From: Arthrobacter sp. Leaf234
GTDB lineage: Bacteria > Actinomycetota > Actinomycetes > Actinomycetales > Micrococcaceae
Assembly (NCBI RefSeq): GCF_001422665.1
Contig: NZ_LMLU01000007.1
Coordinates: forward strand, 60,892 to 124,891
Direction: 5' to 3'
Length of the DNA stretch: 64,000 nt
The notes beneath the pieces are model-generated. The model saw only the letters and a list, made by a program, of their open reading frames with translations, searched no databases and was not told the DNA's origin. This document shows positions 1 to 64,000 of the stretch, piece after piece. Position 1 is the stretch's first letter. Each line of letters starts with the position of its first letter. The position numbers and the translations under genes were made by a program.

Positions 1-50
1 CCGCACCGGCTCGGCACGCCCGGCCCGCTCTGTGACGGATGCCTCGGCCG

Positions 51-536
51 TCACCGCCCGAAGGCCCGGAGGACGGAGGCCGTGGCCAGCGCGGCGGAGA
101 CCGCCTCGTGGCCCTTGTCCTCGGAGGAGCCGGGCAGGCCGGCGCGGTCGAGGCCCTGCTGCTCGGTGTCGCAGGTCAGGACCCCGAAGCCGACCGGTAC
201 GCCCGTCCGGACGCTGACGTCGGTCAGGCCGGAGGTCGCGGCCTGGCACACGTACTCGAAGTGGGGCGTCCCGCCGCGGATGACGACGCCGAGGGCAGCG
301 ACCGCGTCGACGTGCGGGGCGATGCGCGCGGCGGCGACGGCCAGCTCGAAACTACCCGGCACGCGGACCTCGGTGACGTCCGCCCCCGCTTCCGCGGCGG
401 CACGCCGGGCGCCGTCGAGCAGACCGTCCATGATCTGCGTGTGCCAGCTCGCCGCGATGATCGCGAGCCGCAGTGGCGCGCCGTCCTGAGTGGTGAGTGC
501 GCTGATGTCGATGCTGGGTGCTCCGTGGCCGCTCAT
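51..536 (-). CDS. ribH: 6,7-dimethyl-8-ribityllumazine synthase
   Basis: Lumazine synthase condenses 5-amino-6-ribitylamino-uracil with 3,4-dihydroxy-2-butanone 4-phosphate, the penultimate step of riboflavin synthesis in the cytosol. The 161-residue product has the normal family length. It shows the ASWH substrate-binding segment (about residue 29), the PGSFEL loop (60-65), [10 protein letters not shown] (87-96) with the catalytic His92, and the [16 protein letters not shown] segment near the C-terminus. The ATG overlaps the ribB stop in an ATGA arrangement, indicating translational coupling. It is the last gene of the rib operon visible here and is expected to follow the FMN riboswitch control of the whole operon. 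Identification is secure. Confidence 0.96.
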
Positions 537-1285
537 GATGTTCCTTCCGGGGTGGTGTCGCTGGGGATGTCGAGGGGGTGTTCAGGGGTGTCCGGACGAT
601 GGACTGCACCGCCGGCGCCGGTGCTGCCGTCGGGCCCGGACGCTGCACGTGCCCCGAGGAAGACGACGAGGTCCTCGATGGAGACGAGGGGGATGCCGTG
701 CTCGTCGGCGAACCGGCGCAGGGCCGGCAGCCGCATCATGTCGCCGTCGTCGTGCACGAGTTCCGCGATCACCGCGGCCGGGCGCTTGCCCGCGAGGACA
801 CTGAGCTCCACCCCGGCCTCGGTGTGGCCGGCCCGCTCGCGCACGCCGCCCGGTGCAGCGCGGAGGGGGAAGACGTGGCCCGGCCGGGTGACATCCGTGG
901 GCCCGCTGGCGCCGTCCGCCAGGACACGCGCGGTCCGGGCCCGGTCCGCGGCGCTGATGCCCGTGCTGACGCCCGTCGCGGCGTCGCAGGACACGGTGTA
1001 GGCCGTGCCCTTGGAATCCTCGTTCACGGCGGTCATCGGCGGCAGGAGGAGGCGGTCCGCATCCTCAGCGCGGAGCGGGACGCACAGCACACCGGAGGTC
1101 CACCGCACGGTCCAGCCGACGAGCTGCGGGGTCGCGTCCTCGGCGGCGAAGACGATGTCGCCCTCGTTCTCGCGGTCCTCGTCGTCGACCACGACGACTG
1201 CACCGCCGGCCGCGATGGCGGCGACCGCGTCCTCGACGGGATCGAGGCGGAGGAGTGTCGTGTCGCGGGCCGGCTCGCGGATCAC
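533..1285 (-). CDS. ribB: 3,4-dihydroxy-2-butanone 4-phosphate synthase, without a GTP cyclohydrolase II domain
   Basis: Converts ribulose 5-phosphate to 3,4-dihydroxy-2-butanone 4-phosphate plus formate. The [10 protein letters not shown] active-site motif lies at residues 34-43, GHVFPLRA at 136-143 and RAGHTEA at 151-157. The chosen GTG overlaps the TGA of ribE (GTGA), which fits coupled translation; the frame is open further upstream, but that part lies inside ribE and does not resemble the family. The product is only 250 residues long. Many actinomycetes encode a fused RibBA of about 400 residues or more; here the protein ends in a Gly/Pro/Thr-rich tail of roughly 35 residues with no GTP cyclohydrolase II domain, and ribH follows directly. 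RibA must be encoded elsewhere or the first pathway step is missing. Confidence 0.95.
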
Positions 1286-1935
1286 TGCGCGTCCCCGGAC
1301 GTGTCCTGCCGCCGGGCGTCGACCGCCGCGAAACCGAGCAGGCGCTCGGCGTACTTGGCGAGCACGTCCATCTCGAGGTTCACGGGATCGCCGATGGCCT
1401 TGGCGCCGAGACCGGTCTCCCTGAGGGTCGTGGGAATGAGGCCGACCTCGAACCACTGGTCGCTCTCGTCCGGCGCACTCACCGCGGTCACGGTCAGGGA
1501 CACGCCGTCGATCGCGACGGACCCCTTCTCGGCGGCGTACCGGCCGAGCGTCGCGGGCAGGCCGAAGCGGAGCCGGTGCCAGGCGCCGAGGTCCTCGCGC
1601 TCGAGGAGCACCCCGATGCCGTCGACATGGCCCTGGACGACATGACCGTCGAGGCGTCCGCCGGCCGGCACGCAGCGCTCGAGGTTGACGGGCGTCCCGG
1701 GCTGCAGCCCGCCCGTGGTGGTGCGGCGGAGGGTCTCGCCCATGACGTCGACGCCCACGCGCCCGCCGTCGAGCGTCACCGCGGTGAGGCAGACGCCGTT
1801 GACGGCGATCGACGCCCCTGGGCTGAGGTCCCTCCCGGTCTCGGGCGCCTCGAAGACGAGCAGCGCGCTCTCGCCGTCGGGCGTGACGTCGAGTGAGACG
1901 ACGCTGCCCTGCTCGGACACGATTCCTGTGAACAC
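1282..1935 (-). CDS. ribE: riboflavin synthase alpha chain
   Basis: Dismutates two 6,7-dimethyl-8-ribityllumazine molecules into riboflavin and the pyrimidine precursor. The 217-residue product begins with the hallmark MFTGIV, has two tandem lumazine-binding domains of about 95 residues each, and carries the family segment [10 protein letters not shown] at the start of the second domain. The start is a GTG preceded by GAAGGA at good spacing. It sits 103 bases after ribD and overlaps ribB by four bases. It belongs to the FMN-riboswitch operon. The family is sometimes named ribC in Gram-positive bacteria. Confidence 0.95.
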
Positions 1936-2038
1936 GGGTACTTCCTTCGGGTGGGTCGGGAGGGGATGGAGCGACGGGTGGGTCTACCTGGATCGACCGG
2001 GGGTCAAGTCGTCCGGCGTCGGACGCCGGACGGGCTGC

Positions 2039-3097
2039 TCACCCGGGCGGCGGCCGGAGGTGCAGCCGGACATCCGCCCCGAGTCGGTGGACGGCCGGTC
2101 CGCCCGCCTCGTCCAGGCCCCAACGCGGGGCAGCGGCGAGGGAGTCGATCCCCAGGTCGGGGAAGGCGGGAGCGCCGTCACCGAGGACCACGGGCGCCAC
2201 GTAGCTGACCAGTTCGTCGACTACACCTGCACGGAGGAAGGCGGCGGCGATCCGCGGTCCCCCCTCGACAAGGAGGTGCCGCACCCCCCGGGCGAAGAGT
2301 CCATCGAGGGCGGCGCGGACGTCCCGGGTGGTCAGGTGGACGAAGCCCGGACCCCGGATGGCGGCCTCGCAGGGCACCGGGGTCAGCCCCATCACGACGC
2401 GCAGGGTCGCCCTGGCTCCCGCGGACGTCCCGTCCACCGCGGGCCCGCCGCGCGCGGTGAGGCGCGGATCGTCGTCGCGCACCGTCCCGCTGCCCACGAG
2501 GACCGCGTCGGCGAGGGCCCGGAGGCGGTGGCCGTCGGCGCGCGCCTCCGGTCCGGTGATCCACTGGCTGGTGCCGTCGACCGCCGCCACCCGCCCGTCG
2601 AGCGACTGGGCCGATTTCACTGTCACGAAGGGGCGACCCGCTGCGACGGACGCCGTCCAGCGCTCGTTGAGGTGCTGCGACGCTTCCGCTTCCACCCCGC
2701 CGACGCACCCGACGCCCGCTGCGCGGAGCCGGCCCGCGCCGCCCGCCGCTGGTCCGTTGACGTCATCCGCGGCGAAGACCACGCGGGCCACACCGGCGCT
2801 GATGAGCGCCTCGCTGCACGGGCCGGTGCGTCCCGTGTGGTTGCACGGTTCGAGCGTGACCACCATCGTGCCGCCGCGGGGGTCGTGCCCGCGGTCCCCG
2901 GCGTCCGCGAGGGCCGCGGGTTCCGCGTGGGGGGTGCCGGCGCCCCGGTGGTGCCCCTCCCCGAGGACCGTGCCGTCGGGAGCCAGGAGGACGGCGCCGA
3001 CGAGGGGGTTCGCGCCACGCACGCCGAGACCGGCGAGCTCCAGCGCGCGCAGCATCGCCCTCGCCTCGGCCTCCGCCACCCGCGTCGTCGTGCTCAT
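2039..3097 (-). CDS. ribD: bifunctional diaminohydroxyphosphoribosylaminopyrimidine deaminase / 5-amino-6-(5-phosphoribosylamino)uracil reductase
   Basis: Carries out the deamination and side-chain reduction steps after GTP cyclohydrolase II. The N-terminal cytidine-deaminase-like domain shows the zinc site as PHAEP (HAE at residues 57-59) and PCNHTGRTGPC (84-94). The C-terminal reductase domain starts near residue 145, with SAQSLDGRVA and the LLVEGGPRIAAAFL segment. The ATG is chosen because it overlaps the ribM stop (ATGA) and gives 352 residues, the usual size; upstream in-frame sequence lies within ribM. Second gene of the operon. Confidence 0.95.
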   Translation of the reverse strand: MSTTTRVAEAEARAMLRALELAGLGVRGANPLVGAVLLAPDGTVLGEGHHRGAGTPHAEPAALADAGDRGHDPRGGTMVVTLEPCNHTGRTGPCSEALISAGVARVVFAADDVNGPAAGGAGRLRAAGVGCVGGVEAEASQHLNERWTASVAAGRPFVTVKSAQSLDGRVAAVDGTSQWITGPEARADGHRLRALADAVLVGSGTVRDDDPRLTARGGPAVDGTSAGARATLRVVMGLTPVPCEAAIRGPGFVHLTTRDVRAALDGLFARGVRHLLVEGGPRIAAAFLRAGVVDELVSYVAPVVLGDGAPAFPDLGIDSLAAAPRWGLDEAGGPAVHRLGADVRLHLRPPPG

Positions 3098-3777
3098 CGG
3101 AGGCTGGGGTCGGGCAGGAGGGCCTCGACACGGGGTTGCGCCGTGCGCTGGGCCCTGGCCCACACGAAGAAGCCCACCAGGGTGAAGACCCCGTAGAAGG
3201 CGTACATGACGGCGCTCGCGTAGTAGCCGGCACTGAACAGCAGGGGAACACCCACGAGGTCCACGGCCACCCAGACCAGCCAGAACTCGACCCAGCCCCT
3301 GGCCATGCCGTAGGTGGCGAGGAGAGACCCGACGAAGGTCCAGGCATCGGCCCACACGGGCTCGTAGGAACCGAGCACGCGGAAGAGGGGGGTGAGGGCG
3401 ACGGTCCCCAGGACCATGAAGGCGACCATGCCGATCCTGGCCCTGGTCCCGGCCCACCGGGGCGTCACGGCCTGCCCGCCCCCGTGACGGCTCGCCTGCC
3501 ACTGGCGCCACCCGTATACGGAGACGGCGATGAACATGACCTGGCGGCCGGCCTGGCCGAGGAGGTTGGCGGCACTCGCGGCGCCGAAGACGGAACCGAG
3601 GAAGACGGTGAGGAGGAGGACGTTGCCGACGATGCCGACCGGCCAGGCCCAGACCCGGCGCCGCATGCCGCCGAGGGCGCTGAGCAGCCCGAAGACGTTG
3701 CCCACCACCTCACGGAGCAGCAGGGAGCCGTTGCCTACGGGGATGCGGGCTTCGAAGAGCCACTGCAGAAAATCCAT
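3094..3777 (-). CDS. ribM: PnuC-family riboflavin transporter RibM
   Basis: Membrane protein of 227 residues with about seven hydrophobic segments and PnuC-family features, including a WPVGIVGNVLLL stretch and a VFGAASAANLLGQAGRQ stretch. In actinomycetes the PnuC-like protein downstream of an FMN riboswitch (RibM/PnuX) imports riboflavin, whereas PnuC itself imports nicotinamide riboside; the location here argues for riboflavin. The ATG is preceded by GAAGGA. It is the first gene after the riboswitch and overlaps ribD by four bases, so uptake and synthesis are co-regulated. Confidence 0.88.
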   Translation of the reverse strand: MDFLQWLFEARIPVGNGSLLLREVVGNVFGLLSALGGMRRRVWAWPVGIVGNVLLLTVFLGSVFGAASAANLLGQAGRQVMFIAVSVYGWRQWQASRHGGGQAVTPRWAGTRARIGMVAFMVLGTVALTPLFRVLGSYEPVWADAWTFVGSLLATYGMARGWVEFWLVWVAVDLVGVPLLFSAGYYASAVMYAFYGVFTLVGFFVWARAQRTAQPRVEALLPDPSLR

Positions 3778-3895
3778 GCCGATCCTTCGCCGCTACGACG
3801 GCTCCGGGTGATGGCAGCAGTGGACCCCGTGCCGCGGCGGACCACGGCAGAGCCGCGGCCCATCGATCGGGCAGCGGACAGTGCACTGCTGTGCG

Positions 3896-4034
3896 TGCTT
3901 CTCCCATCCAGACTTTGACTGTCGGTCCCGGAATTCCACCGGCTCAACCGCCCTCGTTCCGCGGGTGCGGAACGACGGAGCGGGTCGCGGACTATCACCG
4001 CCGGTTCGGACTTACACCGACCCCGGAGCACGTA
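3896..4034 (-). ncRNA. FMN riboswitch (RFN element) of the rib operon
   Basis: Read on the minus strand, the conserved blocks appear in order: CGGGGTCGGTGTAAGTCC, CCGAACCGGCGGT, a variable stem, CCGGTGGAATTCCGGGACC, CGACAGTCAAAGTC and TGGATGGGAGAAG. This is the canonical six-stem FMN aptamer. The remaining roughly 118 bases before ribM contain G/C-rich palindromes that could form the expression platform. High FMN should repress ribM-ribD-ribE-ribB-ribH. Confidence 0.95.
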
Positions 4035-4042
4035 CTGCGCCG

Positions 4043-4048
4043 ATTATT
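4043..4048 (-). promoter_or_regulatory. candidate -10 element of the rib operon
   Basis: The minus strand reads AATAAT inside an unusually A/T-rich patch (TGAAATAATC) just upstream of the first riboswitch stem. A transcript starting 7-10 bases downstream would begin at the aptamer 5' end. No convincing -35 was identified. Confidence 0.45.
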
Positions 4049-4133
4049 TCACAGTGCCCGCGGACCCACCGTCGGATCGTCATAATTCGTCCGACAGCGA
4101 TCACCGCGAGCGTGGCGCATGAGGCCCCGGACG

Positions 4134-4176
4134 CCTGAGGGACGGGACACCCCTGCCGGGTGTCCCGTCCCTCAGG
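4134..4176 (-). terminator. hairpin terminator behind aspS
   Basis: A perfect 19-bp inverted repeat with a 5-base loop (arms CCTGAGGGACGGGACACCC and its complement) lies 21 bases after the aspS stop, between aspS and the rib operon, both on the minus strand. No U-tract follows, as is common in high-GC actinomycetes. It should separate the two transcription units. Confidence 0.8.
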
Positions 4177-4197
4177 GCGCGGAGGAACCTGACCGGC

Positions 4198-5976
4198 CTA
4201 CTGGTCGGCCGTGGTCTCCGACCTGGGCTTCGCGTCGACGCCCGCCTCCTTGCGCTGCTGCGCCGTGATGGGCGCGGGGGCGGCGGTGAGCGGGTCGTAG
4301 CCGCCGCCGGACTTCGGGAACGCGATGACGTCGCGGATGGAGTCCGTGCCGGCCAGCAGCGACACCACGCGGTCCCAGCCGAGCGCGATCCCGCCGTGGG
4401 GAGGCGCTCCGTACTTGAAGCCCTCGAGCAGGAACCCGAACTTCTCCTGGGCCTCCTCGGCGCTCAGTCCCATGACCGCGAACACGCGCTCCTGGACGTC
4501 ACGCTGGTGGATACGGATGGATCCGCCACCGAGCTCGTTCCCGTTGCACACGATGTCGTACGCGTAGGCGAGGGCGTTCTCCGGATCCGAGTCGAACGTG
4601 TCCATGAACTCGGGTTTCGGCGACGTGAAGGCGTGGTGCACGGCCGTCCACGCGCCGCCACCCACGGCGACGTCGCCCGCGGCCACCGCGGCCGACGCGG
4701 GCTCGAACATCGGAGCGTCAACGACCCACACGAACGCCCAGTCACCCTCCTTGACGAGTCCCGTGCGTCGGCCGATCTCGACCCGTGCGGCGCCGAGGAT
4801 GGCGCGCGAGGACGCAGCGTCCCCGGCGGCGAAGAAGATGCAATCGCCGGGGCTCGCGCCGGTCGCCGCAGCGAGGCCCTCGCGCTCCGCGTCGGTCAGG
4901 TTCTTCGCGACCGGGCCGCGCAGGCTCCCGTCGTCGTCGATGAGGACGTACGCGAGGCCCTTGGCGCCGCGCTGCTTGGCCCACTCCTGCCAGGCATCGA
5001 GCTGGCGGCGGGGCTGCGACGCGCCACCGGGCATGACGACGGCGCCGACGTAGGGGGCCTTGAACACACCGAAGCCGGTGTCCTTGAAGAACCGGGTCAG
5101 CTCGCTGAGCTCCAGACCGAAGCGCAGGTCGGGCTTGTCGGAGCCGTACTTCGCCATGGCGTCCGCGTAGGTCATGCGGCGGATGGGCAGCGGCACGTCG
5201 ACGTCGATGAGCTTCCACAGGCGGGAGACGAGCTGCTCGCCGAGCGCGATGATGTCGTCCTCCTCGACGAAGCTCGCCTCGATGTCGAGCTGCGTGAACT
5301 CCGGCTGGCGGTCCGCGCGGAAGTCCTCGTCGCGGTAGCAGCGGGCCAGCTGGTAGTACTTCTCGAAGCCGCCCACCTGGAGGAGCTGCTTGAACAGCTG
5401 CGGGGACTGCGGCAGGGCGTACCAGGAGCCGGGGGCGAGCCGCGCGGGAACGAGGAAGTCGCGCGCGCCCTCGGGTGTCGAGCGTGTCAGGGTGGGGGTC
5501 TCGATCTCCACGAACCCGTCCTGGTGCAGCAGCTCGCGCGCCACGCGGCTCGCCTCGGAACGCAGGCGCAGGTTGGCCTGGGGGCCCGGACGGCGGAGGT
5601 CGAGGTAGCGGTGGCGGAGGCGTGCCTCCTCGCCGACCTCGACGTGCTCGTCGATCTGGAACGGCAGGGGGTCCGAGGTGTTGAGGATGGTCACGGAGTC
5701 CGCGATCACCTCGACGGCGCCCGTGGGGAGGGCGGGGTTCTCGTTGCCCTCGGGGCGCTGCTGCACGGTGCCGACGATCTGCAGGACGTACTCGTTGCGG
5801 AGGCTCGAGAAGACGTCCTCCTCGCGGACCACGACCTGCGCGAAACCGGAGGCGTCACGGAGGTCGAGGAAGGCCACGCCGCCGTGGTCGCGGCGTCGCG
5901 CGACCCAGCCCGCCAGGGTGACCGATTGTCCTACGTGCTCGGGCCGAAGGGAGCCGAGTTCATGCGTGCGGAGCAC
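4198..5976 (-). CDS. aspS: aspartyl-tRNA synthetase
   Basis: Class II synthetase that charges tRNA(Asp). The 592-residue protein has the N-terminal OB-fold anticodon-binding domain (about residues 1-110, including [20 protein letters not shown]), class II motif 2 around [18 protein letters not shown], the bacterial GAD insertion in the middle, and motif 3 near the C-terminus ([15 protein letters not shown]). The GTG start is preceded by AAGGA at proper spacing and gives the typical [10 protein letters not shown]-like N-terminus. Whether it is discriminating or also charges tRNA(Asn) cannot be told from this window. A candidate promoter lies about 50-80 bases upstream. Confidence 0.97.
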
Positions 5977-6026
5977 AGCATTCCTTCCCACAGGGGTGTC
6001 AGATGAATCGCAGGTGCCGATGCGCC

Positions 6027-6054
6027 TGCCTACAGTTGGTGCGAACCGAGTCAA
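6027..6054 (-). promoter_or_regulatory. candidate promoter of aspS
   Basis: On the minus strand TTGACT (-35) is followed after 16 bases by TAGGCA (-10). The position upstream of aspS in the 196-bp divergent gap fits a housekeeping promoter. The -10 deviates from TANNNT at its last base. Confidence 0.45.
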
Positions 6055-6172
6055 CTTTACCGGTCCGCCCCCGGGCGCCCGGACACTGTCCGGCCGGAGG
6101 AGGACGGCGCCCGGCCGTCCTGCCCGACCGGCGCGATCAGCCGCCCGGCGGCCACCCCGTCCGAGGAGGACC

Positions 6173-7456
6173 ATGTCCCAGCAACCAGCCCTGCGCCGCG
6201 TGATGGGCGCCTTCGACGCGACCACCGTGGGCTTGGGCGCGATGATCGGTGCCGGCGCCTTCGCGGTCTTCGCGCCTGCGGCAGCCGCCGCGGGGCGGTT
6301 CCTGCCCCTGGCGATCCTCATCGCCGGCCTCGTCGCCTACTGCAACGCCTCCGCCACGGCCTCCCTGGCCGTCCGCTACCCGTCCAGCGGCGGCGCGTAC
6401 GTCTACGGCCGCGAACAGCTCGGTCACTGGACCGGCTTCCTCGCGGGCTGGAGCTTCGTGACGGGAAAGCTGGCCTCCTGCGCGGCGATGGCCCTGACGT
6501 TCGGCCTCTACGCCGCCCCGGGCTTCGAGAAGGCAGCGGCCGTCGCCGCCGTCGCCGCACTCACGGCCGTCAATCTCCTCGGCGTGACGCGCACGGCCCT
6601 CGCGACCCGCGTGATCGTCTCGCTCGTGGTCCCGGTGATCGCCTTCGTGATCGTGGTCGCCCTCAGCACGCCCCCGGCGGAGGGCGCCTCCGACACCGTG
6701 CCCGTGGGGGCCGGCGGGGTCCTGCAGGCGGCGGCCCTGCTGTTCTTCGCCTTCGCCGGGTACGCCCGCATCGCGACGATGGGCGAGGAGGTCCGAAACC
6801 CCCACAGGACCATCCCGCTGGCCATCCTCGGCGCCCTCGGTTTCACGCTGGTCCTCTACCTCGTGCTGGGGGTGTCCCTGCTCAGGGTGCTCGGGCCGGC
6901 CGCCCTGGCGGAAGCCTCCGCACCCCTGCGCGACGTGTTCGACGCCGCGGTGCCCGGCGAGGGCTCGATGGGCCGGGGCGGCGCCGTCGTGACCCTCGCC
7001 GCGGCCCTCGCGAGCCTGGGCGCGCTGCTCGCGCTCATCGCCGGGGTCGGGCGGACGAGCCTCGCGATGGCCCGCGGACGCGACCTGCCGCAGCTGCTGG
7101 GGCGCGTCTCGCGGCGCTTCGGCGTCCCCTGGATCGCTGACATCGCCACGGCCGTGGTGGTCGTGGTGCTCCTGCTGGCCACGGACGTGCTGACGGTGGT
7201 GGGCTTCTCGAGCTTCGGCGTCCTGCTGTACTACGCGATCGCGAACATCGCGGCCTTCACCCTGACGGACCGGCAGTGGTACGCGCCGCGCTGGCTGAAC
7301 GTGGCCGGCGCGCTCGCCTGCCTCGTCCTCGCTTTCACGCTCCCGGCGACGTCGGTGGTCACCATGCTGGTGGTGCTCGCCGTCGGACTCGTCGGCCGGG
7401 CGATCGTGCTCGCCCGGCGGGCGCGCGACGGCGTGAGCGGGGTCAGGCGCGGGTGA
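6173..7456 (+). CDS. APC-family amino acid / polyamine permease
   Basis: Integral membrane transporter of 427 residues with about twelve hydrophobic segments. The N-terminus has the APC signature ([22 protein letters not shown], first helix with the glycine-rich substrate-binding break), and [13 protein letters not shown] follows the third segment as in amino-acid permeases. The [12 protein letters not shown] motif typical of the family lies between mid helices. Substrate is not predictable; amino acids or amines are likely. The ATG has GGAGGA nearby. Its 3' end overlaps convergent hisS by 14 bases. Confidence 0.85.
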
Positions 7457-8771
7457 TCACCGGACGCAGGTCAGCCGACGGGGGCATCCACGTGGCGGGA
7501 TCGGCCACCACCTGATCGCCGGACCGGATGTCCTTCACCTCGTGCGTGCCGTCCGCAGCCGTGAACCAGACGAACGGGATACCCCGTCGATCGGCGAACC
7601 TGATCTGCTTGCCGAACTTCTCGGCACCCGCAGCGACCTCCGCGGAGATCCCGCGCAGGCGCAGGGCCGCGGCGACGTCCTGCGCCTGCGACCACGCGTC
7701 ATCGTCGGCGAGTGCCACGAGGACGGCCGTGGGCACGGCGCGGGAGGCGGTCGCGAAGCCCTGGCTGAGCATGCGCGAGACGATGCGCGTCACCCCGATC
7801 GACAGGCCGACACCGGGGAAGGTGCGGTTGCCCTTCCGGGCGAGGGAGTCGTAGCGGCCGCCCGAGCAGATGGAGCCGAGGCCCTCGTGCCCGTCGAGGA
7901 CCGTCTCGTAGACGGTCCCCGTGTAGTAGTCGAGACCGCGGGCGATACTGAGGTCCGCGACGACCCGGCCCGGGGCGCGACGTGCCGCCTCGCCGACCAC
8001 CTGGCGGAGCTCGTCGAGGCCCTCCTCCAGCAGGTCGTTCGTCACCCCGAGGGCACGCACCTGGTCCACGAAGGACGTGTCCGGCGTGCGGATGCCCGCC
8101 AGCTCGAGGGCGAGCTCCACCTGCCTGTCGTCGGCACCTGTCTCGTCCCGCAGCAGGGCGCCGACCTTCTCCGGGCCGATCTTCTCCAGCTTGTCGATGC
8201 TGCGCAGCACCGCGGCCGTGTCCTCGAGACCGATCCCCCGGTAGAACCCCTCCGCCAGCTTGCGGTTGTTGACGCGGAGCGTGACGTCGGGAATCGGGAG
8301 GGCCCCCAGGGCCTCGACGACGGCGAGGGCGAGCTCGACGTCGTACCGGAACGGCAGGACGCCGTCACCCACCACGTCGATGTCCGCCTGCGTGAACTCG
8401 CGGGCCCTGCCCTCCTGCGGGCGCTCACCCCGCCAGCACTTCTGGATCTGGAACCGGCGGAACGGGAAGGCGAGGTGCCCCGCGTTCTCGACGACGTAGC
8501 GGGCGAACGGGACCGTGAGGTCGTAGTGCAGCGCCAGTCCGCTCTCCGACGCCGAGGCCTCCTCGGCCTGAAGCCGCGAGACGGCGTAGACCTCCTTGTC
8601 GATCTCGCCCTTGCGCAGGAGGTGCTCCACGGTCTCGACGGCGCGCGTCTCGATGCTCGAGAACCCGTGCAGCTCGAACGTGCGCTGCAGGACCTCGAGG
8701 ACGTGCAGCTCGATCAGGCGCTCTTCCGGGAGCCACTCGGGAAAGCCGGACAGTGATGCCTTGCGGGCCAT
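7443..8771 (-). CDS. hisS: histidyl-tRNA synthetase
   Basis: Class II synthetase for histidine. The 442-residue product shows the family motifs: LHYDLTVPFARYV (motif 2 region), FQIQKCWRGERPQEGRAREFTQ, the histidine-binding RGLDYYTGTVYE and motif 3 SGGRYDSL. The ATG is preceded by AGGAGGAG at ideal spacing; a second in-frame ATG seven codons upstream lacks a ribosome-binding site. The C-terminal anticodon-binding domain (about 345-430) is complete. The 3' end overlaps the convergent permease gene by 14 bases. Confidence 0.96.
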   Translation of the reverse strand: MARKASLSGFPEWLPEERLIELHVLEVLQRTFELHGFSSIETRAVETVEHLLRKGEIDKEVYAVSRLQAEEASASESGLALHYDLTVPFARYVVENAGHLAFPFRRFQIQKCWRGERPQEGRAREFTQADIDVVGDGVLPFRYDVELALAVVEALGALPIPDVTLRVNNRKLAEGFYRGIGLEDTAAVLRSIDKLEKIGPEKVGALLRDETGADDRQVELALELAGIRTPDTSFVDQVRALGVTNDLLEEGLDELRQVVGEAARRAPGRVVADLSIARGLDYYTGTVYETVLDGHEGLGSICSGGRYDSLARKGNRTFPGVGLSIGVTRIVSRMLSQGFATASRAVPTAVLVALADDDAWSQAQDVAAALRLRGISAEVAAGAEKFGKQIRFADRRGIPFVWFTAADGTHEVKDIRSGDQVVADPATWMPPSADLRPVITRA

Positions 8772-9143
8772 GGTGTTGATCTCCTCCTGCACGGGGTCCG
8801 GTCACCGCGGCCGTGCTGCCGGCGGTCCGGTTCTGCGGCCTCAATCCTAGGCGTCAGGCAGGGCAGCCGGAAAAGGAACGGCAGGCGGTGACAGGGGCCG
8901 GGCGCCGCTCGGGTGGACGCACCGGCGTGATCCGCGCCGGGACGCGGAACGGAGGGCAGTGGGTAAAGTAGCCTCAGGGGCAGGAATCGCGGTACTGCCG
9001 GTGTCGAGCAGGGGTGTCCGGTGGACGCCTCCCTCGCCGGCCGGGACCGGACCGATAGACTCCTGAACCCTGCATGGTGTGATCCTGCATGACATGGCTC
9101 CGGCGTTGATCAGGGCCATCCGACGAGCGAAAGACTTCTAGCG
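8772..9143. other. 372-bp divergent intergenic region between hisS and the DUF349 gene
   Basis: No convincing gene was seen. On the plus strand two -10-like hexamers occur, TAAAGT at 8964 and TAGACT at 9056; either could serve the DUF349 gene, leaving a leader of roughly 170 or 80 bases. No clear -35 or conserved RNA element was recognised. Confidence 0.4.
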
Positions 9144-10991
9144 GTGACAGAGAGTCAGCAATCCGACGAAACGACCATCGGCCTCGGGACGCAGCAGGAC
9201 GCTGCGGAGGCCGACGGTGCCATGGGCGACCGCCCCTCGACCTCCGGCACGGAGGACGCCCCGGCGGCTCAGGCCGACGAAGCCCCGGCGGCTCAGGCCG
9301 ACGAAGCCCCGGCGGCTCCGGCGGACGCCCCCGCTGCTCCCGCGGACGAGGTGGTCGAGGACGGATCCGCCGCGGATCATGACGCGACGGCGGATGAGGC
9401 GTCCGCCGGCACGGCGGACCCGGTGGCCACCGAGGCCACCGAGGCCACCGAGGCCACCGAGGCCACCGAGGTCGACGAGGTCGCGGCTCCGGCCGACGCC
9501 GCAGCAGCGGACGACGCCGGGACCTCGGAAGCCGAGGCGACAGCGGACGACGTCGCGACGACGACCGAAGCGACCGGGACGACCGAGCCCGCTCCGCCCC
9601 TCGCCGCAGAACCCGCTCCCCTCAGCACCCCCTCCCCCCGCCTCGCGGCTCCCAAGCCGCCGCTGCCCACCGCCATGACGCCGCGGCCGCTGAAGAAGAC
9701 CGCCCAGCCCGTCGTCGCTCCACCCGCGCACAGCACCTCCCTCGAGGAGGCCGCGAAGTTCGCACGTGTCGAGGAGGACGGCCATGTCTTCCTCCTCGTC
9801 GACGGCGAGGAGCACGCGGTGGGCCAGTACCCCGATGCGACGCGTGACGAGGCGCTCGGCTACTTCGTCCGGAAGTACGACGACGTCGTCAGCCAGGTCG
9901 CCCTGCTCGAACAGCGTGTCCAGGCCAAGGCGCCGTCGTCGGACATGACCAAGACCGCCAAGCATCTGCGCGCGCAGGTCGGCGAACGCAAGATGGTCGG
10001 CGACGTGCTCGCCCTGGAGGCGCGGATCGACGCACTCCTCGCGGAGATCGGCGGTCTCGAGAAGGCCGAACGCGCCGTGCAGGACGAGCTCAAGGCGAAG
10101 GAACTCGCTGCCCGCGAAGCCATCGTCGCGGAGGCCGAGGAGCTCTCGGGGCGCGATCCTTCCACCGTGCAGTGGAAGGCCAGCAGCACGCGCATGAACG
10201 AGCTGTTCGAGCTGTGGAAGGCTGCCCAGAAGAACGGGCCGCGCCTGGGCCGCGGTACGGAGGACGCCCTGTGGAAGCGGTTCCGCTCGGCCCGCACCGT
10301 GTTCGACCGCCACCGCCGCGCATACTTCTCCCAGCTGGACAACGACAACGCCGAGGCCAAGCAGGCCAAGGAAGCGCTCATCAAGCGCGCGGAGCAGCTG
10401 TCCACCTCCACCGACTGGGGCCAGACCGCCGCCGAGTACCGGCGCCTGATGGACGAGTGGAAGGCGTCGAAGCGCGCCAGCCGCAAGGACGACGACGCCC
10501 TGTGGGCCCGCTTCCGGGCAGCGCAGGACCGCTTCTTCGAGGCCCGCAAGGCCGTCAACGAGGCAGTCGACGAGGAGTACGCAGGGAACCTCGTGGCGAA
10601 GGAGGCCCTGCTGAAGGAAGCCCAGCAGATCCTGCCGATCCGCGACCTCGCCGCCGCCAAGAAGGCACTGCAGTCCATCCGTGACCGCTGGGACGAGGCC
10701 GGCAAGGTGCCCCGCGCGGACATGGGCCGGATCGATGCCGGTCTCCGCCAGGTCGAGGACGCCGTGAAGTCTGCGGATGACGAGCACTGGACGAAGACGA
10801 ATCCCGAGACGAAGGCGCGCACCAACAGTGCGCTCAGCCAGCTCGAGGGGACGATCGCGCAGCTCCGCGAGGACCTCGCCTCGGCCGAGCGTGCGGGCAA
10901 CGCGAAGAAGATCGCCGGCGCGCGCGAAGCCCTCGCCGCTCGCGAACAGTGGCTGGAGATGCTGCAGAAGTCCGCCCAGGACTTCTCCTAG
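9144..10991 (+). CDS. DUF349 domain-containing protein with acidic low-complexity N-terminus
   Basis: Cytosolic protein of 615 residues. Residues 1-190 are Ala/Pro/Asp/Glu-rich and contain tandem repeats (DEAPAAQA units, ATE units). The remainder is helical and charged, with at least four DUF349 repeats recognisable by W-x-K and LW-x-RF patterns (for example VQWKASSTRMNELFELWKAA, LWKRFRSARTVFDRHR, LWARFRAAQDRFFEARK). DUF349 proteins have no firmly known biochemical role; coiled-coil scaffolding is one possibility. The GTG start is used because it gives the MTESQQSDE start; an upstream SD is weak (GAAAG). A strong terminator follows immediately. Confidence 0.85.
   Translation: MTESQQSDETTIGLGTQQDAAEADGAMGDRPSTSGTEDAPAAQADEAPAAQADEAPAAPADAPAAPADEVVEDGSAADHDATADEASAGTADPVATEATEATEATEATEVDEVAAPADAAAADDAGTSEAEATADDVATTTEATGTTEPAPPLAAEPAPLSTPSPRLAAPKPPLPTAMTPRPLKKTAQPVVAPPAHSTSLEEAAKFARVEEDGHVFLLVDGEEHAVGQYPDATRDEALGYFVRKYDDVVSQVALLEQRVQAKAPSSDMTKTAKHLRAQVGERKMVGDVLALEARIDALLAEIGGLEKAERAVQDELKAKELAAREAIVAEAEELSGRDPSTVQWKASSTRMNELFELWKAAQKNGPRLGRGTEDALWKRFRSARTVFDRHRRAYFSQLDNDNAEAKQAKEALIKRAEQLSTSTDWGQTAAEYRRLMDEWKASKRASRKDDDALWARFRAAQDRFFEARKAVNEAVDEEYAGNLVAKEALLKEAQQILPIRDLAAAKKALQSIRDRWDEAGKVPRADMGRIDAGLRQVEDAVKSADDEHWTKTNPETKARTNSALSQLEGTIAQLREDLASAERAGNAKKIAGAREALAAREQWLEMLQKSAQDFS
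9261..9470 (+). repeat. in-frame tandem repeats in the DUF349 gene
   Basis: Two full 24-bp units (CCGGCGGCTCAGGCCGACGA + AGCC) and a diverged third begin at 9261. Five exact 9-bp units GCCACCGAG run from 9426 to 9470 and encode an Ala-Thr-Glu array. All are multiples of three, so copy-number change keeps the frame. Confidence 0.9.
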
Positions 10992-11024
10992 CCGGGGGCC
11001 GGTCCGCCGGCCGCCGAGCCACCA

Positions 11025-11066
11025 GCCCTCCGGCGCCGTTGTCCACATCGGCGCCGGAGGGCTTTT
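11025..11066 (+). terminator. intrinsic terminator after the DUF349 gene
   Basis: A perfect 13-bp stem (GCCCTCCGGCGCC and its complement) encloses a 12-base loop and is followed directly by TTTT. It lies 34 bases after the DUF349 stop codon and is one of the clearest intrinsic terminators in the window. Confidence 0.92.
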
Positions 11067-11097
11067 GCGTCGAGGCCGTCCTCGCGATGCTGGACCA

Positions 11098-11745
11098 ATG
11101 CCTCCCCTCGACAGTGCCGACGTCGCAGCACCCCCGGAACGCCATCTGGGGGCAGGCGCCGTCCCGGTGACGTCGACCGGCGGCGCCCTGTTCCACGCAG
11201 GCGAGATCTTCACCTCGGCCGAGCTGCAGGCCATGCGGCTCGACGGCCTCGTCCGCCTCGTGATCGGGGACTCCTACCTCCGCAGCGACTTCCGGGAGGA
11301 TCCTGCCACCAGGTCCCGGGCGGCGGCACACAGCGTCCCGCACTCTGTGCGCCCCCGTGTGGCGCTCGGTCGATCCTGCGCGGCGTGGATCTACGGCTGC
11401 GCGGCTCCTCCGAGCGTGATCAGCCTCGTGACGGACCATCGGCGCCGCACGACCGCCCTCCCGCCCTTCTCGCCCGCCGTCATGCACCAGGTGGCGCTCG
11501 GGCCGTTCGACGTCAACCTCGTGGGTGGCGTATCCGTGACGACACCGCTCAGGACGGCGCTGGACATCGCCGTGCACGGAGAGGAGCGGGATGCGGTGGA
11601 GATCCTGCGCGCCATCGGGTCCTCGGCCACCCTGGACTGCCCGCTCCGGCTGGTGGAGGTGGCCCTGGCCAGGACCGCGCGCGTGCCGGGGAAGACCCGG
11701 GCACTGGAGCGGCTGCGTCAGGCCCGGGGTCCACATCGTGACTGA
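11098..11745 (+). CDS. AbiEi-like (type IV antitoxin-related) protein
   Basis: Protein of 215 residues resembling actinobacterial AbiEi-family proteins: a LFHAGEIFTSAELQAMRLDGLVRLV segment like the winged-helix N-terminus, a VALGRSCAAWIYGC segment, and a central SVTTPLRTALDIAVH region. In true AbiE systems an AbiEi antitoxin is paired with the AbiEii nucleotidyltransferase toxin; no such partner is seen on either side, so a role as antitoxin is doubtful. No Shine-Dalgarno sequence precedes the ATG, but GATGCT ends 6 bases before it, compatible with a leaderless mRNA. Convergent with relA, separated by 112 bases. Confidence 0.65.
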   Translation: MPPLDSADVAAPPERHLGAGAVPVTSTGGALFHAGEIFTSAELQAMRLDGLVRLVIGDSYLRSDFREDPATRSRAAAHSVPHSVRPRVALGRSCAAWIYGCAAPPSVISLVTDHRRRTTALPPFSPAVMHQVALGPFDVNLVGGVSVTTPLRTALDIAVHGEERDAVEILRAIGSSATLDCPLRLVEVALARTARVPGKTRALERLRQARGPHRD

Positions 11746-11857
11746 GCGCGGGCCATGCGACGACGCCGGGCAGCCCGCCCATGTCGTCCCGCCGGACACC
11801 TGCAGTTTCAGGACCGGACGAATCCGGGTACCGGCGCTGCGGCCGGCAGTGCTTCGA

Positions 11858-14269
11858 TCAGCGGCGCTGCGACCCCGTCGTCCGGTACACGTCGAAGACG
11901 CCGTCGATGCGGCGCACGGCACTCAGGATGTGGTTCAGGTACTTGGGATCGCCCATCTCGAAGGCGAACCGCGACATGGCGACCCGGTCCGAGGACGTGT
12001 TCACGTTCGCCGCCAGGATGTTCACGTGGTTCTCGGCGAGCACGCTCGTGACGTCCGAGAGCAGGCTCTTGCGGTCCAGCGCCTCGACCTGGATCTCCAC
12101 GAGGAACACGCTGGACTGCGTGGGCGCCCAGTCGACCGGCACGATCCGGTCCGGCTGGTCCCTCAGCTCCGCCACGTTCCGGCAGTCGTTCCGGTGCACC
12201 GAGACGCCGGAGCCGCGCGTGACGAACCCGATGATGGGGTCCGGCGGGACGGGCGTGCAGCACCGGGCTAGCTTGACCCAGACATCACCGACACCGCGGA
12301 CCGTCACACCGGAGTCGGAGAACTTCGGCCTCCGGGGCTGCGTGGCAACCGCGGTCTCCGCGATCTTCTCCTCCGCGCTCTCATGACCGCCCATCAGCGC
12401 GACGAGGTGCTCGATCACGTTCTGCGCGGACGTGTGGCCATCGCCCACCGCCGCGTACAGCGCGGCGATGTCCTGGTGTTTCAGCTCCTCCGCGACCGAC
12501 ATGAGGGCGCTGTGCGTCATCATGCGCTGCAGCGGCAGGTTCTGCTTGCGCATGGCGCGCGTCAGCAGCTCCTTGCCCTTGTCGATCGCCTCCTCGCGGC
12601 GTTCCTTGGTGAACCACTGGCGGATCTTGTTCCGGGCGCGGGGACTCTTGACGAAGCCCTGCCAGTCCTGGCTGGGGCCGGCCCCCTCGGCCTTCGAGGT
12701 GAAGATCTCCACCCAGTCGCCGTGGTTCAGCTCGCTGTTGAGCGGCACCAGCTTCCCGTTGACCCGGGCGCCGATGGTCCGGTGCCCCACCTCGGTATGG
12801 ACCGCGTACGCGTAGTCCACGGGCGTGGACCCGGCCGGCAGCGCCATGACCTCACCCTTCGGGGTGAACACGAACACCTCGCGCGCATTGATCTCGAAGC
12901 GCAGCGAATCGAGGAACTCGTTCGGGTCGGACGTCTCCTGCTGCCAGTCGACGAGGCTGCGGAGCCACCCCATGTCGCCGTTCTCCGGGGTCTCGAGCTG
13001 CCGCCCGCCGCTCTTGTACTTCCAGTGCGCCGCGACGCCGTACTCGGCGCGGCGGTGCATGTCGTGCGTCCGGATCTGGATCTCCACCGGCTTCCCGCCG
13101 GGGCCGATCACCGTGGTGTGCAGCGACTGGTACATGTTGAACTTCGGCATCGCGATGTAGTCCTTGAACCGCCCGGGCAGGGGGTTCCAGCGGGAATGCA
13201 GCGAGCCGAGGGTCGCGTAGCAGTCGCGCACGCTGTCCACCAGCACGCGCACGCCCATCAGGTCATGGATGTCGTCGAAGTCCTTGCCGCGCACGATCAT
13301 CTTCTGGTAGATCGAGTAGTAGTGCTTGGGCCGCCCGGTGATGGTGGCCTTGATCTTCACCGCGCGGAGATCCTCCTCGACCTGGTTCCGCACGAGGCTC
13401 AGGTGCTTCTCCCGCTCGGGGGTCCTGTCCCCCACCATCCGGACGATCTCCTCGTACACCTTCGGATGCAGCGCGGCGAAGGAGAGATCCTCCAGCTCCC
13501 ACTTGATGGTGTTCATGCCGAGGCGGTGGGCGAGGGGCGCGAAGATCTCGAGGGTCTCCCGCGCCTTCTTCGCCGAGGATGCCGGGGAGACGAAGCGCCA
13601 GGTCCGGGCGTTGTGCAGCCGGTCGGCGAGCTTGATGACCAGCACCCGGATGTCCTTGGCCATGGCGACGACCATCTTGCGGACTGTCTCGGCCTGGGCG
13701 GCATCCCCGAAGGAGACCTTGTCCAGCTTCGTCACGCCGTCGACCAGCATGGCGACCTCCGCGCCGAAATCACGCTTCAGTTCGTCCAGGGTGTAGGAGG
13801 TGTCCTCGACGGTGTCGTGCAGCAGCGCTGCCGCCAGCGTGGTGCCGGTCATGCCGAGCTCCGCGAGGATGGTCGCGACGGCCACAGGGTGCGTGATGTA
13901 GGGGTCGCCGCTCTTCCGCGTCTGGCCCTCGTGGCTGCGCTCGGCAACCAGGTAGGCGCGCTGGATGAGGTCCAGGTCCTCCTTGGGGTTGTTGGCGCGT
14001 ACGGTGCGCAGGAGCGGCTCGAGGACGGGCGAGTACCCGGAGGAACCCCTTCCGGTGAGTCGCGCGATCCTGGCGCGGGTACGGCCGCGGCGGCCGGGGG
14101 CGACTTCGCCGGCGCTGCTCGCGGAAGGCGCGGACGACGGCGACGCGGGTTGCACGAGCCCCCGGGCTGCAGGCTGCGGGACCTCGGTGGTGACAGGCCC
14201 CGTGCCCTCGGCCGGGACGACGTCCTGGGCGTCACCGGGCCGCACTGCGGGATTCACCGCTTCAGCCAT
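11858..14269 (-). CDS. relA: bifunctional (p)ppGpp synthetase / hydrolase
   Basis: Rel-family stringent-response enzyme of 803 residues. After an Ala/Pro/Ser-rich N-terminal extension of about 75 residues comes the hydrolase HD domain (HDTVED at 151-156), the synthetase domain ([28 protein letters not shown] region), the TGS domain ([25 protein letters not shown]), a helical domain, the Cys-rich zinc-finger-like segment ([12 protein letters not shown]...HRNDC) and a C-terminal ACT domain. Both catalytic halves look intact, so it should make and degrade (p)ppGpp. The ATG with GGAGGGG upstream is preferred over an ATG five codons earlier. A TAGACT hexamer (minus strand, 14340-14345) is a possible -10. 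Confidence 0.95.
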
Positions 14270-14363
14270 GCACAGCCCCTCCATCTCGGTATCGGACCCT
14301 GGAAGGACTCAAGATGCCACAGGTCGGGTCGCACATCCAAGTCTAGCCGGGCTTTTCACCGCA

Positions 14364-14399
14364 CCGGCCGCAGCATCCCCTGAAGGATGCGACGGCCGG
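14364..14399 (-). terminator. imperfect hairpin, possible terminator of the sec operon
   Basis: CCGGCCG-CAGCATCC and GGATGCGA-CGGCCGG form an imperfect stem with a short loop, located about 70 bases after the secF stop in its direction of transcription. There is no U-tract, so this is a moderate call. Confidence 0.45.
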
Positions 14400-14466
14400 A
14401 GCAGCGCGTCGGAGTCGTCGCCGGGGTCGTCGATGCGCTCGGCGGATCAGCGTTCCGGCGCTGCGG

Positions 14467-15465
14467 TCAGGCGGCAGCGGCCTCCATGGAGCGGCGGTTC
14501 AGGACCTTCTTCTCCTGCTTCCTCAGTTCGGGCTCGTTGAGCCGCAGCGCCGCGTACAGGGGGGCTGCGATGAAGATGGTACCGAGCGTGCCGAGGATGA
14601 TGCCGATGAACAGTGCCAGGGAGAGGTCCTGGAGGGTGCCCGCCCCCAGGACGAACGCACCGATGAACAGGATCGAGGCGACCGGGAGGATGGCCACGAC
14701 CGACGTGTTGATGGAGCGCACCAGGGTCTGGTTGACGGCGAGGTTGACCTGCTCGGCGAAGGTCCGTTTCGTGGAGATGGTCACGTCCGCGGTGTTCTCC
14801 CGGATCTTGTCGAACACCACCACCGTGTCGTAGAGGGCGTAGCTCAGGATGGTCAGGAAGCCGATGATCGCCGAGGGTGTGACCTCGAAGTCACTGAGCG
14901 AGTACAGGCCGGCCGTGACGACCATGACCACCACGAGGGCCGCCATGGCGGCGAGGGACATCTTCCACGTGCGGAAGTAGATGCCCATCAGGATCGCGGC
15001 CAGGACCACGAACACCCCGAACCCGATCAGCGCCTGGCGGCTGACGTCCTCGCCCCAGGTCGGGCCGACGAAGCTCGACGTGACCTGGTCCTCCCCGACA
15101 CCGTAGCCGGCGACCAGGTTGTCGCGGACGCTGAGGGTCTCGTCGTCGGAGAGCCGCTCGGTCTGGATGCGCATGGTGTCCGCGGCGATGTTCGTCACGC
15201 GAGGCACGGCGTCGGGAACGACATCGGTCACGGCCTGCTCACCGACGGCCACCTCCGTGTTCTCCGTCGCCGACACGGTGAACTCCGAACCGCCGCGGAA
15301 GTCGATACCGAGGTTGAAGCCACCCTTGACCACGGGGATGACGATCGAGACGAGGAGGGCGATCCCCGCGATCAGGAACCAGAGGTTCCGCTTGGCGACG
15401 AAAGGATACGAGCGCTTGCCCGAGTAGAGCTCGTTGCCGAAGGTGGCGAAGCTGGTGCGGCTCAT
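14467..15465 (-). CDS. secF: protein translocase subunit SecF
   Basis: Membrane component of the SecDF complex, which uses the proton gradient to support late stages of Sec-dependent export. The 332-residue product has the N-terminal LWFLIAGIALLVSIVIPVV helix, the GIDFRGGSEFTV motif of the first periplasmic domain and a C-terminal bundle with the conserved SYALYDTVVVFDKIREN sequence. Its ATG overlaps the secD stop (ATGA). It is the last gene of the pdxT-to-secF run. Confidence 0.96.
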   Translation of the reverse strand: MSRTSFATFGNELYSGKRSYPFVAKRNLWFLIAGIALLVSIVIPVVKGGFNLGIDFRGGSEFTVSATENTEVAVGEQAVTDVVPDAVPRVTNIAADTMRIQTERLSDDETLSVRDNLVAGYGVGEDQVTSSFVGPTWGEDVSRQALIGFGVFVVLAAILMGIYFRTWKMSLAAMAALVVVMVVTAGLYSLSDFEVTPSAIIGFLTILSYALYDTVVVFDKIRENTADVTISTKRTFAEQVNLAVNQTLVRSINTSVVAILPVASILFIGAFVLGAGTLQDLSLALFIGIILGTLGTIFIAAPLYAALRLNEPELRKQEKKVLNRRSMEAAAA

Positions 15466-17231
15466 TCGTGGGTCTCTTTCTGGGAAGAACCGGTGCGGTC
15501 GACGACGGTGGACCCCGTACGTCCGGCGAGTGCCTCCTGCTGCTCCGCGCGGCGGCGCTCGGCGATGGTCAGGCGGCGTTCCGCCTCACCGGAGGCGCCC
15601 TTGTTCCTGGCGCGGGTCGTGGCGGCCGGCGCGGGAACGGTGGCGCCGGGCTCACGGAGCCTGCCTGCTCCCCGGTAGAGGGGAATGCCCCCGAGGCGGC
15701 GGGGATCGAGGCCGGACCACGGGTGGCCCTCACCGAAGAACTTCGTCCTCGCGAGGAGCCGCAGCACGGGGTGCGTGAACAGGAAGACGACGATCAGGTC
15801 GGCGATGGCGGTCAGGCCGAGGGTGAAGGCGAAGCCACGGACGTTGCCCACGGCGACGAAGTAGAGCACCAGCGCGGCGAGGAGGTTGACGGCCTTCGAG
15901 GCGAGGACGGTGCGCTTGGCCCGGCGCCACCCGTTCTCGACGGCGGAGACGAGCCCGCGCCCGTCACGCAGCTCGTCGCGGATGCGTTCGAAGTACACGA
16001 TGAACGAGTCCGCGGTCTGGCCGATAGCCACGATCAGGCCTGCGACACCGGCGAGTGAGAGACGGTAGTTCTCCGTCCAGCCGAGGATGCAGATGGCCAG
16101 GTAGGTCAGGACGCCCGCGACGACGAGCGACGCGATGGTGACCAGCCCGAGGAGGCGGTACTGGAACATCGAGTACACGGCGACGAGGAGCAGGCCGATC
16201 AGCCCGGCGATCAGGCCCAGGCGGAGCTGGTCCGCACCGAGGGTCGCGGAGATCTGCTGCTCGCTCTGGATCTCGAAGCTGATCGGCAGCGCGCCGTACT
16301 TGAGCTGCTCGGCCAGCGCCGCGGCGGACTCCTCGGTGAAGTTGCCGCTGATCTGGGGATTGCCGTCGGGGATCACGGCGTTGGTGGTGGGCGCGGAGAC
16401 GATCCGGCCGTCGAGCACGATGGCGAACTGGTTCCGTGGGTCCCCGTCGCCGAGGGCGAAGAGGCGCTCGGTGACCTCGCGGAAGATCTGCGTGCCCTCG
16501 TCGTTGAAGTCGATGTTGACGGCCCAGGTGTTGAGCGCCTGGCCCTGGGCACCCCGCTGCAGCCCGTAACTCGCGGTCGAGATGTCCGTGCCCGGTACCT
16601 CGACCGGGCCGAGGATGTACTTGCCCTGGGTGTCTGGCTCGCAGGCGACCATGGGCTCGTCGGCGGGCGCCGGTTCCTCCGCGGGCTCGAGTGCGGCCGG
16701 ATCGAGGCAGTCGAGCGCCTCGAACTCCTTGTACAGCTCCGGGGTGATCCAGTTCGGATCGCTGGCGTCCTGCGGCTCGGCCGCGGGCTGGGGCAGCTGG
16801 TCGTCGGGCGTCGGCGTCTCGGCGGCGGGCGCCTGACCGGGTCCGCCGGCGAGGACCGGCCGGAACTCCATCTGCGCGGATGCCTGGATCAGGTCCCGCG
16901 TCTCCGGGTCAGGGGTGCCCGGGAGGGACACGATCACGTTCTGGCCGGACTGGGTGTTGATCTCGGCTTCGGCGACGCCTGAGCCGTCGACACGCTGGCG
17001 GATGATCTCGACGGCCTGGTCGAGCTGCTCGGGCGTGATCTCGCTGCCGCCCTGGACCCGGGGGGCGAGGATCATCTGGGTGCCGCCCTCGAGGTCGAGG
17101 GCCAGGCGCGGGCTCCAGCTGGCCGTGCTCCAGATGGAGCCCGAGCCGAGGAGGATCGCGAGCAGTGCGGTCAGTACGCCCAGCCAGACAAGTGTCCGCT
17201 TGGCTGCCGTCCCGGGACCGGTACGAGGCAT
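15462..17231 (-). CDS. secD: protein translocase subunit SecD
   Basis: Partner of SecF in the Sec export machinery. The 589-residue protein has an N-terminal helix (TLVWLGVLTALLAILLGSG), the conserved LALDLEGGTQMIL motif, a large external domain enlarged by an acidic Pro/Ala-rich insertion of roughly 90 residues, and a six-helix C-terminal bundle with GVAGLIVAIGQTADSFIVYFERIRDE. The C-terminal tail is Arg/Ala/Thr-rich and cytosolic. AAGGA precedes the ATG. YajC lies just upstream, as usual. Confidence 0.96.
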   Translation of the reverse strand: MPRTGPGTAAKRTLVWLGVLTALLAILLGSGSIWSTASWSPRLALDLEGGTQMILAPRVQGGSEITPEQLDQAVEIIRQRVDGSGVAEAEINTQSGQNVIVSLPGTPDPETRDLIQASAQMEFRPVLAGGPGQAPAAETPTPDDQLPQPAAEPQDASDPNWITPELYKEFEALDCLDPAALEPAEEPAPADEPMVACEPDTQGKYILGPVEVPGTDISTASYGLQRGAQGQALNTWAVNIDFNDEGTQIFREVTERLFALGDGDPRNQFAIVLDGRIVSAPTTNAVIPDGNPQISGNFTEESAAALAEQLKYGALPISFEIQSEQQISATLGADQLRLGLIAGLIGLLLVAVYSMFQYRLLGLVTIASLVVAGVLTYLAICILGWTENYRLSLAGVAGLIVAIGQTADSFIVYFERIRDELRDGRGLVSAVENGWRRAKRTVLASKAVNLLAALVLYFVAVGNVRGFAFTLGLTAIADLIVVFLFTHPVLRLLARTKFFGEGHPWSGLDPRRLGGIPLYRGAGRLREPGATVPAPAATTRARNKGASGEAERRLTIAERRRAEQQEALAGRTGSTVVDRTGSSQKETHE

Positions 17232-17313
17232 GGTGAGGTGTCCTTATGCTGTGGCGCCACGCGTGGCGCCGGTGTCACGACAGGCGCGGCTGAGTACCGG
17301 CCCCTGAGGAATG

Positions 17314-17961
17314 CTAGTGGTCGGGGTTCGCTTTGGGGTCGCGGGCGTCGCGCGCGTCGCGGTTGTCCCGCAGCGGCTGATCACTCTCGGGCAGCTCGCC
17401 GCCCTGCTCGCGCAGGGGGTCCGGGGTCTCGGCACCCGACACCGTGGAGGGCGAGGTGGCGGTCGCCCCGCCGGTGGCGGGCCGGTCGACACCGTCGAGC
17501 GAGGAGGCGTCGTCCGGGACGACCGCGCCGTCGTAGGCGTCGAGATCGCGCCGTGCGGCGTCATCGTCCGTACCGGGCGTGTCCTCCGCCGCGGCGGACT
17601 CCTGCTGCACGACCTTCGAGAGGGCCTGCGTATGGACGGTCGCGAAGGTGCCGGGCGACAGTTCGAGGACGGCCTTATTGTTCTCCTGGTCGATGGAGAC
17701 GATCGTGCCGAAGAGACCGAACTGCGTCATGACCTCGGTGCCCGGCTCCATCTGCGTCCGCATCTCCTTGACCTGCTGCTGCGACTTACGCTGCCGCCGG
17801 AACATGGTGAAGATCAGGAACGCCAGCGCCAGGGGCAGCAGCAGCGAGAAGATGTCGAAGGGAGGAGCATCTTCGGATGCGGTCTGGGCAACTACGTGTG
17901 CGAGCACTGGGCGAATCCGTTCGTGGGTCTGGGTGTGTGCGGCAGGGATGTGCCCCGGCAC
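17314..17961 (-). CDS. yajC: preprotein translocase subunit YajC
   Basis: Small Sec-associated membrane protein. The core has one membrane helix (FDIFSLLLPLALAFLIFTMF) followed by RRQRKSQQQVKEMRTQMEPGTEVMTQFGLFGTI, the typical YajC cytosolic domain. The C-terminal ~120 residues are an acidic Asp/Ala/Pro-rich tail, so the product (up to 215 residues) is longer than the family norm of about 100. The start is uncertain: the listed GTG has no ribosome-binding site, and an internal GTG 18 codons later would give a more typical short N-terminus, also without a good SD. Confidence 0.85.
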   Translation of the reverse strand: MPGHIPAAHTQTHERIRPVLAHVVAQTASEDAPPFDIFSLLLPLALAFLIFTMFRRQRKSQQQVKEMRTQMEPGTEVMTQFGLFGTIVSIDQENNKAVLELSPGTFATVHTQALSKVVQQESAAAEDTPGTDDDAARRDLDAYDGAVVPDDASSLDGVDRPATGGATATSPSTVSGAETPDPLREQGGELPESDQPLRDNRDARDARDPKANPDH

Positions 17962-18007
17962 ACAGACGAAGACACCAGTGTAAAGGGGAATCCTGACCGC
18001 TTCCGCG

Positions 18008-19123
18008 TCACGGGTCCGGTCGGGCCCAGCTGTCGATCGCGGATTCGCTGCCCATCAGGTCCTCCGGCGCGACGGAGAAGAGGTCCTCGGGCATGGCTGC
18101 GGCCACGGTGGCGGGCATCACGAGGCCGAGGTGCTTCCAGGCGGCGGCGGTCGCGATCCGCCCCCGCGGGGTGCGTCCCAGCATGCCCTCACGCACCAGG
18201 TAGGGCTCGGCCACGGTCTCCACGGTCTCCGGTTCCTCACCGACGGCGATGGCCAGGGTGGACAGTCCCACCGGCCCTCCGTTGAACTTGGTGATGAGGG
18301 CCGTGAGCACCGAGCGGTCGAGCCGGTCGAGCCCGCGCGCATCCACCTCGTACATGTCCAGCGCCGCACTGGCGGACCGTGCATCGATGAGGTCGACGCC
18401 GTGGACGAGCGCCCAGTCCCGGACACGCCGCAGCAGGCGGTTGGCGATACGCGGGGTCCCCCGGGAGCGGCCGGCGATCTCCGCGAAGGACGCCGAACTG
18501 ACCTTCATGTCCATCAGCATCGCGGAGCGGCGGAGCACGAGCTCGAGTTCCTCGGTGGAGTAGAACTCGAGGTGCCCCGTGAAGCCGAACCGGTCCCGGA
18601 GCGGGCCGGGAAGGAGGCCGGCTCGCGTCGTGGCTCCGACGAGCGTGAACGGCGGCAGCTCCAGGGGGATGGCGGTGGCGCCGGGTCCCTTGCCGACGAT
18701 GATGTCGACCCGGAAGTCCTCCATGGCCATGTACAGCATCTCCTCGGCGGGCCGGGACATGCGGTGGATCTCGTCGAGGAAGAGCACCTCCCCCTCCGTC
18801 AACGAGGAGAGGATCGCCGCGAGGTCACCGGCGTGCTGGATGGCGGGCCCGGAGGTGATGCGCAGCGGCGCGTTCATCTCCGCGGCGATGATCATGGCGA
18901 GGGTGGTCTTCCCGAGCCCGGGAGGGCCGGACAGCAGGACGTGGTCCGCGCTGCGCCCCCTCAGGCGGGAGGCTTCGAGCACCAGCGAGAGCTGCCGCCT
19001 GACGCGCTTCTGGCCGACGAAGTCGTCGAGGTTCTTCGGCCGGAGCGCGGCCTCGACGGCGCGGTCCTCCGGATCGGCCGCGGGCGCGACCAGCGGCACG
19101 TCCTCGGGGTGGTGGTCGGTCAT
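18008..19123 (-). CDS. ruvB: Holliday junction DNA helicase RuvB
   Basis: Motor ATPase of the RuvAB branch-migration complex. The 371-residue protein has Walker [12 protein letters not shown] (from residue 66), Walker [10 protein letters not shown], the [14 protein letters not shown] arginine-finger/sensor region and the C-terminal winged helix with TPRGR near the end. The ATG overlaps the ruvA stop (ATGA); the frame upstream of it lies within ruvA. Third of the ruvC-ruvA-ruvB set. Confidence 0.97.
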
Positions 19124-19806
19124 GCGCCCACCTCGGCGTCGGCCTGGACCCGGCCGGCAGCGCCCGCGGGAGTGCGCGGACCCCGGGTGGTCGACCGGGC
19201 GGAGCTGCGCGCGCCGTCCTGGCCGAGCCTGCGGAGGGTGAGTTTCAGGATCTGCCCCACGTCGCCGGTCGCGGCGACCTCGGGCGCCTCGGCGACGGCG
19301 GCGTCGATCGCCGCTCCGGCGTCCTTCTCGGACCAGCCGAGGCCCATCATGGCCGTGAGCACCTGGCCCTGCCAGGACTGCGCCGACACACCGGGCTTCG
19401 CCTCCAGCGGCACGAGCTTGCCCGCGAGTTCCAGCACGATGCGCCGCGCGCCCTTGGGCCCGATCCCGGGTACCTTGCTGAAGGCCTTGTCGTCGCCCGA
19501 CGACGCCGCGATGCGCACGGCATCCGGGGTGTGGACGGCGAGCACGGCCAGGGCCAGGCGCGGACCGACGCCGCTGACGGCGAGGAGCGTCTCGAAGACC
19601 TCGCGCTGGTCGGCGTCCTCGAACCCGAAGAGCGTCATGGAGTCCTCGCGCACGATCATCGCCGTCGCGACGCTGGCCTCCTCGCCCGTCCGCAGTCCCG
19701 CGAGGGTCTGCGGGGTGGCCTGGACCTGCATGCCGAAACCGTTGACGTCGATGACGGCGGAGTGCAGGCCCACGTGGGTCACTGTCCCGCGGAGGGAACT
19801 GATCAT
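19120..19806 (-). CDS. ruvA: Holliday junction DNA helicase subunit RuvA
   Basis: Tetrameric protein that recognises Holliday junctions and loads RuvB. The product starts with the family signature [13 protein letters not shown] and contains two helix-hairpin-helix motifs ([16 protein letters not shown] and [19 protein letters not shown]) and the C-terminal RuvB-binding domain. The C-terminal tail after about residue 195 is extended and basic. GGAG precedes the chosen ATG; an ATG 19 codons upstream does not fit the family. Length 228. Confidence 0.96.
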
Positions 19807-19929
19807 GAGGAGCTCCAGAGGCACGTGCGGATGGATGGACCGGGCGCACCCGGTGTCGAACATACGTTCTAATGCACTACGGTACCGGCGTCACGCCGTG
19901 CGATCGAGCCGCCACACCGGGGGGCGGGC

Positions 19930-20499
19930 CTACCGGCGTCGGGCCCTGGCTTCCGCTTCCGCCCACAGGCGCTGCGCCGGCGTGAGCGAGCCGCCGGACG
20001 CCGCGGCGCCCTGCTGCCCCACTCCCCTGCGCCACGCGTGGGTGATGGCGAGGGCCAGCGCGTCGGCGGCATCCGCCGGCCGCGGAGGGGTGTCGAGGCG
20101 GAGGATCTTCGTGACCATCTTGGTGACGGCCACCTTGTCCGCCTGCCCGTTGCCCGTGACGGCCGCCTTGACCTCGGTGGGCGTGTGCAGGGCGACGGGG
20201 ATCCCGCGGCGGGCGGCCGAGACGATGACCACGCCGGACGCCTGGGCCGTCCCCATGACGGTGCTCACGTTCAACTGGCTGAAGACGCGCTCGACGGCGA
20301 GGACCTCCGGCTTGTGCAGGTCCAGCCAGGTGTCGACCGACTCGGAGATGACGAGCAGCCGTTCGTCCAGGCTGCGACCAGCCTCCGTCCCGACGACGCC
20401 GACGGCCACGAGCGTCGAGCGACGGTTCGGTTCGATGTCGACGACGGCCAGGCCGCACCTCGTCAGTCCGGGGTCCACGCCCATGACACGGTAGGTCAC
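19930..20499 (-). CDS. ruvC: crossover junction endodeoxyribonuclease RuvC
   Basis: Resolvase that cuts Holliday junctions. The 189-residue protein has the N-terminal [11 protein letters not shown] with the first catalytic Asp, LAVERVF with the catalytic Glu (residue 70), and DAADALALA near the C-terminus. The GTG start lacks a strong ribosome-binding site; an ATG five codons later (MGVDPG) is an alternative. It precedes ruvA by 123 bases without overlap. Confidence 0.95.
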
Positions 20500-20544
20500 A
20501 GGGCGGATCCGGTCAGCAGGAGGACGCCGCCGGGGTGGGCGATG

Positions 20545-21300
20545 TCAGTCGTCCTCGAGCTCGGCCAGGACCTCGTCCGAGAGGTTGGCGTTCGAGTAGA
20601 CGTTCTGGACGTCGTCGAGTTCCTCGAGGGCGTCCACGAGCTTCAGGAACTTGCGCGCTCCCTCGGCGTCCAGATCCACCTGCATGGACGGGACGAACTC
20701 GACCTCGTCGGTCTCGTACTCGATGCTGCTCGCGTCGAGGGCCTCGACGACCGCACGGAGATCCTGCGGCTCCGACACGATCTCGAAGGTGTCGGCCGAT
20801 TCCTTGACCTCGTCGGCGCCGGCGTCGAGCACGGACATGAGGAGCTCGTCCTCGGTGAGTCCGTTCTTCGGCAGCGTGACGACGCCCTTCCGGGCGAAGA
20901 GGTAGGCCACGGATCCGGGGTCGGCGATCGTCCCGCCGTTGCGGGAGATACCGAGCCGCACTTCCGAGGCAGCACGGTTCTTGTTGTCCGTGAGGCACTC
21001 GATGAGGAGCGCCGAGCCCTGGGGCCCACGGGCCTCGTACATGATGGTCTGGTAGTCGACGGCCTCGCCGAGCAGGCCCGCGCCGCGCTTCACCGCGCGG
21101 TTGATGTTGTCGATGGGCACGGAGGTCTTCTTGGCCTTCGAGACGGCGAGTTCGAGGCCGGGGTTACCGGCGACGTCGGCACCGCCCGCGCGCGCTGCGA
21201 CCTCGATGTTCTTGATCAGCTTCGCAAAGGACTTCGCGCGCTTGGCGTCGATCGCCGCCTTCTTGTGCTTGGTGGTTGCCCACTTGGAGTGCCCCGACAT
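20545..21300 (-). CDS. yebC: YebC/PmpR-family DNA-binding regulatory protein
   Basis: The 251-residue product starts with the diagnostic [14 protein letters not shown] and contains the [11 protein letters not shown] and [13 protein letters not shown] segments of the YebC family. Members act as DNA-binding regulators or, in recent work on related proteins, as factors easing translation of difficult sequences; which applies here is open. It lies between pdxT and ruvC, 2 bases after pdxT and 45 before ruvC, a neighbourhood common in actinomycetes. Confidence 0.95.
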
Positions 21301-21302
21301 GC

Positions 21303-22370
21303 TTACGCTTCTCCTCTGATCATCCGGATAAAGAGTTCGTGGACCCGCCGCTCACCCGTCACTTCCGGGTGGAAACTCGTGGCCAGCAGGTTGCCCGAAC
21401 GCACTGCGACAATTCTAGCGACCGGCTCCAAGTCCGCTCCTGCGCCGTCCGTAGCACCGCCGGAGCCGTCGCTTGAGCCGCCACTTGAGCCGCCACTTGA
21501 GCCGTCGCTTGAGCCATCGCTCGAGCCACCGCCGTCAGCACTGTCACCGACGTCGTCCCGGGGTGCCGCCCGGGGTGTCCCGGCGGCGGGCACCTGCGCC
21601 AGCACCTCGACGCCGTCGCCCACCTTCTCGACCCAGGGCGCCCTGATGAAGACCGCGCGCACGGGGTCCCCGGCCGCGGCGGCACCCGTGGCCGCCAGCT
21701 CCGCGAAGTCGAGGTCGGTCTCGAAGGACTCGCGCTGGCGTCCGAAGGCGTTGCGCCGCACCACCATGTCGAGCCCGCCGAACGTCTGCTGCGGATTCCC
21801 CGAGCGGTCGGAGGCGGGATCGGCGATGACATCCGAGAGCATGATCATGCCCGCGCAGGATCCGTACACGGGCAGGCCGCCGAGGATCAGCTCGCGCAGC
21901 GGAGCGGCCAGCCCGAAGGTGCGCGTCAGCTTGTCGATGGTGGTCGACTCGCCGCCGGGGATGATGAGGCCGTCCACAGCGGCGAGTTCCGCCGGACGCC
22001 GCACCGTGACGGCGCGTCCGCCGAGCGACTCGATCGTCGCAATGTGCTCCCGTACGTCGCCCTGCACCGCGAGGACCCCGACGACGACGTCGCGCCGTCC
22101 GGCCGCGGCCCTCCCCTCCGTGATCGCGCGATCCCCGGAGACCGGGCGCCCGCCGGCCGGAGGCACGCCGACCGGACGCACGCCGGATCGACGGGTGTCG
22201 GCCGGCGCATCGATCGGCGCGTCGAACGGAGCGTCGAACGGAGCGTCGAACGGAGCGTCGAACGGAGCGTCGAACGGAGCGTCGAACGGAGCGTCGATCG
22301 GAGCGTCGATCGGCTCATCGGATACGGGGACCGACGTCGGCAGGGGCGCCGAGGAGGACGGGGAGGTCAT
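21303..22370 (-). CDS. pdxT: pyridoxal 5'-phosphate synthase glutaminase subunit PdxT, with repeat extension
   Basis: Glutaminase that feeds ammonia to PdxS for pyridoxal phosphate synthesis. The core (from about residue 95) shows [23 protein letters not shown], the nucleophile in [10 protein letters not shown] and the His/Glu pair in SFHPEVTGE. At 355 residues it is far longer than the usual ~200: an N-terminal extension of about 94 residues includes six DAPF repeats, and a Ser/Gly/Asp-rich insertion of roughly 45 residues precedes the final domain segment. No start codon lies near the core, so the extension is probably translated. TAGAAT ends 6 bases before the ATG, suggesting a leaderless mRNA. 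PdxS is about 9 kb away. Confidence 0.93.
21464..21523 (-). repeat. imperfect 12-bp tandem repeat in the pdxT insertion
   Basis: Five diverged 12-bp units of the AGCCGTCGCTTG type lie head to tail and encode the Ser/Gly/Asp-rich insertion of PdxT. The unit length preserves the reading frame. Confidence 0.85.
22207..22314 (-). repeat. 12-bp tandem repeat encoding DAPF units of PdxT
   Basis: Six exact copies of GCGTCGAACGGA (22219-22290) are flanked by three one- to three-base variants (GCATCGATCGGC, GCGTCGATCGGA, GCGTCGATCGGC). On the coding strand they encode Asp-Ala-Pro-Phe/Ile. Exact copy identity suggests recent expansion. Confidence 0.95.
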
Positions 22371-22471
22371 CCCTCGATTCTAGGTCGTCGGCCGGGCGTA
22401 GCCGCCCCGGCCGGGAGCGCCTCGTCCCCCGCCTCGCGGGAAGAACGCCGGCCCGGCGATATCGTGGAGGC

Positions 22472-23743
22472 ATGAATCCCCTTCCAGTCCTCGTGGGCAA
22501 GGCCGTGCGCATCGCGTCCCGCCTGCGCGGCGGCGGCTCCGCCCTTCCCGGCCTCGTGGTCGAGCGCCTCGACCCCGGGTTCATGGCCCGCGCGCTGTCC
22601 ACCCTCCCCCGCGGCGTCGTCGTCGTCAGCGGGACGAACGGCAAGACGACCACCACCAAGATGGTGGTGGAGCTCCTCGAGGGCCAGGGCCTGAAAGTCT
22701 TCACCAACCGCACCGGCAGCAACTTCACGCGCGGCGTGGCCGCCGCACTGCTCGGCGAGGTGGACTGGCGCGGCCGCCTGACGGCGGACGTCGCCGTGCT
22801 CGAGCTCGACGAGGCGCACGCGGTGCACTTCGTCAAGCTCGTCCCCCCACGCTTCTCCCTGCTCCTCAACGTGCTCCGCGACCAGCTGGACCGCTTCGGC
22901 GAGATCGACGCCACCACGCGGCTGCTCGAGCGCATCGCCCTGGCCACGACGGGCACCGTCGTGCTCAACCGCGAGGACCCGCGCGTCGCCGGTATCGCCT
23001 CATCGGTCACGACCGCCGACGTCGTCTATTTCGGCCTCGACGCATCACTGCGGAGCACGTTCCCGAACGACGACGAACTCCGCGGCGCGGCCGGCACCGC
23101 TCCCGCCTCCGCCCTGCCCGCTGACGTGGTCCTCCGCTCGGTCGACGGTAAGTCCGCCGAGTTCGAGGCGGACGGCACGGTGACCCGCACGGATCTCCGC
23201 CTCCGGGGCGTCTACAACATCTTCAACGCGGCCGCCGCGCTCGCTGCGGCGCGGACCGTCATGGCCGGAACCGCCGACGACGACCGGTTGTACGCGTCCC
23301 TGGCCGCCGTCGAGCCCGCGTTCGGACGGGGCGAGAGCCTCGTCGTCGACGGCCTTCCCCTGGAACTGGTCCTGGTGAAGAACCCGAGTGGCTTCCGGCT
23401 CGGGCTGAAGTCGTTCGATCCTGCCGGCTGCGCGACGATGATCGCGATCAACGACAACTACGCCGACGGGCGCGACATGTCCTGGCTCTGGGACGTCGAC
23501 TTCGACTCGCTCGGACTCGGCGGCGTAGAGATGGTCAGCGGCGTCCGCGCCTACGACATGGCGCTCCGGTTGAAGTACGACGACGTCCGCGTGGGCGCCG
23601 TCGAGACCGACATCCCGGACGGGCTCAAGCAGTTCATCGGCGGTTCGGCGGGCCACCCCAAGCGCATCTTCTGCACCTACACGGCGATGCTCGCCGTGCG
23701 CCGCGAACTCTCCAAGATCACGAAGGTCGAGGTGGTCTCCTGA
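22472..23743 (+). CDS. murT: lipid II isoglutaminyl synthase, MurT subunit
   Basis: Mur-ligase-like subunit that, with GatD, amidates the D-Glu alpha-carboxyl of the peptidoglycan stem. The 423-residue product has the ATP loop GTNGKTT (residues 54-60), the middle-domain LDEAHAVHFVKLVPPR and the C-terminal MurT signature with INDNYADGRDMSWLWDVDFD. The zinc-ribbon cysteines found in many MurT proteins (Staphylococcus, Streptococcus) are absent: only two Cys occur in the whole protein, both elsewhere. GGAGG precedes the ATG. The stop overlaps the gatD start (TGATG). Confidence 0.93.
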   Translation: MNPLPVLVGKAVRIASRLRGGGSALPGLVVERLDPGFMARALSTLPRGVVVVSGTNGKTTTTKMVVELLEGQGLKVFTNRTGSNFTRGVAAALLGEVDWRGRLTADVAVLELDEAHAVHFVKLVPPRFSLLLNVLRDQLDRFGEIDATTRLLERIALATTGTVVLNREDPRVAGIASSVTTADVVYFGLDASLRSTFPNDDELRGAAGTAPASALPADVVLRSVDGKSAEFEADGTVTRTDLRLRGVYNIFNAAAALAAARTVMAGTADDDRLYASLAAVEPAFGRGESLVVDGLPLELVLVKNPSGFRLGLKSFDPAGCATMIAINDNYADGRDMSWLWDVDFDSLGLGGVEMVSGVRAYDMALRLKYDDVRVGAVETDIPDGLKQFIGGSAGHPKRIFCTYTAMLAVRRELSKITKVEVVS

Positions 23744-24513
23744 TGACCGATGCACCGTCCGCCAGCCACCTCAGCGAGGCTCCTGCCGATCCGGCGAAGG
23801 GGACGCTGCGCATCCTGCAGCTGTACCCACGGGAGATGAACATCTACGGCGACTACGGCAACGTCCTGGTCCTCAAGCAGCGGCTCGCCTGGCGCGGTTA
23901 CGGCGCCGAGATCCTCGAACACAACGCCGGCGACGCCTTCCCCGCGGACATCGACGTCATCATCGGTGGCGGCGGACAGGACAGCGGACAGGTGGTCATC
24001 CAGGACGACCTCCAGTCGATCGCTCCGCGTCTCCGCGAGCTCGCGGAAGACGGTACGCCGATGCTGCTCATCTGCGGTCTGTACCAGCTCTTCGGGAGGG
24101 AGTTCCGGACACACGACGGCACCGTGATCCCCGGGATCGGCGTGCTGGACCTCGAAACCCGGGGTGGCACGGAGCGATTGATCGGCAACGTCGTCGCCAC
24201 CAGCGAGGAATTCGGCGACATCCACGGCTACGAGAACCACAGCGGACAGACCTTCCTCGGCGAAGGCGTCAGGCCGCTCGCGACCGTCGTCAAGGGCGCG
24301 GGCAACAATGCTGAGGACGAGCATGAGGGGGCGCGCTACCGGAACATCGTGGCGAGCTATCTGCACGGCTCGCTCCTGCCCAAGAACCCGGCCATCGCCG
24401 ACTTCCTCCTGCGCACCGCCGCCGAGCGCAGGTTCGGTTCCTTCGACGCCGACGGCCTGGACGATTCCCTGGCCGATCTCGCGCGCCGCCACGCCGCCGA
24501 GCGCCCCCGGTAG
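23743..24513 (+). CDS. gatD: lipid II isoglutaminyl synthase, glutaminase subunit GatD
   Basis: Class I glutamine amidotransferase supplying ammonia to MurT. The 256-residue product carries the nucleophile Cys111 in LLICGLYQLFG and the catalytic His208 in VASYLHGSLL, with the expected GGGGQDSGQ loop upstream. The start overlaps the murT stop, so the two subunits are translationally coupled. Its ~20-residue N-terminus before TLRILQLYP is likely disordered. Confidence 0.95.
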   Translation: MTDAPSASHLSEAPADPAKGTLRILQLYPREMNIYGDYGNVLVLKQRLAWRGYGAEILEHNAGDAFPADIDVIIGGGGQDSGQVVIQDDLQSIAPRLRELAEDGTPMLLICGLYQLFGREFRTHDGTVIPGIGVLDLETRGGTERLIGNVVATSEEFGDIHGYENHSGQTFLGEGVRPLATVVKGAGNNAEDEHEGARYRNIVASYLHGSLLPKNPAIADFLLRTAAERRFGSFDADGLDDSLADLARRHAAERPR

Positions 24514-24650
24514 GACAGCACGGGCGAGCCGCCGTCAAGGGTCCTCTCCTCCGGAGCGTCGGCTCCGACCGGCCGGTAGCGTGCCGAGGGACGGGCCCGG
24601 CCGGGTCCGTGAACCCTCTGGATCCCCTCCGGATCCGCGGAAGGAGCATC

Positions 24651-25010
24651 ATGGCCAAGGGAGTAGCAACCGTCTGGGTCCCCGTCGAGGACATGGACCG
24701 GGCGCTGGCCTTCTACCGGGACACCCTGGGACTGGACGTCAGCATGCAGGAGGACGAGTGGGCCGAGATCGACGCCGGCGGGCTCACCATCGGCCTCAAC
24801 GCACGGGAGGCCACCCATGGCGGAGCAGGCGGCGGAGCCGTCATCAGCCTCGAGCCGGAAGGCTCCATCGAGGACGAGCTCGAGCGCATCGCCGCCCGGG
24901 GTGGAGCGTCCGTGGAGGGCGACATCAGCGAGTACCCGTGGGGTCGCATCCTCCCGTTCAAGGACAGCGAGGGCAACGACCTCCAGCTCTACACGCCCCC
25001 GAACGGCTGA
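24651..25010 (+). CDS. VOC (glyoxalase/bleomycin-resistance fold) protein
   Basis: Small single-domain protein of 119 residues with the vicinal-oxygen-chelate pattern: VATVWVPVEDMDRALAFYRDTLGLDV at the start and LPFKDSEGNDLQLYTP at the end. Members bind a metal and act in detoxification, resistance or ring cleavage; the substrate is unknown here. AAGGAG sits ideally before the ATG; an upstream in-frame ATG lacks such a signal. Stands alone. Confidence 0.85.
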   Translation: MAKGVATVWVPVEDMDRALAFYRDTLGLDVSMQEDEWAEIDAGGLTIGLNAREATHGGAGGGAVISLEPEGSIEDELERIAARGGASVEGDISEYPWGRILPFKDSEGNDLQLYTPPNG

Positions 25011-25094
25011 CCTGCGGACGACGTGGACCCGACGCCGTGCCCGCCCGACTCCGGGGCGGGCACGGCCGGTGTCCGGGCGGACCTCGCTCCGGCC

Positions 25095-25157
25095 TCCAGC
25101 GCCTTCTGCTCCGGGGTCCAGCGGACTTCGCCCTGGCGTCCAGCGCCTTCTGCTCCG
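25095..25157 (+). repeat. 19-bp direct repeat in the intergenic region
   Basis: TCCAGCGCCTTCTGCTCCG occurs at 25095 and again at 25139, 44 bases apart, in the 261-bp gap between the VOC gene and the membrane-protein gene. No further structure was recognised in the gap. Confidence 0.8.
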
Positions 25158-25271
25158 CCGGCTGGGCGTGTTCTCCTCCGCCGGACGGGCGGCCATCCTC
25201 CGCGCGGAGGACACCGGGATCAGCACGAGGGCGGATGCGCCCGCGCCGGGCGGGTCCGTAGCGTGGATCCC

Positions 25272-25883
25272 ATGTCGCCGAAGACCACACCTCCCCTCCC
25301 GCTCTTGGCCGATCTCCTGTCCGGGCTGGGCATCATCCTCTGGTACGCCCTGCCCGACTACACCACGAGCAGGCCGGTGCGCGTCGTCGCCAAGACGATG
25401 ATCCTCACCGCCAGTGCGGCCTACGGGATCGCGGCGATGAGACGCGGCAGGCTTTCACCCGGCGAGGACACTGCACCGGAGCCGGAGCCCGGCGACCCGG
25501 GTGTCGCCGCCGATCCTCCATCACCCCGGTCGACCACCGATGGACGCTCGGGCACCCACCGGGGCCCGCGCTTCCGGTCGTCGATGCGCCACCCCGTACG
25601 TCACCCGGTGGTGCTCACGGGAGCAGCGGTGGCTTTCCTCGGCGGAAGCGTCGCGCTGACGGTCGGAATGGAACGGCTCGTCTTCGGTGTCGGGGAGCGC
25701 CTTGCGGACAGAGGCACGCGGCTTCCGCATACCCGCATCGGCCTGGTCCTCGGCGTGGGCAGCACGGCTGCGACCCTCGGCGCGGAGGCGTTCAGGACGC
25801 GCAACCGCCCAGGCACGGACAGCCAGGACCCCGCTCGCCACGGGAAGGACAGCCTGGACCGCGCTCGCCGCCACGTGGGGTGA
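25272..25883 (+). CDS. hypothetical four-helix membrane protein
   Basis: Product of 203 residues, not recognised as a known family. Hydrophobic segments: about 10-30 (LLADLLSGLGIILWYALPDY), 40-56, 118-145 (VVLTGAAVAFLGGSVALTVGM) and 162-178. A polar Pro/Ser/Arg-rich linker of about 55 residues separates the two helix pairs. The C-terminal tail is charged. No SD is seen, but TAGCGT ends 7 bases before the ATG, consistent with a leaderless start. It ends 44 bases before the convergent TPR gene. Confidence 0.65.
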   Translation: MSPKTTPPLPLLADLLSGLGIILWYALPDYTTSRPVRVVAKTMILTASAAYGIAAMRRGRLSPGEDTAPEPEPGDPGVAADPPSPRSTTDGRSGTHRGPRFRSSMRHPVRHPVVLTGAAVAFLGGSVALTVGMERLVFGVGERLADRGTRLPHTRIGLVLGVGSTAATLGAEAFRTRNRPGTDSQDPARHGKDSLDRARRHVG

Positions 25884-25927
25884 AGGCCGGCCGTGACCGT
25901 GCCGCGGAGGACGGACGTCACGTCACG

Positions 25928-26461
25928 TCACTCAGGGCGATCCATGACAGGCTGCGGGGACGAGCCGCGGTCCGGCGTCGTGCTCGGCAGCTCGTCGGCG
26001 TAGGCACCGAGGGCTCGCCGGTAGCCGTCGAGCGTCGGGATCAGGGCTGCGAGTGCGGTGCGCAGGGCATCGCCATAGCGTCCCTCGTCGTAGAGCGCGA
26101 GGGCCAGGAAGGCCTGACGCGCCGCCTCGTCGGCCTCCGTCGCCGGCATCGACTCGAGCATCCGCACCGCCTCGGCCGACGCGCCGACGTTGCGCAGGGT
26201 GCTGGCCAGCTGGATGACCACGCGGGTGGCGCGCTCGCCCTCGAGACCCGCACGGATCGCCGCACGATAGAGGGGGATCGCCTCGTGTTCGAGACCGAGG
26301 GCGTCGTGCACGCCGGCGTACTCGAAGAGGGCTGCCGCATCGCCGTCAGGCCGCACGGCGGCCAGGTCCCGCATCCGGACGAGGGATTCCTCGGGACGCG
26401 TGTCGTCGAACTCCTGCTCCCAGTAGGTCCCGATCTGCTGTTCCCAGGTCTGCTCGTCCAT
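25928..26461 (-). CDS. tetratricopeptide repeat protein
   Basis: Soluble 177-residue protein with two to three TPR-like helical repeats: ALFEYAGVHDALGLEHEAIPLYRAAIRAGL, QLASTLRNVGASAEAVRMLESM and AFLALALYDEGRYGDALRTALAALI. This pattern matches short TPR proteins of actinomycetes, probably protein-binding. No partner is indicated by the neighbours. The ATG was chosen because it begins the conserved-looking MDEQTWEQQIGTYWEQ; no strong ribosome-binding site is visible. Confidence 0.8.
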   Translation of the reverse strand: MDEQTWEQQIGTYWEQEFDDTRPEESLVRMRDLAAVRPDGDAAALFEYAGVHDALGLEHEAIPLYRAAIRAGLEGERATRVVIQLASTLRNVGASAEAVRMLESMPATEADEAARQAFLALALYDEGRYGDALRTALAALIPTLDGYRRALGAYADELPSTTPDRGSSPQPVMDRPE

Positions 26462-26503
26462 CCGGCAACCCTGCCACAGCCGATGTCCCCTTGCAGGCCG
26501 TCC

Positions 26504-26543
26504 ACGCAGAGAGGCCCCCGCCGGAACGGGGGCCTCTCTGCGT
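26504..26543 (-). terminator. strong hairpin between hydrolase and TPR genes
   Basis: A perfect 17-bp inverted repeat (ACGCAGAGAGGCCCCCG and its complement) with a 6-base loop lies 11 bases after the stop of the alpha/beta hydrolase gene. It lacks a U-tract but is probably its terminator. Confidence 0.82.
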
Positions 26544-26554
26544 TCATCCCACCA

Positions 26555-28129
26555 TCAGGGGATCCTGCTCTGCGCGGCGTCCCTCTGCAGCTCGCGTGCG
26601 TCGTAGGCGGTCAGGAACCCTTCACGTTCGAGGCTGCGTGCGCTGTCCTTGACCGCCTTCACGTAGGCTCCGTGGTTCCGGTAGAGGCTGTCGATCACCG
26701 TCTGGGACAGCGGGCGCTCGTATCCTGCGATGAAGCAGAAGGACGCGCCCGTCGCCGTGCCGTACCAGGTGCTGGTGGGCGCGTCGAGGAACGGCGAGCG
26801 GAGGCCGCCCTGCACGTTGCCGAACCGGTCGAGGACCGGCGCGCCGTTGCGCACCAGGATGGGCTCCGCGTGGGGAGGCGCGACGCCGTCGCGCACCCAG
26901 GCGTCGAGGTTCCGCAGCGCTGCGTTGAAGAAGATCGAACTCGGGAACCGGCTGCGTGGCCCCTCGTTGCAGGATGCCGGCGGGACGGCGCGGTCCGCGG
27001 CGAGGATGTCTGCGGAGGACGCCGAGAACGTGAGCTCGTCGGGGGTCGCGTGGCCGGCGCCTGCCATCTCGTAGTGGCGGTACTGGTCGCCCGGCGCATC
27101 GCTGTCCTCCCGGCGGGAGCCGATGCCGAGGAGATAGTCGGACTGCGACATCATGCGCATGATGGGCACGCCGACGTCCCTGAACTGGCGGCGGACGTCG
27201 GTGGCCGGTGGCGCGGGCTCGCACTGGTTCATGGGGTACGCGCCGGCGAAGGCGCCACCGGCGACGGCGACGAGGTAGGCGTCGTAGATCGGCGCTCCGT
27301 CCGACTCGACGACGAGCGGGTGCACGCCGTTGATGTAGTTCACGAGGAAGCCACCGGTCTGGGAGTAGCCGAAGCCGTAGGCGTGCTCCACGCGGGTTGT
27401 CCGCGCGCCGTAGCGCAGCGGGTTCGTGGCGTCGTCGCTCCTCAGCCAGGCACCCACCTGCGAGTAGATGTCCCAGATCAGGCCGTTCTCCGTCGTCCTG
27501 GAGGAGTCGGCGGCGACCGTGGCGCAGTTCGCCGGATCGGTCAGGGGCAGCGGATTGGCGAAGGACAGCGAGGCGTACCGCTCCGCGTCGAAGTTCTTCA
27601 GCGCCTCGACGGCGATCGGCTTGGCGGTGATGCCCACCCAGGCGTCACCGTTGGCGACGATCTGCTCCTGGGCCACGGCCCAGCCGATGTTGAGGTCGAA
27701 GAGGTTGCTCGGATTGAGCATCTCGACGACCACGTTGCCGCTGAACGCCTGGCCCCTGGCCGGCTTACGGACCAGTACGCGGGTGCTGTACGGGGCGTCG
27801 GGGGTCCGGATCTCGGCGGGCCCTGCCGCAGGCCATGTGTAGACGTTGGAGGTACCGCTCACGAGGTACTCCTCCTCCACGTACCCGAGGCGGGCGAGGT
27901 CCTGCGGGACCTCCTGGTGGTCCGCCGCCCCGAAGGGGTAGGACTCCGCCGTGGAGGCGAGGGGGCCCTCGACGGCCGGGATCGGCGTCGTCCCGTCGGC
28001 GGCGAGGGGGGCGACGACGCGGGCGGGAGCCGGCGGTGGTGCCGCTACTGCCGGGACGGCTGCGACGGTGACGCCGCTGAGGGCCAGCGACAGTGTCAGC
28101 AGGACGGATGTTCGGGAACGGGTTCTCAT
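26555..28129 (-). CDS. secreted alpha/beta hydrolase domain protein
   Basis: Exported protein of 524 residues. The N-terminus is a Sec signal peptide (basic MRTRSR, hydrophobic VLLTLSLALSGVTVAA, Ala-x-Ala-like cleavage near residue 30). The body resembles the actinobacterial alpha/beta hydrolase domain family: nucleophile elbow GFGYSQTGGF, and a late GAGHATPDE that may carry the catalytic His. Substrate unknown; an esterase or lipase-like role is plausible. AAGGAG precedes the ATG. It is divergent from the M3 peptidase gene. Confidence 0.8.
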   Translation of the reverse strand: MRTRSRTSVLLTLSLALSGVTVAAVPAVAAPPPAPARVVAPLAADGTTPIPAVEGPLASTAESYPFGAADHQEVPQDLARLGYVEEEYLVSGTSNVYTWPAAGPAEIRTPDAPYSTRVLVRKPARGQAFSGNVVVEMLNPSNLFDLNIGWAVAQEQIVANGDAWVGITAKPIAVEALKNFDAERYASLSFANPLPLTDPANCATVAADSSRTTENGLIWDIYSQVGAWLRSDDATNPLRYGARTTRVEHAYGFGYSQTGGFLVNYINGVHPLVVESDGAPIYDAYLVAVAGGAFAGAYPMNQCEPAPPATDVRRQFRDVGVPIMRMMSQSDYLLGIGSRREDSDAPGDQYRHYEMAGAGHATPDELTFSASSADILAADRAVPPASCNEGPRSRFPSSIFFNAALRNLDAWVRDGVAPPHAEPILVRNGAPVLDRFGNVQGGLRSPFLDAPTSTWYGTATGASFCFIAGYERPLSQTVIDSLYRNHGAYVKAVKDSARSLEREGFLTAYDARELQRDAAQSRIP

Positions 28130-28331
28130 GGGTGCTCCTTCTCGGGACCGGGCTGCGCTGCCCGGCGTGCTCCGCGGCAACCGGCTCCTGTGCCGGCCGC
28201 CCCTGTCCTGGTGGCGCCCCCGGAAGGACGCCGATCATCAGGCAGCGAAGCATTCCCGACCCTAGGGAGCGTGATCCGGACGGGTCAAGGGTGGTGCGCA
28301 TACGTGCAACAACGTGCAAAAGTTAGTTCTC

Positions 28332-30341
28332 ATGAGCAACCCTTTCCTCGAGCCGAGCACCCTCGACTACCAGCTGCCACCCTTCGCCTCCCTGCGGGAG
28401 GAGCACTACCTGCCCGCCTTCGACGCCGGCTTCGCCGAGCACCTCGCGGAGATCGACGCCGTCACGGGTTCGGCCGAGGCCCCGACCTTCGAGAACACGG
28501 TCGTGGCACTTGAGCGTGCCGGGCGTACGCTGCACCGGGTCGCGAGCGTGTTCTTCAGCAACTCGGTCAGCCACGCGACGCCGTTCATCCAGGATCTCGA
28601 ACAGCAGGTGGCGCCGAGGCTCGCTGAGCACGAGGACAACATCAAGCTGAACCGGCCACTGTTCGAGCGTCTCCGCCGGGTGCCGCTCGACGGGCTCGAC
28701 GACGAATCCGTGCGCCTGGTGGAGGAGTACCTGCGCAGCTTCGTCCGGGCAGGTGCGGAACTGGACGACGACGCCCAGGTGACCCTGCGCCGACTGAACT
28801 CCGAACTCTCGGCCCTCAGCACGGAGTTCTCCCAGAAACTCCTGAAGGACACCAACGATTCGGCGCTGCTCCTCGATCGCGCGGAGGAACTCGACGGCCT
28901 CTCCTCCGACGCCGTCTCCGCCGCCGCCGGAGCTGCCGCGGAGGCGGGCCACGAGGGCAAGTACCTGCTGACCCTGATCCTGCCGACCGCGCAGCCCGCA
29001 CTGGAGCTGCTGACGGACCGGGACGTCCGCCGCAGGCTCCACGAGGCGTCCGTCAACCGCGGAGCGCGCGGCAACGAGGCGGACACCCTCGCGATCGCGA
29101 CCCGCATGGCGACCCTCCGCGCCGAACGCGCAGCCCTGCTCGGATTCGACACGCACGCAGCGGCGGCGACCGACAACCAGACGGCGCCGTCGCTCGCCGC
29201 GATCATGGACCGGATGCGGGAGCTGGCCGCTCCGGCCGTCCGTAACGCCAGGACCGAGGCCGCGGAACTCGAGGCCGAGGCCGGGCACCCGATCGAGCCG
29301 TGGGACTGGGCGTTCTACGCGTCGCGGGTGCGGAAGGCGAAGTTCGACGTGGACCTCGATGCACTGCGCCCGTACTTCGAACTGGAGAGCGTCATCAACG
29401 ACGGCGTCTTCCACGCCGCGAACCGGCTGTACGGACTCAGCTTCGCGGAGCGCCCCGACCTCGTCGGCTACCACCCGGACGTCCGCGTCTGGGAGGTCTT
29501 CGATGCGGACGGGTCAGGGCTGGGCCTGTTCCTCGGCGACTACTACACGCGCGATACCAAGAGCGGGGGTGCCTGGATGAATTCGTTCGTGGACCAGTCC
29601 GCGCTCGAGGGCACGCGTGCCGTCGTCGTCAACAACCTGAACCTGTCGAAGCCGGGCACGGGCGAACCGACGCTGCTGTCCTACGACCAGGTGGTCACGA
29701 CGTTCCACGAGTTCGGCCACGCCCTGCACGGCCTGTTCTCGGACGTCACCTACCCGCTGTTCGCCGGGACCGCCGTCCCGCGCGACTTCGTCGAATACCC
29801 CTCACAGGTCAACGAGATGTGGATCCTGTGGCCCGAGATCGTCGCGAACTACGCGCGCCACCACGAGACCGGGGAGGCGCTCCCCCAGGACGTCATCGAC
29901 CGCATCCACCCGGCGGGCGCCTGGGGCGAGGGCTTCGAGACCACGGCCTACCTCGGCGCCGCCCTCCTGGACCTCGCCTGGCACTCCATCCCCTCCGGCA
30001 CGGTGGTCGAGGACCCGCTCGCCTTCGAGGCCGCCGCCCTCGCGGACGCGGGGGTGGATTTCGCGCCGGTCCCGCCGCGCTACCGTACGTCCTACTTCAA
30101 GCACATCTTCGCCGGCGGGTACGCGGCGTCCTACTACGCCTACATCTGGAGCGAGATGCTCGACGCCGACACGGTCGAGTGGTTCAGGACTTCCGGCGGC
30201 CTGACGCGCGGGAACGGCGACCACTTCCGGCGCGAGCTGCTGTCACGGGGCAACAGCATCGATCCGCTGGAGGCCTTCCGCCGGTTCCGCGGACGCGACG
30301 CGGACCTGCAGCCCCTGCTCGTGCGTCGCGGTCTCGCGTGA
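28332..30341 (+). CDS. M3-family metallopeptidase (oligopeptidase A / Dcp-like)
   Basis: Cytosolic zinc oligopeptidase of 669 residues, the usual length for M3A enzymes. The zinc site HEFGHALHG lies about two thirds along, followed by the ligand Glu in EYPSQVNEMW. Further family segments are NNLNLSKPG before it and FKHIFAGGYAASYYAYIWSEMLDAD near the end. It degrades short peptides. The ATG beginning MSNPFLEPSTLDYQLPPF is chosen; an upstream in-frame GTG is less likely. No clear SD precedes it. Confidence 0.92.
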   Translation: MSNPFLEPSTLDYQLPPFASLREEHYLPAFDAGFAEHLAEIDAVTGSAEAPTFENTVVALERAGRTLHRVASVFFSNSVSHATPFIQDLEQQVAPRLAEHEDNIKLNRPLFERLRRVPLDGLDDESVRLVEEYLRSFVRAGAELDDDAQVTLRRLNSELSALSTEFSQKLLKDTNDSALLLDRAEELDGLSSDAVSAAAGAAAEAGHEGKYLLTLILPTAQPALELLTDRDVRRRLHEASVNRGARGNEADTLAIATRMATLRAERAALLGFDTHAAAATDNQTAPSLAAIMDRMRELAAPAVRNARTEAAELEAEAGHPIEPWDWAFYASRVRKAKFDVDLDALRPYFELESVINDGVFHAANRLYGLSFAERPDLVGYHPDVRVWEVFDADGSGLGLFLGDYYTRDTKSGGAWMNSFVDQSALEGTRAVVVNNLNLSKPGTGEPTLLSYDQVVTTFHEFGHALHGLFSDVTYPLFAGTAVPRDFVEYPSQVNEMWILWPEIVANYARHHETGEALPQDVIDRIHPAGAWGEGFETTAYLGAALLDLAWHSIPSGTVVEDPLAFEAAALADAGVDFAPVPPRYRTSYFKHIFAGGYAASYYAYIWSEMLDADTVEWFRTSGGLTRGNGDHFRRELLSRGNSIDPLEAFRRFRGRDADLQPLLVRRGLA

Positions 30342-30366
30342 GACGCGTCCGCGCGGGCGCACCCGC

Positions 30367-31137
30367 ATGGTGACCATCGCGCAGTGCCAGCGGCTGGAGA
30401 CGGCATGGTCGGCGGCGCTGGCGACGGCGACGGGTGGGAAGACGTTCTCGACGCACGGGAACACCTGGGTCTGGCTGCCGGCGCGGCGTGAGCTCGGGCT
30501 GATGTTCCCCTCCGCGGTCAGTGCCACCGCCGTGCGGCCCGCGCTGGCCGAAGGAGTGCGGCTCGGCGCCGCCTCGGTCCGCGTGTGGCTCAACGGGGCC
30601 GTGGACGCCGTCGAGCTCGGGGACCTGCGCTTCGAGCCGAGCTGGCAGCCGTGGTGGATGGCCGCACCGGTGTCGGCCGTCACCGGTGGCGCGGGCGTGG
30701 CGAAGGAGGGCGACGACGGCGGCGGGGACGCGGGCGCCGCCCGGCTGACGGACGAGGTGCCCGACTACATCGGACCCCTGGCGCAGGAACTGCGAGTGGT
30801 CCGGTCGCAGCCCCGCCAGGCGTGGCATGCGGTGTCGCGGTCCGCCGGTACCGGCAACATCACCGGTGCGGCCTACTCGTTCTACCCGTCCGGCGTCGCC
30901 GGACTGCGCGGCCTCGGCGGCATCCATCACCTCGAGGTGCTGCCGGATCACCAGCGGCAGGGACTGGCGACCTCCCTGGTGGCGACGACGGCACGGCGGG
31001 CCGCGGCAGCCGGAGCCCTCGACCTCGCGGTCAACGCCACTCCCCAGGGCTATGCGTTCTTCTCCCGACGCGGCTTCACGCTGCTGGGCCGCGGGAAGAC
31101 GTTCTCGCTGCAGCTCGACGGGTCCGCCGGTCGGTAG
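30367..31137 (+). CDS. GNAT-family N-acetyltransferase
   Basis: Protein of 256 residues. The C-terminal ~90 residues show the acetyl-CoA fold: IHHLEVLPDHQRQGLATSLV (motif A, Q/RxxGxG/A type) and ATPQGYAFFSRRGFTLLGRG (motif B). The N-terminal half is variable, as in several actinobacterial acetyltransferases, and has a Gly/Asp-rich loop. The acceptor is not predictable. It begins 26 bases after the M3 peptidase and may be co-transcribed; the start lacks a strong SD. Confidence 0.82.
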   Translation: MVTIAQCQRLETAWSAALATATGGKTFSTHGNTWVWLPARRELGLMFPSAVSATAVRPALAEGVRLGAASVRVWLNGAVDAVELGDLRFEPSWQPWWMAAPVSAVTGGAGVAKEGDDGGGDAGAARLTDEVPDYIGPLAQELRVVRSQPRQAWHAVSRSAGTGNITGAAYSFYPSGVAGLRGLGGIHHLEVLPDHQRQGLATSLVATTARRAAAAGALDLAVNATPQGYAFFSRRGFTLLGRGKTFSLQLDGSAGR

Positions 31138-31158
31138 GCCGGTTCCGGCCGGGAACGG

Positions 31159-31196
31159 CAGGAGGACCGCAGCCCGTGCGGGCTGCGGTCCTCCTG
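31159..31196. terminator. bidirectional terminator between the GNAT gene and pdxS
   Basis: An 18-bp perfect inverted repeat (CAGGAGGACCGCAGCCCG and complement) with a minimal loop lies between the convergent GNAT gene and pdxS. Its symmetry and position fit termination of both transcripts. Confidence 0.85.
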
Positions 31197-31230
31197 AGGT
31201 CCTCGCGTCCCTGATCGGGGACGGGCAGTA

Positions 31231-32145
31231 CTACCAGCCGCGCTCTGCGAGGCGGTGCGGCTGCGGGATCTCGTCCACGTTGATACCGACCATGGCTTCG
31301 CCGAGCCCGCGCGAGACCTTGGCGATCATGTCGGGGTCGTCGTGGAAGGTGGTCGCCTGGACGATGGCATTGGCGCGCTCGGCCGGGTTGCCGGACTTGA
31401 AGATGCCGGAACCGACGAACACGCCGTCCGCGCCGAGCTGCATCATCATCGCGGCGTCCGACGGCGTCGCGATCCCGCCGGCGGTGAAGAGCACCACGGG
31501 GAGGCGGCCGGCCGAGGCTACCTCCCTGACGAGCTCGTAGGGCGCCTGGAGTTCCTTGGCGGCGACGTAGAGCTCGTCCTCGGCCATGGAGGACAACCGG
31601 TTGAGCTCCGCACGGATGGTGCGCATGTGCATCGTGGCGTTCGAGACGTCACCGGTGCCGGCCTCGCCCTTCGAGCGGATCATCGCAGCGCCCTCGTTGA
31701 TGCGACGCAGCGCCTCACCGAGATTGGTGGCACCGCAGACGAAGGGGATCTGGAACTTCCACTTGTCGATGTGGTTCGTGTAGTCGGCCGGCGTGAGGAC
31801 CTCCGACTCGTCGATGTAGTCGACGCCGAGCGACTGCAGGACCTGCGCCTCGACGAAGTGACCGATGCGTGCCTTGGCCATCACCGGGATGGAGACGGCC
31901 TCGATGATGCTGTCGATCATGTCGGGATCGCTCATCCGGGACACGCCGCCCTGGGCGCGGATGTCCGCGGGAACCCGCTCGAGCGCCATGACGGCCACTG
32001 CACCGGCGTCCTCGGCGATGCGGGCCTGATCGGCTGTGACGACATCCATGATGACGCCGCCCTTGAGCATTTCAGCCATACCCCGCTTGACCCGGCTTCC
32101 GCCGGTCTGCGCTGTGGTTGCCGAATTGTCTTCAACGGTGGACAC
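31231..32145 (-). CDS. pdxS: pyridoxal 5'-phosphate synthase lyase subunit PdxS
   Basis: Synthase subunit that makes pyridoxal phosphate from ribose 5-phosphate, glyceraldehyde 3-phosphate and ammonia from PdxT. The 304-residue product is very conserved: [18 protein letters not shown] with the first active-site Lys region, [21 protein letters not shown], and [14 protein letters not shown]; the late [34 protein letters not shown] phosphate-binding loop is intact. The GTG has GAGGGG upstream. A TATCAT hexamer (32182-32187, minus) is a possible -10. It is separated from pdxT by about 9 kb. Confidence 0.97.
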
Positions 32146-32181
32146 AACTTGCCCCTCAAGGTAGAAAAAAGCTGACCCTTC

Positions 32182-32187
32182 ATGATA
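32182..32187 (-). promoter_or_regulatory. candidate -10 element of pdxS
   Basis: The minus strand reads TATCAT 36 bases before the pdxS GTG, in a locally A/T-rich patch. No matching -35 was identified. Confidence 0.4.
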
Positions 32188-32362
32188 CGACGCCCGGGGC
32201 ACTGTTCCGGCCGCAGTGGCGGCCCCCGGGAGAGCTGCCGGCCCGCCCGTTTCCAGGGGGCGGTGGGTGCTGACAGGCCGTGGCGCTCGGCCAGGGGCGG
32301 TCCTACCACGGGGCTTGCACCGGGAGTTCAGCGGACCGGGCGGATACGCCCGGATGCCCCGA

Positions 32363-33466
32363 TCAGGTCCAGTAGAGGAGGCGCGCCGCCGGGACACGCC
32401 GCTCGAGCTCGTCGACGAACCAGGTCCGCATCTCGCTCATCGTCTGCTTCGGGTACACGTACTTGATCCCACCGAACTTCGAGCGCTTCCGACTCCGCAG
32501 GTCCTCGTCCATCTCGAGCTTCGTCCGCGGGTACCAGCCGAGCAGCACCTCCTTGCTGGCGGGCGTGAACCGGTGCGTGATGATCTCGGCCGTGAGGTCG
32601 ACGTCCTCGATGCCGTCGAGGGCAGCGGCGACGTCGTCGAGCAACGCGCCGTACTGCTCACGCCAGCCGGGGACGGGCATGATGGGGGCGATGGTCAGGC
32701 CCACACGGTAGCCTGCCGCCGCGACCGCGCGGAGCGCCGTGAGCCGTGCGGGCATCCTGGCCGTCCCGCCCTCGAAGCGGTTGGCCACCTCGGCGGCGTT
32801 GACCGAGAAGCGCACCCGTGTCCGGCCGCCGTGATCCAGCGTCACCAGCTCGCCGACGTCGTCGAACTTCGTGGTGAACCTCAGCTGGACGTCCTCGCCG
32901 AATTCTCCCGAGCCCACGCGGGAGATCGCCGCCGCGAGCGAGCCCGTCACGTTCTCGATGCCGAGCGGATCGGTGTAGCAGGACATCTCGAAGGTGGTGC
33001 CCTCGCCACCTCGCTCGATGGTGCCGCTGGTCACGGAACCCCGGCCGGCGTGCGTGCGCACCCCGTCGAGGACGTCGTCGAGGTTCGCGTAGACGCGGGT
33101 CACCGGCGGACCCTGGAGCGAGCCGGCCAGATAGCAGTACTGGCAGTGGGCGGGACAACCCTTCGCGAGGTCGATCCGCCAGTCGGCACTCGGGGGGATC
33201 GGCTGGGGCTTCAGCGCACTGGGCGGTGCGACGACGACGGCCAAAGTGTTCTTCGCCGACGCATAGGTCTCCCGTTCCGTGGCGCCGCGGAGCCCCGTCA
33301 GGGCGTTACCGGGGAGGACGCGGATGTCCTCCACTCCGGCTGCCTCACAGCGGCGGACGATCTCCGCGGTGTGCGGCAGGTCGGAGGCTGCACGCGTGAT
33401 CAGCACATGGCGCGGGACCCACAGGCGCGTGGGGGTGATCGTGGTCAGATCCTGTTCCTGGGGCAT
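32363..33466 (-). CDS. splB: spore photoproduct lyase family radical SAM protein
   Basis: Radical SAM enzyme of 367 residues that resembles Bacillus spore photoproduct lyase along its whole length. The 4Fe-4S cysteines are C104, C108 and C111 in [11 protein letters not shown] (CX3CX2C), with the conserved Tyr residues of the motif. A cysteine equivalent in context to the H-atom donor of SP lyase occurs at C163 in [13 protein letters not shown]. Shared segments include [46 protein letters not shown] and [12 protein letters not shown] lyase repairs the thymine dimer spore photoproduct. The ATG with AGAAGG at 8-base spacing is preferred over a GTG and an ATG just upstream. It is divergent from the SAM-IV unit. 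Confidence 0.85.
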
Positions 33467-33650
33467 CGTCATCACCTTCTACAACACTGCGAAGGGTGCT
33501 TATGTTCCGCGGGCGACGGGTGTCGGGCACCGGTCTCCGGGGCGAGGCGGACCGAGCATCCCGGTCTGCCACGTGAGGCTGCGGGGCGTCATCGGAGGTC
33601 ATCGGGGGTCACGCTCCGACGCATTCCGGCACACCGGCGGTGGGACGGCC

Positions 33651-33656
33651 TAGCCT
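33651..33656 (+). promoter_or_regulatory. candidate -10 element of the SAM-IV riboswitch transcript
   Basis: TAGCCT lies 8 bases before the first aptamer stem base and would place the transcript start at or near the riboswitch 5' end. No strong -35 was identified. Confidence 0.4.
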
Positions 33657-33663
33657 CGGAGGA

Positions 33664-33779
33664 CAGATCAAGAGTTCCGACGCGAAGCCCTGGCTCGTCG
33701 GACGGCAACCCCCTCCGTGGCGGGGTGCCCCAGGTGACGATCAGGCCCCGCGCAGCCCGCGTCGGGGCAAGCACGGCGC
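33664..33779 (+). ncRNA. SAM-IV-type riboswitch
   Basis: The sequence resembles the actinobacterial SAM-IV aptamer remembered from Mycobacterium along its length. In order: a short closing stem (GATC at 33666 with GATC at 33739), AAGAGT, a 6-bp stem CCGACG/CGTCGG (33677-33682 with 33696-33701) enclosing AAGCCCTGGCT, the invariant GGCAACC (33704-33710), a stem ending in GGGGTGCCCC (33722-33731), AGGTGACGATCAGG, and a 3' GGGGCAAGC block (33764-33772) in the place of the SAM-IV pseudoknot segment. SAM binding should turn down the two downstream genes. A covariance-model search was not possible here. Confidence 0.82.
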
Positions 33780-33814
33780 GCACCCCTGGTCCGCGTCCTG
33801 ACGACGGGACACCC

Positions 33815-34426
33815 ATGTCGTACATCTGCCTCCTGCTCTCCGGGGCCGCCCTGCTGATCAACGGCGTCTCCCTGCTCGGCCGCGTGACCCCGCGCGACGC
33901 CGGTTTCTTCAACATCGCGATCGGCCTGCTGCAACTGGTCGTGGCGCTGCTCGTCGCCTCGTCCGATCCCGGCGCCGCCGGATCGGCGGCCGGGATCGTC
34001 CTGTTCGGCCTGACCTACCTGTACGTGGGGCTGGGCTCGGTCGCAGGCCTCGGATCGGCCGGCGTCGGCTGGTTCTGCGGCTTCGTCGCCGTGCTCGCCC
34101 TCGTCCTCGCCGGCACGGCAGCCCGCGAGGACCCTGTGAGCTCGGTGCTCTGGATCAGCTGGGCCGCGCTCTGGACCCTGTTCTTCCTGCTCCTCGCCCG
34201 CGGCGCGGAGCGCCTCACGCGGGTCACCGGCTGGAGCGCGATCCTCGTGGGCACAATCAGCACCGTGGTCCCCGCGCTGCTCGGCCTCAACGGCGCCTGG
34301 CCGGGCGGGACGACGGCCGTCATCGCGACGGCCGTGGTCCTCGGTGCCCTCTTCGCGGTCGCCGTCACCCTCGGCGGCCGGCCCGTACCGGTCATCGCCG
34401 CGCAGCCGGTCGCCGTCGACGCCTGA
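33815..34426 (+). CDS. AmiS/UreI-family channel or transporter
   Basis: Membrane protein of 203 residues with about six helices. It matches AmiS/UreI proteins, the family of the short-chain-amide transporter AmiS and the acid-gated urea channel UreI: LLLSGAALLINGVSLLGRVTPRDAGFFNIAIGLLQ at the start, GLTYLYVGLGSV...GVGWFCGFVAVLALV in the middle and TRVTGWSAILVGTISTVVPALLGL near the end. These channels pass small neutral polar molecules. It directly follows the SAM-IV riboswitch and precedes a flavin monooxygenase, with no amidase or urease nearby, so a small organosulfur permeant is inferred rather than urea. No strong SD is visible. Confidence 0.82.
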   Translation: MSYICLLLSGAALLINGVSLLGRVTPRDAGFFNIAIGLLQLVVALLVASSDPGAAGSAAGIVLFGLTYLYVGLGSVAGLGSAGVGWFCGFVAVLALVLAGTAAREDPVSSVLWISWAALWTLFFLLLARGAERLTRVTGWSAILVGTISTVVPALLGLNGAWPGGTTAVIATAVVLGALFAVAVTLGGRPVPVIAAQPVAVDA

Positions 34427-34488
34427 CAACCGCTCTACACCCCTCCCGCGCCCTGTCCGCCCTGCATCCCTTCATCGAAAGGTCCGTC

Positions 34489-35730
34489 ATGACCACCATC
34501 ACGAACATCACCCGCACTGCCGATGCCGACTACGAGCTCCTCGCCGCCCGCTTCCGCCCGCTCTTCGCCAGGATCGCCGACGGAGCCTCGCGGCGGGACC
34601 GTGAGCACGAACTCCCCCGCGCCGAGATCCGTGCCCTGATCGACGCGGGCTTCGGCGCCCTCCGGGTCCCCGTAGCCGCCGGCGGTTTCGGCGCCTCCCT
34701 ACCCCAGCTGTTCCGGCTGCTCACCGAGCTCGCCGCGGCCGACCCGAACATCCCGCAGGCCCTGCGTGGCCACTTCGCCTTCGTGGAGGACCGGCTGGTC
34801 TCCTCGGGCCCGCACCGCGAGACGTGGCTCAGGCGGTTCGTCGACGGCGAGACGGTCGGGAACTCCTGGACCGAGGTGGGCGGCGTCACGATCGGCGACG
34901 TGATCACCAAGGTCAGTCCCGATCCGGACTCCGGGGGGTTCCTCGTCAGCGGCACCAAGTACTACTCCACAGGCAGCATCTTCGCCGACTGGATCGACAC
35001 CTTCGCCCAGCGCACCGACAACGGCGTCAAGGTGATCGCCGTCGTCAGTGCCCACCAGCCGGGGGTCACGCACGCCGACGACTGGGACGGCTTCGGCCAG
35101 CAGACCACCGGCTCCGGGACGTCGACGTTCGACGCAGCACGCGTCGACGCCGAGAACGTCATCGACTTCGATACCCGGTTCGCCTACCAGACCGCGTTCT
35201 ACCAGGCGGTGCTGCTTGCGGTCCTTGCCGGGACCATCAAGGGCGCGGAGCACGACGTCGCCCGCGAGGTCCGGACCAGGACGCGGATCTTCAGCCACGG
35301 GAATGCTCCATCCTTCGCGGCCGATCCCCAGATCCTGCAGGTCGTCGGGGAGGTGTCCGCGGCCGCGTATGCGGCGGAGGCGACGGTCGAGCGTGCCGCG
35401 CGGGCGCTGCAGCACGCCTACGAGGGCGCGTTCCTCGATGACGAGGCCGAGGACGAGCGGCGCAACGACGTCGCCGAGCTAGAGACCGCGAAGGCCCAGG
35501 TGATCCTGTCCGCCCTCGCCACGCGGGCTACGTCCGACGTCTTCGGCGCCCTCGCGGCCTCGGGCGTGAGCACGGCGAAGAACCTCGACCGCCACTGGCG
35601 CAACGCGCGCACCGCCGCCAACCACAACCCCTGGGTCTTCAAGGCCAGGATCGTCGGTGACCATTCGGTCAACGGCGCCGTACCACCGCGGATCTGGTCC
35701 ATCGGGTCCGCGCCGGCGCCGGGCGCCTGA
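34489..35730 (+). CDS. DszC/SfnB-like flavin-dependent monooxygenase (acyl-CoA dehydrogenase fold)
   Basis: Product of 413 residues with the acyl-CoA dehydrogenase fold: an N-terminal helical domain, a central beta domain (EVGGVTIGDVITKV...VSGTKYYSTGSIFADWIDTFAQ) and a C-terminal helical bundle (ARTAANHNPWVFKARIVGDHSV). The lack of a catalytic acyl-CoA dehydrogenase context and the similarity to DszC (dibenzothiophene oxidation) and SfnB (dimethyl sulfone use) point to an FMNH2-dependent oxygenase in sulfur acquisition. It lies 62 bases after the AmiS/UreI gene and is probably under the same SAM-IV riboswitch. A flavin reductase partner is not seen nearby. GAAAGG precedes the ATG. Confidence 0.82.
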   Translation: MTTITNITRTADADYELLAARFRPLFARIADGASRRDREHELPRAEIRALIDAGFGALRVPVAAGGFGASLPQLFRLLTELAAADPNIPQALRGHFAFVEDRLVSSGPHRETWLRRFVDGETVGNSWTEVGGVTIGDVITKVSPDPDSGGFLVSGTKYYSTGSIFADWIDTFAQRTDNGVKVIAVVSAHQPGVTHADDWDGFGQQTTGSGTSTFDAARVDAENVIDFDTRFAYQTAFYQAVLLAVLAGTIKGAEHDVAREVRTRTRIFSHGNAPSFAADPQILQVVGEVSAAAYAAEATVERAARALQHAYEGAFLDDEAEDERRNDVAELETAKAQVILSALATRATSDVFGALAASGVSTAKNLDRHWRNARTAANHNPWVFKARIVGDHSVNGAVPPRIWSIGSAPAPGA

Positions 35731-35747
35731 TGCCGAGGGACTGCGGC

Positions 35748-35828
35748 GCGTCCGTCGCGTCCGTCGCGTCCGTCGCGTCCGTCGCGTCCGTCGCGTCCGT
35801 CGCGTCCGTCGCGTCCGTCACGTCCGTC
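35748..35828 (+). repeat. 9-bp noncoding tandem repeat array
   Basis: Eight exact copies of GCGTCCGTC (35748-35819) are followed by one copy differing at its first base (ACGTCCGTC). The array begins 18 bases after the monooxygenase stop and lies before a convergent small gene. It can be read in frame on the minus strand as Asp-Gly-Arg or Thr-Asp-Ala repeats, but no credible gene includes it. Confidence 0.95.
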
Positions 35829-35867
35829 ACCGTCACGCGGCAACGCAGGGAGTGACTCACGGCGGGG

Positions 35868-36068
35868 TCACTGCAGCACGGCGGCGTCCCTGCGCTCGAG
35901 CTCGTCCAGGACGCGGTCGACCGCCTCGTCGGGCCAGGGCGGGCACCGGCGGCTCCCGGCGCCGGGCCCGGTGCGGTGGTCACGGGCAGTGCCGCCGGCC
36001 TGCAGGAGGAGGAGATCGCCCTGCGAGACGATGTGCAGGTCCGCGGGCAGGAATCCGAGGGGTGACAT
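35868..36068 (-). CDS. hypothetical small protein
   Basis: A 66-residue product of unknown family. It reads like a real coding region: codon third positions are mostly G or C, and AAGGA lies at good distance before the ATG. It begins MSPLGFLPADLHIVSQGDLL and ends in an acidic helical part (DEAVDRVLDELERRDAAV). The function is unknown. It lies alone between the 9-bp repeat array and pgsA. Confidence 0.5.
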   Translation of the reverse strand: MSPLGFLPADLHIVSQGDLLLLQAGGTARDHRTGPGAGSRRCPPWPDEAVDRVLDELERRDAAVLQ

Positions 36069-36293
36069 GACGCCGTCCTTCCGTCGTGGAGCATCGGTGC
36101 CCCTTAGACGGTCCGGGCGCACGGTACTCATCGGTGCCGGACGGACGGGACGCATCGGTGCCGGGCGCAAGGGACGACGGTGGCACCAGGACCCGGCCGC
36201 TGGACCACCCGTGCGCACAACCGTGCACGGGTGCGGGGACGCTCAGCTGCTCACCGGCCCGGCCACGCGCTGCGTGGGCCCGTCGGCGTGGGG

Positions 36294-36914
36294 TCAGGAG
36301 GGCGACGCCGCCTCGAGCGACTGCCTCCGCACGGCGCGGACACGCTGGTACACCGTGACGAGGCTCGCCAGCGCCAGGATCACGAGGACGGTGAACAGGA
36401 CGACCTCCGGCAACCCGAGGCCCGTCAGCCCGGTGACCACGAGGACCGACACGAGCCGCTCGGCCCGCTCCGCCACCCCGACGTTGGCCGTGAAGCCCAG
36501 GGACTCCGCCTTGGCCCGCGCGTAGGACACGAGCATGCCGAGCACGAGGCAGGCGAGGGCGGCGACGGCGATGGCGGGATTCTGTCCGCCGGTGAAGAAC
36601 CAGATGGCGACCGCCGTGAACAGCGCGCCGTCGGCGATGCGGTCGAGCGTCGAGTCGAGGAAGCTGCCCCAGGAGCCGCCGTGCCCCTTCAGGCGTGCCA
36701 TGATCCCATCGATGACATCGGAGAAGACGAAGAGCGTGATGACCACGGTCCCCCAGAACAGCTGTCCGAGGGGGTAGAACACCAGCGCACCGCCTGCCAC
36801 CCCGATGGTGCCGGCGATGGTGACGGCGTCAGGCGTCACACCCCAGCGCAGCAGCAACCGCGCCAGCGGGGTGAACAGCCGGGTGAAGAAGCCCCGGGCG
36901 TACCTGTTGAGCAT
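36294..36914 (-). CDS. pgsA: CDP-alcohol phosphatidyltransferase (phosphatidylinositol phosphate synthase-like)
   Basis: Membrane enzyme of 206 residues with about six helices. The CDP-alcohol phosphotransferase motif D-x2-D-G-x2-A-R-x8-G-x3-D-x3-D is intact as DVIDGIMARLKGHGG...GSFLDSTLDR. In the actinobacterial thrS-HIT-pgsA block this gene makes phosphatidylinositol phosphate from CDP-diacylglycerol and inositol phosphate. Its ATG overlaps the HIT gene stop (TGATG). The acyltransferase and mannosyltransferase genes that follow pgsA in mycobacteria (PIM synthesis) are not present here. Confidence 0.9.
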   Translation of the reverse strand: MLNRYARGFFTRLFTPLARLLLRWGVTPDAVTIAGTIGVAGGALVFYPLGQLFWGTVVITLFVFSDVIDGIMARLKGHGGSWGSFLDSTLDRIADGALFTAVAIWFFTGGQNPAIAVAALACLVLGMLVSYARAKAESLGFTANVGVAERAERLVSVLVVTGLTGLGLPEVVLFTVLVILALASLVTVYQRVRAVRRQSLEAASPS

Positions 36915-37549
36915 CAGGAGCCCGGTTCCGGCGGGGCGGCGTCGTCCCCACGCGAGGGCCATGCCTCGGCGACCTGCGCCCGGACCTCGCCGAGGGTCTG
37001 GGTGATGGCCTTGGTCTGCGCGATGATCGGCAGGAAGTTGCCGTCCCCACCCCATCGCGGCACCACGTGCTGGTGGAGGTGGGCGGCGATCCCGGCCCCG
37101 CCGGTCGCCCCCTGGTTCATCCCGAGATTGAAGCCTGTCGGGTGGGAGACGCGGCGCAGCACGCGCATGGCGGTCTGGGTCAGGGCTGCCACCTCGGCCG
37201 TCTCCGCCTCGTCGATGTCCGTGTAGTCGGGCACGTGCCGGTACGGGACCACGAGCAGGTGACCGGCGTTGTAGGGGAACAGGTTGAGCAGGACGAACGC
37301 GTGGGTCCCGCGGTGCACGATCAGCGACTCCTCGTCGCTGAGCCGGGGGGCACGGCAGAAGGGACACCTCTCCTCGGAGCCGACCTGGTCCTGGCCGCCC
37401 TTCACGTACGCGAGGCGGTGCGGGGTCCACAGGCGCTGGAAGGCGTCCGGCACACCCGCCAGCTCGAAGCCGTCGGTCACCGCGGCATCACCCGGGTACC
37501 CCTGTGCGGCGCCCTCCACGGGCCTGTCCACTCCGTCCGCCCCCGCCAT
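36914..37549 (-). CDS. HIT-family nucleotide hydrolase/phosphorylase
   Basis: Histidine-triad protein of 211 residues. The catalytic HLHQHVVPRW motif (H-x-H-x-H) is intact, and a CPFC pair near residue 62 may bind zinc with a later His. The same-position gene in M. tuberculosis (Rv2613c) is described as an Ap4A phosphorylase; this one is likely similar. The start overlaps the thrS stop and the end overlaps pgsA, forming a tightly coupled thrS-HIT-pgsA operon. The N-terminal ~35 residues are poorly conserved. Confidence 0.88.
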   Translation of the reverse strand: MAGADGVDRPVEGAAQGYPGDAAVTDGFELAGVPDAFQRLWTPHRLAYVKGGQDQVGSEERCPFCRAPRLSDEESLIVHRGTHAFVLLNLFPYNAGHLLVVPYRHVPDYTDIDEAETAEVAALTQTAMRVLRRVSHPTGFNLGMNQGATGGAGIAAHLHQHVVPRWGGDGNFLPIIAQTKAITQTLGEVRAQVAEAWPSRGDDAAPPEPGS

Positions 37550-39561
37550 CAGACGGTCGCCTCCCGGCTGCGGACCGCCTCCACGATCCGCCGGACGGCC
37601 TCCTCCACGGGCACCTGGTTGTCCTGGCTGCCGTCCCGGAACCGGAAGGACACGGCGTTCGCCTCCTGGTCCTCGCCGCCCGCGATGAGCACGAAGGGCA
37701 CCTTCTCCTTGCTCGCCGTCCGGATCTTCTTCGGGAAGCGGTCCGAGCCGGCGTCCACCTGGGCGCGGATCCCTTGGGACTTGAGCTTGTCGACGACGTC
37801 GTACAGGTACTCGTTGAACGCCTCGGCCACGGGGACGGCCAGCACCTGCACAGGCGCGAGCCAGGCCGGGAAGGCGCCCGCGTAGTGCTCGGTGAGGACT
37901 CCCATGAAGCGTTCGATCGAGCCGAAGAGAGCCCGGTGGATCATCACGGGCCGCTGGCGCGAACCGTCCGCCGCCTGGTACTCGAGCTCGAACCGGTCGG
38001 GCAGGTTGAAGTCCAGCTGGATCGTGGACATCTGCCACGTCCGTCCGATCGCGTCCCGGGCCTGCACGGAGATCTTCGGCCCGTAGAACGCCGCTCCCCC
38101 GGGATCGGGCACGAGCTCGAGGCCCGATGCCTCGGCGACCTCGGCGAGGGTCCGCGTGGCTTCGTCCCAGATCTCGTCCGATCCGACGGACTTCTCCGGG
38201 TTGCGGGTGGAGAGTTCGAGGTAGAAGTCCTCGAGGCCGTAGTCCTTGAGCAGGCCGAGCACGAAGGTGAGCGTCCCGGTGAGCTCGTCCTTCATCTGCT
38301 CGCGCGTGCAGTAGATGTGCGCGTCGTCCTGGGTCATGCCGCGCACGCGCGTCAGGCCGTGGACGACGCCCGACTTCTCGTACCGGTACACGGAGCCGAA
38401 TTCGAACAGGCGCAGCGGCAGTTCGCGGTAGGAGCGTCCACGGGACCGGAAGATCAGGTTGTGCATGGGGCAGTTCATCGGCTTGAGGTAGTAGTCCTGC
38501 CCGGGCTTGCGCACCGTGCCGTCCTCGTTGAGCTCCTCGTCGACGTGCATCGCGGGGAACATGCCGTCGCGGTACCAGTCGAGGTGGCCCGAGACCTCGT
38601 AGAGGTGGCCCTTGGTGATGTGCGGTGTGTAGACGAACTCGTACCCGGCGTCGGTGTGGCGCCGGCGGGAGTAGTCCTCCATCTCCTTGCGGATGATGCC
38701 GCCCTTGGGATGGAACACCGGGAGCCCGGAACCCAGCTCGTCCGGGAAGGAGAAGAGATCGAGTTCCGTGCCGAGGCGCCGGTGGTCGCGGCGCTCCGCC
38801 TCGGCCAGGCGTTCCTGATACGCCTTGAGCGCGTCCTTCGTGGGCCAGGCCGTGCCGTAGATGCGCTGCAGTTGCTTGTTCTTCTCGCTCCCGCGCCAGT
38901 AGGCGGCGGCCGAGCGGGTCAGCGCATAGGCGTTGGAGATGAGCTTGGTGTTGGGCAGGTGCGGCCCGCGGCAGAGGTCCTGCCAGATCACGTCCCCGGA
39001 CTTGCGGTCCACGTTGTCGTAGATGGTCAGTTCGCCGGCGCCCACCTCCACGGAGGCGCCGTCCTCCTCGGTGGCACCGCCCTTGAGGCCGATGAGCTCG
39101 AGCTTGTACGGCTCGTCCTTCATGGCCTCACGGGCCTCGTCCTCGGACACCACGCGGCGGACGAAGCGCTGGTTGGCGTTGACGATCTTGAGCATCATCT
39201 TCTCGAGCTGCTTCAGCTCGTCCGGCGTGAAGGGCTCCTCGACGTCGAAATCGAAGTAGAAACCGTCCGTGATGTAGGGGCCGATCCCCAGCTTCGCGCC
39301 CGGGCGCAGCTGCTGCACGGCCTGGGCCATGACATGCGCGGCGGAGTGGCGGAGCACCTCGAGCCCGGCCGGGTCCTCCAGCGTGACACCGTCGACGGTC
39401 GCACCGTCCGGCAGAACCTGGTCGAGGTCGCGCAGCTCCCCGTCGATGCGCATGACGACGACGTCGCGCCGCTCGGAGAACAGCTCGGTGCCGGTGGTAC
39501 CCGTGGTCGCCTGCTTCTCTTCGCCGTCGACGATGAGTTTCAGGGGCTGCGGCGCTGACAC
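37549..39561 (-). CDS. thrS: threonyl-tRNA synthetase
   Basis: Class II synthetase of 670 residues: N-terminal TGS domain (about 1-65), editing domain with [14 protein letters not shown] (the HxxxH zinc-like editing site) and a CRGPHLP segment, catalytic core with the zinc ligand region [37 protein letters not shown], motif 3 [17 protein letters not shown], and a C-terminal anticodon-binding domain. The GTG start has GAGGAG upstream. First gene of the thrS-HIT-pgsA operon. The leader contains hairpins (see findings). Confidence 0.97.
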
Positions 39562-39644
39562 GGGAGGTCTCCTCGGTGCTGGGTGGAAAATAGTCGCCCG
39601 AACGGGCACGGCGGCACCCGGTAGGGCACGGGACCGCCGTCCTG

Positions 39645-39674
39645 ATCGTATCGGCTGGGCGGACGGCCGACCAA
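39645..39674 (-). promoter_or_regulatory. candidate promoter of thrS
   Basis: The minus strand has TTGGTC (-35), an 18-bp spacer and TACGAT (-10). A transcript would begin near 39637 and have a leader of about 75 bases with two G/C-rich inverted repeats. Confidence 0.55.
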
Positions 39675-39734
39675 CACGCTCATTGCAGGGAGCCGGCGGG
39701 AGCCACAGGAAACCGGCGGAGGTCCGACGGGGAG

Positions 39735-40037
39735 TCAGCCCTCGCGCCGCACCTTCAGCTCCAGGTCGATGAACGCCGAGATCATCGCGCGGTACGTGTG
39801 CTCGACGACCGTGGGGTCCACCCCGAGCCTGGCCGCGTAGCCCCGGACGTTCGTGATCACCTGCTCCACCCGCGCCAGCGCGCGCACGGAGGCGTCGTCC
39901 TGCTTCAGGGCACCTGCACGCCGCACCAGGCGCTCGCGCCGTGAGATGAGGGAGACGAGCTGCTCGTCCACCTCGTTGATGGCCACGCGGACCGCCGCCA
40001 GCTGCATCGCGTTCTGCTCTTCGTTCGCTCCGGGCAT
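39735..40037 (-). CDS. chorismate mutase, AroQ class
   Basis: Small all-helical enzyme of 100 residues that turns chorismate into prephenate for Phe/Tyr synthesis. The pattern [31 protein letters not shown] (first helix with catalytic Arg and Lys) and [39 protein letters not shown] fit the AroQ fold. Length is normal for a monofunctional enzyme. No SD is present; TAGGCT ends exactly 6 bases before the ATG, which suggests a leaderless mRNA. It is followed by thrS after 173 bases. Confidence 0.88.
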
Positions 40038-40200
40038 GCCGTGAGCCTACCGTCGCCCCGGTCGGCGCGCGCCAGGGGCGGCGGGTCGGTCGTGGAATGC
40101 CCGCCCCACCACGCGCGTTGAGGAGGGTGCGGGCGGGAATGCCGACCGCTGACCGATCAGAGCACGTGCGGGAGAACCGCACGCAGATTCGAGGAGCACC

Positions 40201-40458
40201 GTGGACTACACGCCCGACGCCGGAACCATCACCATGTTCTCCACCTCGTGGTGCGGGTACTGCCGACGCCTGAAGTCGCAGCTGGACGCCCAGGGCATCG
40301 GCTACACGGAGGTCAACATCGAGGAGGTCGAGGGCACCGCCGAGCTCGTGGCGTCCCTCAACGGCGGCAACCAGACCGTCCCCACCGTGATCTTCCCGGA
40401 CGGCAGCACGGCCACCAACCCGTCCGTCGCCGATGTGAGGACGCGCCTCTCCGTCTAG
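40201..40458 (+). CDS. mrx1: mycoredoxin (glutaredoxin-like)
   Basis: Glutaredoxin-fold protein of 85 residues with the active site CGYC (residues 18-21, SWCGYCRRL) and TVPTVIF with the cis-Pro. CGYC is typical of mycoredoxin-1, which uses mycothiol to reduce protein-mycothiol mixed disulfides. The GTG start has GAGGAG upstream. It is followed at 109 bases by the mycothiol-dependent formaldehyde dehydrogenase gene, which supports a mycothiol role. Confidence 0.9.
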
Positions 40459-40567
40459 CCCGGACCCGGCGCCGTCCTCGTCCGCCGTCCCCCTATGCTG
40501 GGGAACGGCGGACCGGCAGGACGCGGTCCGACCGCCAGCAGGTACCCAGCGGAAGGACAGCGAGACC

Positions 40568-41653
40568 ATGGTGCACAGAGTTCAGGGAGTCGTGGTGCGG
40601 GCGAAGGACGCCCCCGCCACCATCGAGACCATCCTGGTGCCGGACCCGGGTCCCGGCGAGGCCCTCGTCGACATCCTCACGTGCGGCGTCTGCCACACCG
40701 ACCTGCACTACAAGCAGGGCGGCATCAACGACGACTTCCCCTTCCTGCTGGGACACGAGGCCACCGGCGTCGTGAGCGCCGTGGGTGACGACGTCACGCA
40801 GGTGGCGCCCGGTGATCGCGTGATCCTGAACTGGCGCGCCGTCTGCGGCGAGTGCCGGGCGTGCCGCCGCGGCGAGCCGCAATACTGCTTCGACACGCAC
40901 AACGCCACCCAGAAGATGACCCTCGAGGACGGCACCGAGCTCACGGCCGCCCTGGGCATCGGTGCATTCGCCGAGAAGACGCTGGTCGCAGCCGGGCAGT
41001 GCACCAAGGTGGACCCGGCGGCCGACGCCGCCGCCGTCGGCCTCCTGGGCTGCGGCATCATGGCGGGCATCGGTGCGGCCATCAACACGGGCAATGTGTC
41101 CCTCGGCGATTCCGTCGCCGTGATCGGCTGCGGCGGGGTGGGCATCGCCGCCGTCGCCGGTTCGAAGCTCGCCGGCGCCACCACGATCATCGCCGTCGAC
41201 ATCGACGACCGGAAGCTGGAGCTCGCCAAGGGCCTCGGTGCCACCCACACGGTCAATTCGAAGGACGAGGACCCCGTGGAAGCCGTCCGCGCCCTCACCG
41301 GGGGCAACGGTGCCGACGTCGTGATCGATGCCGTCGGGCGCCCCGAGACGTACAAGCAGGCGTTCTACGCCCGCGACCTCGCCGGTACCGTGGTGCTCGT
41401 CGGCGTGCCGACGCCCGAGATGACCCTCGAACTCCCGCTGCTGGACGTCTTCGGCCGCGGCGGGTCGCTGAAGTCCTCCTGGTACGGGGACTGCCTGCCC
41501 AGCCGCGACTTCCCGATGCTCGTGAACCACTACCTGCAGGGCACCCTCGACCTCGAGGCCTTCGTCACCGAGCGCATCTCCCTCGACCAGGTCGAGGAGG
41601 CCTTCGAGAAGATGCACGACGGTGCGGTGCTGCGCTCGGTGGTGGAACTCTGA
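40568..41653 (+). CDS. mscR: S-(hydroxymethyl)mycothiol dehydrogenase
   Basis: Zinc alcohol dehydrogenase of 361 residues that oxidises the formaldehyde-mycothiol adduct to S-formylmycothiol with NAD+. Catalytic zinc segment [14 protein letters not shown] and GHEATG, structural zinc cysteines in [15 protein letters not shown], and the Rossmann motif [11 protein letters not shown] followed by the acidic DIDDRK (NAD+ preference) are present. The sequence and length match the actinobacterial mycothiol-dependent formaldehyde dehydrogenase. GAAGGA lies upstream. A TATGCT hexamer about 70 bases upstream may be the -10. It is coupled to the MBL gene (TGATG). Confidence 0.92.
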
Positions 41654-42282
41654 TGGTCGCGCGGATCGAGCACCTCGTCACCTCGGGCACGTTCTCGCTC
41701 GACGGCGGCACGTGGGACGTCGACAACAACGTCTGGATCGTCGGTGACGACGACGAGTGCGTCATCATCGACGCGCCGCACGACGCCGCGGCGATCGTGG
41801 AGCAGGTGAACGGTCGCACCGTGCGGGCCATCCTCCTGACCCACGCGCATGACGACCACATCCGCGCCGTCGGGGACCTCTTCGACGCCGTCCGTGCACC
41901 CATCCACCTGCACGAGGCCGACCGCGAACTGTGGGACATGGTGTTCCCGGAGCTGAGTCCGGACCAGTGGATCGGCGACGGCGACAGGATCGAGGTCGCC
42001 GGCGTCGTCCTCACCGCGCTGCACACGCCCGGCCACTCCCCCGGCTCCACCTGCTTCTACCTCGAGGAGGCCGGCACGGTCTTCACCGGCGACACGCTCT
42101 TCCAGGGCGGGCCCGGTGCCACCGGACGGTCCTTCAGCGACTTCCCGACGATCATCGAGTCGATCCGGACGCGCCTGCTGACGCTGCCCGCGGACACGAT
42201 CGCCCGCACGGGTCACGGCGACATCACGACGATCGGCGACGAGGCCCCGCACCTCGAGGAATGGATCGCGCGCGGGCACTGA
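41653..42282 (+). CDS. MBL-fold metallo-hydrolase
   Basis: Metallo-beta-lactamase-fold hydrolase of 209 residues with THAHDDHIRAVGD (HxHxDH metal site), HTPGHSPGSTCF, FTGDTLF and TGHGDITTIGDE. The start overlaps the stop of the mycothiol-dependent formaldehyde dehydrogenase gene. This pairing is common in actinomycetes, so the protein may hydrolyse S-formylmycothiol to formate and mycothiol. That role is inferred from context. Confidence 0.9.
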   Translation: MVARIEHLVTSGTFSLDGGTWDVDNNVWIVGDDDECVIIDAPHDAAAIVEQVNGRTVRAILLTHAHDDHIRAVGDLFDAVRAPIHLHEADRELWDMVFPELSPDQWIGDGDRIEVAGVVLTALHTPGHSPGSTCFYLEEAGTVFTGDTLFQGGPGATGRSFSDFPTIIESIRTRLLTLPADTIARTGHGDITTIGDEAPHLEEWIARGH

Positions 42283-42310
42283 CCCCGGAGCTGCAGCACC
42301 ACGGTCCGCC

Positions 42311-42346
42311 GGCGTCCCGTCCCTCCTCCCGGAGGGGCGGGACGCC
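42311..42346 (+). terminator. terminator after the MBL gene
   Basis: A 16-bp stem with a single G-U pair (GGCGTCCCGTCCCTCC with its near-complement) and a 4-base loop is followed by CTGTTT. It lies between the convergent MBL and lipoate-ligase-like genes. Confidence 0.8.
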
Positions 42347-42368
42347 CTGTTTCCGGACGAGCTGCCGG

Positions 42369-43139
42369 TCAGGCGGGGTCCAGGCGGACGACGGCGGCAT
42401 AGGCCGTGAGCAGCGCCTGCTCGACGTCGTCGACGGCGAGTCCCGGAGCCAGGTCCTCGGCCCCGCCCGCCGTCGAGGGCAGCCAGTCCAGGCCCAGTGC
42501 CGCGTACACGTCCGAGAGGACCGCACGCAGCGGCGTGGCGTCCTCCACCACCACGACGGACGAGAACAGCCAGGCGCCGGAGATCACACGCTGGGCCGTG
42601 CCCACGAGTTTGACCGCGGGGACGCCGTCTCGGCGGCCGTGCACACTGAACTCCCCCGGGCAGTACTCGCCCTTGACCTCCCCCACGTGCGCGTCGACGC
42701 CGACGCGGGCGAGCACCGCCGCGAAGAATGCGCCGAAGGCTGCGAAGCGCGCCCGCGTACCGGCGACGCCGTCGGCCGCCGGCTCGAGGTGGTCCACCAC
42801 CAGGCATCCGCCATGGTAGGCCGCGGCCCGGCCCCCCGCCCGCCGGACGAGGGGCGTGAATCCGCGGTCCTCGGCGGCACGGCCCGCGGCGGCGAACCCG
42901 GGGAGGCGGGCGTCCCGCTGGCCGAAGGCGACGGTAGGGCTGGGCCGGTAGAGGCGCAGCGTCGGCGGGCGGGTCCCCGAGGCGACCTCGCGCAGCATGG
43001 CGATGCCCCGATCGAGGTCGGCAGCGGCGCGCGGCCCGCCCCCCACGGCCGCGTCCTCCACCGGGGAGTCGCCTGCATCGGCGGGACCTCCCTCGACGAC
43101 GACGGCGAGCGCGTCGGCGCCGTTCCACAAAGTGCTCAT
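42369..43139 (-). CDS. lipoate-protein ligase A / biotin-lipoate ligase family protein
   Basis: Product of 256 residues with the lipoyl/biotin ligase fold: LRLYRPSPTVAFGQRDARLPGF (like the RWxxPxxSxGxxQ region), VRRAGGRAAAYHGG (RRxGGGxVxH motif) and KLVGTAQRV with the conserved catalytic-site Lys. It may attach lipoate or octanoate to carrier domains; its exact substrate is not defined. No ribosome-binding site at useful distance: TACGAT ends exactly 6 bases before the ATG, indicating a leaderless mRNA. It stands between the MBL terminator and the thi operon. Confidence 0.82.
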   Translation of the reverse strand: MSTLWNGADALAVVVEGGPADAGDSPVEDAAVGGGPRAAADLDRGIAMLREVASGTRPPTLRLYRPSPTVAFGQRDARLPGFAAAGRAAEDRGFTPLVRRAGGRAAAYHGGCLVVDHLEPAADGVAGTRARFAAFGAFFAAVLARVGVDAHVGEVKGEYCPGEFSVHGRRDGVPAVKLVGTAQRVISGAWLFSSVVVVEDATPLRAVLSDVYAALGLDWLPSTAGGAEDLAPGLAVDDVEQALLTAYAAVVRLDPA

Positions 43140-43267
43140 CCCTTCATCGTAGGCACCGGTGGCCGGTGCGGGGTCCGCGACCGGCCACCGCGGGCGACGT
43201 CGTGCCTGCTGCACCGAGCGCCGATCGCCGGCCGGGAAACCCGTCCCGCCGACCGGTCGCGCAGGGA

Positions 43268-43954
43268 TCAGCTCCTTCCGTCCTGCCACGCCCCGAGCAG
43301 GTCGCGTGCGGTCGCCGACGGGTCCGCGGCCGTGCACAGGGCGGAGACGACGGCGATCCCCGCGGCCCCGGCACGGCGCAGCGGAGCCGCGTCGTCCGCC
43401 GTGATGCCGCCGATCGCGACGCAGGGCAGTGGAGCAGCCGCCACCAGGCCCGCGAACCCGTCGACACCGAGGGGCGCCGGGTGATCGGGCTTGGTGCTGG
43501 TGGCATGCACCGCGCCCACACCCAGGTAGTCGACCGTGCCCGCCGGGAGCTCCGACACCGCCTCGAACTGCCCGGGCGTCGCCGCGCTCAGTCCGACGAC
43601 GGCGTCCGGTCCGGCCATGGCCCGCACCACGCCGGCAGGAAGATCCGACTGCCCCACGTGGACGCCGTGCACCCGGGCACCCCCGGCGAGGGCAGCGAGG
43701 TAGACGTCCACCCGGTCGTCGACCAGCACGGGCACCCGGCCGTCCACCGCGGCGGCCACGGCCACCAGCAGGTCCAGGAGATCGCGGACGCCCGCTCGCT
43801 TGTCCCGGACCTGCACGCAGGTCACCCCGCCCCCGACGGCGAGGGCGACGACGTCGGGCACCGACCGTGGCGAGCAGAGCACGGTGTCCGTGACGAGGTA
43901 GAGGGGCAGGTACGACGCCGGCGACGGCCGGGCGCTCCCGTCCTGGACGGGCAT
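43268..43954 (-). CDS. thiE: thiamine-phosphate synthase
   Basis: Joins HMP-pyrophosphate and hydroxyethylthiazole phosphate to thiamine phosphate. The 228-residue product has a TIM-barrel with VQVRDKRAGVRDLL, VDDRVDVYLA, GVHVGQSDL (pyrophosphate binding), DYLGVGAVHATSTKPDHPAPLG and IGGITADDAAPL. The ATG overlaps the thiM stop (TGATG). Second gene of the TPP-riboswitch operon. Confidence 0.95.
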   Translation of the reverse strand: MPVQDGSARPSPASYLPLYLVTDTVLCSPRSVPDVVALAVGGGVTCVQVRDKRAGVRDLLDLLVAVAAAVDGRVPVLVDDRVDVYLAALAGGARVHGVHVGQSDLPAGVVRAMAGPDAVVGLSAATPGQFEAVSELPAGTVDYLGVGAVHATSTKPDHPAPLGVDGFAGLVAAAPLPCVAIGGITADDAAPLRRAGAAGIAVVSALCTAADPSATARDLLGAWQDGRS

Positions 43955-44799
43955 CAGGAGCCTGCCTGCAGGGTCAGCCTGCGCCGGACGTCGTCCGGGG
44001 TGATGGCTGAGAGCGCGTCGAGGAACTGTGCCCCGAAGGTGCCCGGCCCCGACGCGACGGCTGCGGCGTGTTCTGCGGCGATCGTGTACGCGCCGGTCGC
44101 GGCGACCGCCGCGAGGAGCGGATCCTCGGTGAGGGCGGCGAAGGCGGCCATGACGGCCCCCAGCGCGCACCCGCCCCCGGTGACCTGCGTGAGGAGGGGC
44201 GTCCCGTTGGCCACGCCGACGACGGCACCCGACGGCGCGACGATCATGTCCACGGCGCCCGACACGGCGACGACCGACCCGTGGCGGGAGGCCAGGAGCC
44301 GCGCGGCGTCGAGCGCGGCGGCCGGCTCGTCGAGGGAGTCGACGCCGCGGCCGCCAGCGCCCGCACCTGCGAGCGCGATGATCTCCGAGGCGTTGCCCCG
44401 GATGATCCCGGGGCGGAGGGCGACGAGCTCCGCGGCGGTCTGCGTGCGGACGGTGAGGAAGCCGACCGCGACGGGGTCGAGGACCCAGGGCGTCCCTGCC
44501 CCGTTCGCCGCGTCCGCCGCCTCCAGCATCGCCTCGCGCTGGGAACCGGTGGGGGTGCCGAGGTTGACGAGCACAGCCGAGGCGACGGGGGCGAACTGCC
44601 GGGCCTCGCCCGGGATGTCCACCATGGCGGGAGCCGCTCCGAGGGCGAGGAGCACGTTGGCGGTGACGTTCGTGACGACGGCGTTGGTGATGCACTGCAC
44701 GAGCGGCACGGCGTCGCGGAGGGCCGCGAGCAGCAGCGCACAGTCCTCGGCGGTGACGGGGCCGACGGCCTGGGTGGGGTTCTCCTGGACCTGGTGCAC
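43954..44799 (-). CDS. thiM: hydroxyethylthiazole kinase
   Basis: Phosphorylates 4-methyl-5-(2-hydroxyethyl)thiazole for salvage into thiamine. The product has 281 residues and the family segments [46 protein letters not shown] and the catalytic [13 protein letters not shown]. The chosen GTG has GAGAGG 8 bases upstream. An ATG 20 codons upstream lies inside the TPP aptamer and is unlikely to be used. With thiE it forms a thiazole-salvage operon. Confidence 0.93.
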
Positions 44800-44852
44800 G
44801 GTGGCGACCTCTCGCGATGGGGCGGCAGGACGCACGGGGCCGAGGGCCCGGC

Positions 44853-44938
44853 AGGACATCCCTTCGCCAGTATGAGCTGGATCAGGTTCGACGGGTCTCT
44901 TCTCAGCCCCTCCCTTGGAGGGACACCCCGTGTCACTG
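44853..44938 (-). ncRNA. TPP riboswitch (THI element) of thiM-thiE
   Basis: The minus strand shows the canonical blocks in order: GACACGGGGTGTCC, GGGGCTGAGAAGAGACCC, GAACCTGATCCAGCTC and ATACTGGCGAAGGGATG. This is a standard TPP aptamer. About 55 bases separate it from the thiM start; translation control by masking the GAGAGG site is plausible. Confidence 0.96.
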
Positions 44939-44944
44939 CTCGAA

Positions 44945-44973
44945 ACGATAGCCCGTCAGGCGGACGGAGCCAA
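44945..44973 (-). promoter_or_regulatory. promoter of the thiM-thiE operon
   Basis: On the minus strand TTGGCT (-35), a 17-bp spacer and TATCGT (-10) lie just upstream of the TPP aptamer, so transcription would start at the aptamer. The -35 sits only six bases past the end of the aldo/keto reductase gene. Confidence 0.7.
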
Positions 44974-44978
44974 CCGGG

Positions 44979-46010
44979 TCAGCGGCCCCCGCCGATCACG
45001 CGGCTGCGCTGCTCGATGCCCGGGCCGCCATAGGGGTAGTCGCTGAAGGTCGGGGCGCTGACGTCGTCGAGCCGGGAGAGTTCCGCCGCGGTGAGCTCGA
45101 GGTCGGCGGAGGCGAGGTTGTCGGCCAGTTGCTCCCGGGTGCGCGCGCCGAGGATCACGGAGGTGACGCCGGCCTGCGCGGCCACCCAGGCGAGGGCGAC
45201 GTGGGAGGCGTTCACGCCACGCTCGCCGGCGATGCCCGTCACGGTGTCGATGATGCGCCACGTGCGGTCCTGCGCGTTGCGCTTCTCCCAGGCCTCCATC
45301 CCGCGCTGCGGGTTCTCGCCGAGCCGGGTCTCCCCGGTGGGCTCCGTGTCCCGGCTGTACTTGCCGGTGAGCCAGCCGCCGCCCAGCGGGGACCAGGGCA
45401 GCATGCCCATGCCGGCGTCGAGCACCGCGGGGGCGATCTCCGCCTCGATCTCGCGGACCAGCAGCGAGTACTGCGGCTGCAGGGTGACCGGCAGGCAGTA
45501 CCCGCGCTGCCGGGCGATCATCACGGCCTTGGTGAGCTGCCAGCCGGTGTAGTTGGAGAACCCGTAGTAGCTGATCTTGCCCTGCGCCACGGCGTGGTCG
45601 AGGAAGCCGAGGGTCTCCTCGAGCGGGGTCAGCGGATCCCACGAGTGCACCTGGTAGAGGTCGATGTGCTCCACGCCCAGGCGCGCGAGGGAGGCATCGA
45701 GCGCCTGGCGGAGGTGACGCCGGGACAGTCCCAGGTCGTTGGCGTCATCGCCCATGGGGAAGCGGCCCTTCGACGCGAGGACCATGCGTCCGCTCTCGGC
45801 CGGGTTCTTCGCGATCCAGCGGCCGATGATCTCCTCGGAGGCCCCGGCGGTGTAGACGTCGGCGGTGTCGATCAGGTTGCCGCCCGCCGCCGCGTAGTCC
45901 GAGAGGATGGCGTGCGACGTCGCCTCGTCCGATTCCGCGCCGAAGGTCATCGTTCCGAGGGCCAGGTGCGAGACCGAGGTGCCGCTGTTGCCGAGTGTCC
46001 GGTTCTCCAT
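44979..46010 (-). CDS. aldo/keto reductase
   Basis: NADPH-dependent oxidoreductase of 343 residues with a TIM-barrel. The tetrad positions are visible: Asp in LIDTADVYTAG, Tyr in the same segment, Lys in VLASKGRF and His in YQVHSWDPL. Cofactor-binding GARTREQLADNL is near the C-terminus. The sequence is of the general YajO/Tas-like type; substrate unknown. AAGGAG precedes the ATG. It ends 6 bases from the thi promoter. Confidence 0.93.
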   Translation of the reverse strand: MENRTLGNSGTSVSHLALGTMTFGAESDEATSHAILSDYAAAGGNLIDTADVYTAGASEEIIGRWIAKNPAESGRMVLASKGRFPMGDDANDLGLSRRHLRQALDASLARLGVEHIDLYQVHSWDPLTPLEETLGFLDHAVAQGKISYYGFSNYTGWQLTKAVMIARQRGYCLPVTLQPQYSLLVREIEAEIAPAVLDAGMGMLPWSPLGGGWLTGKYSRDTEPTGETRLGENPQRGMEAWEKRNAQDRTWRIIDTVTGIAGERGVNASHVALAWVAAQAGVTSVILGARTREQLADNLASADLELTAAELSRLDDVSAPTFSDYPYGGPGIEQRSRVIGGGR

Positions 46011-46087
46011 GGTGCTCCTTCATCCTGCGCCGTGCGGCGCCGTCGTCCGTTCGGGTGGTGCCGTGCCGGCCGCTTCGGCCCGCACGC

Positions 46088-46121
46088 GCGAAGGGCGCCG
46101 TCGAACGACGGCGCCCTTCGC
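46088..46121 (-). terminator. hairpin after the DUF427 gene
   Basis: A 16-bp perfect inverted repeat with a very short loop (arms GCGAAGGGCGCCGTCG and complement) lies 9 bases after the DUF427 stop and before the aldo/keto reductase start, both on the minus strand. No U-tract. Confidence 0.75.
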
Positions 46122-46129
46122 TCACGTGG

Positions 46130-46414
46130 TCACGCGCTGACCGTGACGCCCTTCCAGAAAGCGTAGTAACCGCGGATGTTCTCCGCCGCTTCTTTCGGCT
46201 CCGGGTAGCTCCAGGCGGCATCCTTGTTCTGCTCGCCGTCGACCTCCAGGCTGAAGTAGCTCGCGGTCCCCTTCCACGGGCACACCGTCTGCGTCCGTGT
46301 CGGGACGAAGAACTGCTCCGCGATGGAGTTCGGCGGGAAGTAGTGGTTCCCCTCGACCATCACGGTGTCCGCGGACTCGGCGATGACCTGATCGTTCCAC
46401 AGTGCTTTCGGCAT
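46130..46414 (-). CDS. DUF427 family protein
   Basis: Small soluble protein of 94 residues with the DUF427 pattern: ALWNDQVIAESADTVMVEGNHYFPPNSI, CPWKGTASYFSLEVDGE and AAWSYPEPKEAAENIRGYYAFWKGV. The family is a common beta-rich domain of unclear function, also found fused to nucleotide-modifying or transport-linked proteins. GAGGAAGAGGAA precedes the ATG. No functional link to neighbours is evident. Confidence 0.9.
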   Translation of the reverse strand: MPKALWNDQVIAESADTVMVEGNHYFPPNSIAEQFFVPTRTQTVCPWKGTASYFSLEVDGEQNKDAAWSYPEPKEAAENIRGYYAFWKGVTVSA

Positions 46415-46538
46415 GGTTCCTCTTCCTCGACGTCCCACGGGCGCGTGGGCGCGGTGACCGCCCGGGCGTGGAGCACGCCGCAGGCTTCCGTGCCTCGTGC
46501 AACCATGGCCGGCGCCCCGTCATTCCGGCAGGTGCCCC

Positions 46539-47315
46539 TCAGAGCTTCCGCACGGTGAGGATCTGCTCGAGCCGCCCGAACGGTCCGTCGAGGTCGTGCA
46601 CCACGCTCGAGGTCAGTCCGACGCCGTCCTGCCCGAACGTCACCCGCGTGTCCAGGCCGAGCCACTCCCCCGCGGGCTCCCGGTACAGATGGACCTGCAG
46701 GTCCACGTTGGGGAACATCCAGCTGTCCCCGCCGGGCGCCACCCGCGAGGCGATGCCGTTGGCTGCGTCCATCATCCCGACCAGGCGGACCACATCGGGC
46801 GCTGCTGCGCCCTCCACCATGGCGTAGGGGTTCCGGAGCCACACCTGCCCGCGCCCCGGCCGGTGGCCGGGCACCACGCGTACGTCGAGCGACCGGATGA
46901 ACCCGCCCGGCCACGCGGTCATGCCCTCATGGGGACCAGCGGCGTCGGGGCCGGGGATACGCGGGTCCTCCACCGCGGCGACGGCTCCGGTGTCCTGTGC
47001 GCTCAGGCGCCAGGCCCGGGCGACGATCGCGGTCCTGCCTGCGGCCTCCATCCTGGCCTCGAGCAGCTCGATCGTCCGCCCGGGACGCACGACGGCGGTG
47101 GTGATCTCGAACTCGCCCGCCGGGATCATCCCGAGGATGTCGAAGCCGATCCGGCTCAGCTGCATGCCCTCCCGCGGCGCGCACTCGAGCAGGCACTGCG
47201 TCATCAGCCCGGAGATCGGAGCCATGTGCTGTTCCTCCGGGTTCCACGCCCCCTGCGCGTTGAGCGTGGAGACGAACCGTCCGCCACCGAGTCCGCGGTA
47301 GAAAGAATCGGCCAC
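46539..47315 (-). CDS. acyl-CoA thioesterase family protein (double hotdog)
   Basis: Protein of 258 residues resembling TesB-like actinobacterial thioesterases: two hotdog halves, with GAWNPEEQHMAPISGLMTQCLLE and an LSRIGFDILGMIPAGEFEITTAVVRPGRTIELLEARM segment in the first, and SWMFPNVDLQVHLYREPAGEWLGLDTRVTFGQDGVGLTSSVVHD in the second. It probably cleaves acyl-CoA esters. The GTG start is preceded by AAGGAG. A TesB gene lies near pdxT in mycobacteria; here it is elsewhere. Confidence 0.85.
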   Translation of the reverse strand: MADSFYRGLGGGRFVSTLNAQGAWNPEEQHMAPISGLMTQCLLECAPREGMQLSRIGFDILGMIPAGEFEITTAVVRPGRTIELLEARMEAAGRTAIVARAWRLSAQDTGAVAAVEDPRIPGPDAAGPHEGMTAWPGGFIRSLDVRVVPGHRPGRGQVWLRNPYAMVEGAAAPDVVRLVGMMDAANGIASRVAPGGDSWMFPNVDLQVHLYREPAGEWLGLDTRVTFGQDGVGLTSSVVHDLDGPFGRLEQILTVRKL

Positions 47316-47621
47316 AGGGAGTTCTCCTTCGTCGTCGGCACGGGATCGTGCGGGCCGGGACCGGCGATCCCCGACTCTGGCCCGGCGCGCCGCACCAGCC
47401 CTATGCTAGTGGAGCAGCGGACCGCCCGGGCCTGACGCGGACGACGGCCGGAGCCACCGTCCCGGGCAGGCGGACCGCGGGCGGAATAGACTCCCGGACC
47501 CAGGGGTTCAGGTAGTTGACCGGATCAACCATTCACCTGGACGGTCCCCTGTACACGCGCATACCGGCCCCGGATGGATCGTCCCGGCCGGGCGGCACCA
47601 GATCGAACCGAGCGGATCACG
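47316..47621. other. 306-bp divergent intergenic region before the MFS gene
   Basis: No gene was seen. On the plus strand it holds two -10-like hexamers (TATGCT at 47402 and TAGACT near 47488) and an inverted repeat at 47515-47529. No clear -35 partners were found. Confidence 0.4.
47515..47529. promoter_or_regulatory. candidate operator upstream of the MFS gene
   Basis: GTTGA-CCGGA-TCAAC is a perfect 5-bp inverted repeat with a 5-base centre, like operators of MarR- or TetR-type regulators. It lies about 25 bases after a TAGACT hexamer. No regulator gene is next to it. Confidence 0.35.
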
Positions 47622-49232
47622 ATGACCCAGAGCCCATCCTCCAGCGTCTCCGACGCACTACCCAGTCCCGAGGTGCCCGGCGTCGGGGCCGCGGCCGCGA
47701 CGGCCCGTGCCGCGACACCACCCCGTCCCGACACGCGCGCCGGTGCCCCGTCCGATGCGCCGTCCGATGCGCCGTCCGATGCGCGCCGGACCGCCGGTCC
47801 CGTCGGCGCTGCACTCCCGCCCCGCGACAAGCTCGTCATCACACTCCTGCTCATCTCCGCGTTCGTCGTGATCCTCAACGAGACGATCATGGGCGTGGCG
47901 ATCCCCCGGCTGGTCGAGGACCTCGGGATCACGGTCGGTGCCGGGCAGTGGCTCAGCACCGCGTTCATGCTCACCATGGCCGTGGTCATCCCCATCACCG
48001 GCTACCTGCTGCAGCGCTTCGACACCCGCCCCGTCTTCATGGCCGCCATGGGCCTGTTCAGCCTCGGCACCCTCATCGCCGCGATGGCGCCCGGCTTCGG
48101 TGTCCTGGTGATCGGCCGTGTGGTCCAGGCGAGCGGCACCGCCATCATGATGCCCCTGCTCATGACCACCGTCATGACGCTGGTCCCGCCCGCCTCCCGC
48201 GGCAAGATCATGGGCAACATCTCGATCGTCATCTCGGTGGCTCCCGCCCTCGGTCCCACGATCTCCGGAGCGATCCTGAGCGTGCTCGACTGGCGCTGGA
48301 TGTTCTGGCTCGTCCTCCCGATCTCCCTCGCCGCGCTCGCCATCGGCGCGGCCAAGATGCAGAACGTCACGGAGCCCCGCCGGTCGGCCATCGACGTGCC
48401 CTCCGTCATCCTGTCCGCCGTCGCCTTCGGCGGCATCATCTACGGGTTGAGCCAGCTGGGCGAGGCATCGACCGGCAGCGCCGTCCCCGCGTGGATCCCG
48501 CTCGTCGCCGGCATCGCCGGTCTGGCCCTCTTCATCACGCGTCAGCTCGTCCTGCAGCGCAGGGACGCGGCCCTGCTGGACCTCCGGGTATTCACCTCCG
48601 GCAACTTCACCATCTCGATCGTCGCGATCGCCGTCAGCATGATGGCCCTGTTCGGCACGATCATCCTCATCCCCATCTACGTGCAGACCGTGCTGGGCAT
48701 GGACCCCCTGGTGTCCGGACTCCTCCTGCTCCCGGGCGGGCTGGCCATGGGCCTGCTCGGCCCCGTGGTCGGTCGGATCTACGACCGCCGCGGACCCCGC
48801 GTACTCCTGGTGCCGGGAGCCCTGCTCGTCAGCGTGGTGTTCTGGGCCATGACACGGCTCACCGAGACCACACCCTTGCAGCTGGTGCTCGTGGCGCACG
48901 TGTTCCTCAGCATCGGCCTCGCCCTGATGTTCACGCCGCTGCTGACCTCGGCCCTCGGGTCCGTCAAGCCGCACTTGTACTCGCACGGCAGCGCCGTGTT
49001 CGGCACGGCCCAGCAGCTGGCCGGTGCCGCCGGGACCGCGCTGTTCATCTCCGTGATGACCCTGCAGACCACTGCCCTGGTCTCGGAGGGCGTCGGGGAA
49101 CTCCCCGCCATGGCCGGCGGGATCAGGGCCGCGTTCATGTACGGCGCGATCATCTTCCTCCTCGCCGTCGTCGCCTCCTTCTTCGTCCGCGCGCCGCAGC
49201 AGGACGGCGCCGCACCGACGCCCGTGCACTGA
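47622..49232 (+). CDS. MFS transporter, DHA2 (14-TM drug efflux) family
   Basis: Proton-driven efflux protein of 536 residues with about fourteen helices. Family segments: LNETIMGVAIPRLVEDLGITVGAGQWLSTAFMLTMAVVIPITGYL (helix 1-2, like EmrB/QacA), RVVQASGTAIMMPLLMT, ISIVISVAPALGPTISGAILSVLDWRWMFWL with the antiporter motif C (GPTISG). The N-terminal ~65 residues are Ala/Pro/Ser-rich with three APSD units from a 12-bp tandem repeat. Substrate unknown; multidrug export is likely. A candidate operator lies upstream. Confidence 0.93.
   Translation: MTQSPSSSVSDALPSPEVPGVGAAAATARAATPPRPDTRAGAPSDAPSDAPSDARRTAGPVGAALPPRDKLVITLLLISAFVVILNETIMGVAIPRLVEDLGITVGAGQWLSTAFMLTMAVVIPITGYLLQRFDTRPVFMAAMGLFSLGTLIAAMAPGFGVLVIGRVVQASGTAIMMPLLMTTVMTLVPPASRGKIMGNISIVISVAPALGPTISGAILSVLDWRWMFWLVLPISLAALAIGAAKMQNVTEPRRSAIDVPSVILSAVAFGGIIYGLSQLGEASTGSAVPAWIPLVAGIAGLALFITRQLVLQRRDAALLDLRVFTSGNFTISIVAIAVSMMALFGTIILIPIYVQTVLGMDPLVSGLLLLPGGLAMGLLGPVVGRIYDRRGPRVLLVPGALLVSVVFWAMTRLTETTPLQLVLVAHVFLSIGLALMFTPLLTSALGSVKPHLYSHGSAVFGTAQQLAGAAGTALFISVMTLQTTALVSEGVGELPAMAGGIRAAFMYGAIIFLLAVVASFFVRAPQQDGAAPTPVH
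47748..47783 (+). repeat. three exact 12-bp tandem units in the MFS gene
   Basis: CCGTCCGATGCG is repeated three times without mismatch, encoding Pro-Ser-Asp-Ala in the N-terminal tail of the transporter. Confidence 0.9.
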
Positions 49233-49270
49233 CACCCGCGCACTGACACCGGCGCGCCGGGCGCGTCAGC

Positions 49271-49301
49271 ACGAGCCCCGCCGGACTCCGGCGGGGCTCG
49301 T
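49271..49301 (+). terminator. terminator after the MFS gene
   Basis: Arms ACGAGCCCCGCCGGA and its complement form a long stem with a minimal loop, 38 bases after the MFS stop. There is no U-tract. Confidence 0.78.
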
Positions 49302-49342
49302 CCTGCCTGTGGCACAGTGGAGGTTCCGCCACGCTTGCATCG

Positions 49343-50236
49343 ATGGCCGACGCCAGCCGCATCCGGAAGGACCCCGTGCCCGCCGTCCCCCTGCACCTGA
49401 CCGGGTACCCGGAGGTCCCCCTGACCGCCGACTGCTCCAGCTGCTTCGCGCTGTGCTGCTCGGCGCTCGGTTTCGAGCGCTCCAGCGACTTCGCGCACGA
49501 CAAGCCGATCGGCCGCGCCTGCCACAACCTCGCCGACGACTTCTCCTGCACCATCCACCGGAAGCTGCGCGATGCGGGCTACAAGGGCTGCACCGTCTTC
49601 GACTGCTTCGGGGCCGGCCAGCAGGTTGCCCAGCTGACCTTCGGCGGACGCAGCTGGACCGACCACCCGGAGGTGCGCGCACCGATGTTCGCTGCTTTCC
49701 CCGTGGTCCGCGACCTGCACGAGATCCTCTGGTACCTCGATGAGGCGCTGGCCCTGGCCGCCGGCGCACCGGAGGTCCCGTCCGATGTGAGAACCACGAT
49801 CGCCGCGCTCACCGAGGAGACCACCGCCCTCGCGCGCCTGGACGCGGTCCGCCTCCCGGGCCTCGACCTCGGCGCCCTCCGTCGGCGGGTCGGCGACACG
49901 CTGACGGCCGTCAGCGTGTCCGTACGGCGCAGCGCTGCCGGCTCGCGCCACCCCCGCCGTCTCGGCCCCGGTGCCGATCTGCTCGGCGCGGACCTCACCG
50001 GCCGCATGCTCCGCGGAGCCGATCTCCGCGGCGCGTACCTCATCGCCGCGGACCTCTCGGGCGTGGATCTCGACCGGGTGGACCTCCTCGGCGCGGACCT
50101 GCGTGACACGCGCCTGCACGGTGCGGATCTCTCCGGCGCCCTGTTCCTCACGCCGATGCAGGTCGCGGCGGCGCTGGGTGACCGGGCCACCCGACTGCCT
50201 CGACGGCTGTCGGCGCCGCAGCACTGGCTCGCCTGA
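49343..50236 (+). CDS. Cys-rich N-terminal domain fused to pentapeptide repeats
   Basis: Soluble protein of 297 residues in two parts. Residues about 30-90 hold eight cysteines in a CSSCFALCC...CHNLADDFSC...CTVFDCF pattern that looks like a metal-binding cluster of the CxxCxxxCC type. From about residue 210 there are pentapeptide repeats of the A(D/N)LxG type (ADLLGADLTG, ADLRGAYLIAADLSGVDL, ADLRDTRLHGADLSGALF), forming a right-handed beta-helix. The domain order is known in actinobacterial proteins, but no function is established. Confidence 0.85.
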   Translation: MADASRIRKDPVPAVPLHLTGYPEVPLTADCSSCFALCCSALGFERSSDFAHDKPIGRACHNLADDFSCTIHRKLRDAGYKGCTVFDCFGAGQQVAQLTFGGRSWTDHPEVRAPMFAAFPVVRDLHEILWYLDEALALAAGAPEVPSDVRTTIAALTEETTALARLDAVRLPGLDLGALRRRVGDTLTAVSVSVRRSAAGSRHPRRLGPGADLLGADLTGRMLRGADLRGAYLIAADLSGVDLDRVDLLGADLRDTRLHGADLSGALFLTPMQVAAALGDRATRLPRRLSAPQHWLA

Positions 50237-50242
50237 GCGGTC

Positions 50243-50270
50243 CTCCGGAGCGCGAGCGCACGCTCCGGAG
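50243..50270 (+). terminator. hairpin after the pentapeptide gene
   Basis: A 10-bp perfect stem (CTCCGGAGCG with CGCTCCGGAG) and 8-base loop begins 6 bases after the stop codon. No U-tract. Confidence 0.6.
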
Positions 50271-50364
50271 TGTCCTGGCCGGGCGGCCGCGGACCGTCGT
50301 GCCACCCCGATAGGCTGGTCCCCGGGATGCCGGGTGGAGGCACCCAGGGGGAGAGCGGATCACG

Positions 50365-51342
50365 ATGACCAGCACCACGGAGAGCGAGGCCGTACCCGTG
50401 GCCTGGGGCGCCGACAGGAACCGCCTCCGGATCGGGGCGGTCGCCCTGATCGCTTCGCTGACACTCGTTCCCGGGGTGGCGCCGGCCTCGGCAGCGCCCG
50501 CCGACGCGCAGGAGTCCAGCCGCACCACGACGGAGTCCATCGTCCTGCCCCATTGGGACATCCCTCGACCACGATCGGAAGACGTCCTGCACACCCCGGC
50601 CGTGACCGGTCCGACGACGGTGCTGCCGGCCACCGTGGTGTCGGTCCCCGGCCTGCAGGTCGGGAGCACCGCGACCAACCCGACGACCGGCAGGCGAGAG
50701 GTCGTGGTGCCGACGGTGCGCCGGACGGCCGTGCTCATCGGTGACTCGCAGGCGGCCGGCAAGGATTCCTGGCCCCAGCTCGCCCTGCGCGCCCTCGGCT
50801 ACGAGGTCCGCTTCTTCGGCGCGGGAGGTACCGGATTCGTCGTCGCCAATCCGAGCATCGACGCGCCGAACTACTACGACTCCCTGACCAGCAACACCTG
50901 GGTCCTGCCGCACGGCGACCCCGCGCTCGTCGTCGTCCAGGGAGGCGGGAACGATGCCGGGCGGCGCGCATCGGACGGGGACATCCTCGGCAGCGCCAAC
51001 GCCCTGCTCCTCGGGCTCGAACGGACCTACCCCCGGTCTCGCGTCATCATGATCGGCACCCTGAGCCGCAGCTCCCGAGACGGCGGTGGTCGCCGTGCAG
51101 AGGTGGACGCACTCCTCGGGGATCTCGCCGCCGCGCGGGGCATCACCTTCGTCTCCGTGGGCGACTGGCTGACGGCGCACGAACTCGAGGACGACCTGGC
51201 CGACGCCGTCCACCTCACCCCCGAGGGCAGCCGGAAGGCCGCGGCGATCCTCCAACGCGAGCTCGACACGCTGAAGGTCGGCGTGTCCGAGGTCCGGGTG
51301 GATCCCGGGACCTGGCCGCGCGCCGGCCGGCCGCTCGCCTAG
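50365..51342 (+). CDS. secreted SGNH/GDSL-type hydrolase
   Basis: Exported protein of 325 residues. A signal peptide spans about residues 20-45 (IGAVALIASLTLVPGVAPASA). The SGNH blocks are VLIGDSQAAG (block I, nucleophile Ser), GAGGTG (block II), VVVQGGGNDAG (block III) and DAVHLTPEG (block V with Asp-x-x-His). The 90-residue spacer after the signal is Thr/Val/Pro-rich. It likely deacylates an extracellular or cell-wall ester. A GGGGGAG tract lies about 10 bases upstream. Confidence 0.88.
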   Translation: MTSTTESEAVPVAWGADRNRLRIGAVALIASLTLVPGVAPASAAPADAQESSRTTTESIVLPHWDIPRPRSEDVLHTPAVTGPTTVLPATVVSVPGLQVGSTATNPTTGRREVVVPTVRRTAVLIGDSQAAGKDSWPQLALRALGYEVRFFGAGGTGFVVANPSIDAPNYYDSLTSNTWVLPHGDPALVVVQGGGNDAGRRASDGDILGSANALLLGLERTYPRSRVIMIGTLSRSSRDGGGRRAEVDALLGDLAAARGITFVSVGDWLTAHELEDDLADAVHLTPEGSRKAAAILQRELDTLKVGVSEVRVDPGTWPRAGRPLA

Positions 51343-51401
51343 TGGTGCGGCGCGTCACCCTCCGTACACCGCCGGACGCTAAGTCGGCTTATGGTTGATC
51401 C

Positions 51402-52304
51402 ATGAGTTTCAACGACAGGACCCACCTGGACCCCTCCCGGGTCAGTGACCGGCGAGGACGGGGCCGCGGCGTCGCCGTCGGCGGCGGCGTGGGTGGGGGG
51501 CTCCTCCTGATCCTCTCCCTCATCTTCGGTCCGGGTGTCGTGGACCAGCTCGGGCTGCAGGACGGTACCAGCACGGCCGGACCGGGCGACGACGGTGGCG
51601 GTGCCATCAGCGAGTGCGTCTCGGGGATCGAGGCGAACGAGCGGCTGGACTGCCGCATCCTCGCGACGGCGGAGAGCCTCGACAGCTTCTGGCTCCCCTA
51701 CCTGGACGAGTACGGGGTCGCCTACACCCAGCCCGGCGTGGCCCTGTTCACCGACCGCACGGACACCGGCTGCGGCACGGCGACCAGCGCCGTCGGACCC
51801 TTCTACTGCCCCGTCGACGAGCAGACCTACTACGACACCGCGTTCTTCGACGAACTGGTCACGCAGTTCGGCGCATCGAGCGGCCCGCTGGCGCAGGAAT
51901 ACGTCGTCGCCCACGAGTTCGGCCACCACGTCCAGAACCTCATCGGCACGCTCGGCGCCGCCGGGCAGGACCCGCAGGGCGAGGAATCCGGCGGCGTCCG
52001 CGTCGAGCTGCAGGCCGACTGCCTGGCCGGGATGTGGGCTGCACACGCCACGACGGTGGAGGACCCGGAGTCCGGCCAGCCGTTCCTGCTCCCGTTCTCC
52101 ACGACCGATCTCCAGGACGCACTGTCCGCTGCCGCGTCCGTCGGCGATGATCGCATCCAGGAGGCCGCGACGGGCCGGGTCGATCCCGAGGGGTGGACCC
52201 ACGGTTCCAGCGCCCAGCGCCAGGCCTGGTTCTCGCAGGGGTACGAGACCGGAGACCTCCGGTCCTGCGACACCTTTGCCGCCGCCGACCTCGACACCCC
52301 CTGA
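51402..52304 (+). CDS. YpfJ-type neutral zinc metallopeptidase
   Basis: Membrane-anchored protein of 300 residues: short basic N-terminus, Gly-rich helix (about 23-45), then an extracellular domain with the zinc motif AHEFGHHVQNL and the downstream ELQADCLAGMWAAH. Typical of the YpfJ/KPN_02809 neutral zinc metallopeptidase family. Four or more Cys suggest disulfides outside the membrane. Substrate unknown. No SD: TATGGT ends exactly 6 bases before the ATG, pointing to a leaderless mRNA. Confidence 0.9.
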   Translation: MSFNDRTHLDPSRVSDRRGRGRGVAVGGGVGGGLLLILSLIFGPGVVDQLGLQDGTSTAGPGDDGGGAISECVSGIEANERLDCRILATAESLDSFWLPYLDEYGVAYTQPGVALFTDRTDTGCGTATSAVGPFYCPVDEQTYYDTAFFDELVTQFGASSGPLAQEYVVAHEFGHHVQNLIGTLGAAGQDPQGEESGGVRVELQADCLAGMWAAHATTVEDPESGQPFLLPFSTTDLQDALSAAASVGDDRIQEAATGRVDPEGWTHGSSAQRQAWFSQGYETGDLRSCDTFAAADLDTP

Positions 52305-52360
52305 GACCTCCCTCCCCGGTATCCGCCCCCATCCCCCTGCACACCCCCGAAGGACCACTC

Positions 52361-53122
52361 GTGACCGACCGGCTCGCCGTCGTCGTACCCGTCTTCAACG
52401 AACCCGGCATCACGCACACGCTCGAGGCGCTGCTCGGGCAGCGAGATCTCGATGGCCTGCACGTCTACGTCGTGGACAACAACTCCACCGATGACACCGC
52501 ACAGCGCGTCCGGCAGTTCGCCGCCGCACACCCGTCCGCCGGACTCACGCTGCTCACCGAACGGCAGAAGGGCACGGGAGCAGCCTGCGACACCGGTTTC
52601 CGGACCGCGATCGCCGACGGCTACACCGTGATCGCCCGCACCGACGGCGACAGCGAACCGGCCGAGGACTGGTCGGCGCGTATCCGCCGCACGTTCGCGG
52701 AGCACCCGGAGGTCCAGCTGCTCGGCGGGACGAGCGTGCCACTGCGGGATCACCACTACCGCTGGGGCGACGACATCCTCATGCCCGGCGCGCTGAGGCT
52801 CCTGCGCGTTATGATGGCCGCCGTCCATCTCGACGTCGCCTTCCTGCGCTTCGTGGCCGGGCACAACATGGCCGTGCGGGCCTCCGCCTATCTGGCCACG
52901 GGCGGGTTCGGGCGGACCGCGATCGACACCCGCGACGAGGACATCGACTTCTCCGCCCGGGTGGCGCGCCGCCTCGGCTACAAGGCGGTCCGCATCGACC
53001 CCCGCCTGCGGGTCGCCACGTCCATGCGGCGGGTCCGCCGGTACGGCGTGGGGATGATGGGGATCCATCACCTCGTGCCGGCACTGCGTGGACGACTGAT
53101 CCGCACCATCGACATCCGCTAG
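52361..53122 (+). CDS. family 2 glycosyltransferase
   Basis: GT-A fold enzyme of 253 residues: VVVPVFNEPGITHTLEALL start, VVDNNSTDDTA nucleotide-binding loop, ARTDGDSEP with the DxD-like site, and a C-terminal TRDEDIDFSARVARRLGYKAVRIDP. It probably transfers a sugar from a nucleotide donor; acceptor unknown, and no membrane anchor is visible. GAAGGA precedes the GTG. Its stop overlaps the convergent AlkD-like gene (shared CTAG). Confidence 0.88.
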   Translation: MTDRLAVVVPVFNEPGITHTLEALLGQRDLDGLHVYVVDNNSTDDTAQRVRQFAAAHPSAGLTLLTERQKGTGAACDTGFRTAIADGYTVIARTDGDSEPAEDWSARIRRTFAEHPEVQLLGGTSVPLRDHHYRWGDDILMPGALRLLRVMMAAVHLDVAFLRFVAGHNMAVRASAYLATGGFGRTAIDTRDEDIDFSARVARRLGYKAVRIDPRLRVATSMRRVRRYGVGMMGIHHLVPALRGRLIRTIDIR

Positions 53123-53745
53123 GGCGCGCCACTGGATCGCACCAGGGCGATCGCCTCCTCGACCTCCGGGACCCGGCTCCGCTGGACGCCCGAGATGGAG
53201 CGGACCGTCCGCCGGAAGGCGTCGTCGTCGCCGTTCCCCGACCGGTAGGCGGGCAGGTGGGCGAGGACGGCCGCACGCCGCAGCAAGGGCTCGTCGGTGC
53301 CGGCCCACCGGGCCACCACGGCGCTCGCACGCGCCGCATCCTGCCCCGCCAGTCGCTGCAGGAGGCTTCCGACGACGTCGACGGCGAGCGCATCCACGAG
53401 GTCGCGCAGGGCGGCGGACCGGATGAAGCCCTCAATCCGGGTGAGGTCGGAGTGGCGGAGCAGTCCGGACGCGGACTGCAGGAGGACGACGGCGGCGAGC
53501 CGCCGCTCGTACACGGGCGTGGACCACAGCGCGCTCGCGAGGGCGGTGACGTCGTCGTGGTCCAGGGCGGGATAGCGGCGTCCGGCATTCCGGACACTGC
53601 CCCGGACGGCGCCGACCGAGGCCCCGTAGTACTCGAGCTCGGTGCCGAAGCGCCGCTCGTGGTCCTCCGCCCGCTCCCACGTGCTCTCGTACTGCAGGGA
53701 CTCGTCGATGAAGTCCAGGGCCTCTGCCACCCGCTCGGCGCTCAC
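53119..53745 (-). CDS. AlkD-like HEAT-repeat DNA glycosylase family protein
   Basis: All-helical protein of 208 residues that resembles the AlkC/AlkD DNA alkylation repair family: RGSVRNAGRRYPALDHDDVTALASALW, YERRLAAVVLLQ and LRDLVDALAVDVVGSLL. In AlkD the helix equivalent to the last segment carries a Trp and an Asp used in damage recognition; here Asp is kept (LVD) and the Trp position appears to be Arg or Leu. Lesion specificity is therefore uncertain. The GTG overlaps the CPBP stop (GTGA), and the end overlaps the convergent glycosyltransferase gene. Confidence 0.78.
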   Translation of the reverse strand: MSAERVAEALDFIDESLQYESTWERAEDHERRFGTELEYYGASVGAVRGSVRNAGRRYPALDHDDVTALASALWSTPVYERRLAAVVLLQSASGLLRHSDLTRIEGFIRSAALRDLVDALAVDVVGSLLQRLAGQDAARASAVVARWAGTDEPLLRRAAVLAHLPAYRSGNGDDDAFRRTVRSISGVQRSRVPEVEEAIALVRSSGAP

Positions 53746-54623
53746 CAGACGAAGATGTCGATCCAGGCCCGGTTGTGGGCGTGGATCAGGACGAGGAACA
53801 GGACGAAGTCGAAGAGCAGATGCACGCAAATGATGTAGGAGAGCGAGCGGGTACGCGTGAAGATGAAGGCCTGCAGCAGGGCGAACGGGAAGATGAAGAA
53901 CGGCGCCCACGCGTGGAAGCCGAGCTCCCAGAGGAAGGACGTGAACAGGACGGCCTGCAGGATGTTGGCCTGGGCCATCGGGAGGTGCCGCCGCAGGAGG
54001 GCGAACACCGTGCAGATGAAGAACAGTTCGTCCCAGATCCCGAGTCCGTTGGTGCCGACGAACAGGCGGGCCACCTCGCCCGGCTCGTCCGCGGCCGGCC
54101 AGTTCGCGTAGACGCCGGTACCCAGCATGTACACGGGGAGCAGCGCGTAGCCGATCACGAGGACCGCGGGCAGATACCACTTCTCCGCGCGCGTCCAGGG
54201 CTGGCCCGTGCGGACGGGGAAGGTGATGGCATGGTCACGGTAGATGAAGCGGGACACTGCGTACGGCACCCCGACGGCAAGGATCATCGCCGCTCCCATG
54301 AGGGTCATGTGGTCCACGCTGATGTCCGTGGTAATCGGGACCAGGCTCATGACCGTCAGGCTGAAGGCGACGAGCAGGAGGTCGCGGAAGAACGCCCGGT
54401 CGACGACGGCGGACACCGCGAGAGCGAGCACGAGGAGTCCGTAGCCGATCGCCGGCTGATGCAGCACCAGGAGGGTGAAACCCGCCAGGGACACGAGGTT
54501 TGCAGGGAGCAGCGCCCAGGACGGCGTCCGCCAGGAGCCCGCCGCCCACGATCGGGCGGCCCTCGCCGTCGGCCGCTCGCCGCGGAGTCCCACGGCCGCC
54601 ACTCCGGGCTGCTGCTCCACCAC
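53742..54623 (-). CDS. CPBP (Abi)-family intramembrane protease-like protein
   Basis: Membrane protein of 293 residues with about eight helices. The CPBP signature helices appear as NGLGIWDELFFICTVFALLRR (in place of the usual EExxxR motif), FTSFLWELGFHAWAPFFIF and CVHLLFDFVLFL. The acidic pair is DE, not EE, and the motif Arg is displaced, so protease activity is uncertain. The GTG has AAGGAG upstream. It is coupled to the AlkD-like gene. Confidence 0.72.
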   Translation of the reverse strand: MVEQQPGVAAVGLRGERPTARAARSWAAGSWRTPSWALLPANLVSLAGFTLLVLHQPAIGYGLLVLALAVSAVVDRAFFRDLLLVAFSLTVMSLVPITTDISVDHMTLMGAAMILAVGVPYAVSRFIYRDHAITFPVRTGQPWTRAEKWYLPAVLVIGYALLPVYMLGTGVYANWPAADEPGEVARLFVGTNGLGIWDELFFICTVFALLRRHLPMAQANILQAVLFTSFLWELGFHAWAPFFIFPFALLQAFIFTRTRSLSYIICVHLLFDFVLFLVLIHAHNRAWIDIFVW

Positions 54624-54765
54624 CCACGCTCCTTCAGCGGTTCCGATCCCTCCCCCGGCGGTGTGCCGCCCGGGCTACGTCTCCGCCATTGTCTCCCCAC
54701 CGAGGGAGGCCACACTACCGAGGCGCGACGGCCCCTGCGTTCCTCCTCGGTGTAAGACTGGGACC

Positions 54766-55680
54766 ATGCGCGAGCTCGTCATCCTCGGGACGGCGTCCCA
54801 GGTGCCCACCAGGACCCGCAACCACAACGGGTACTTCCTGCGGTGGGAGCGCGAGGGCATCCTCTTCGACCCCGGCGAGGGCACGCAACGGCAGATGCTC
54901 CACGCAGGGGTCTCCGCCTCGAAGATCACGAGGATCTGCCTGACCCACGTCCACGGTGACCACTGCTTCGGGCTGCCCGGAGTCCTCTCCCGGATGGTGC
55001 TCGACGGTGTCCCGCACCCCGTGCACCTGCACTACCCGGCGTCGGGCGGCGAAACGGTCCGCGCGCTCGTCTCCCTCGCGACGCCGGGCCTCGATCTGCA
55101 CCTGCATCCGCACGGGGCTGCCGGACCGGTTGCGGACTATGTCGACGTCGAGCCGCTCCGCCACCGCATCGAGGCCTACGGCTACCGGGTGACCGAGCCG
55201 GACGGACGGACCTTCCTCCCGGCGCGCCTCGAGGCAGCGGCAGTCAGCGGCCCCGACGTCGGACGCCTGGCCCGCGATGGCCGCTTCGGGGACCTGCGAC
55301 TCGAGGACGTCAGCGTGCACCGTCCCGGGCGGCGGTTCGCCTTCGTCATGGACACGGCGGTCTGCGAGGGCGCGTTCGCGCTGGCGGAGGGCACCGATCT
55401 CCTCGTCACGGAGAGCACCTTCAGCGACGCCGACGCACGGCTCGCCGAGGAGTACCTCCACCTGACGGCGGGGCAGGCCGGCTCCATCGCTGCGTCCGGC
55501 GCGGCGACGTCACTGGTCCTGACACATTTCTCGTCCCGCTACGACGACGTCGGACTGCTCGCCGCCGACGCCCGGCGGACGGCCGGGACCGCGACCACTG
55601 TGGTCGCGGCGTCGGACCTGGACCGGATCGCCTTCCCCGTCCATCGATCGACCGATCCGCTCGCCAGGAGGGCGAGATGA
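54766..55680 (+). CDS. rnz: ribonuclease Z-type MBL nuclease
   Basis: MBL nuclease of 304 residues that processes tRNA 3' ends. ELVILGTASQVPTRTRNHNG, THVHGDHCFGLPG (metal site HxHxDH), AFVMDT, LVTESTF and LVLTHFSSRY are in the expected order for RNase Z. No SD is evident; AAGACT ends 6 bases before the ATG, compatible with a leaderless start. Confidence 0.88.
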   Translation: MRELVILGTASQVPTRTRNHNGYFLRWEREGILFDPGEGTQRQMLHAGVSASKITRICLTHVHGDHCFGLPGVLSRMVLDGVPHPVHLHYPASGGETVRALVSLATPGLDLHLHPHGAAGPVADYVDVEPLRHRIEAYGYRVTEPDGRTFLPARLEAAAVSGPDVGRLARDGRFGDLRLEDVSVHRPGRRFAFVMDTAVCEGAFALAEGTDLLVTESTFSDADARLAEEYLHLTAGQAGSIAASGAATSLVLTHFSSRYDDVGLLAADARRTAGTATTVVAASDLDRIAFPVHRSTDPLARRAR

Positions 55681-55739
55681 GCGATCAGCGCGCAGGCATT
55701 CCGTGGGATGGCGCGCGGTCGGCCGACCTGAGCAAGGGG

Positions 55740-56010
55740 GAGGACCGCGTCCCGCTCCAGCGACCTACGCGGGCGGCGGCGGCGTCGACCATCCGCGCGC
55801 CCTCGCGTGGGCGCACCGAATCCCGGAGATCGTCAACGCACTCATCGGCGCTGGGCTCACGATCCTCCACCTGGACGAAGGCACCACCCTCCCGGGGCGG
55901 TTCTCCCCCGCGCGGTGGAGATCGACGACGGCTTCGCGTGGCCGGAGCCCGAGCGCACACTGATTCCCTGCACCTCCACGATCATCGCGCGGAAACCGGC
56001 GGCCTGGCTC
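55740..56010 (+). pseudogene. remnant of a SAM-dependent methyltransferase C-terminus
   Basis: Two plus-strand frames together resemble the C-terminal part of a class I methyltransferase: first frame ATYAGGGGVDHPRALAWAHR + IPEIVNALIGAGLTILHLDE, ending RFSP, then after a frameshift near 55910 a second frame reading AVEIDDGFAWPEPERTLIPC + TSTIIARKPAA. In intact relatives these are the substrate/lid helix, the final strands and the closing xxxRAxKP. The SAM-binding N-terminal domain is missing. An ATG overlapping the rnz stop may be the relic of the original start. Confidence 0.6.
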
Positions 56011-56026
56011 AGTCGCCCGTGGCCTG

Positions 56027-56284
56027 TCACCGGACCGTGCCGCCGTCCCTCAGGCGCCGGAGATCGTCGAGCTCGACGCGACGCGCACGCCTCCCGCGCA
56101 GCGCGAGCAGGATCCAGTAGCCCGCGAGCCCGATGCCCACCACGAGGAACACCCAGTCGAGGCTGTTGCCGGCACCATCTGCCAACCGGACGATGATCGG
56201 GATGGTCAGGAGCACTGCTCCCAGGAATCCCATGATCTGCATGGCGTCGCTGTGCAGCCTGTCGTCATTTGTCGAATTCCCCAT
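56027..56284 (-). CDS. hypothetical two-helix membrane protein
   Basis: Product of 85 residues with two hydrophobic segments (about 17-33 IMGFLGAVLLTIPIIVR and 44-62 VFLVVGIGLAGYWILLALR) and a basic, then acidic tail. GGTGGAG precedes the ATG. No family was recognised. It is flanked on both sides by gene remnants. Confidence 0.6.
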   Translation of the reverse strand: MGNSTNDDRLHSDAMQIMGFLGAVLLTIPIIVRLADGAGNSLDWVFLVVGIGLAGYWILLALRGRRARRVELDDLRRLRDGGTVR

Positions 56285-56512
56285 GGCTCCACCCTGTCAG
56301 GGTCGGGCGACAGAGTGAAGGGCGGCCCCTTCCGGTGAGGCCGATCCACCACCGACCGGACGGCGCGGCAGGAGCGGGGAGCACTCCGGCCTCGACCCCG
56401 ACGGGTGTCGCCGCGGCGCCGCCAGAGGGTTGGCCGCCCTAGGAGCACCGGCGGCATGGCCGGGAGCGCCGGCAGGGCCGGCAGGGCCGGCAGAAGTGAA
56501 GACGATGTGTCC

Positions 56513-56770
56513 ATGCAGCGACAGAAGGCCTTCTCTCGGGGGATTCCCGCACCCACGTCAGCCATGGTGGCGTCCGGCCTCCTCCTGCTGGTGGGGTCGT
56601 TCCAGGCAGCGCTCGCAGCAGGCGCGCCCTTGGGCCCCGCCGCCTATGGCGGCGCGGTGGTCGGTCGCCTGCCGTCAAGACTGCGTGCGTCCAGCGCAGT
56701 AACCAGCGATACTAAGGCGACACCCGGACGCTCACCGGAGTGTGACGACGGGCAGGGGCTTCACCACTGA
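56513..56770 (+). pseudogene. truncated or frameshifted membrane-protein remnant
   Basis: The frame begins MQRQKAFSRG, has one membrane helix (VASGLLLLVGSFQAALAAG), then AAYGGAVVGRLPSRLRASSAV, a pattern like the start of small multi-helix actinobacterial membrane proteins. After this point, where further helices would be expected, the frame continues as polar low-complexity sequence to a stop. A Gly-Arg-Ala 9-bp repeat lies just upstream. It could also be a short real protein. Confidence 0.45.
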
Positions 56771-56964
56771 CCCTGCCGTCGCTCTCCGGCGCCACGAGCG
56801 TCGCTGAAACAGCCTGGAATTGGGCCCGTGCCCGCTCTTCCCGTGCGGTAGCGTGGTGATGATCCCGTTGGACTGGCGGGACACCACCAGGCTTCGACGG
56901 GTGCGGTGGCTGACCTTCCGGTGGGACAGCTGGCGGCTGCCGGTCAGCCGCGCAGGAGGACGAC

Positions 56965-58005
56965 ATGGCCGCTGGCCGCAATCCACTCGACGACCTCCGC
57001 GAGACGTTGAGCCACCTCACGGATCAGCTCAAGTCCTCGGGGTCGGAGCGCGTCGAGGATCTACGCGGGGAGTACTTTGCAGCGCGCCCCGGTCCGGCCC
57101 GCCCGTTGGCCGAAGTGCAGGCCGAACTCGACGCCCTCGTGGGACTGGACACGGTCAAGGAGCAGGTGCGCGCTCTTGTCGCCCTGCTCCAGGTGCAAGC
57201 ACGCCGGAAGGCGCACGGACTGCCCGAGGTGGCGACGTCACAGCATCTCGTCTTCCTCGGCAACCCGGGGACCGGGAAGACCACGGTCGCGCGGCTTCTC
57301 GCCGAGATGTACCGCGCTGTCGGACTGCTGCAGAAGGGGCACCTCGTGGAGGTGGACCGGTCCGGCCTCGTGGGGCAGTATGTGGGGGCGACCGCCATCA
57401 AGACGGACCGGGTGATCCGGCGGGCACTCGACGGCGTGCTCTTCATCGACGAGGCGTACGCACTGACGCCCGACGACGGCCGGATGGACTTCGGTCCGGA
57501 GGCCATCGAGGTCCTGCTCAAGCGCATGGAGGACCATCGGCATCGACTGGTGGTCATCGTGGCCGGCTATCCGCAGCTGATGGAGGCGTTCCTCCTGTCG
57601 AACCCCGGGCTTCGCTCCCGTTTCGCCCGGGAGATCACCTTCCCCGACTACTCAGTGGACGCGCTCCAGACGATCTTCCATCAGATGCTGGGCCAGCACG
57701 AGTACGTCCTTGCCGACGGCGCGGGCGAGATGCTCCGCCGCATCTTCCTGGGCCTGCACGTCGGAGAGGATTCGGGCAACGCACGCTTCGCCCGCACGCT
57801 GTTCGAGCAGGCACTGAACAGGCAGGCGCTCAGGCTCTCGCTCGACGAGGGCCGGGACTTCGACGCCCTCGACCGCGACGCCGTCATGACCCTCACCGCC
57901 GAGGATCTCGTCGAGGCCGCTCAGGCTCTGGGTGGCGAACCGCAGCCGGAACCAGTCCCCCGCCCCGAGCCGGAACCGTCGCGCTGGTGGAGCTGGCTGA
58001 CCTAG
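56965..58005 (+). CDS. CbxX/CfxQ-type AAA+ ATPase
   Basis: AAA+ protein of 346 residues. An N-terminal helical part (about 1-60) is followed by Walker A GNPGTGKTT (99-107), Walker B VLFIDEAYAL, sensor-1-like VVIVAGYP, and the arginine-finger GLRSRFAREI. It is of the CbxX/SpoVK/EccA class. No ESX secretion or RuBisCO genes are nearby, so the partner is unknown. The start has GGAGGA upstream, and TAGCGT about 110 bases upstream may be a -10. The C-terminal tail is Pro/Glu-rich and ends in a Trp-rich WWSWLT. Confidence 0.9.
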   Translation: MAAGRNPLDDLRETLSHLTDQLKSSGSERVEDLRGEYFAARPGPARPLAEVQAELDALVGLDTVKEQVRALVALLQVQARRKAHGLPEVATSQHLVFLGNPGTGKTTVARLLAEMYRAVGLLQKGHLVEVDRSGLVGQYVGATAIKTDRVIRRALDGVLFIDEAYALTPDDGRMDFGPEAIEVLLKRMEDHRHRLVVIVAGYPQLMEAFLLSNPGLRSRFAREITFPDYSVDALQTIFHQMLGQHEYVLADGAGEMLRRIFLGLHVGEDSGNARFARTLFEQALNRQALRLSLDEGRDFDALDRDAVMTLTAEDLVEAAQALGGEPQPEPVPRPEPEPSRWWSWLT

Positions 58006-58036
58006 TCGTCAGAGCGTCCGACGGCGGATATACAGA

Positions 58037-58069
58037 CGGGCCCGGACGGAGGATCTCCGGCCGGGCCCG
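58037..58069. terminator. terminator between the AAA ATPase and nrdF
   Basis: A 15-bp stem with one mismatch (CGGGCCCGGACGGAG against CTCCGGCCGGGCCCG) and 3-base loop lies between the convergent genes, suited to terminate both. Confidence 0.78.
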
Positions 58070-58087
58070 CTCTCGAAGTACTAGGAC

Positions 58088-61304
<3,217 letters not shown>

Positions 61305-61308
<4 letters not shown>

Positions 61309-61778
61309 GTCCAAAACTCTTCCAATCCTGTGGTTACGCGGGTGACGTCCTCGGACGTTCCCATGACTTCAAATCTGTAGAGGACCGGCACGTTGCACTT
61401 GGCGGCGACAATGTCGGCGGCAAGGCAGTAGGTCTCACCGAAATTGGTGTTACCGGCCCCGATGACCCCGCGGAGGAGGCTGCGGTTCTGCTCGTTGTTC
61501 AGGAACTTCACGACCTGGCGGGGCACAGCGCCCTTGCCGGTGATCCCGCCGTAGGTCGGAAGGACCAGGACGTACGGCCTGGTCGCCTGCAGGGTCGGCT
61601 CCCTGGTGAGCACCGGCATGCGTGCGGCCCTGACCCCCAGCTTCTCCACGAAGCGGTGGGTGTTGTCGGAGACCGACGAGAAGTAGATCAGTGCGGCATC
61701 GGTGACCGTCCCCTCTGCCGCGCCGGCTGCTGCCGGATCGGCAGAGGTGGAACGATCATCCACGGTGAGGATGCTCAT
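61305..61778 (-). CDS. nrdI: NrdI flavodoxin-like protein
   Basis: Flavodoxin-fold protein that supplies the oxidant for assembly of the NrdF dimanganese-tyrosyl radical. The 157-residue product has [19 protein letters not shown] (FMN phosphate loop), VLVLPTYGG and [19 protein letters not shown]. About 25 residues precede the core. The chosen ATG has a weak ribosome-binding site. It overlaps nrdE. Confidence 0.94.
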
Positions 61779-61816
61779 CGCCCGATGCCCGGCCTGCCGA
61801 TCCCCGAGGGGATCGC

Positions 61817-62062
61817 TCAGGCCACCGAGCTGACGGCCGAGTCGGCGATCGCGCTGATCTTGTCGGGGCGGAACCCGGACCAGTGGTCGTTGTCCGTGAT
61901 GACCACGGGAGCCTGCATGTAGCCCATGGAGCGCACGCGCTCGAGGGCCGCGGGGTCCTCCGAGATGTCGACGCTCTGGTAGGCGATGCCCTTCTTGTCC
62001 AGAGCGCGGTACGTGGCGTTGCACTGTACGCAAGCCGGCTTCGTGTAAACCGTGACCGTCAT
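61817..62062 (-). CDS. nrdH: glutaredoxin-like NrdH redoxin
   Basis: Electron donor for NrdE, itself reduced by thioredoxin reductase. The 81-residue product starts [17 protein letters not shown] with active site CVQC (C11-C14) and ends with the NrdH-typical SGFRPDKI. First gene of the nrdHIE-nrdF set; the promoter region upstream carries NrdR-box-like sites. Confidence 0.96.
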
Positions 62063-62194
62063 GTCCTAGTCCCCTTTTCGTCTACTGCTGTGGTGCTGTG
62101 TCATGGGTGGAGTGCGGCCCCGGACAGGGGAAGAAATCCGGGGATTTCCGCGCTTCCGGGCCCATGCCCGTCCAGCGGTTGTTTCTGTAGTTCG

Positions 62195-62242
62195 ATACTA
62201 CATCTAGTGCGCACCGCTCGGGTGGACCCCTAGATGATGTAT
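62195..62242 (-). promoter_or_regulatory. pair of NrdR-box-like sites upstream of nrdH
   Basis: ATACTACATCTAGTGC (62195-62210) matches the remembered actinobacterial NrdR box ACACTATATCTAGTGT at 13 of 16 positions. A weaker match (about 10 of 16, opposite orientation) lies at 62227-62242. Their 32-bp separation is three helical turns, the usual arrangement for cooperative NrdR binding. NrdR would repress nrdHIEF when dATP is plentiful. The nrdR gene is not in this window. Confidence 0.72.
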
Positions 62243-62464
62243 TACAAGTATGTCATTACCGGTCCGCGTAGTCCACACGATGTCCACAGATCGAGGCTGT
62301 CGGAAAGCCCGGAAACGAGCGATTCCGGCACCCTGGCGGGGCCTCGGTCCACACGCTGTGGAGGAGTTCCACACAGGCAGAGAAAACCCCGTGTCGTCAT
62401 TCCGCGGCGTGTCGCGGACGTCCCGCCGCACCCGGCGGCGGCCGGCCTCGACCTGCAGACGACG

Positions 62465-62504
62465 ACGGCCGGCACCGCTTCCGGGGAGAAGCGGTACCGG
62501 CCGT
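62465..62504 (-). terminator. hairpin after the cyclopropane synthase gene
   Basis: A 16-bp stem with one mismatch (ACGGCCGGCACCGCTT) and 8-base loop, 30 bases beyond the stop of the minus-strand gene. No U-tract. The interval from here to the NrdR sites holds no gene that I can support. Confidence 0.7.
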
Positions 62505-62534
62505 GGGACCGCCGTGAGGGCGGCCGGGGCAGAC

Positions 62535-63821
62535 CTACCGGAGCGGGCGCTCCGCGAGGATCTGGTCCACGCCCATGCGGCCGTCCCGGAACGTCATGGA
62601 CGCGCCGACCATGTAGAGACGCCAGACCCGGGCGACCTCCTCGCCCATCATCGCGACGGCGCGGTCCCAGTTGGCCTCGAAGCGGTCCTCCCAGGCATCG
62701 ATGGTCCGCACGTAGTGTTCGCGGAGCGCCTGCACTCCGCGGATCTCGAAGCCGGCGCCCTCGATCAGGTTGACGGTGTCCCCCACGGGCCGCATGTGCA
62801 TGTCCGGGGCGATGAAGGACTCGATGAAGGGCCCTCCACCCGGGTGCTTGCCGTGCCGCGACATCTGCTGGATGAGGACCTTCCCGCCGGGGGCGACGTT
62901 CCGGAACAGGGTGGACGTATAGGTCCCGTAGTTCTCCTCGCCCACGTGCTCCCCCATCTCGAGGGAGGCGACGGCGTCGTAGGGTCCGTCACGCACGTCG
63001 CGGTAGTCCTGGAGCCGGATCTCGACGCGGTCGCCGAGTCCCCGCTCCGCGATGCGCTGGTCGATGAACGCCTTCTGCTCCTTCGAGATGGTGACGCCGG
63101 TGACCCTGGCGCCGAAGTGCTCGGCGGCGTACAGGCTCAGGGACCCCCAGCCGCACCCTACGTCGAGGAACCGCAGCCCCGGCTTCCGGTCGAGGCCCAC
63201 CTTGCGGCAGACGAGGTCCAGCTTGTCGCGCTGGGCGTCCTCGAGGGAGTAGTCAGTATCGTCGGAGAGCCAGTAGCCGCAGGAGTAGGCCATGTGGTCG
63301 TCGAGGATGAGGCCGTAGAAGTCGTTGGAGAGGTCGTAGTGGTGGCTGATGGCCGCGCGGTCACGCAGCAGGCTGTGCAGGCGGCCCTTGATCTTCGCCT
63401 GGGATGCCGGCGCCGGCAGGGGCGGACCGAAGGCCCCGACCTCGCGAGCCACCTTCGTCAGCTGCAGGACGAGCTGCGGGGTCAGCCGCGGCATCGAGAG
63501 TCCGCGCTGCCCGATCACGGTCCACAGGTGGGTGAGCGCCTGCCCGAGGGATCCGGGGACGTCGAGCTCGCCGGTGACGTAGGCCTGGGACACGCCGAGC
63601 TCACCCGGACTCCAGAGGATGCGGCGCAACGCGTTAACGCTGTTCAGGCGGACCTCGGGCTGGTCCTCGCCGCCCGCAGCGCTGCCGTCCCAGGCGACGA
63701 GCCGGACGGGGAGCTCCCCACCGACGATCGGTGCGAGGATCCCGGCGAGCTTCTGCGCGATCCCCTCCGTCCCGCTGCCCGATCGGCCGGTGGACATGGT
63801 GCCCTGCTCGAGGTCAGTCAC
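62535..63821 (-). CDS. cyclopropane-fatty-acyl-phospholipid synthase family methyltransferase
   Basis: SAM-dependent enzyme of 428 residues that acts on unsaturated lipid acyl chains. The SAM motif is RFLDVGCGWGSLSLYAAEHFGARVTGVTIS; upstream SHHYDLSNDFYGLILDDHMAYSCGYW and downstream SLEMGEHVGEENYGTY are family signatures. The N-terminal ~110 residues form the domain seen in mycobacterial UfaA1-type enzymes. The GTG start has AAGGAG upstream. The product could be a cyclopropane or a 10-methyl(ene) fatty acid. A second related gene follows upstream on the same strand. Confidence 0.92.
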   Translation of the reverse strand: MTDLEQGTMSTGRSGSGTEGIAQKLAGILAPIVGGELPVRLVAWDGSAAGGEDQPEVRLNSVNALRRILWSPGELGVSQAYVTGELDVPGSLGQALTHLWTVIGQRGLSMPRLTPQLVLQLTKVAREVGAFGPPLPAPASQAKIKGRLHSLLRDRAAISHHYDLSNDFYGLILDDHMAYSCGYWLSDDTDYSLEDAQRDKLDLVCRKVGLDRKPGLRFLDVGCGWGSLSLYAAEHFGARVTGVTISKEQKAFIDQRIAERGLGDRVEIRLQDYRDVRDGPYDAVASLEMGEHVGEENYGTYTSTLFRNVAPGGKVLIQQMSRHGKHPGGGPFIESFIAPDMHMRPVGDTVNLIEGAGFEIRGVQALREHYVRTIDAWEDRFEANWDRAVAMMGEEVARVWRLYMVGASMTFRDGRMGVDQILAERPLR

Positions 63822-63928
63822 GCGATACTCCTTGGTGGGACGGATGGGGACGGTATGGGCCAATTCGGGCCGCAGGGAACAACGAGAAGAGCGGGAAGCT
63901 CGGGAAGCTCGGGACGAGCGGGGGCCCG

Positions 63929-64000
63929 TCAGGGCCGCCGGTCGAAGATGAGCTGCTGGACGTCCAGGTAGCCGGCCTGGAAACCCGCCCGCGAGTAGCA
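63929..64000 (-). CDS. partial gene: C-terminus of a cyclopropane-synthase-like methyltransferase
   Basis: Only the last 23 codons lie in the window. The end (CYSRAGFQAGYLDVQQLIFD + RRP) resembles the C-terminus of cyclopropane-fatty-acyl-phospholipid synthases. The gene enters from the right edge on the minus strand, with 107 bases before the next gene start, so the two are probably a tandem pair in one operon. Confidence 0.6.
   Translation of the reverse strand, partial: CYSRAGFQAGYLDVQQLIFDRRP

Follow-up and report, generated by a model that had tools for sequence, protein, structure and literature searches.

The window analysed here is a 64,000-nucleotide stretch of the genome of Arthrobacter sp. 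Leaf234 (3.5 Mb in 12 contigs). In it, a riboswitch precedes two genes on the same strand, 35 nt separating the end of the aptamer from the ATG of the first gene (33815), in agreement with the gap of 35 bases given by an earlier, sequence-only reading of this DNA, and 62 nt separating the two genes. Upstream of this riboswitch unit lie a divergent spore photoproduct lyase homologue and then pdxS. The features of the unit are the following:

33666..33779, + strand: SAM-IV riboswitch aptamer (RF00634, 85.9 bits, model positions 1-116, E 5.8e-14)
33666..33669, + strand: 5' strand of P1, GAUC (partner 33739-33742)
33689..33693, + strand: 5' strand of pseudoknot PK-1, CCUGG (partner CCAGG, 33730-33734)
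33715..33719, + strand: 5' strand of pseudoknot PK-2, CCGUG (partner CACGG, 33772-33776)
33778..33810, + strand: putative expression platform from minimum-energy folds, a hairpin at 33778-33794 followed by a hairpin at 33795-33810
33815..34426, + strand: gene of a predicted AmiS/UreI-family channel, 203 aa (PF02293, 147.8 bits)
34489..35730, + strand: gene of a predicted FMNH2-dependent group D monooxygenase of the acyl-CoA-dehydrogenase type, 413 aa, SfnB/DszC/MsuC-like

The sequence-only reading had proposed a SAM-IV-like aptamer on the basis of three sequence blocks, all of which were located (GGCAACC at 33704-33710, GGGGTGCCCC at 33722-33731 and GGCAAGC at 33766-33772), and a cmscan of the whole window with Rfam bears the proposal out with a full-model match to RF00634 far above the gathering cutoff (85.9 vs 38 bits). 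The structure tested comprises P1, P2a/b, P3, P5 and the pseudoknots PK-1 and PK-2, an architecture taken from the available text of PMC6890682. Every named pair of this structure, both pseudoknots included, can form in the window aptamer. In 23 aptamers, taken from related loci and from the window's genome, pairing is seen in 96.9% of cells, as against 36-44% in controls with the partners shifted by 1-3 columns, and 16 of the 38 pairs show changes on both sides. All five pairs of PK-1 are intact in the 23 aptamers, 2 of the 5 being changed on both sides, and PK-2 is paired in 95.7% of cells, likewise with 2 of 5 pairs changed on both sides. In a shuffle control, four of five measures exceed all 500 shuffles, whereas the fifth, the number of pair types, is not above them (69 of 500 equally high). 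The pairing of the window's SAM-IV aptamer thus exceeds chance.

The region between aptamer and start codon is less clear-cut. In minimum-energy folds of leaders that end at the start codon, 16 of 16 show two or more hairpins in succession between the aptamer and the ATG, and the second generally includes the purine-rich stretch that precedes the ATG; in the window, this stretch is contained in the 3' strand of the hairpin at 33795-33810. Folds extended by coding bases vary more, with z-scores from 0.12 to -3.33 and one of six below -2, and the window's second stem then pairs otherwise, with a fold energy that is not unusual (z -0.53). RNAalifold consensus folding gave no compensatory pairs in the post-aptamer region, and, as to intrinsic termination as the switch, no terminator was found on the riboswitch strand. 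We infer, weakly, a switch of the translational OFF type, in which the post-aptamer hairpins are putative.

The 203-aa product of the first gene covers positions 1-165 of the 166 of the PF02293 profile (147.8 bits vs a gathering score of 25), as expected from its earlier assignment to the AmiS/UreI family, and may be predicted from this family to be a urea/amide-type channel. The urea channel of Helicobacter pylori (3ux4) is a weak match (E 0.0021). W120 and Y68 of the channel, which from the 3ux4 alignment and the UreI numbering we take to be the counterparts of Trp153 and Tyr88 of UreI, are invariant in 21 of 21 sequences and common also to formamidase-linked AmiS. In UreI, these two residues form constrictions according to the available text of PMC4482100. 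More generally, W113, W116, W120, Y68 and F64 are unchanged between the AmiS classes. Because the matched constriction residues are identical in formamidase-linked AmiS, the pore gives no pointer to sulfur. Differences between SAM-IV-linked and formamidase-linked AmiS were found in TM1, at I4, C5, L8, S9, A12 and L14; since glutamate-dehydrogenase-linked AmiS has several of them too, they are not specific to sulfur.

The second gene codes for a 413-aa enzyme whose top solved relatives are MsuC (6u76, 121 bits), TdsC and DszC. Its acyl-CoA-dehydrogenase-type N and C domains are above their Pfam cutoffs, and its middle domain is slightly below (30.5 bits for a cutoff of 33.3). All 25 of 25 aligned relatives keep a C-terminal histidine, His379, which is also aligned with a histidine of MsuC and of TdsC; the histidine at this position is the catalytic one in DszC. 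These domains, together with the C-terminal histidine of the DszC/MsuC group, place the protein in group D. The sequence-only reading had called it SfnB/DszC-like, of which the sulfur-type flavin monooxygenase part stands, while the scores are under the curated cutoffs of both SfnB (TIGR04022, 258.7 bits vs 430.9) and DszC (NF043015, 120.6 bits vs 850), ruling out a classification as SfnB or DszC proper. By its scores the enzyme thus belongs to a family of its own within this kind, and the orthologues tested from Pseudomonas and Microbacterium (L143 and L157) fail both cutoffs too. Moreover, a true SfnB (575.2 bits) adjoins the orthologue in “Candidatus Leucobacter sulfamidivorax” (L160), which argues for the enzyme and SfnB being separate, sister families. 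Among the best 80 of 111 candidate orthologues described below, the nearest named relative is that of Arthrobacter bussei (98% identity).

Matches to PF02293 were present in 114 of the 395 genomes of the window's family (122 matches). Sixty AmiS loci, 40 low-scoring (up to 158.6 bits) and 20 high-scoring, were scanned with Rfam and with R1, our own covariance model, which describes the structure without pseudoknots and includes one poorly aligned row (L005); two of the loci (L076 and L087) are short because of contig ends. A SAM-IV riboswitch lies upstream of AmiS in 15 of the 60 loci, and the monooxygenase adjoins AmiS in exactly these loci; none of the other 45 has it. The partners in the latter are formamidase (16 loci), glutamate dehydrogenase (14, ten of them also with an amino-acid permease), aldehyde dehydrogenase (2) and a urate-pathway-type gene (1), none of six searched genes being found in the remaining 12. 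That every AmiS of the family's genomes belongs to a sulfur unit is ruled out by these 45 loci. A close enzyme (at least 77% identity) is found in 17 of the 395 genomes, namely the 15, the window's own and one (G278) in which SAM-IV lies ahead of the enzyme without AmiS. Shared ancestry inflates all genome counts given here. The 16 units with AmiS (the 15 and the window's) fall into seven flank groups with no similarity between groups (tblastx, 1e-30), and in the lack of common flanks we see a unit that moves or persists as a block. At one locus (L066), an apparent uracil/xanthine-type permease lies upstream. A survey of co-occurrence in actinomycetes, which had been suggested from the sequence, thus finds SAM-IV, AmiS/UreI and a sulfur-type monooxygenase together as one conserved unit.

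To look further than the family, genome contigs were scanned with an alignment of the monooxygenase; 111 candidates were confirmed, the best 80 of which correspond to 79 distinct loci. AmiS is upstream of the enzyme in 25 of these 79 loci from the best 80 of 111 candidates; the AmiS gene of L134 is split over two reading frames, and L132, L133 and L159 begin too near the enzyme gene to be judged. Homologous loci lacking the riboswitch, one half of what the sequence-only reading had singled out as evidence against itself (the other half being a response of the genes to nitrogen rather than sulfur), do exist: among the 25 AmiS-bearing loci from the best 80 of 111 candidates, SAM-IV precedes AmiS in 11, all Micrococcaceae, whereas model R1 detected none in the other 14, all Microbacteriaceae. 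The latter belong to Curtobacterium, Frigoribacterium, Salinibacterium and one further genus, and no Rfam riboswitch of any class was found in the five Microbacteriaceae pair loci scanned. Other arrangements were also present, for example SAM-IV directly before the monooxygenase with AmiS absent (L108), SAM-IV ahead of an enzyme pair in five further Arthrobacter loci, and, in the 22 loci scanned with Rfam, SAM-I instead of SAM-IV before the orthologous enzyme pair in four Glutamicibacter-type loci (L146, L147, L150 and L154). AmiS is absent at the Cryobacterium, Rathayibacter and C. flaccumfaciens loci, and no AmiS remnant was detectable in the 13 AmiS-less loci tested. On the enzyme tree (77 rows), the presence of AmiS changes five times by parsimony, at least three of these changes being forced by well-supported branches. 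Finally, channel and enzyme distances are strongly correlated over 25 loci including the window and without L134 (r 0.92, none of 999 permutations as high), a value in which species history is included.

The genomic surroundings are those of sulfur metabolism. Five SAM-IV riboswitches are reported in the window's genome. Of the four besides the one described here, one stands ahead of metY-metX and one ahead of an ABC transporter with a family-3 binding protein; a third heads an NtaA/DmoA-family monooxygenase together with an NlpA-type ABC system, and behind the fourth an ABC system comes first, then an NtaA/DmoA-family monooxygenase and an SfnB-type enzyme. The only SAM-I riboswitch reported there precedes sfnG, the gene of the dimethylsulfone monooxygenase (TIGR04021, 620.1 bits, cutoff 382.95); the sfnG reading frame directly abuts a MetY gene, and an SsuA-type ABC system lies about 4 kb upstream. 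SfnG is present in all 17 genomes with an enzyme of at least 77% identity, vs 94 of the 378 others, and its TIGR04021 cutoff was passed in both genomes tested (G000 and G379). Within the window's genus the figures are 10 of 10 vs 13 of 28 (p 0.0024 in a hypergeometric test without correction for descent). In 15 of the 17 genomes a SAM-I riboswitch is found no more than about 150 nt ahead of SfnG; in G379 it lies about 5 kb upstream, heading Ssu-type genes, and in G106 none was found near SfnG. Where the orthologue is less similar (52-69%), SfnG is present in 5 of 40 genomes. The two genes may also be neighbors: the orthologue adjoins SfnG in four of the 79 loci from the best 80 of 111 candidates (L142, L143, L157 and L158), and it lies within 4 kb of SfnG in G030. 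No SsuD (TIGR03565, E 1e-60) was found in any of the 17 genomes, the control genomes of E. coli, B. subtilis and C. glutamicum being positive, suggesting that the enzyme at the usual end of the DMSO2 route is absent, more distant or replaced by another. By locus and genome context the setting is one of sulfur rather than of nitrogen, as had been supposed from the sequence of the window.

We propose, with a probability of about 0.6, that the unit is a SAM-repressed organosulfur-scavenging operon, in which the channel would admit, and the enzyme oxygenate, a small neutral sulfur compound. From the regulon and the class of the enzyme, the unit probably serves to scavenge sulfur when SAM is limiting, and the conserved pairing of channel and enzyme suggests that the channel carries the substrate of the enzyme. 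The two genes would form one transcript, judging from their common strand and the 62-nt spacing. When SAM is plentiful, the aptamer would fold with both pseudoknots and the downstream hairpin would mask the ribosome-binding site; at low SAM, translation would begin. The channel would then pass a small, neutral, polar organosulfur compound through the membrane, and the monooxygenase would oxygenate its sulfur with FMNH2 supplied by an unlinked reductase. The product may then pass to further sulfur monooxygenases under SAM control, chiefly SfnG, with MetY encoded behind it. As substrate we name DMSO (or DMS, DMSO2) only tentatively, at rather less than even odds; a channel for neutral molecules the size of acetamide or urea would suit DMSO. 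A complete DMSO route has against it the missing SsuD in the 17 genomes and the lack of AmiS in some relatives. The proposal as a whole is also weakened by the constriction residues shared with formamidase-linked AmiS, by the rarity of SfnG alongside a less similar orthologue (5 of 40 genomes) and by the tentative nature of the post-aptamer hairpins.

The main alternative to a DMSO-type substrate is a sulfonamide or thiourea-like compound. The compound might contain both sulfur and nitrogen (a sulfonamide, thiourea or thioamide), the channel keeping its amide/urea specificity while the monooxygenase removes the sulfur. The constancy of W113, W116, W120, Y68 and F64 across AmiS classes would fit such a substrate, as would the finding that glutamate dehydrogenase adjoins the AmiS class with several of the same TM1 residues, and the orthologue that stands with a true SfnB (L160) belongs to “Candidatus Leucobacter sulfamidivorax”, which degrades sulfonamides. 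However, formamidase and glutamate dehydrogenase are absent from 15 of 15 SAM-IV loci (blastp, about 7 kb), no amidase or urease was seen by eye in 8 of these 15, and the four loci in which the orthologue adjoins SfnG (L142, L143, L157 and L158) also speak against a substrate of this kind, which we hold to be rather unlikely.

The two remaining explanations concern the channel itself. It could be a vent that exports a small neutral product of the oxygenation (formaldehyde, urea or ammonia), the substrate entering by diffusion or an ABC transporter. Such a role would agree with the retention of the enzyme without AmiS in L108 and others, and with the ABC transporter genes at the two other organosulfur-type SAM-IV loci of the genome; no feature of the sequence favors export in particular, however, and channels of the UreI type are facilitators that work in either direction; a vent seems improbable. 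Slightly less probable still is that AmiS has a nitrogen role and is merely carried on the same transcript by chance. The several switches of AmiS on the enzyme tree, whether counted as the forced ones or by parsimony, could be read in this way, but the pair recurs in seven flank contexts in one family and again in a second family, and the enzyme is never beside the 45 other AmiS loci.

Going beyond the single locus, our preferred reading of the unit as a SAM-repressed scavenging operon could extend to an AmiS/UreI subfamily of channels specialised for small, neutral molecules with organic sulfur (DMSO, DMSO2, DMS), with SAM-I and SAM-IV jointly running an organosulfur-oxidising regulon in Arthrobacter; this wider proposal is speculative and somewhat more doubtful than not. 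A role in sulfur would be a new job for the AmiS/UreI channel family. Among the matches listed for open-licence PubMed Central, no title or abstract opening joined AmiS/UreI with sulfur scavenging or a SAM riboswitch, and membrane passage of DMSO, DMS or dimethyl sulfone is not a topic in the available text of a paper on DMS oxidation (PMC13352529, 2026). A SAM-controlled channel gene next to a group D monooxygenase gene would be a concrete candidate for this membrane crossing. If the proposal is true, the UreI family extends past nitrogen and serves sulfur nutrition too, SAM riboswitches are placed in charge of organosulfur oxidation, and a handle is gained on soil sulfur cycling by actinomycetes.

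Several known systems resemble parts of this unit. According to the available text of PMC13352529, group D monooxygenases convert DMS to DMSO and DMSO2, the latter then being taken by SfnG, and Dms1, Dms2 and Dms3 of Acinetobacter baylyi are group D enzymes that oxidise DMS and DMSO. Compared by description and not by sequence, the window enzyme would resemble Dms1-3 as a group D sulfur-scavenging monooxygenase acting ahead of SfnG/MsuC-type enzymes, whereas no riboswitch or AmiS is mentioned for Dms1-3 in that text. With SfnB and DszC it shares the domain family and the class of two-component flavin monooxygenases. The aptamer is like other members of SAM-IV (RF00634) in its score, in P1-P3 and P5 and in both pseudoknots, but it precedes an AmiS/UreI gene, unlike the other four copies in the genome, which stand before methionine genes, before an ABC transporter and before two loci with sulfur-type monooxygenases. 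Similarly, the channel resembles the AmiS/UreI channels (PF02293; UreI, 3ux4) in its family score and in having Trp and Tyr where constrictions are reported, but formamidase or glutamate dehydrogenase is replaced as its partner by a sulfur-type monooxygenase under SAM riboswitch control.

The SAM-IV/AmiS/monooxygenase unit of the window is flanked by the following features:

32363-33475, minus strand, spore photoproduct lyase homologue (PF20903, 276.5 bits)
35747-35828, tandem repeat of the 9-base unit CGCGTCCGT, 9.1 copies

The lyase homologue scores under the TIGR04070 equivalog cutoff, and spore formation is not known in Arthrobacter. The repeat begins 17 bases past the end of the stop codon of the monooxygenase gene.

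Among the 60 fetched AmiS loci, a separate class of AmiS adjoins glutamate dehydrogenase (14 loci: L056, L057, L060, L062, L064, L065, L067, L068 and L070-L075), and an APC-type amino-acid permease is also present in 10 of these 14. A formamidase-linked AmiS in genome G190 (locus L184) lies amid five SAM-I riboswitches inside 19 kb, one of which is upstream of two apparent genes, the first OsmC-like and the next symporter-like (both named by eye).

The orthologous monooxygenase also occurs on a Burkholderiales MAG contig (L117:1676-7224), where it follows, after about 25 nt, the genes of an ABC transporter of the branched-chain amino acid/urea-like (Liv/Urt) type; no AmiS is present at this locus. 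At another fetched locus, L179, the upstream region of the SAM-I/sfnG unit carries a further riboswitch, roughly 500 nt away and encoded on the opposite strand:

L179:6325-6500, minus strand, c-di-AMP riboswitch (44.1 bits)

Rfam cmscan also identified other riboswitches in the window:

3892-4034, minus strand, FMN riboswitch (91.3 bits)
44842-44940, minus strand, TPP riboswitch (67.5 bits)

Downstream of the former are apparent PnuC-like and riboflavin genes, and downstream of the latter apparent ThiM and ThiE genes (all named by eye), both of which are ordinary arrangements.
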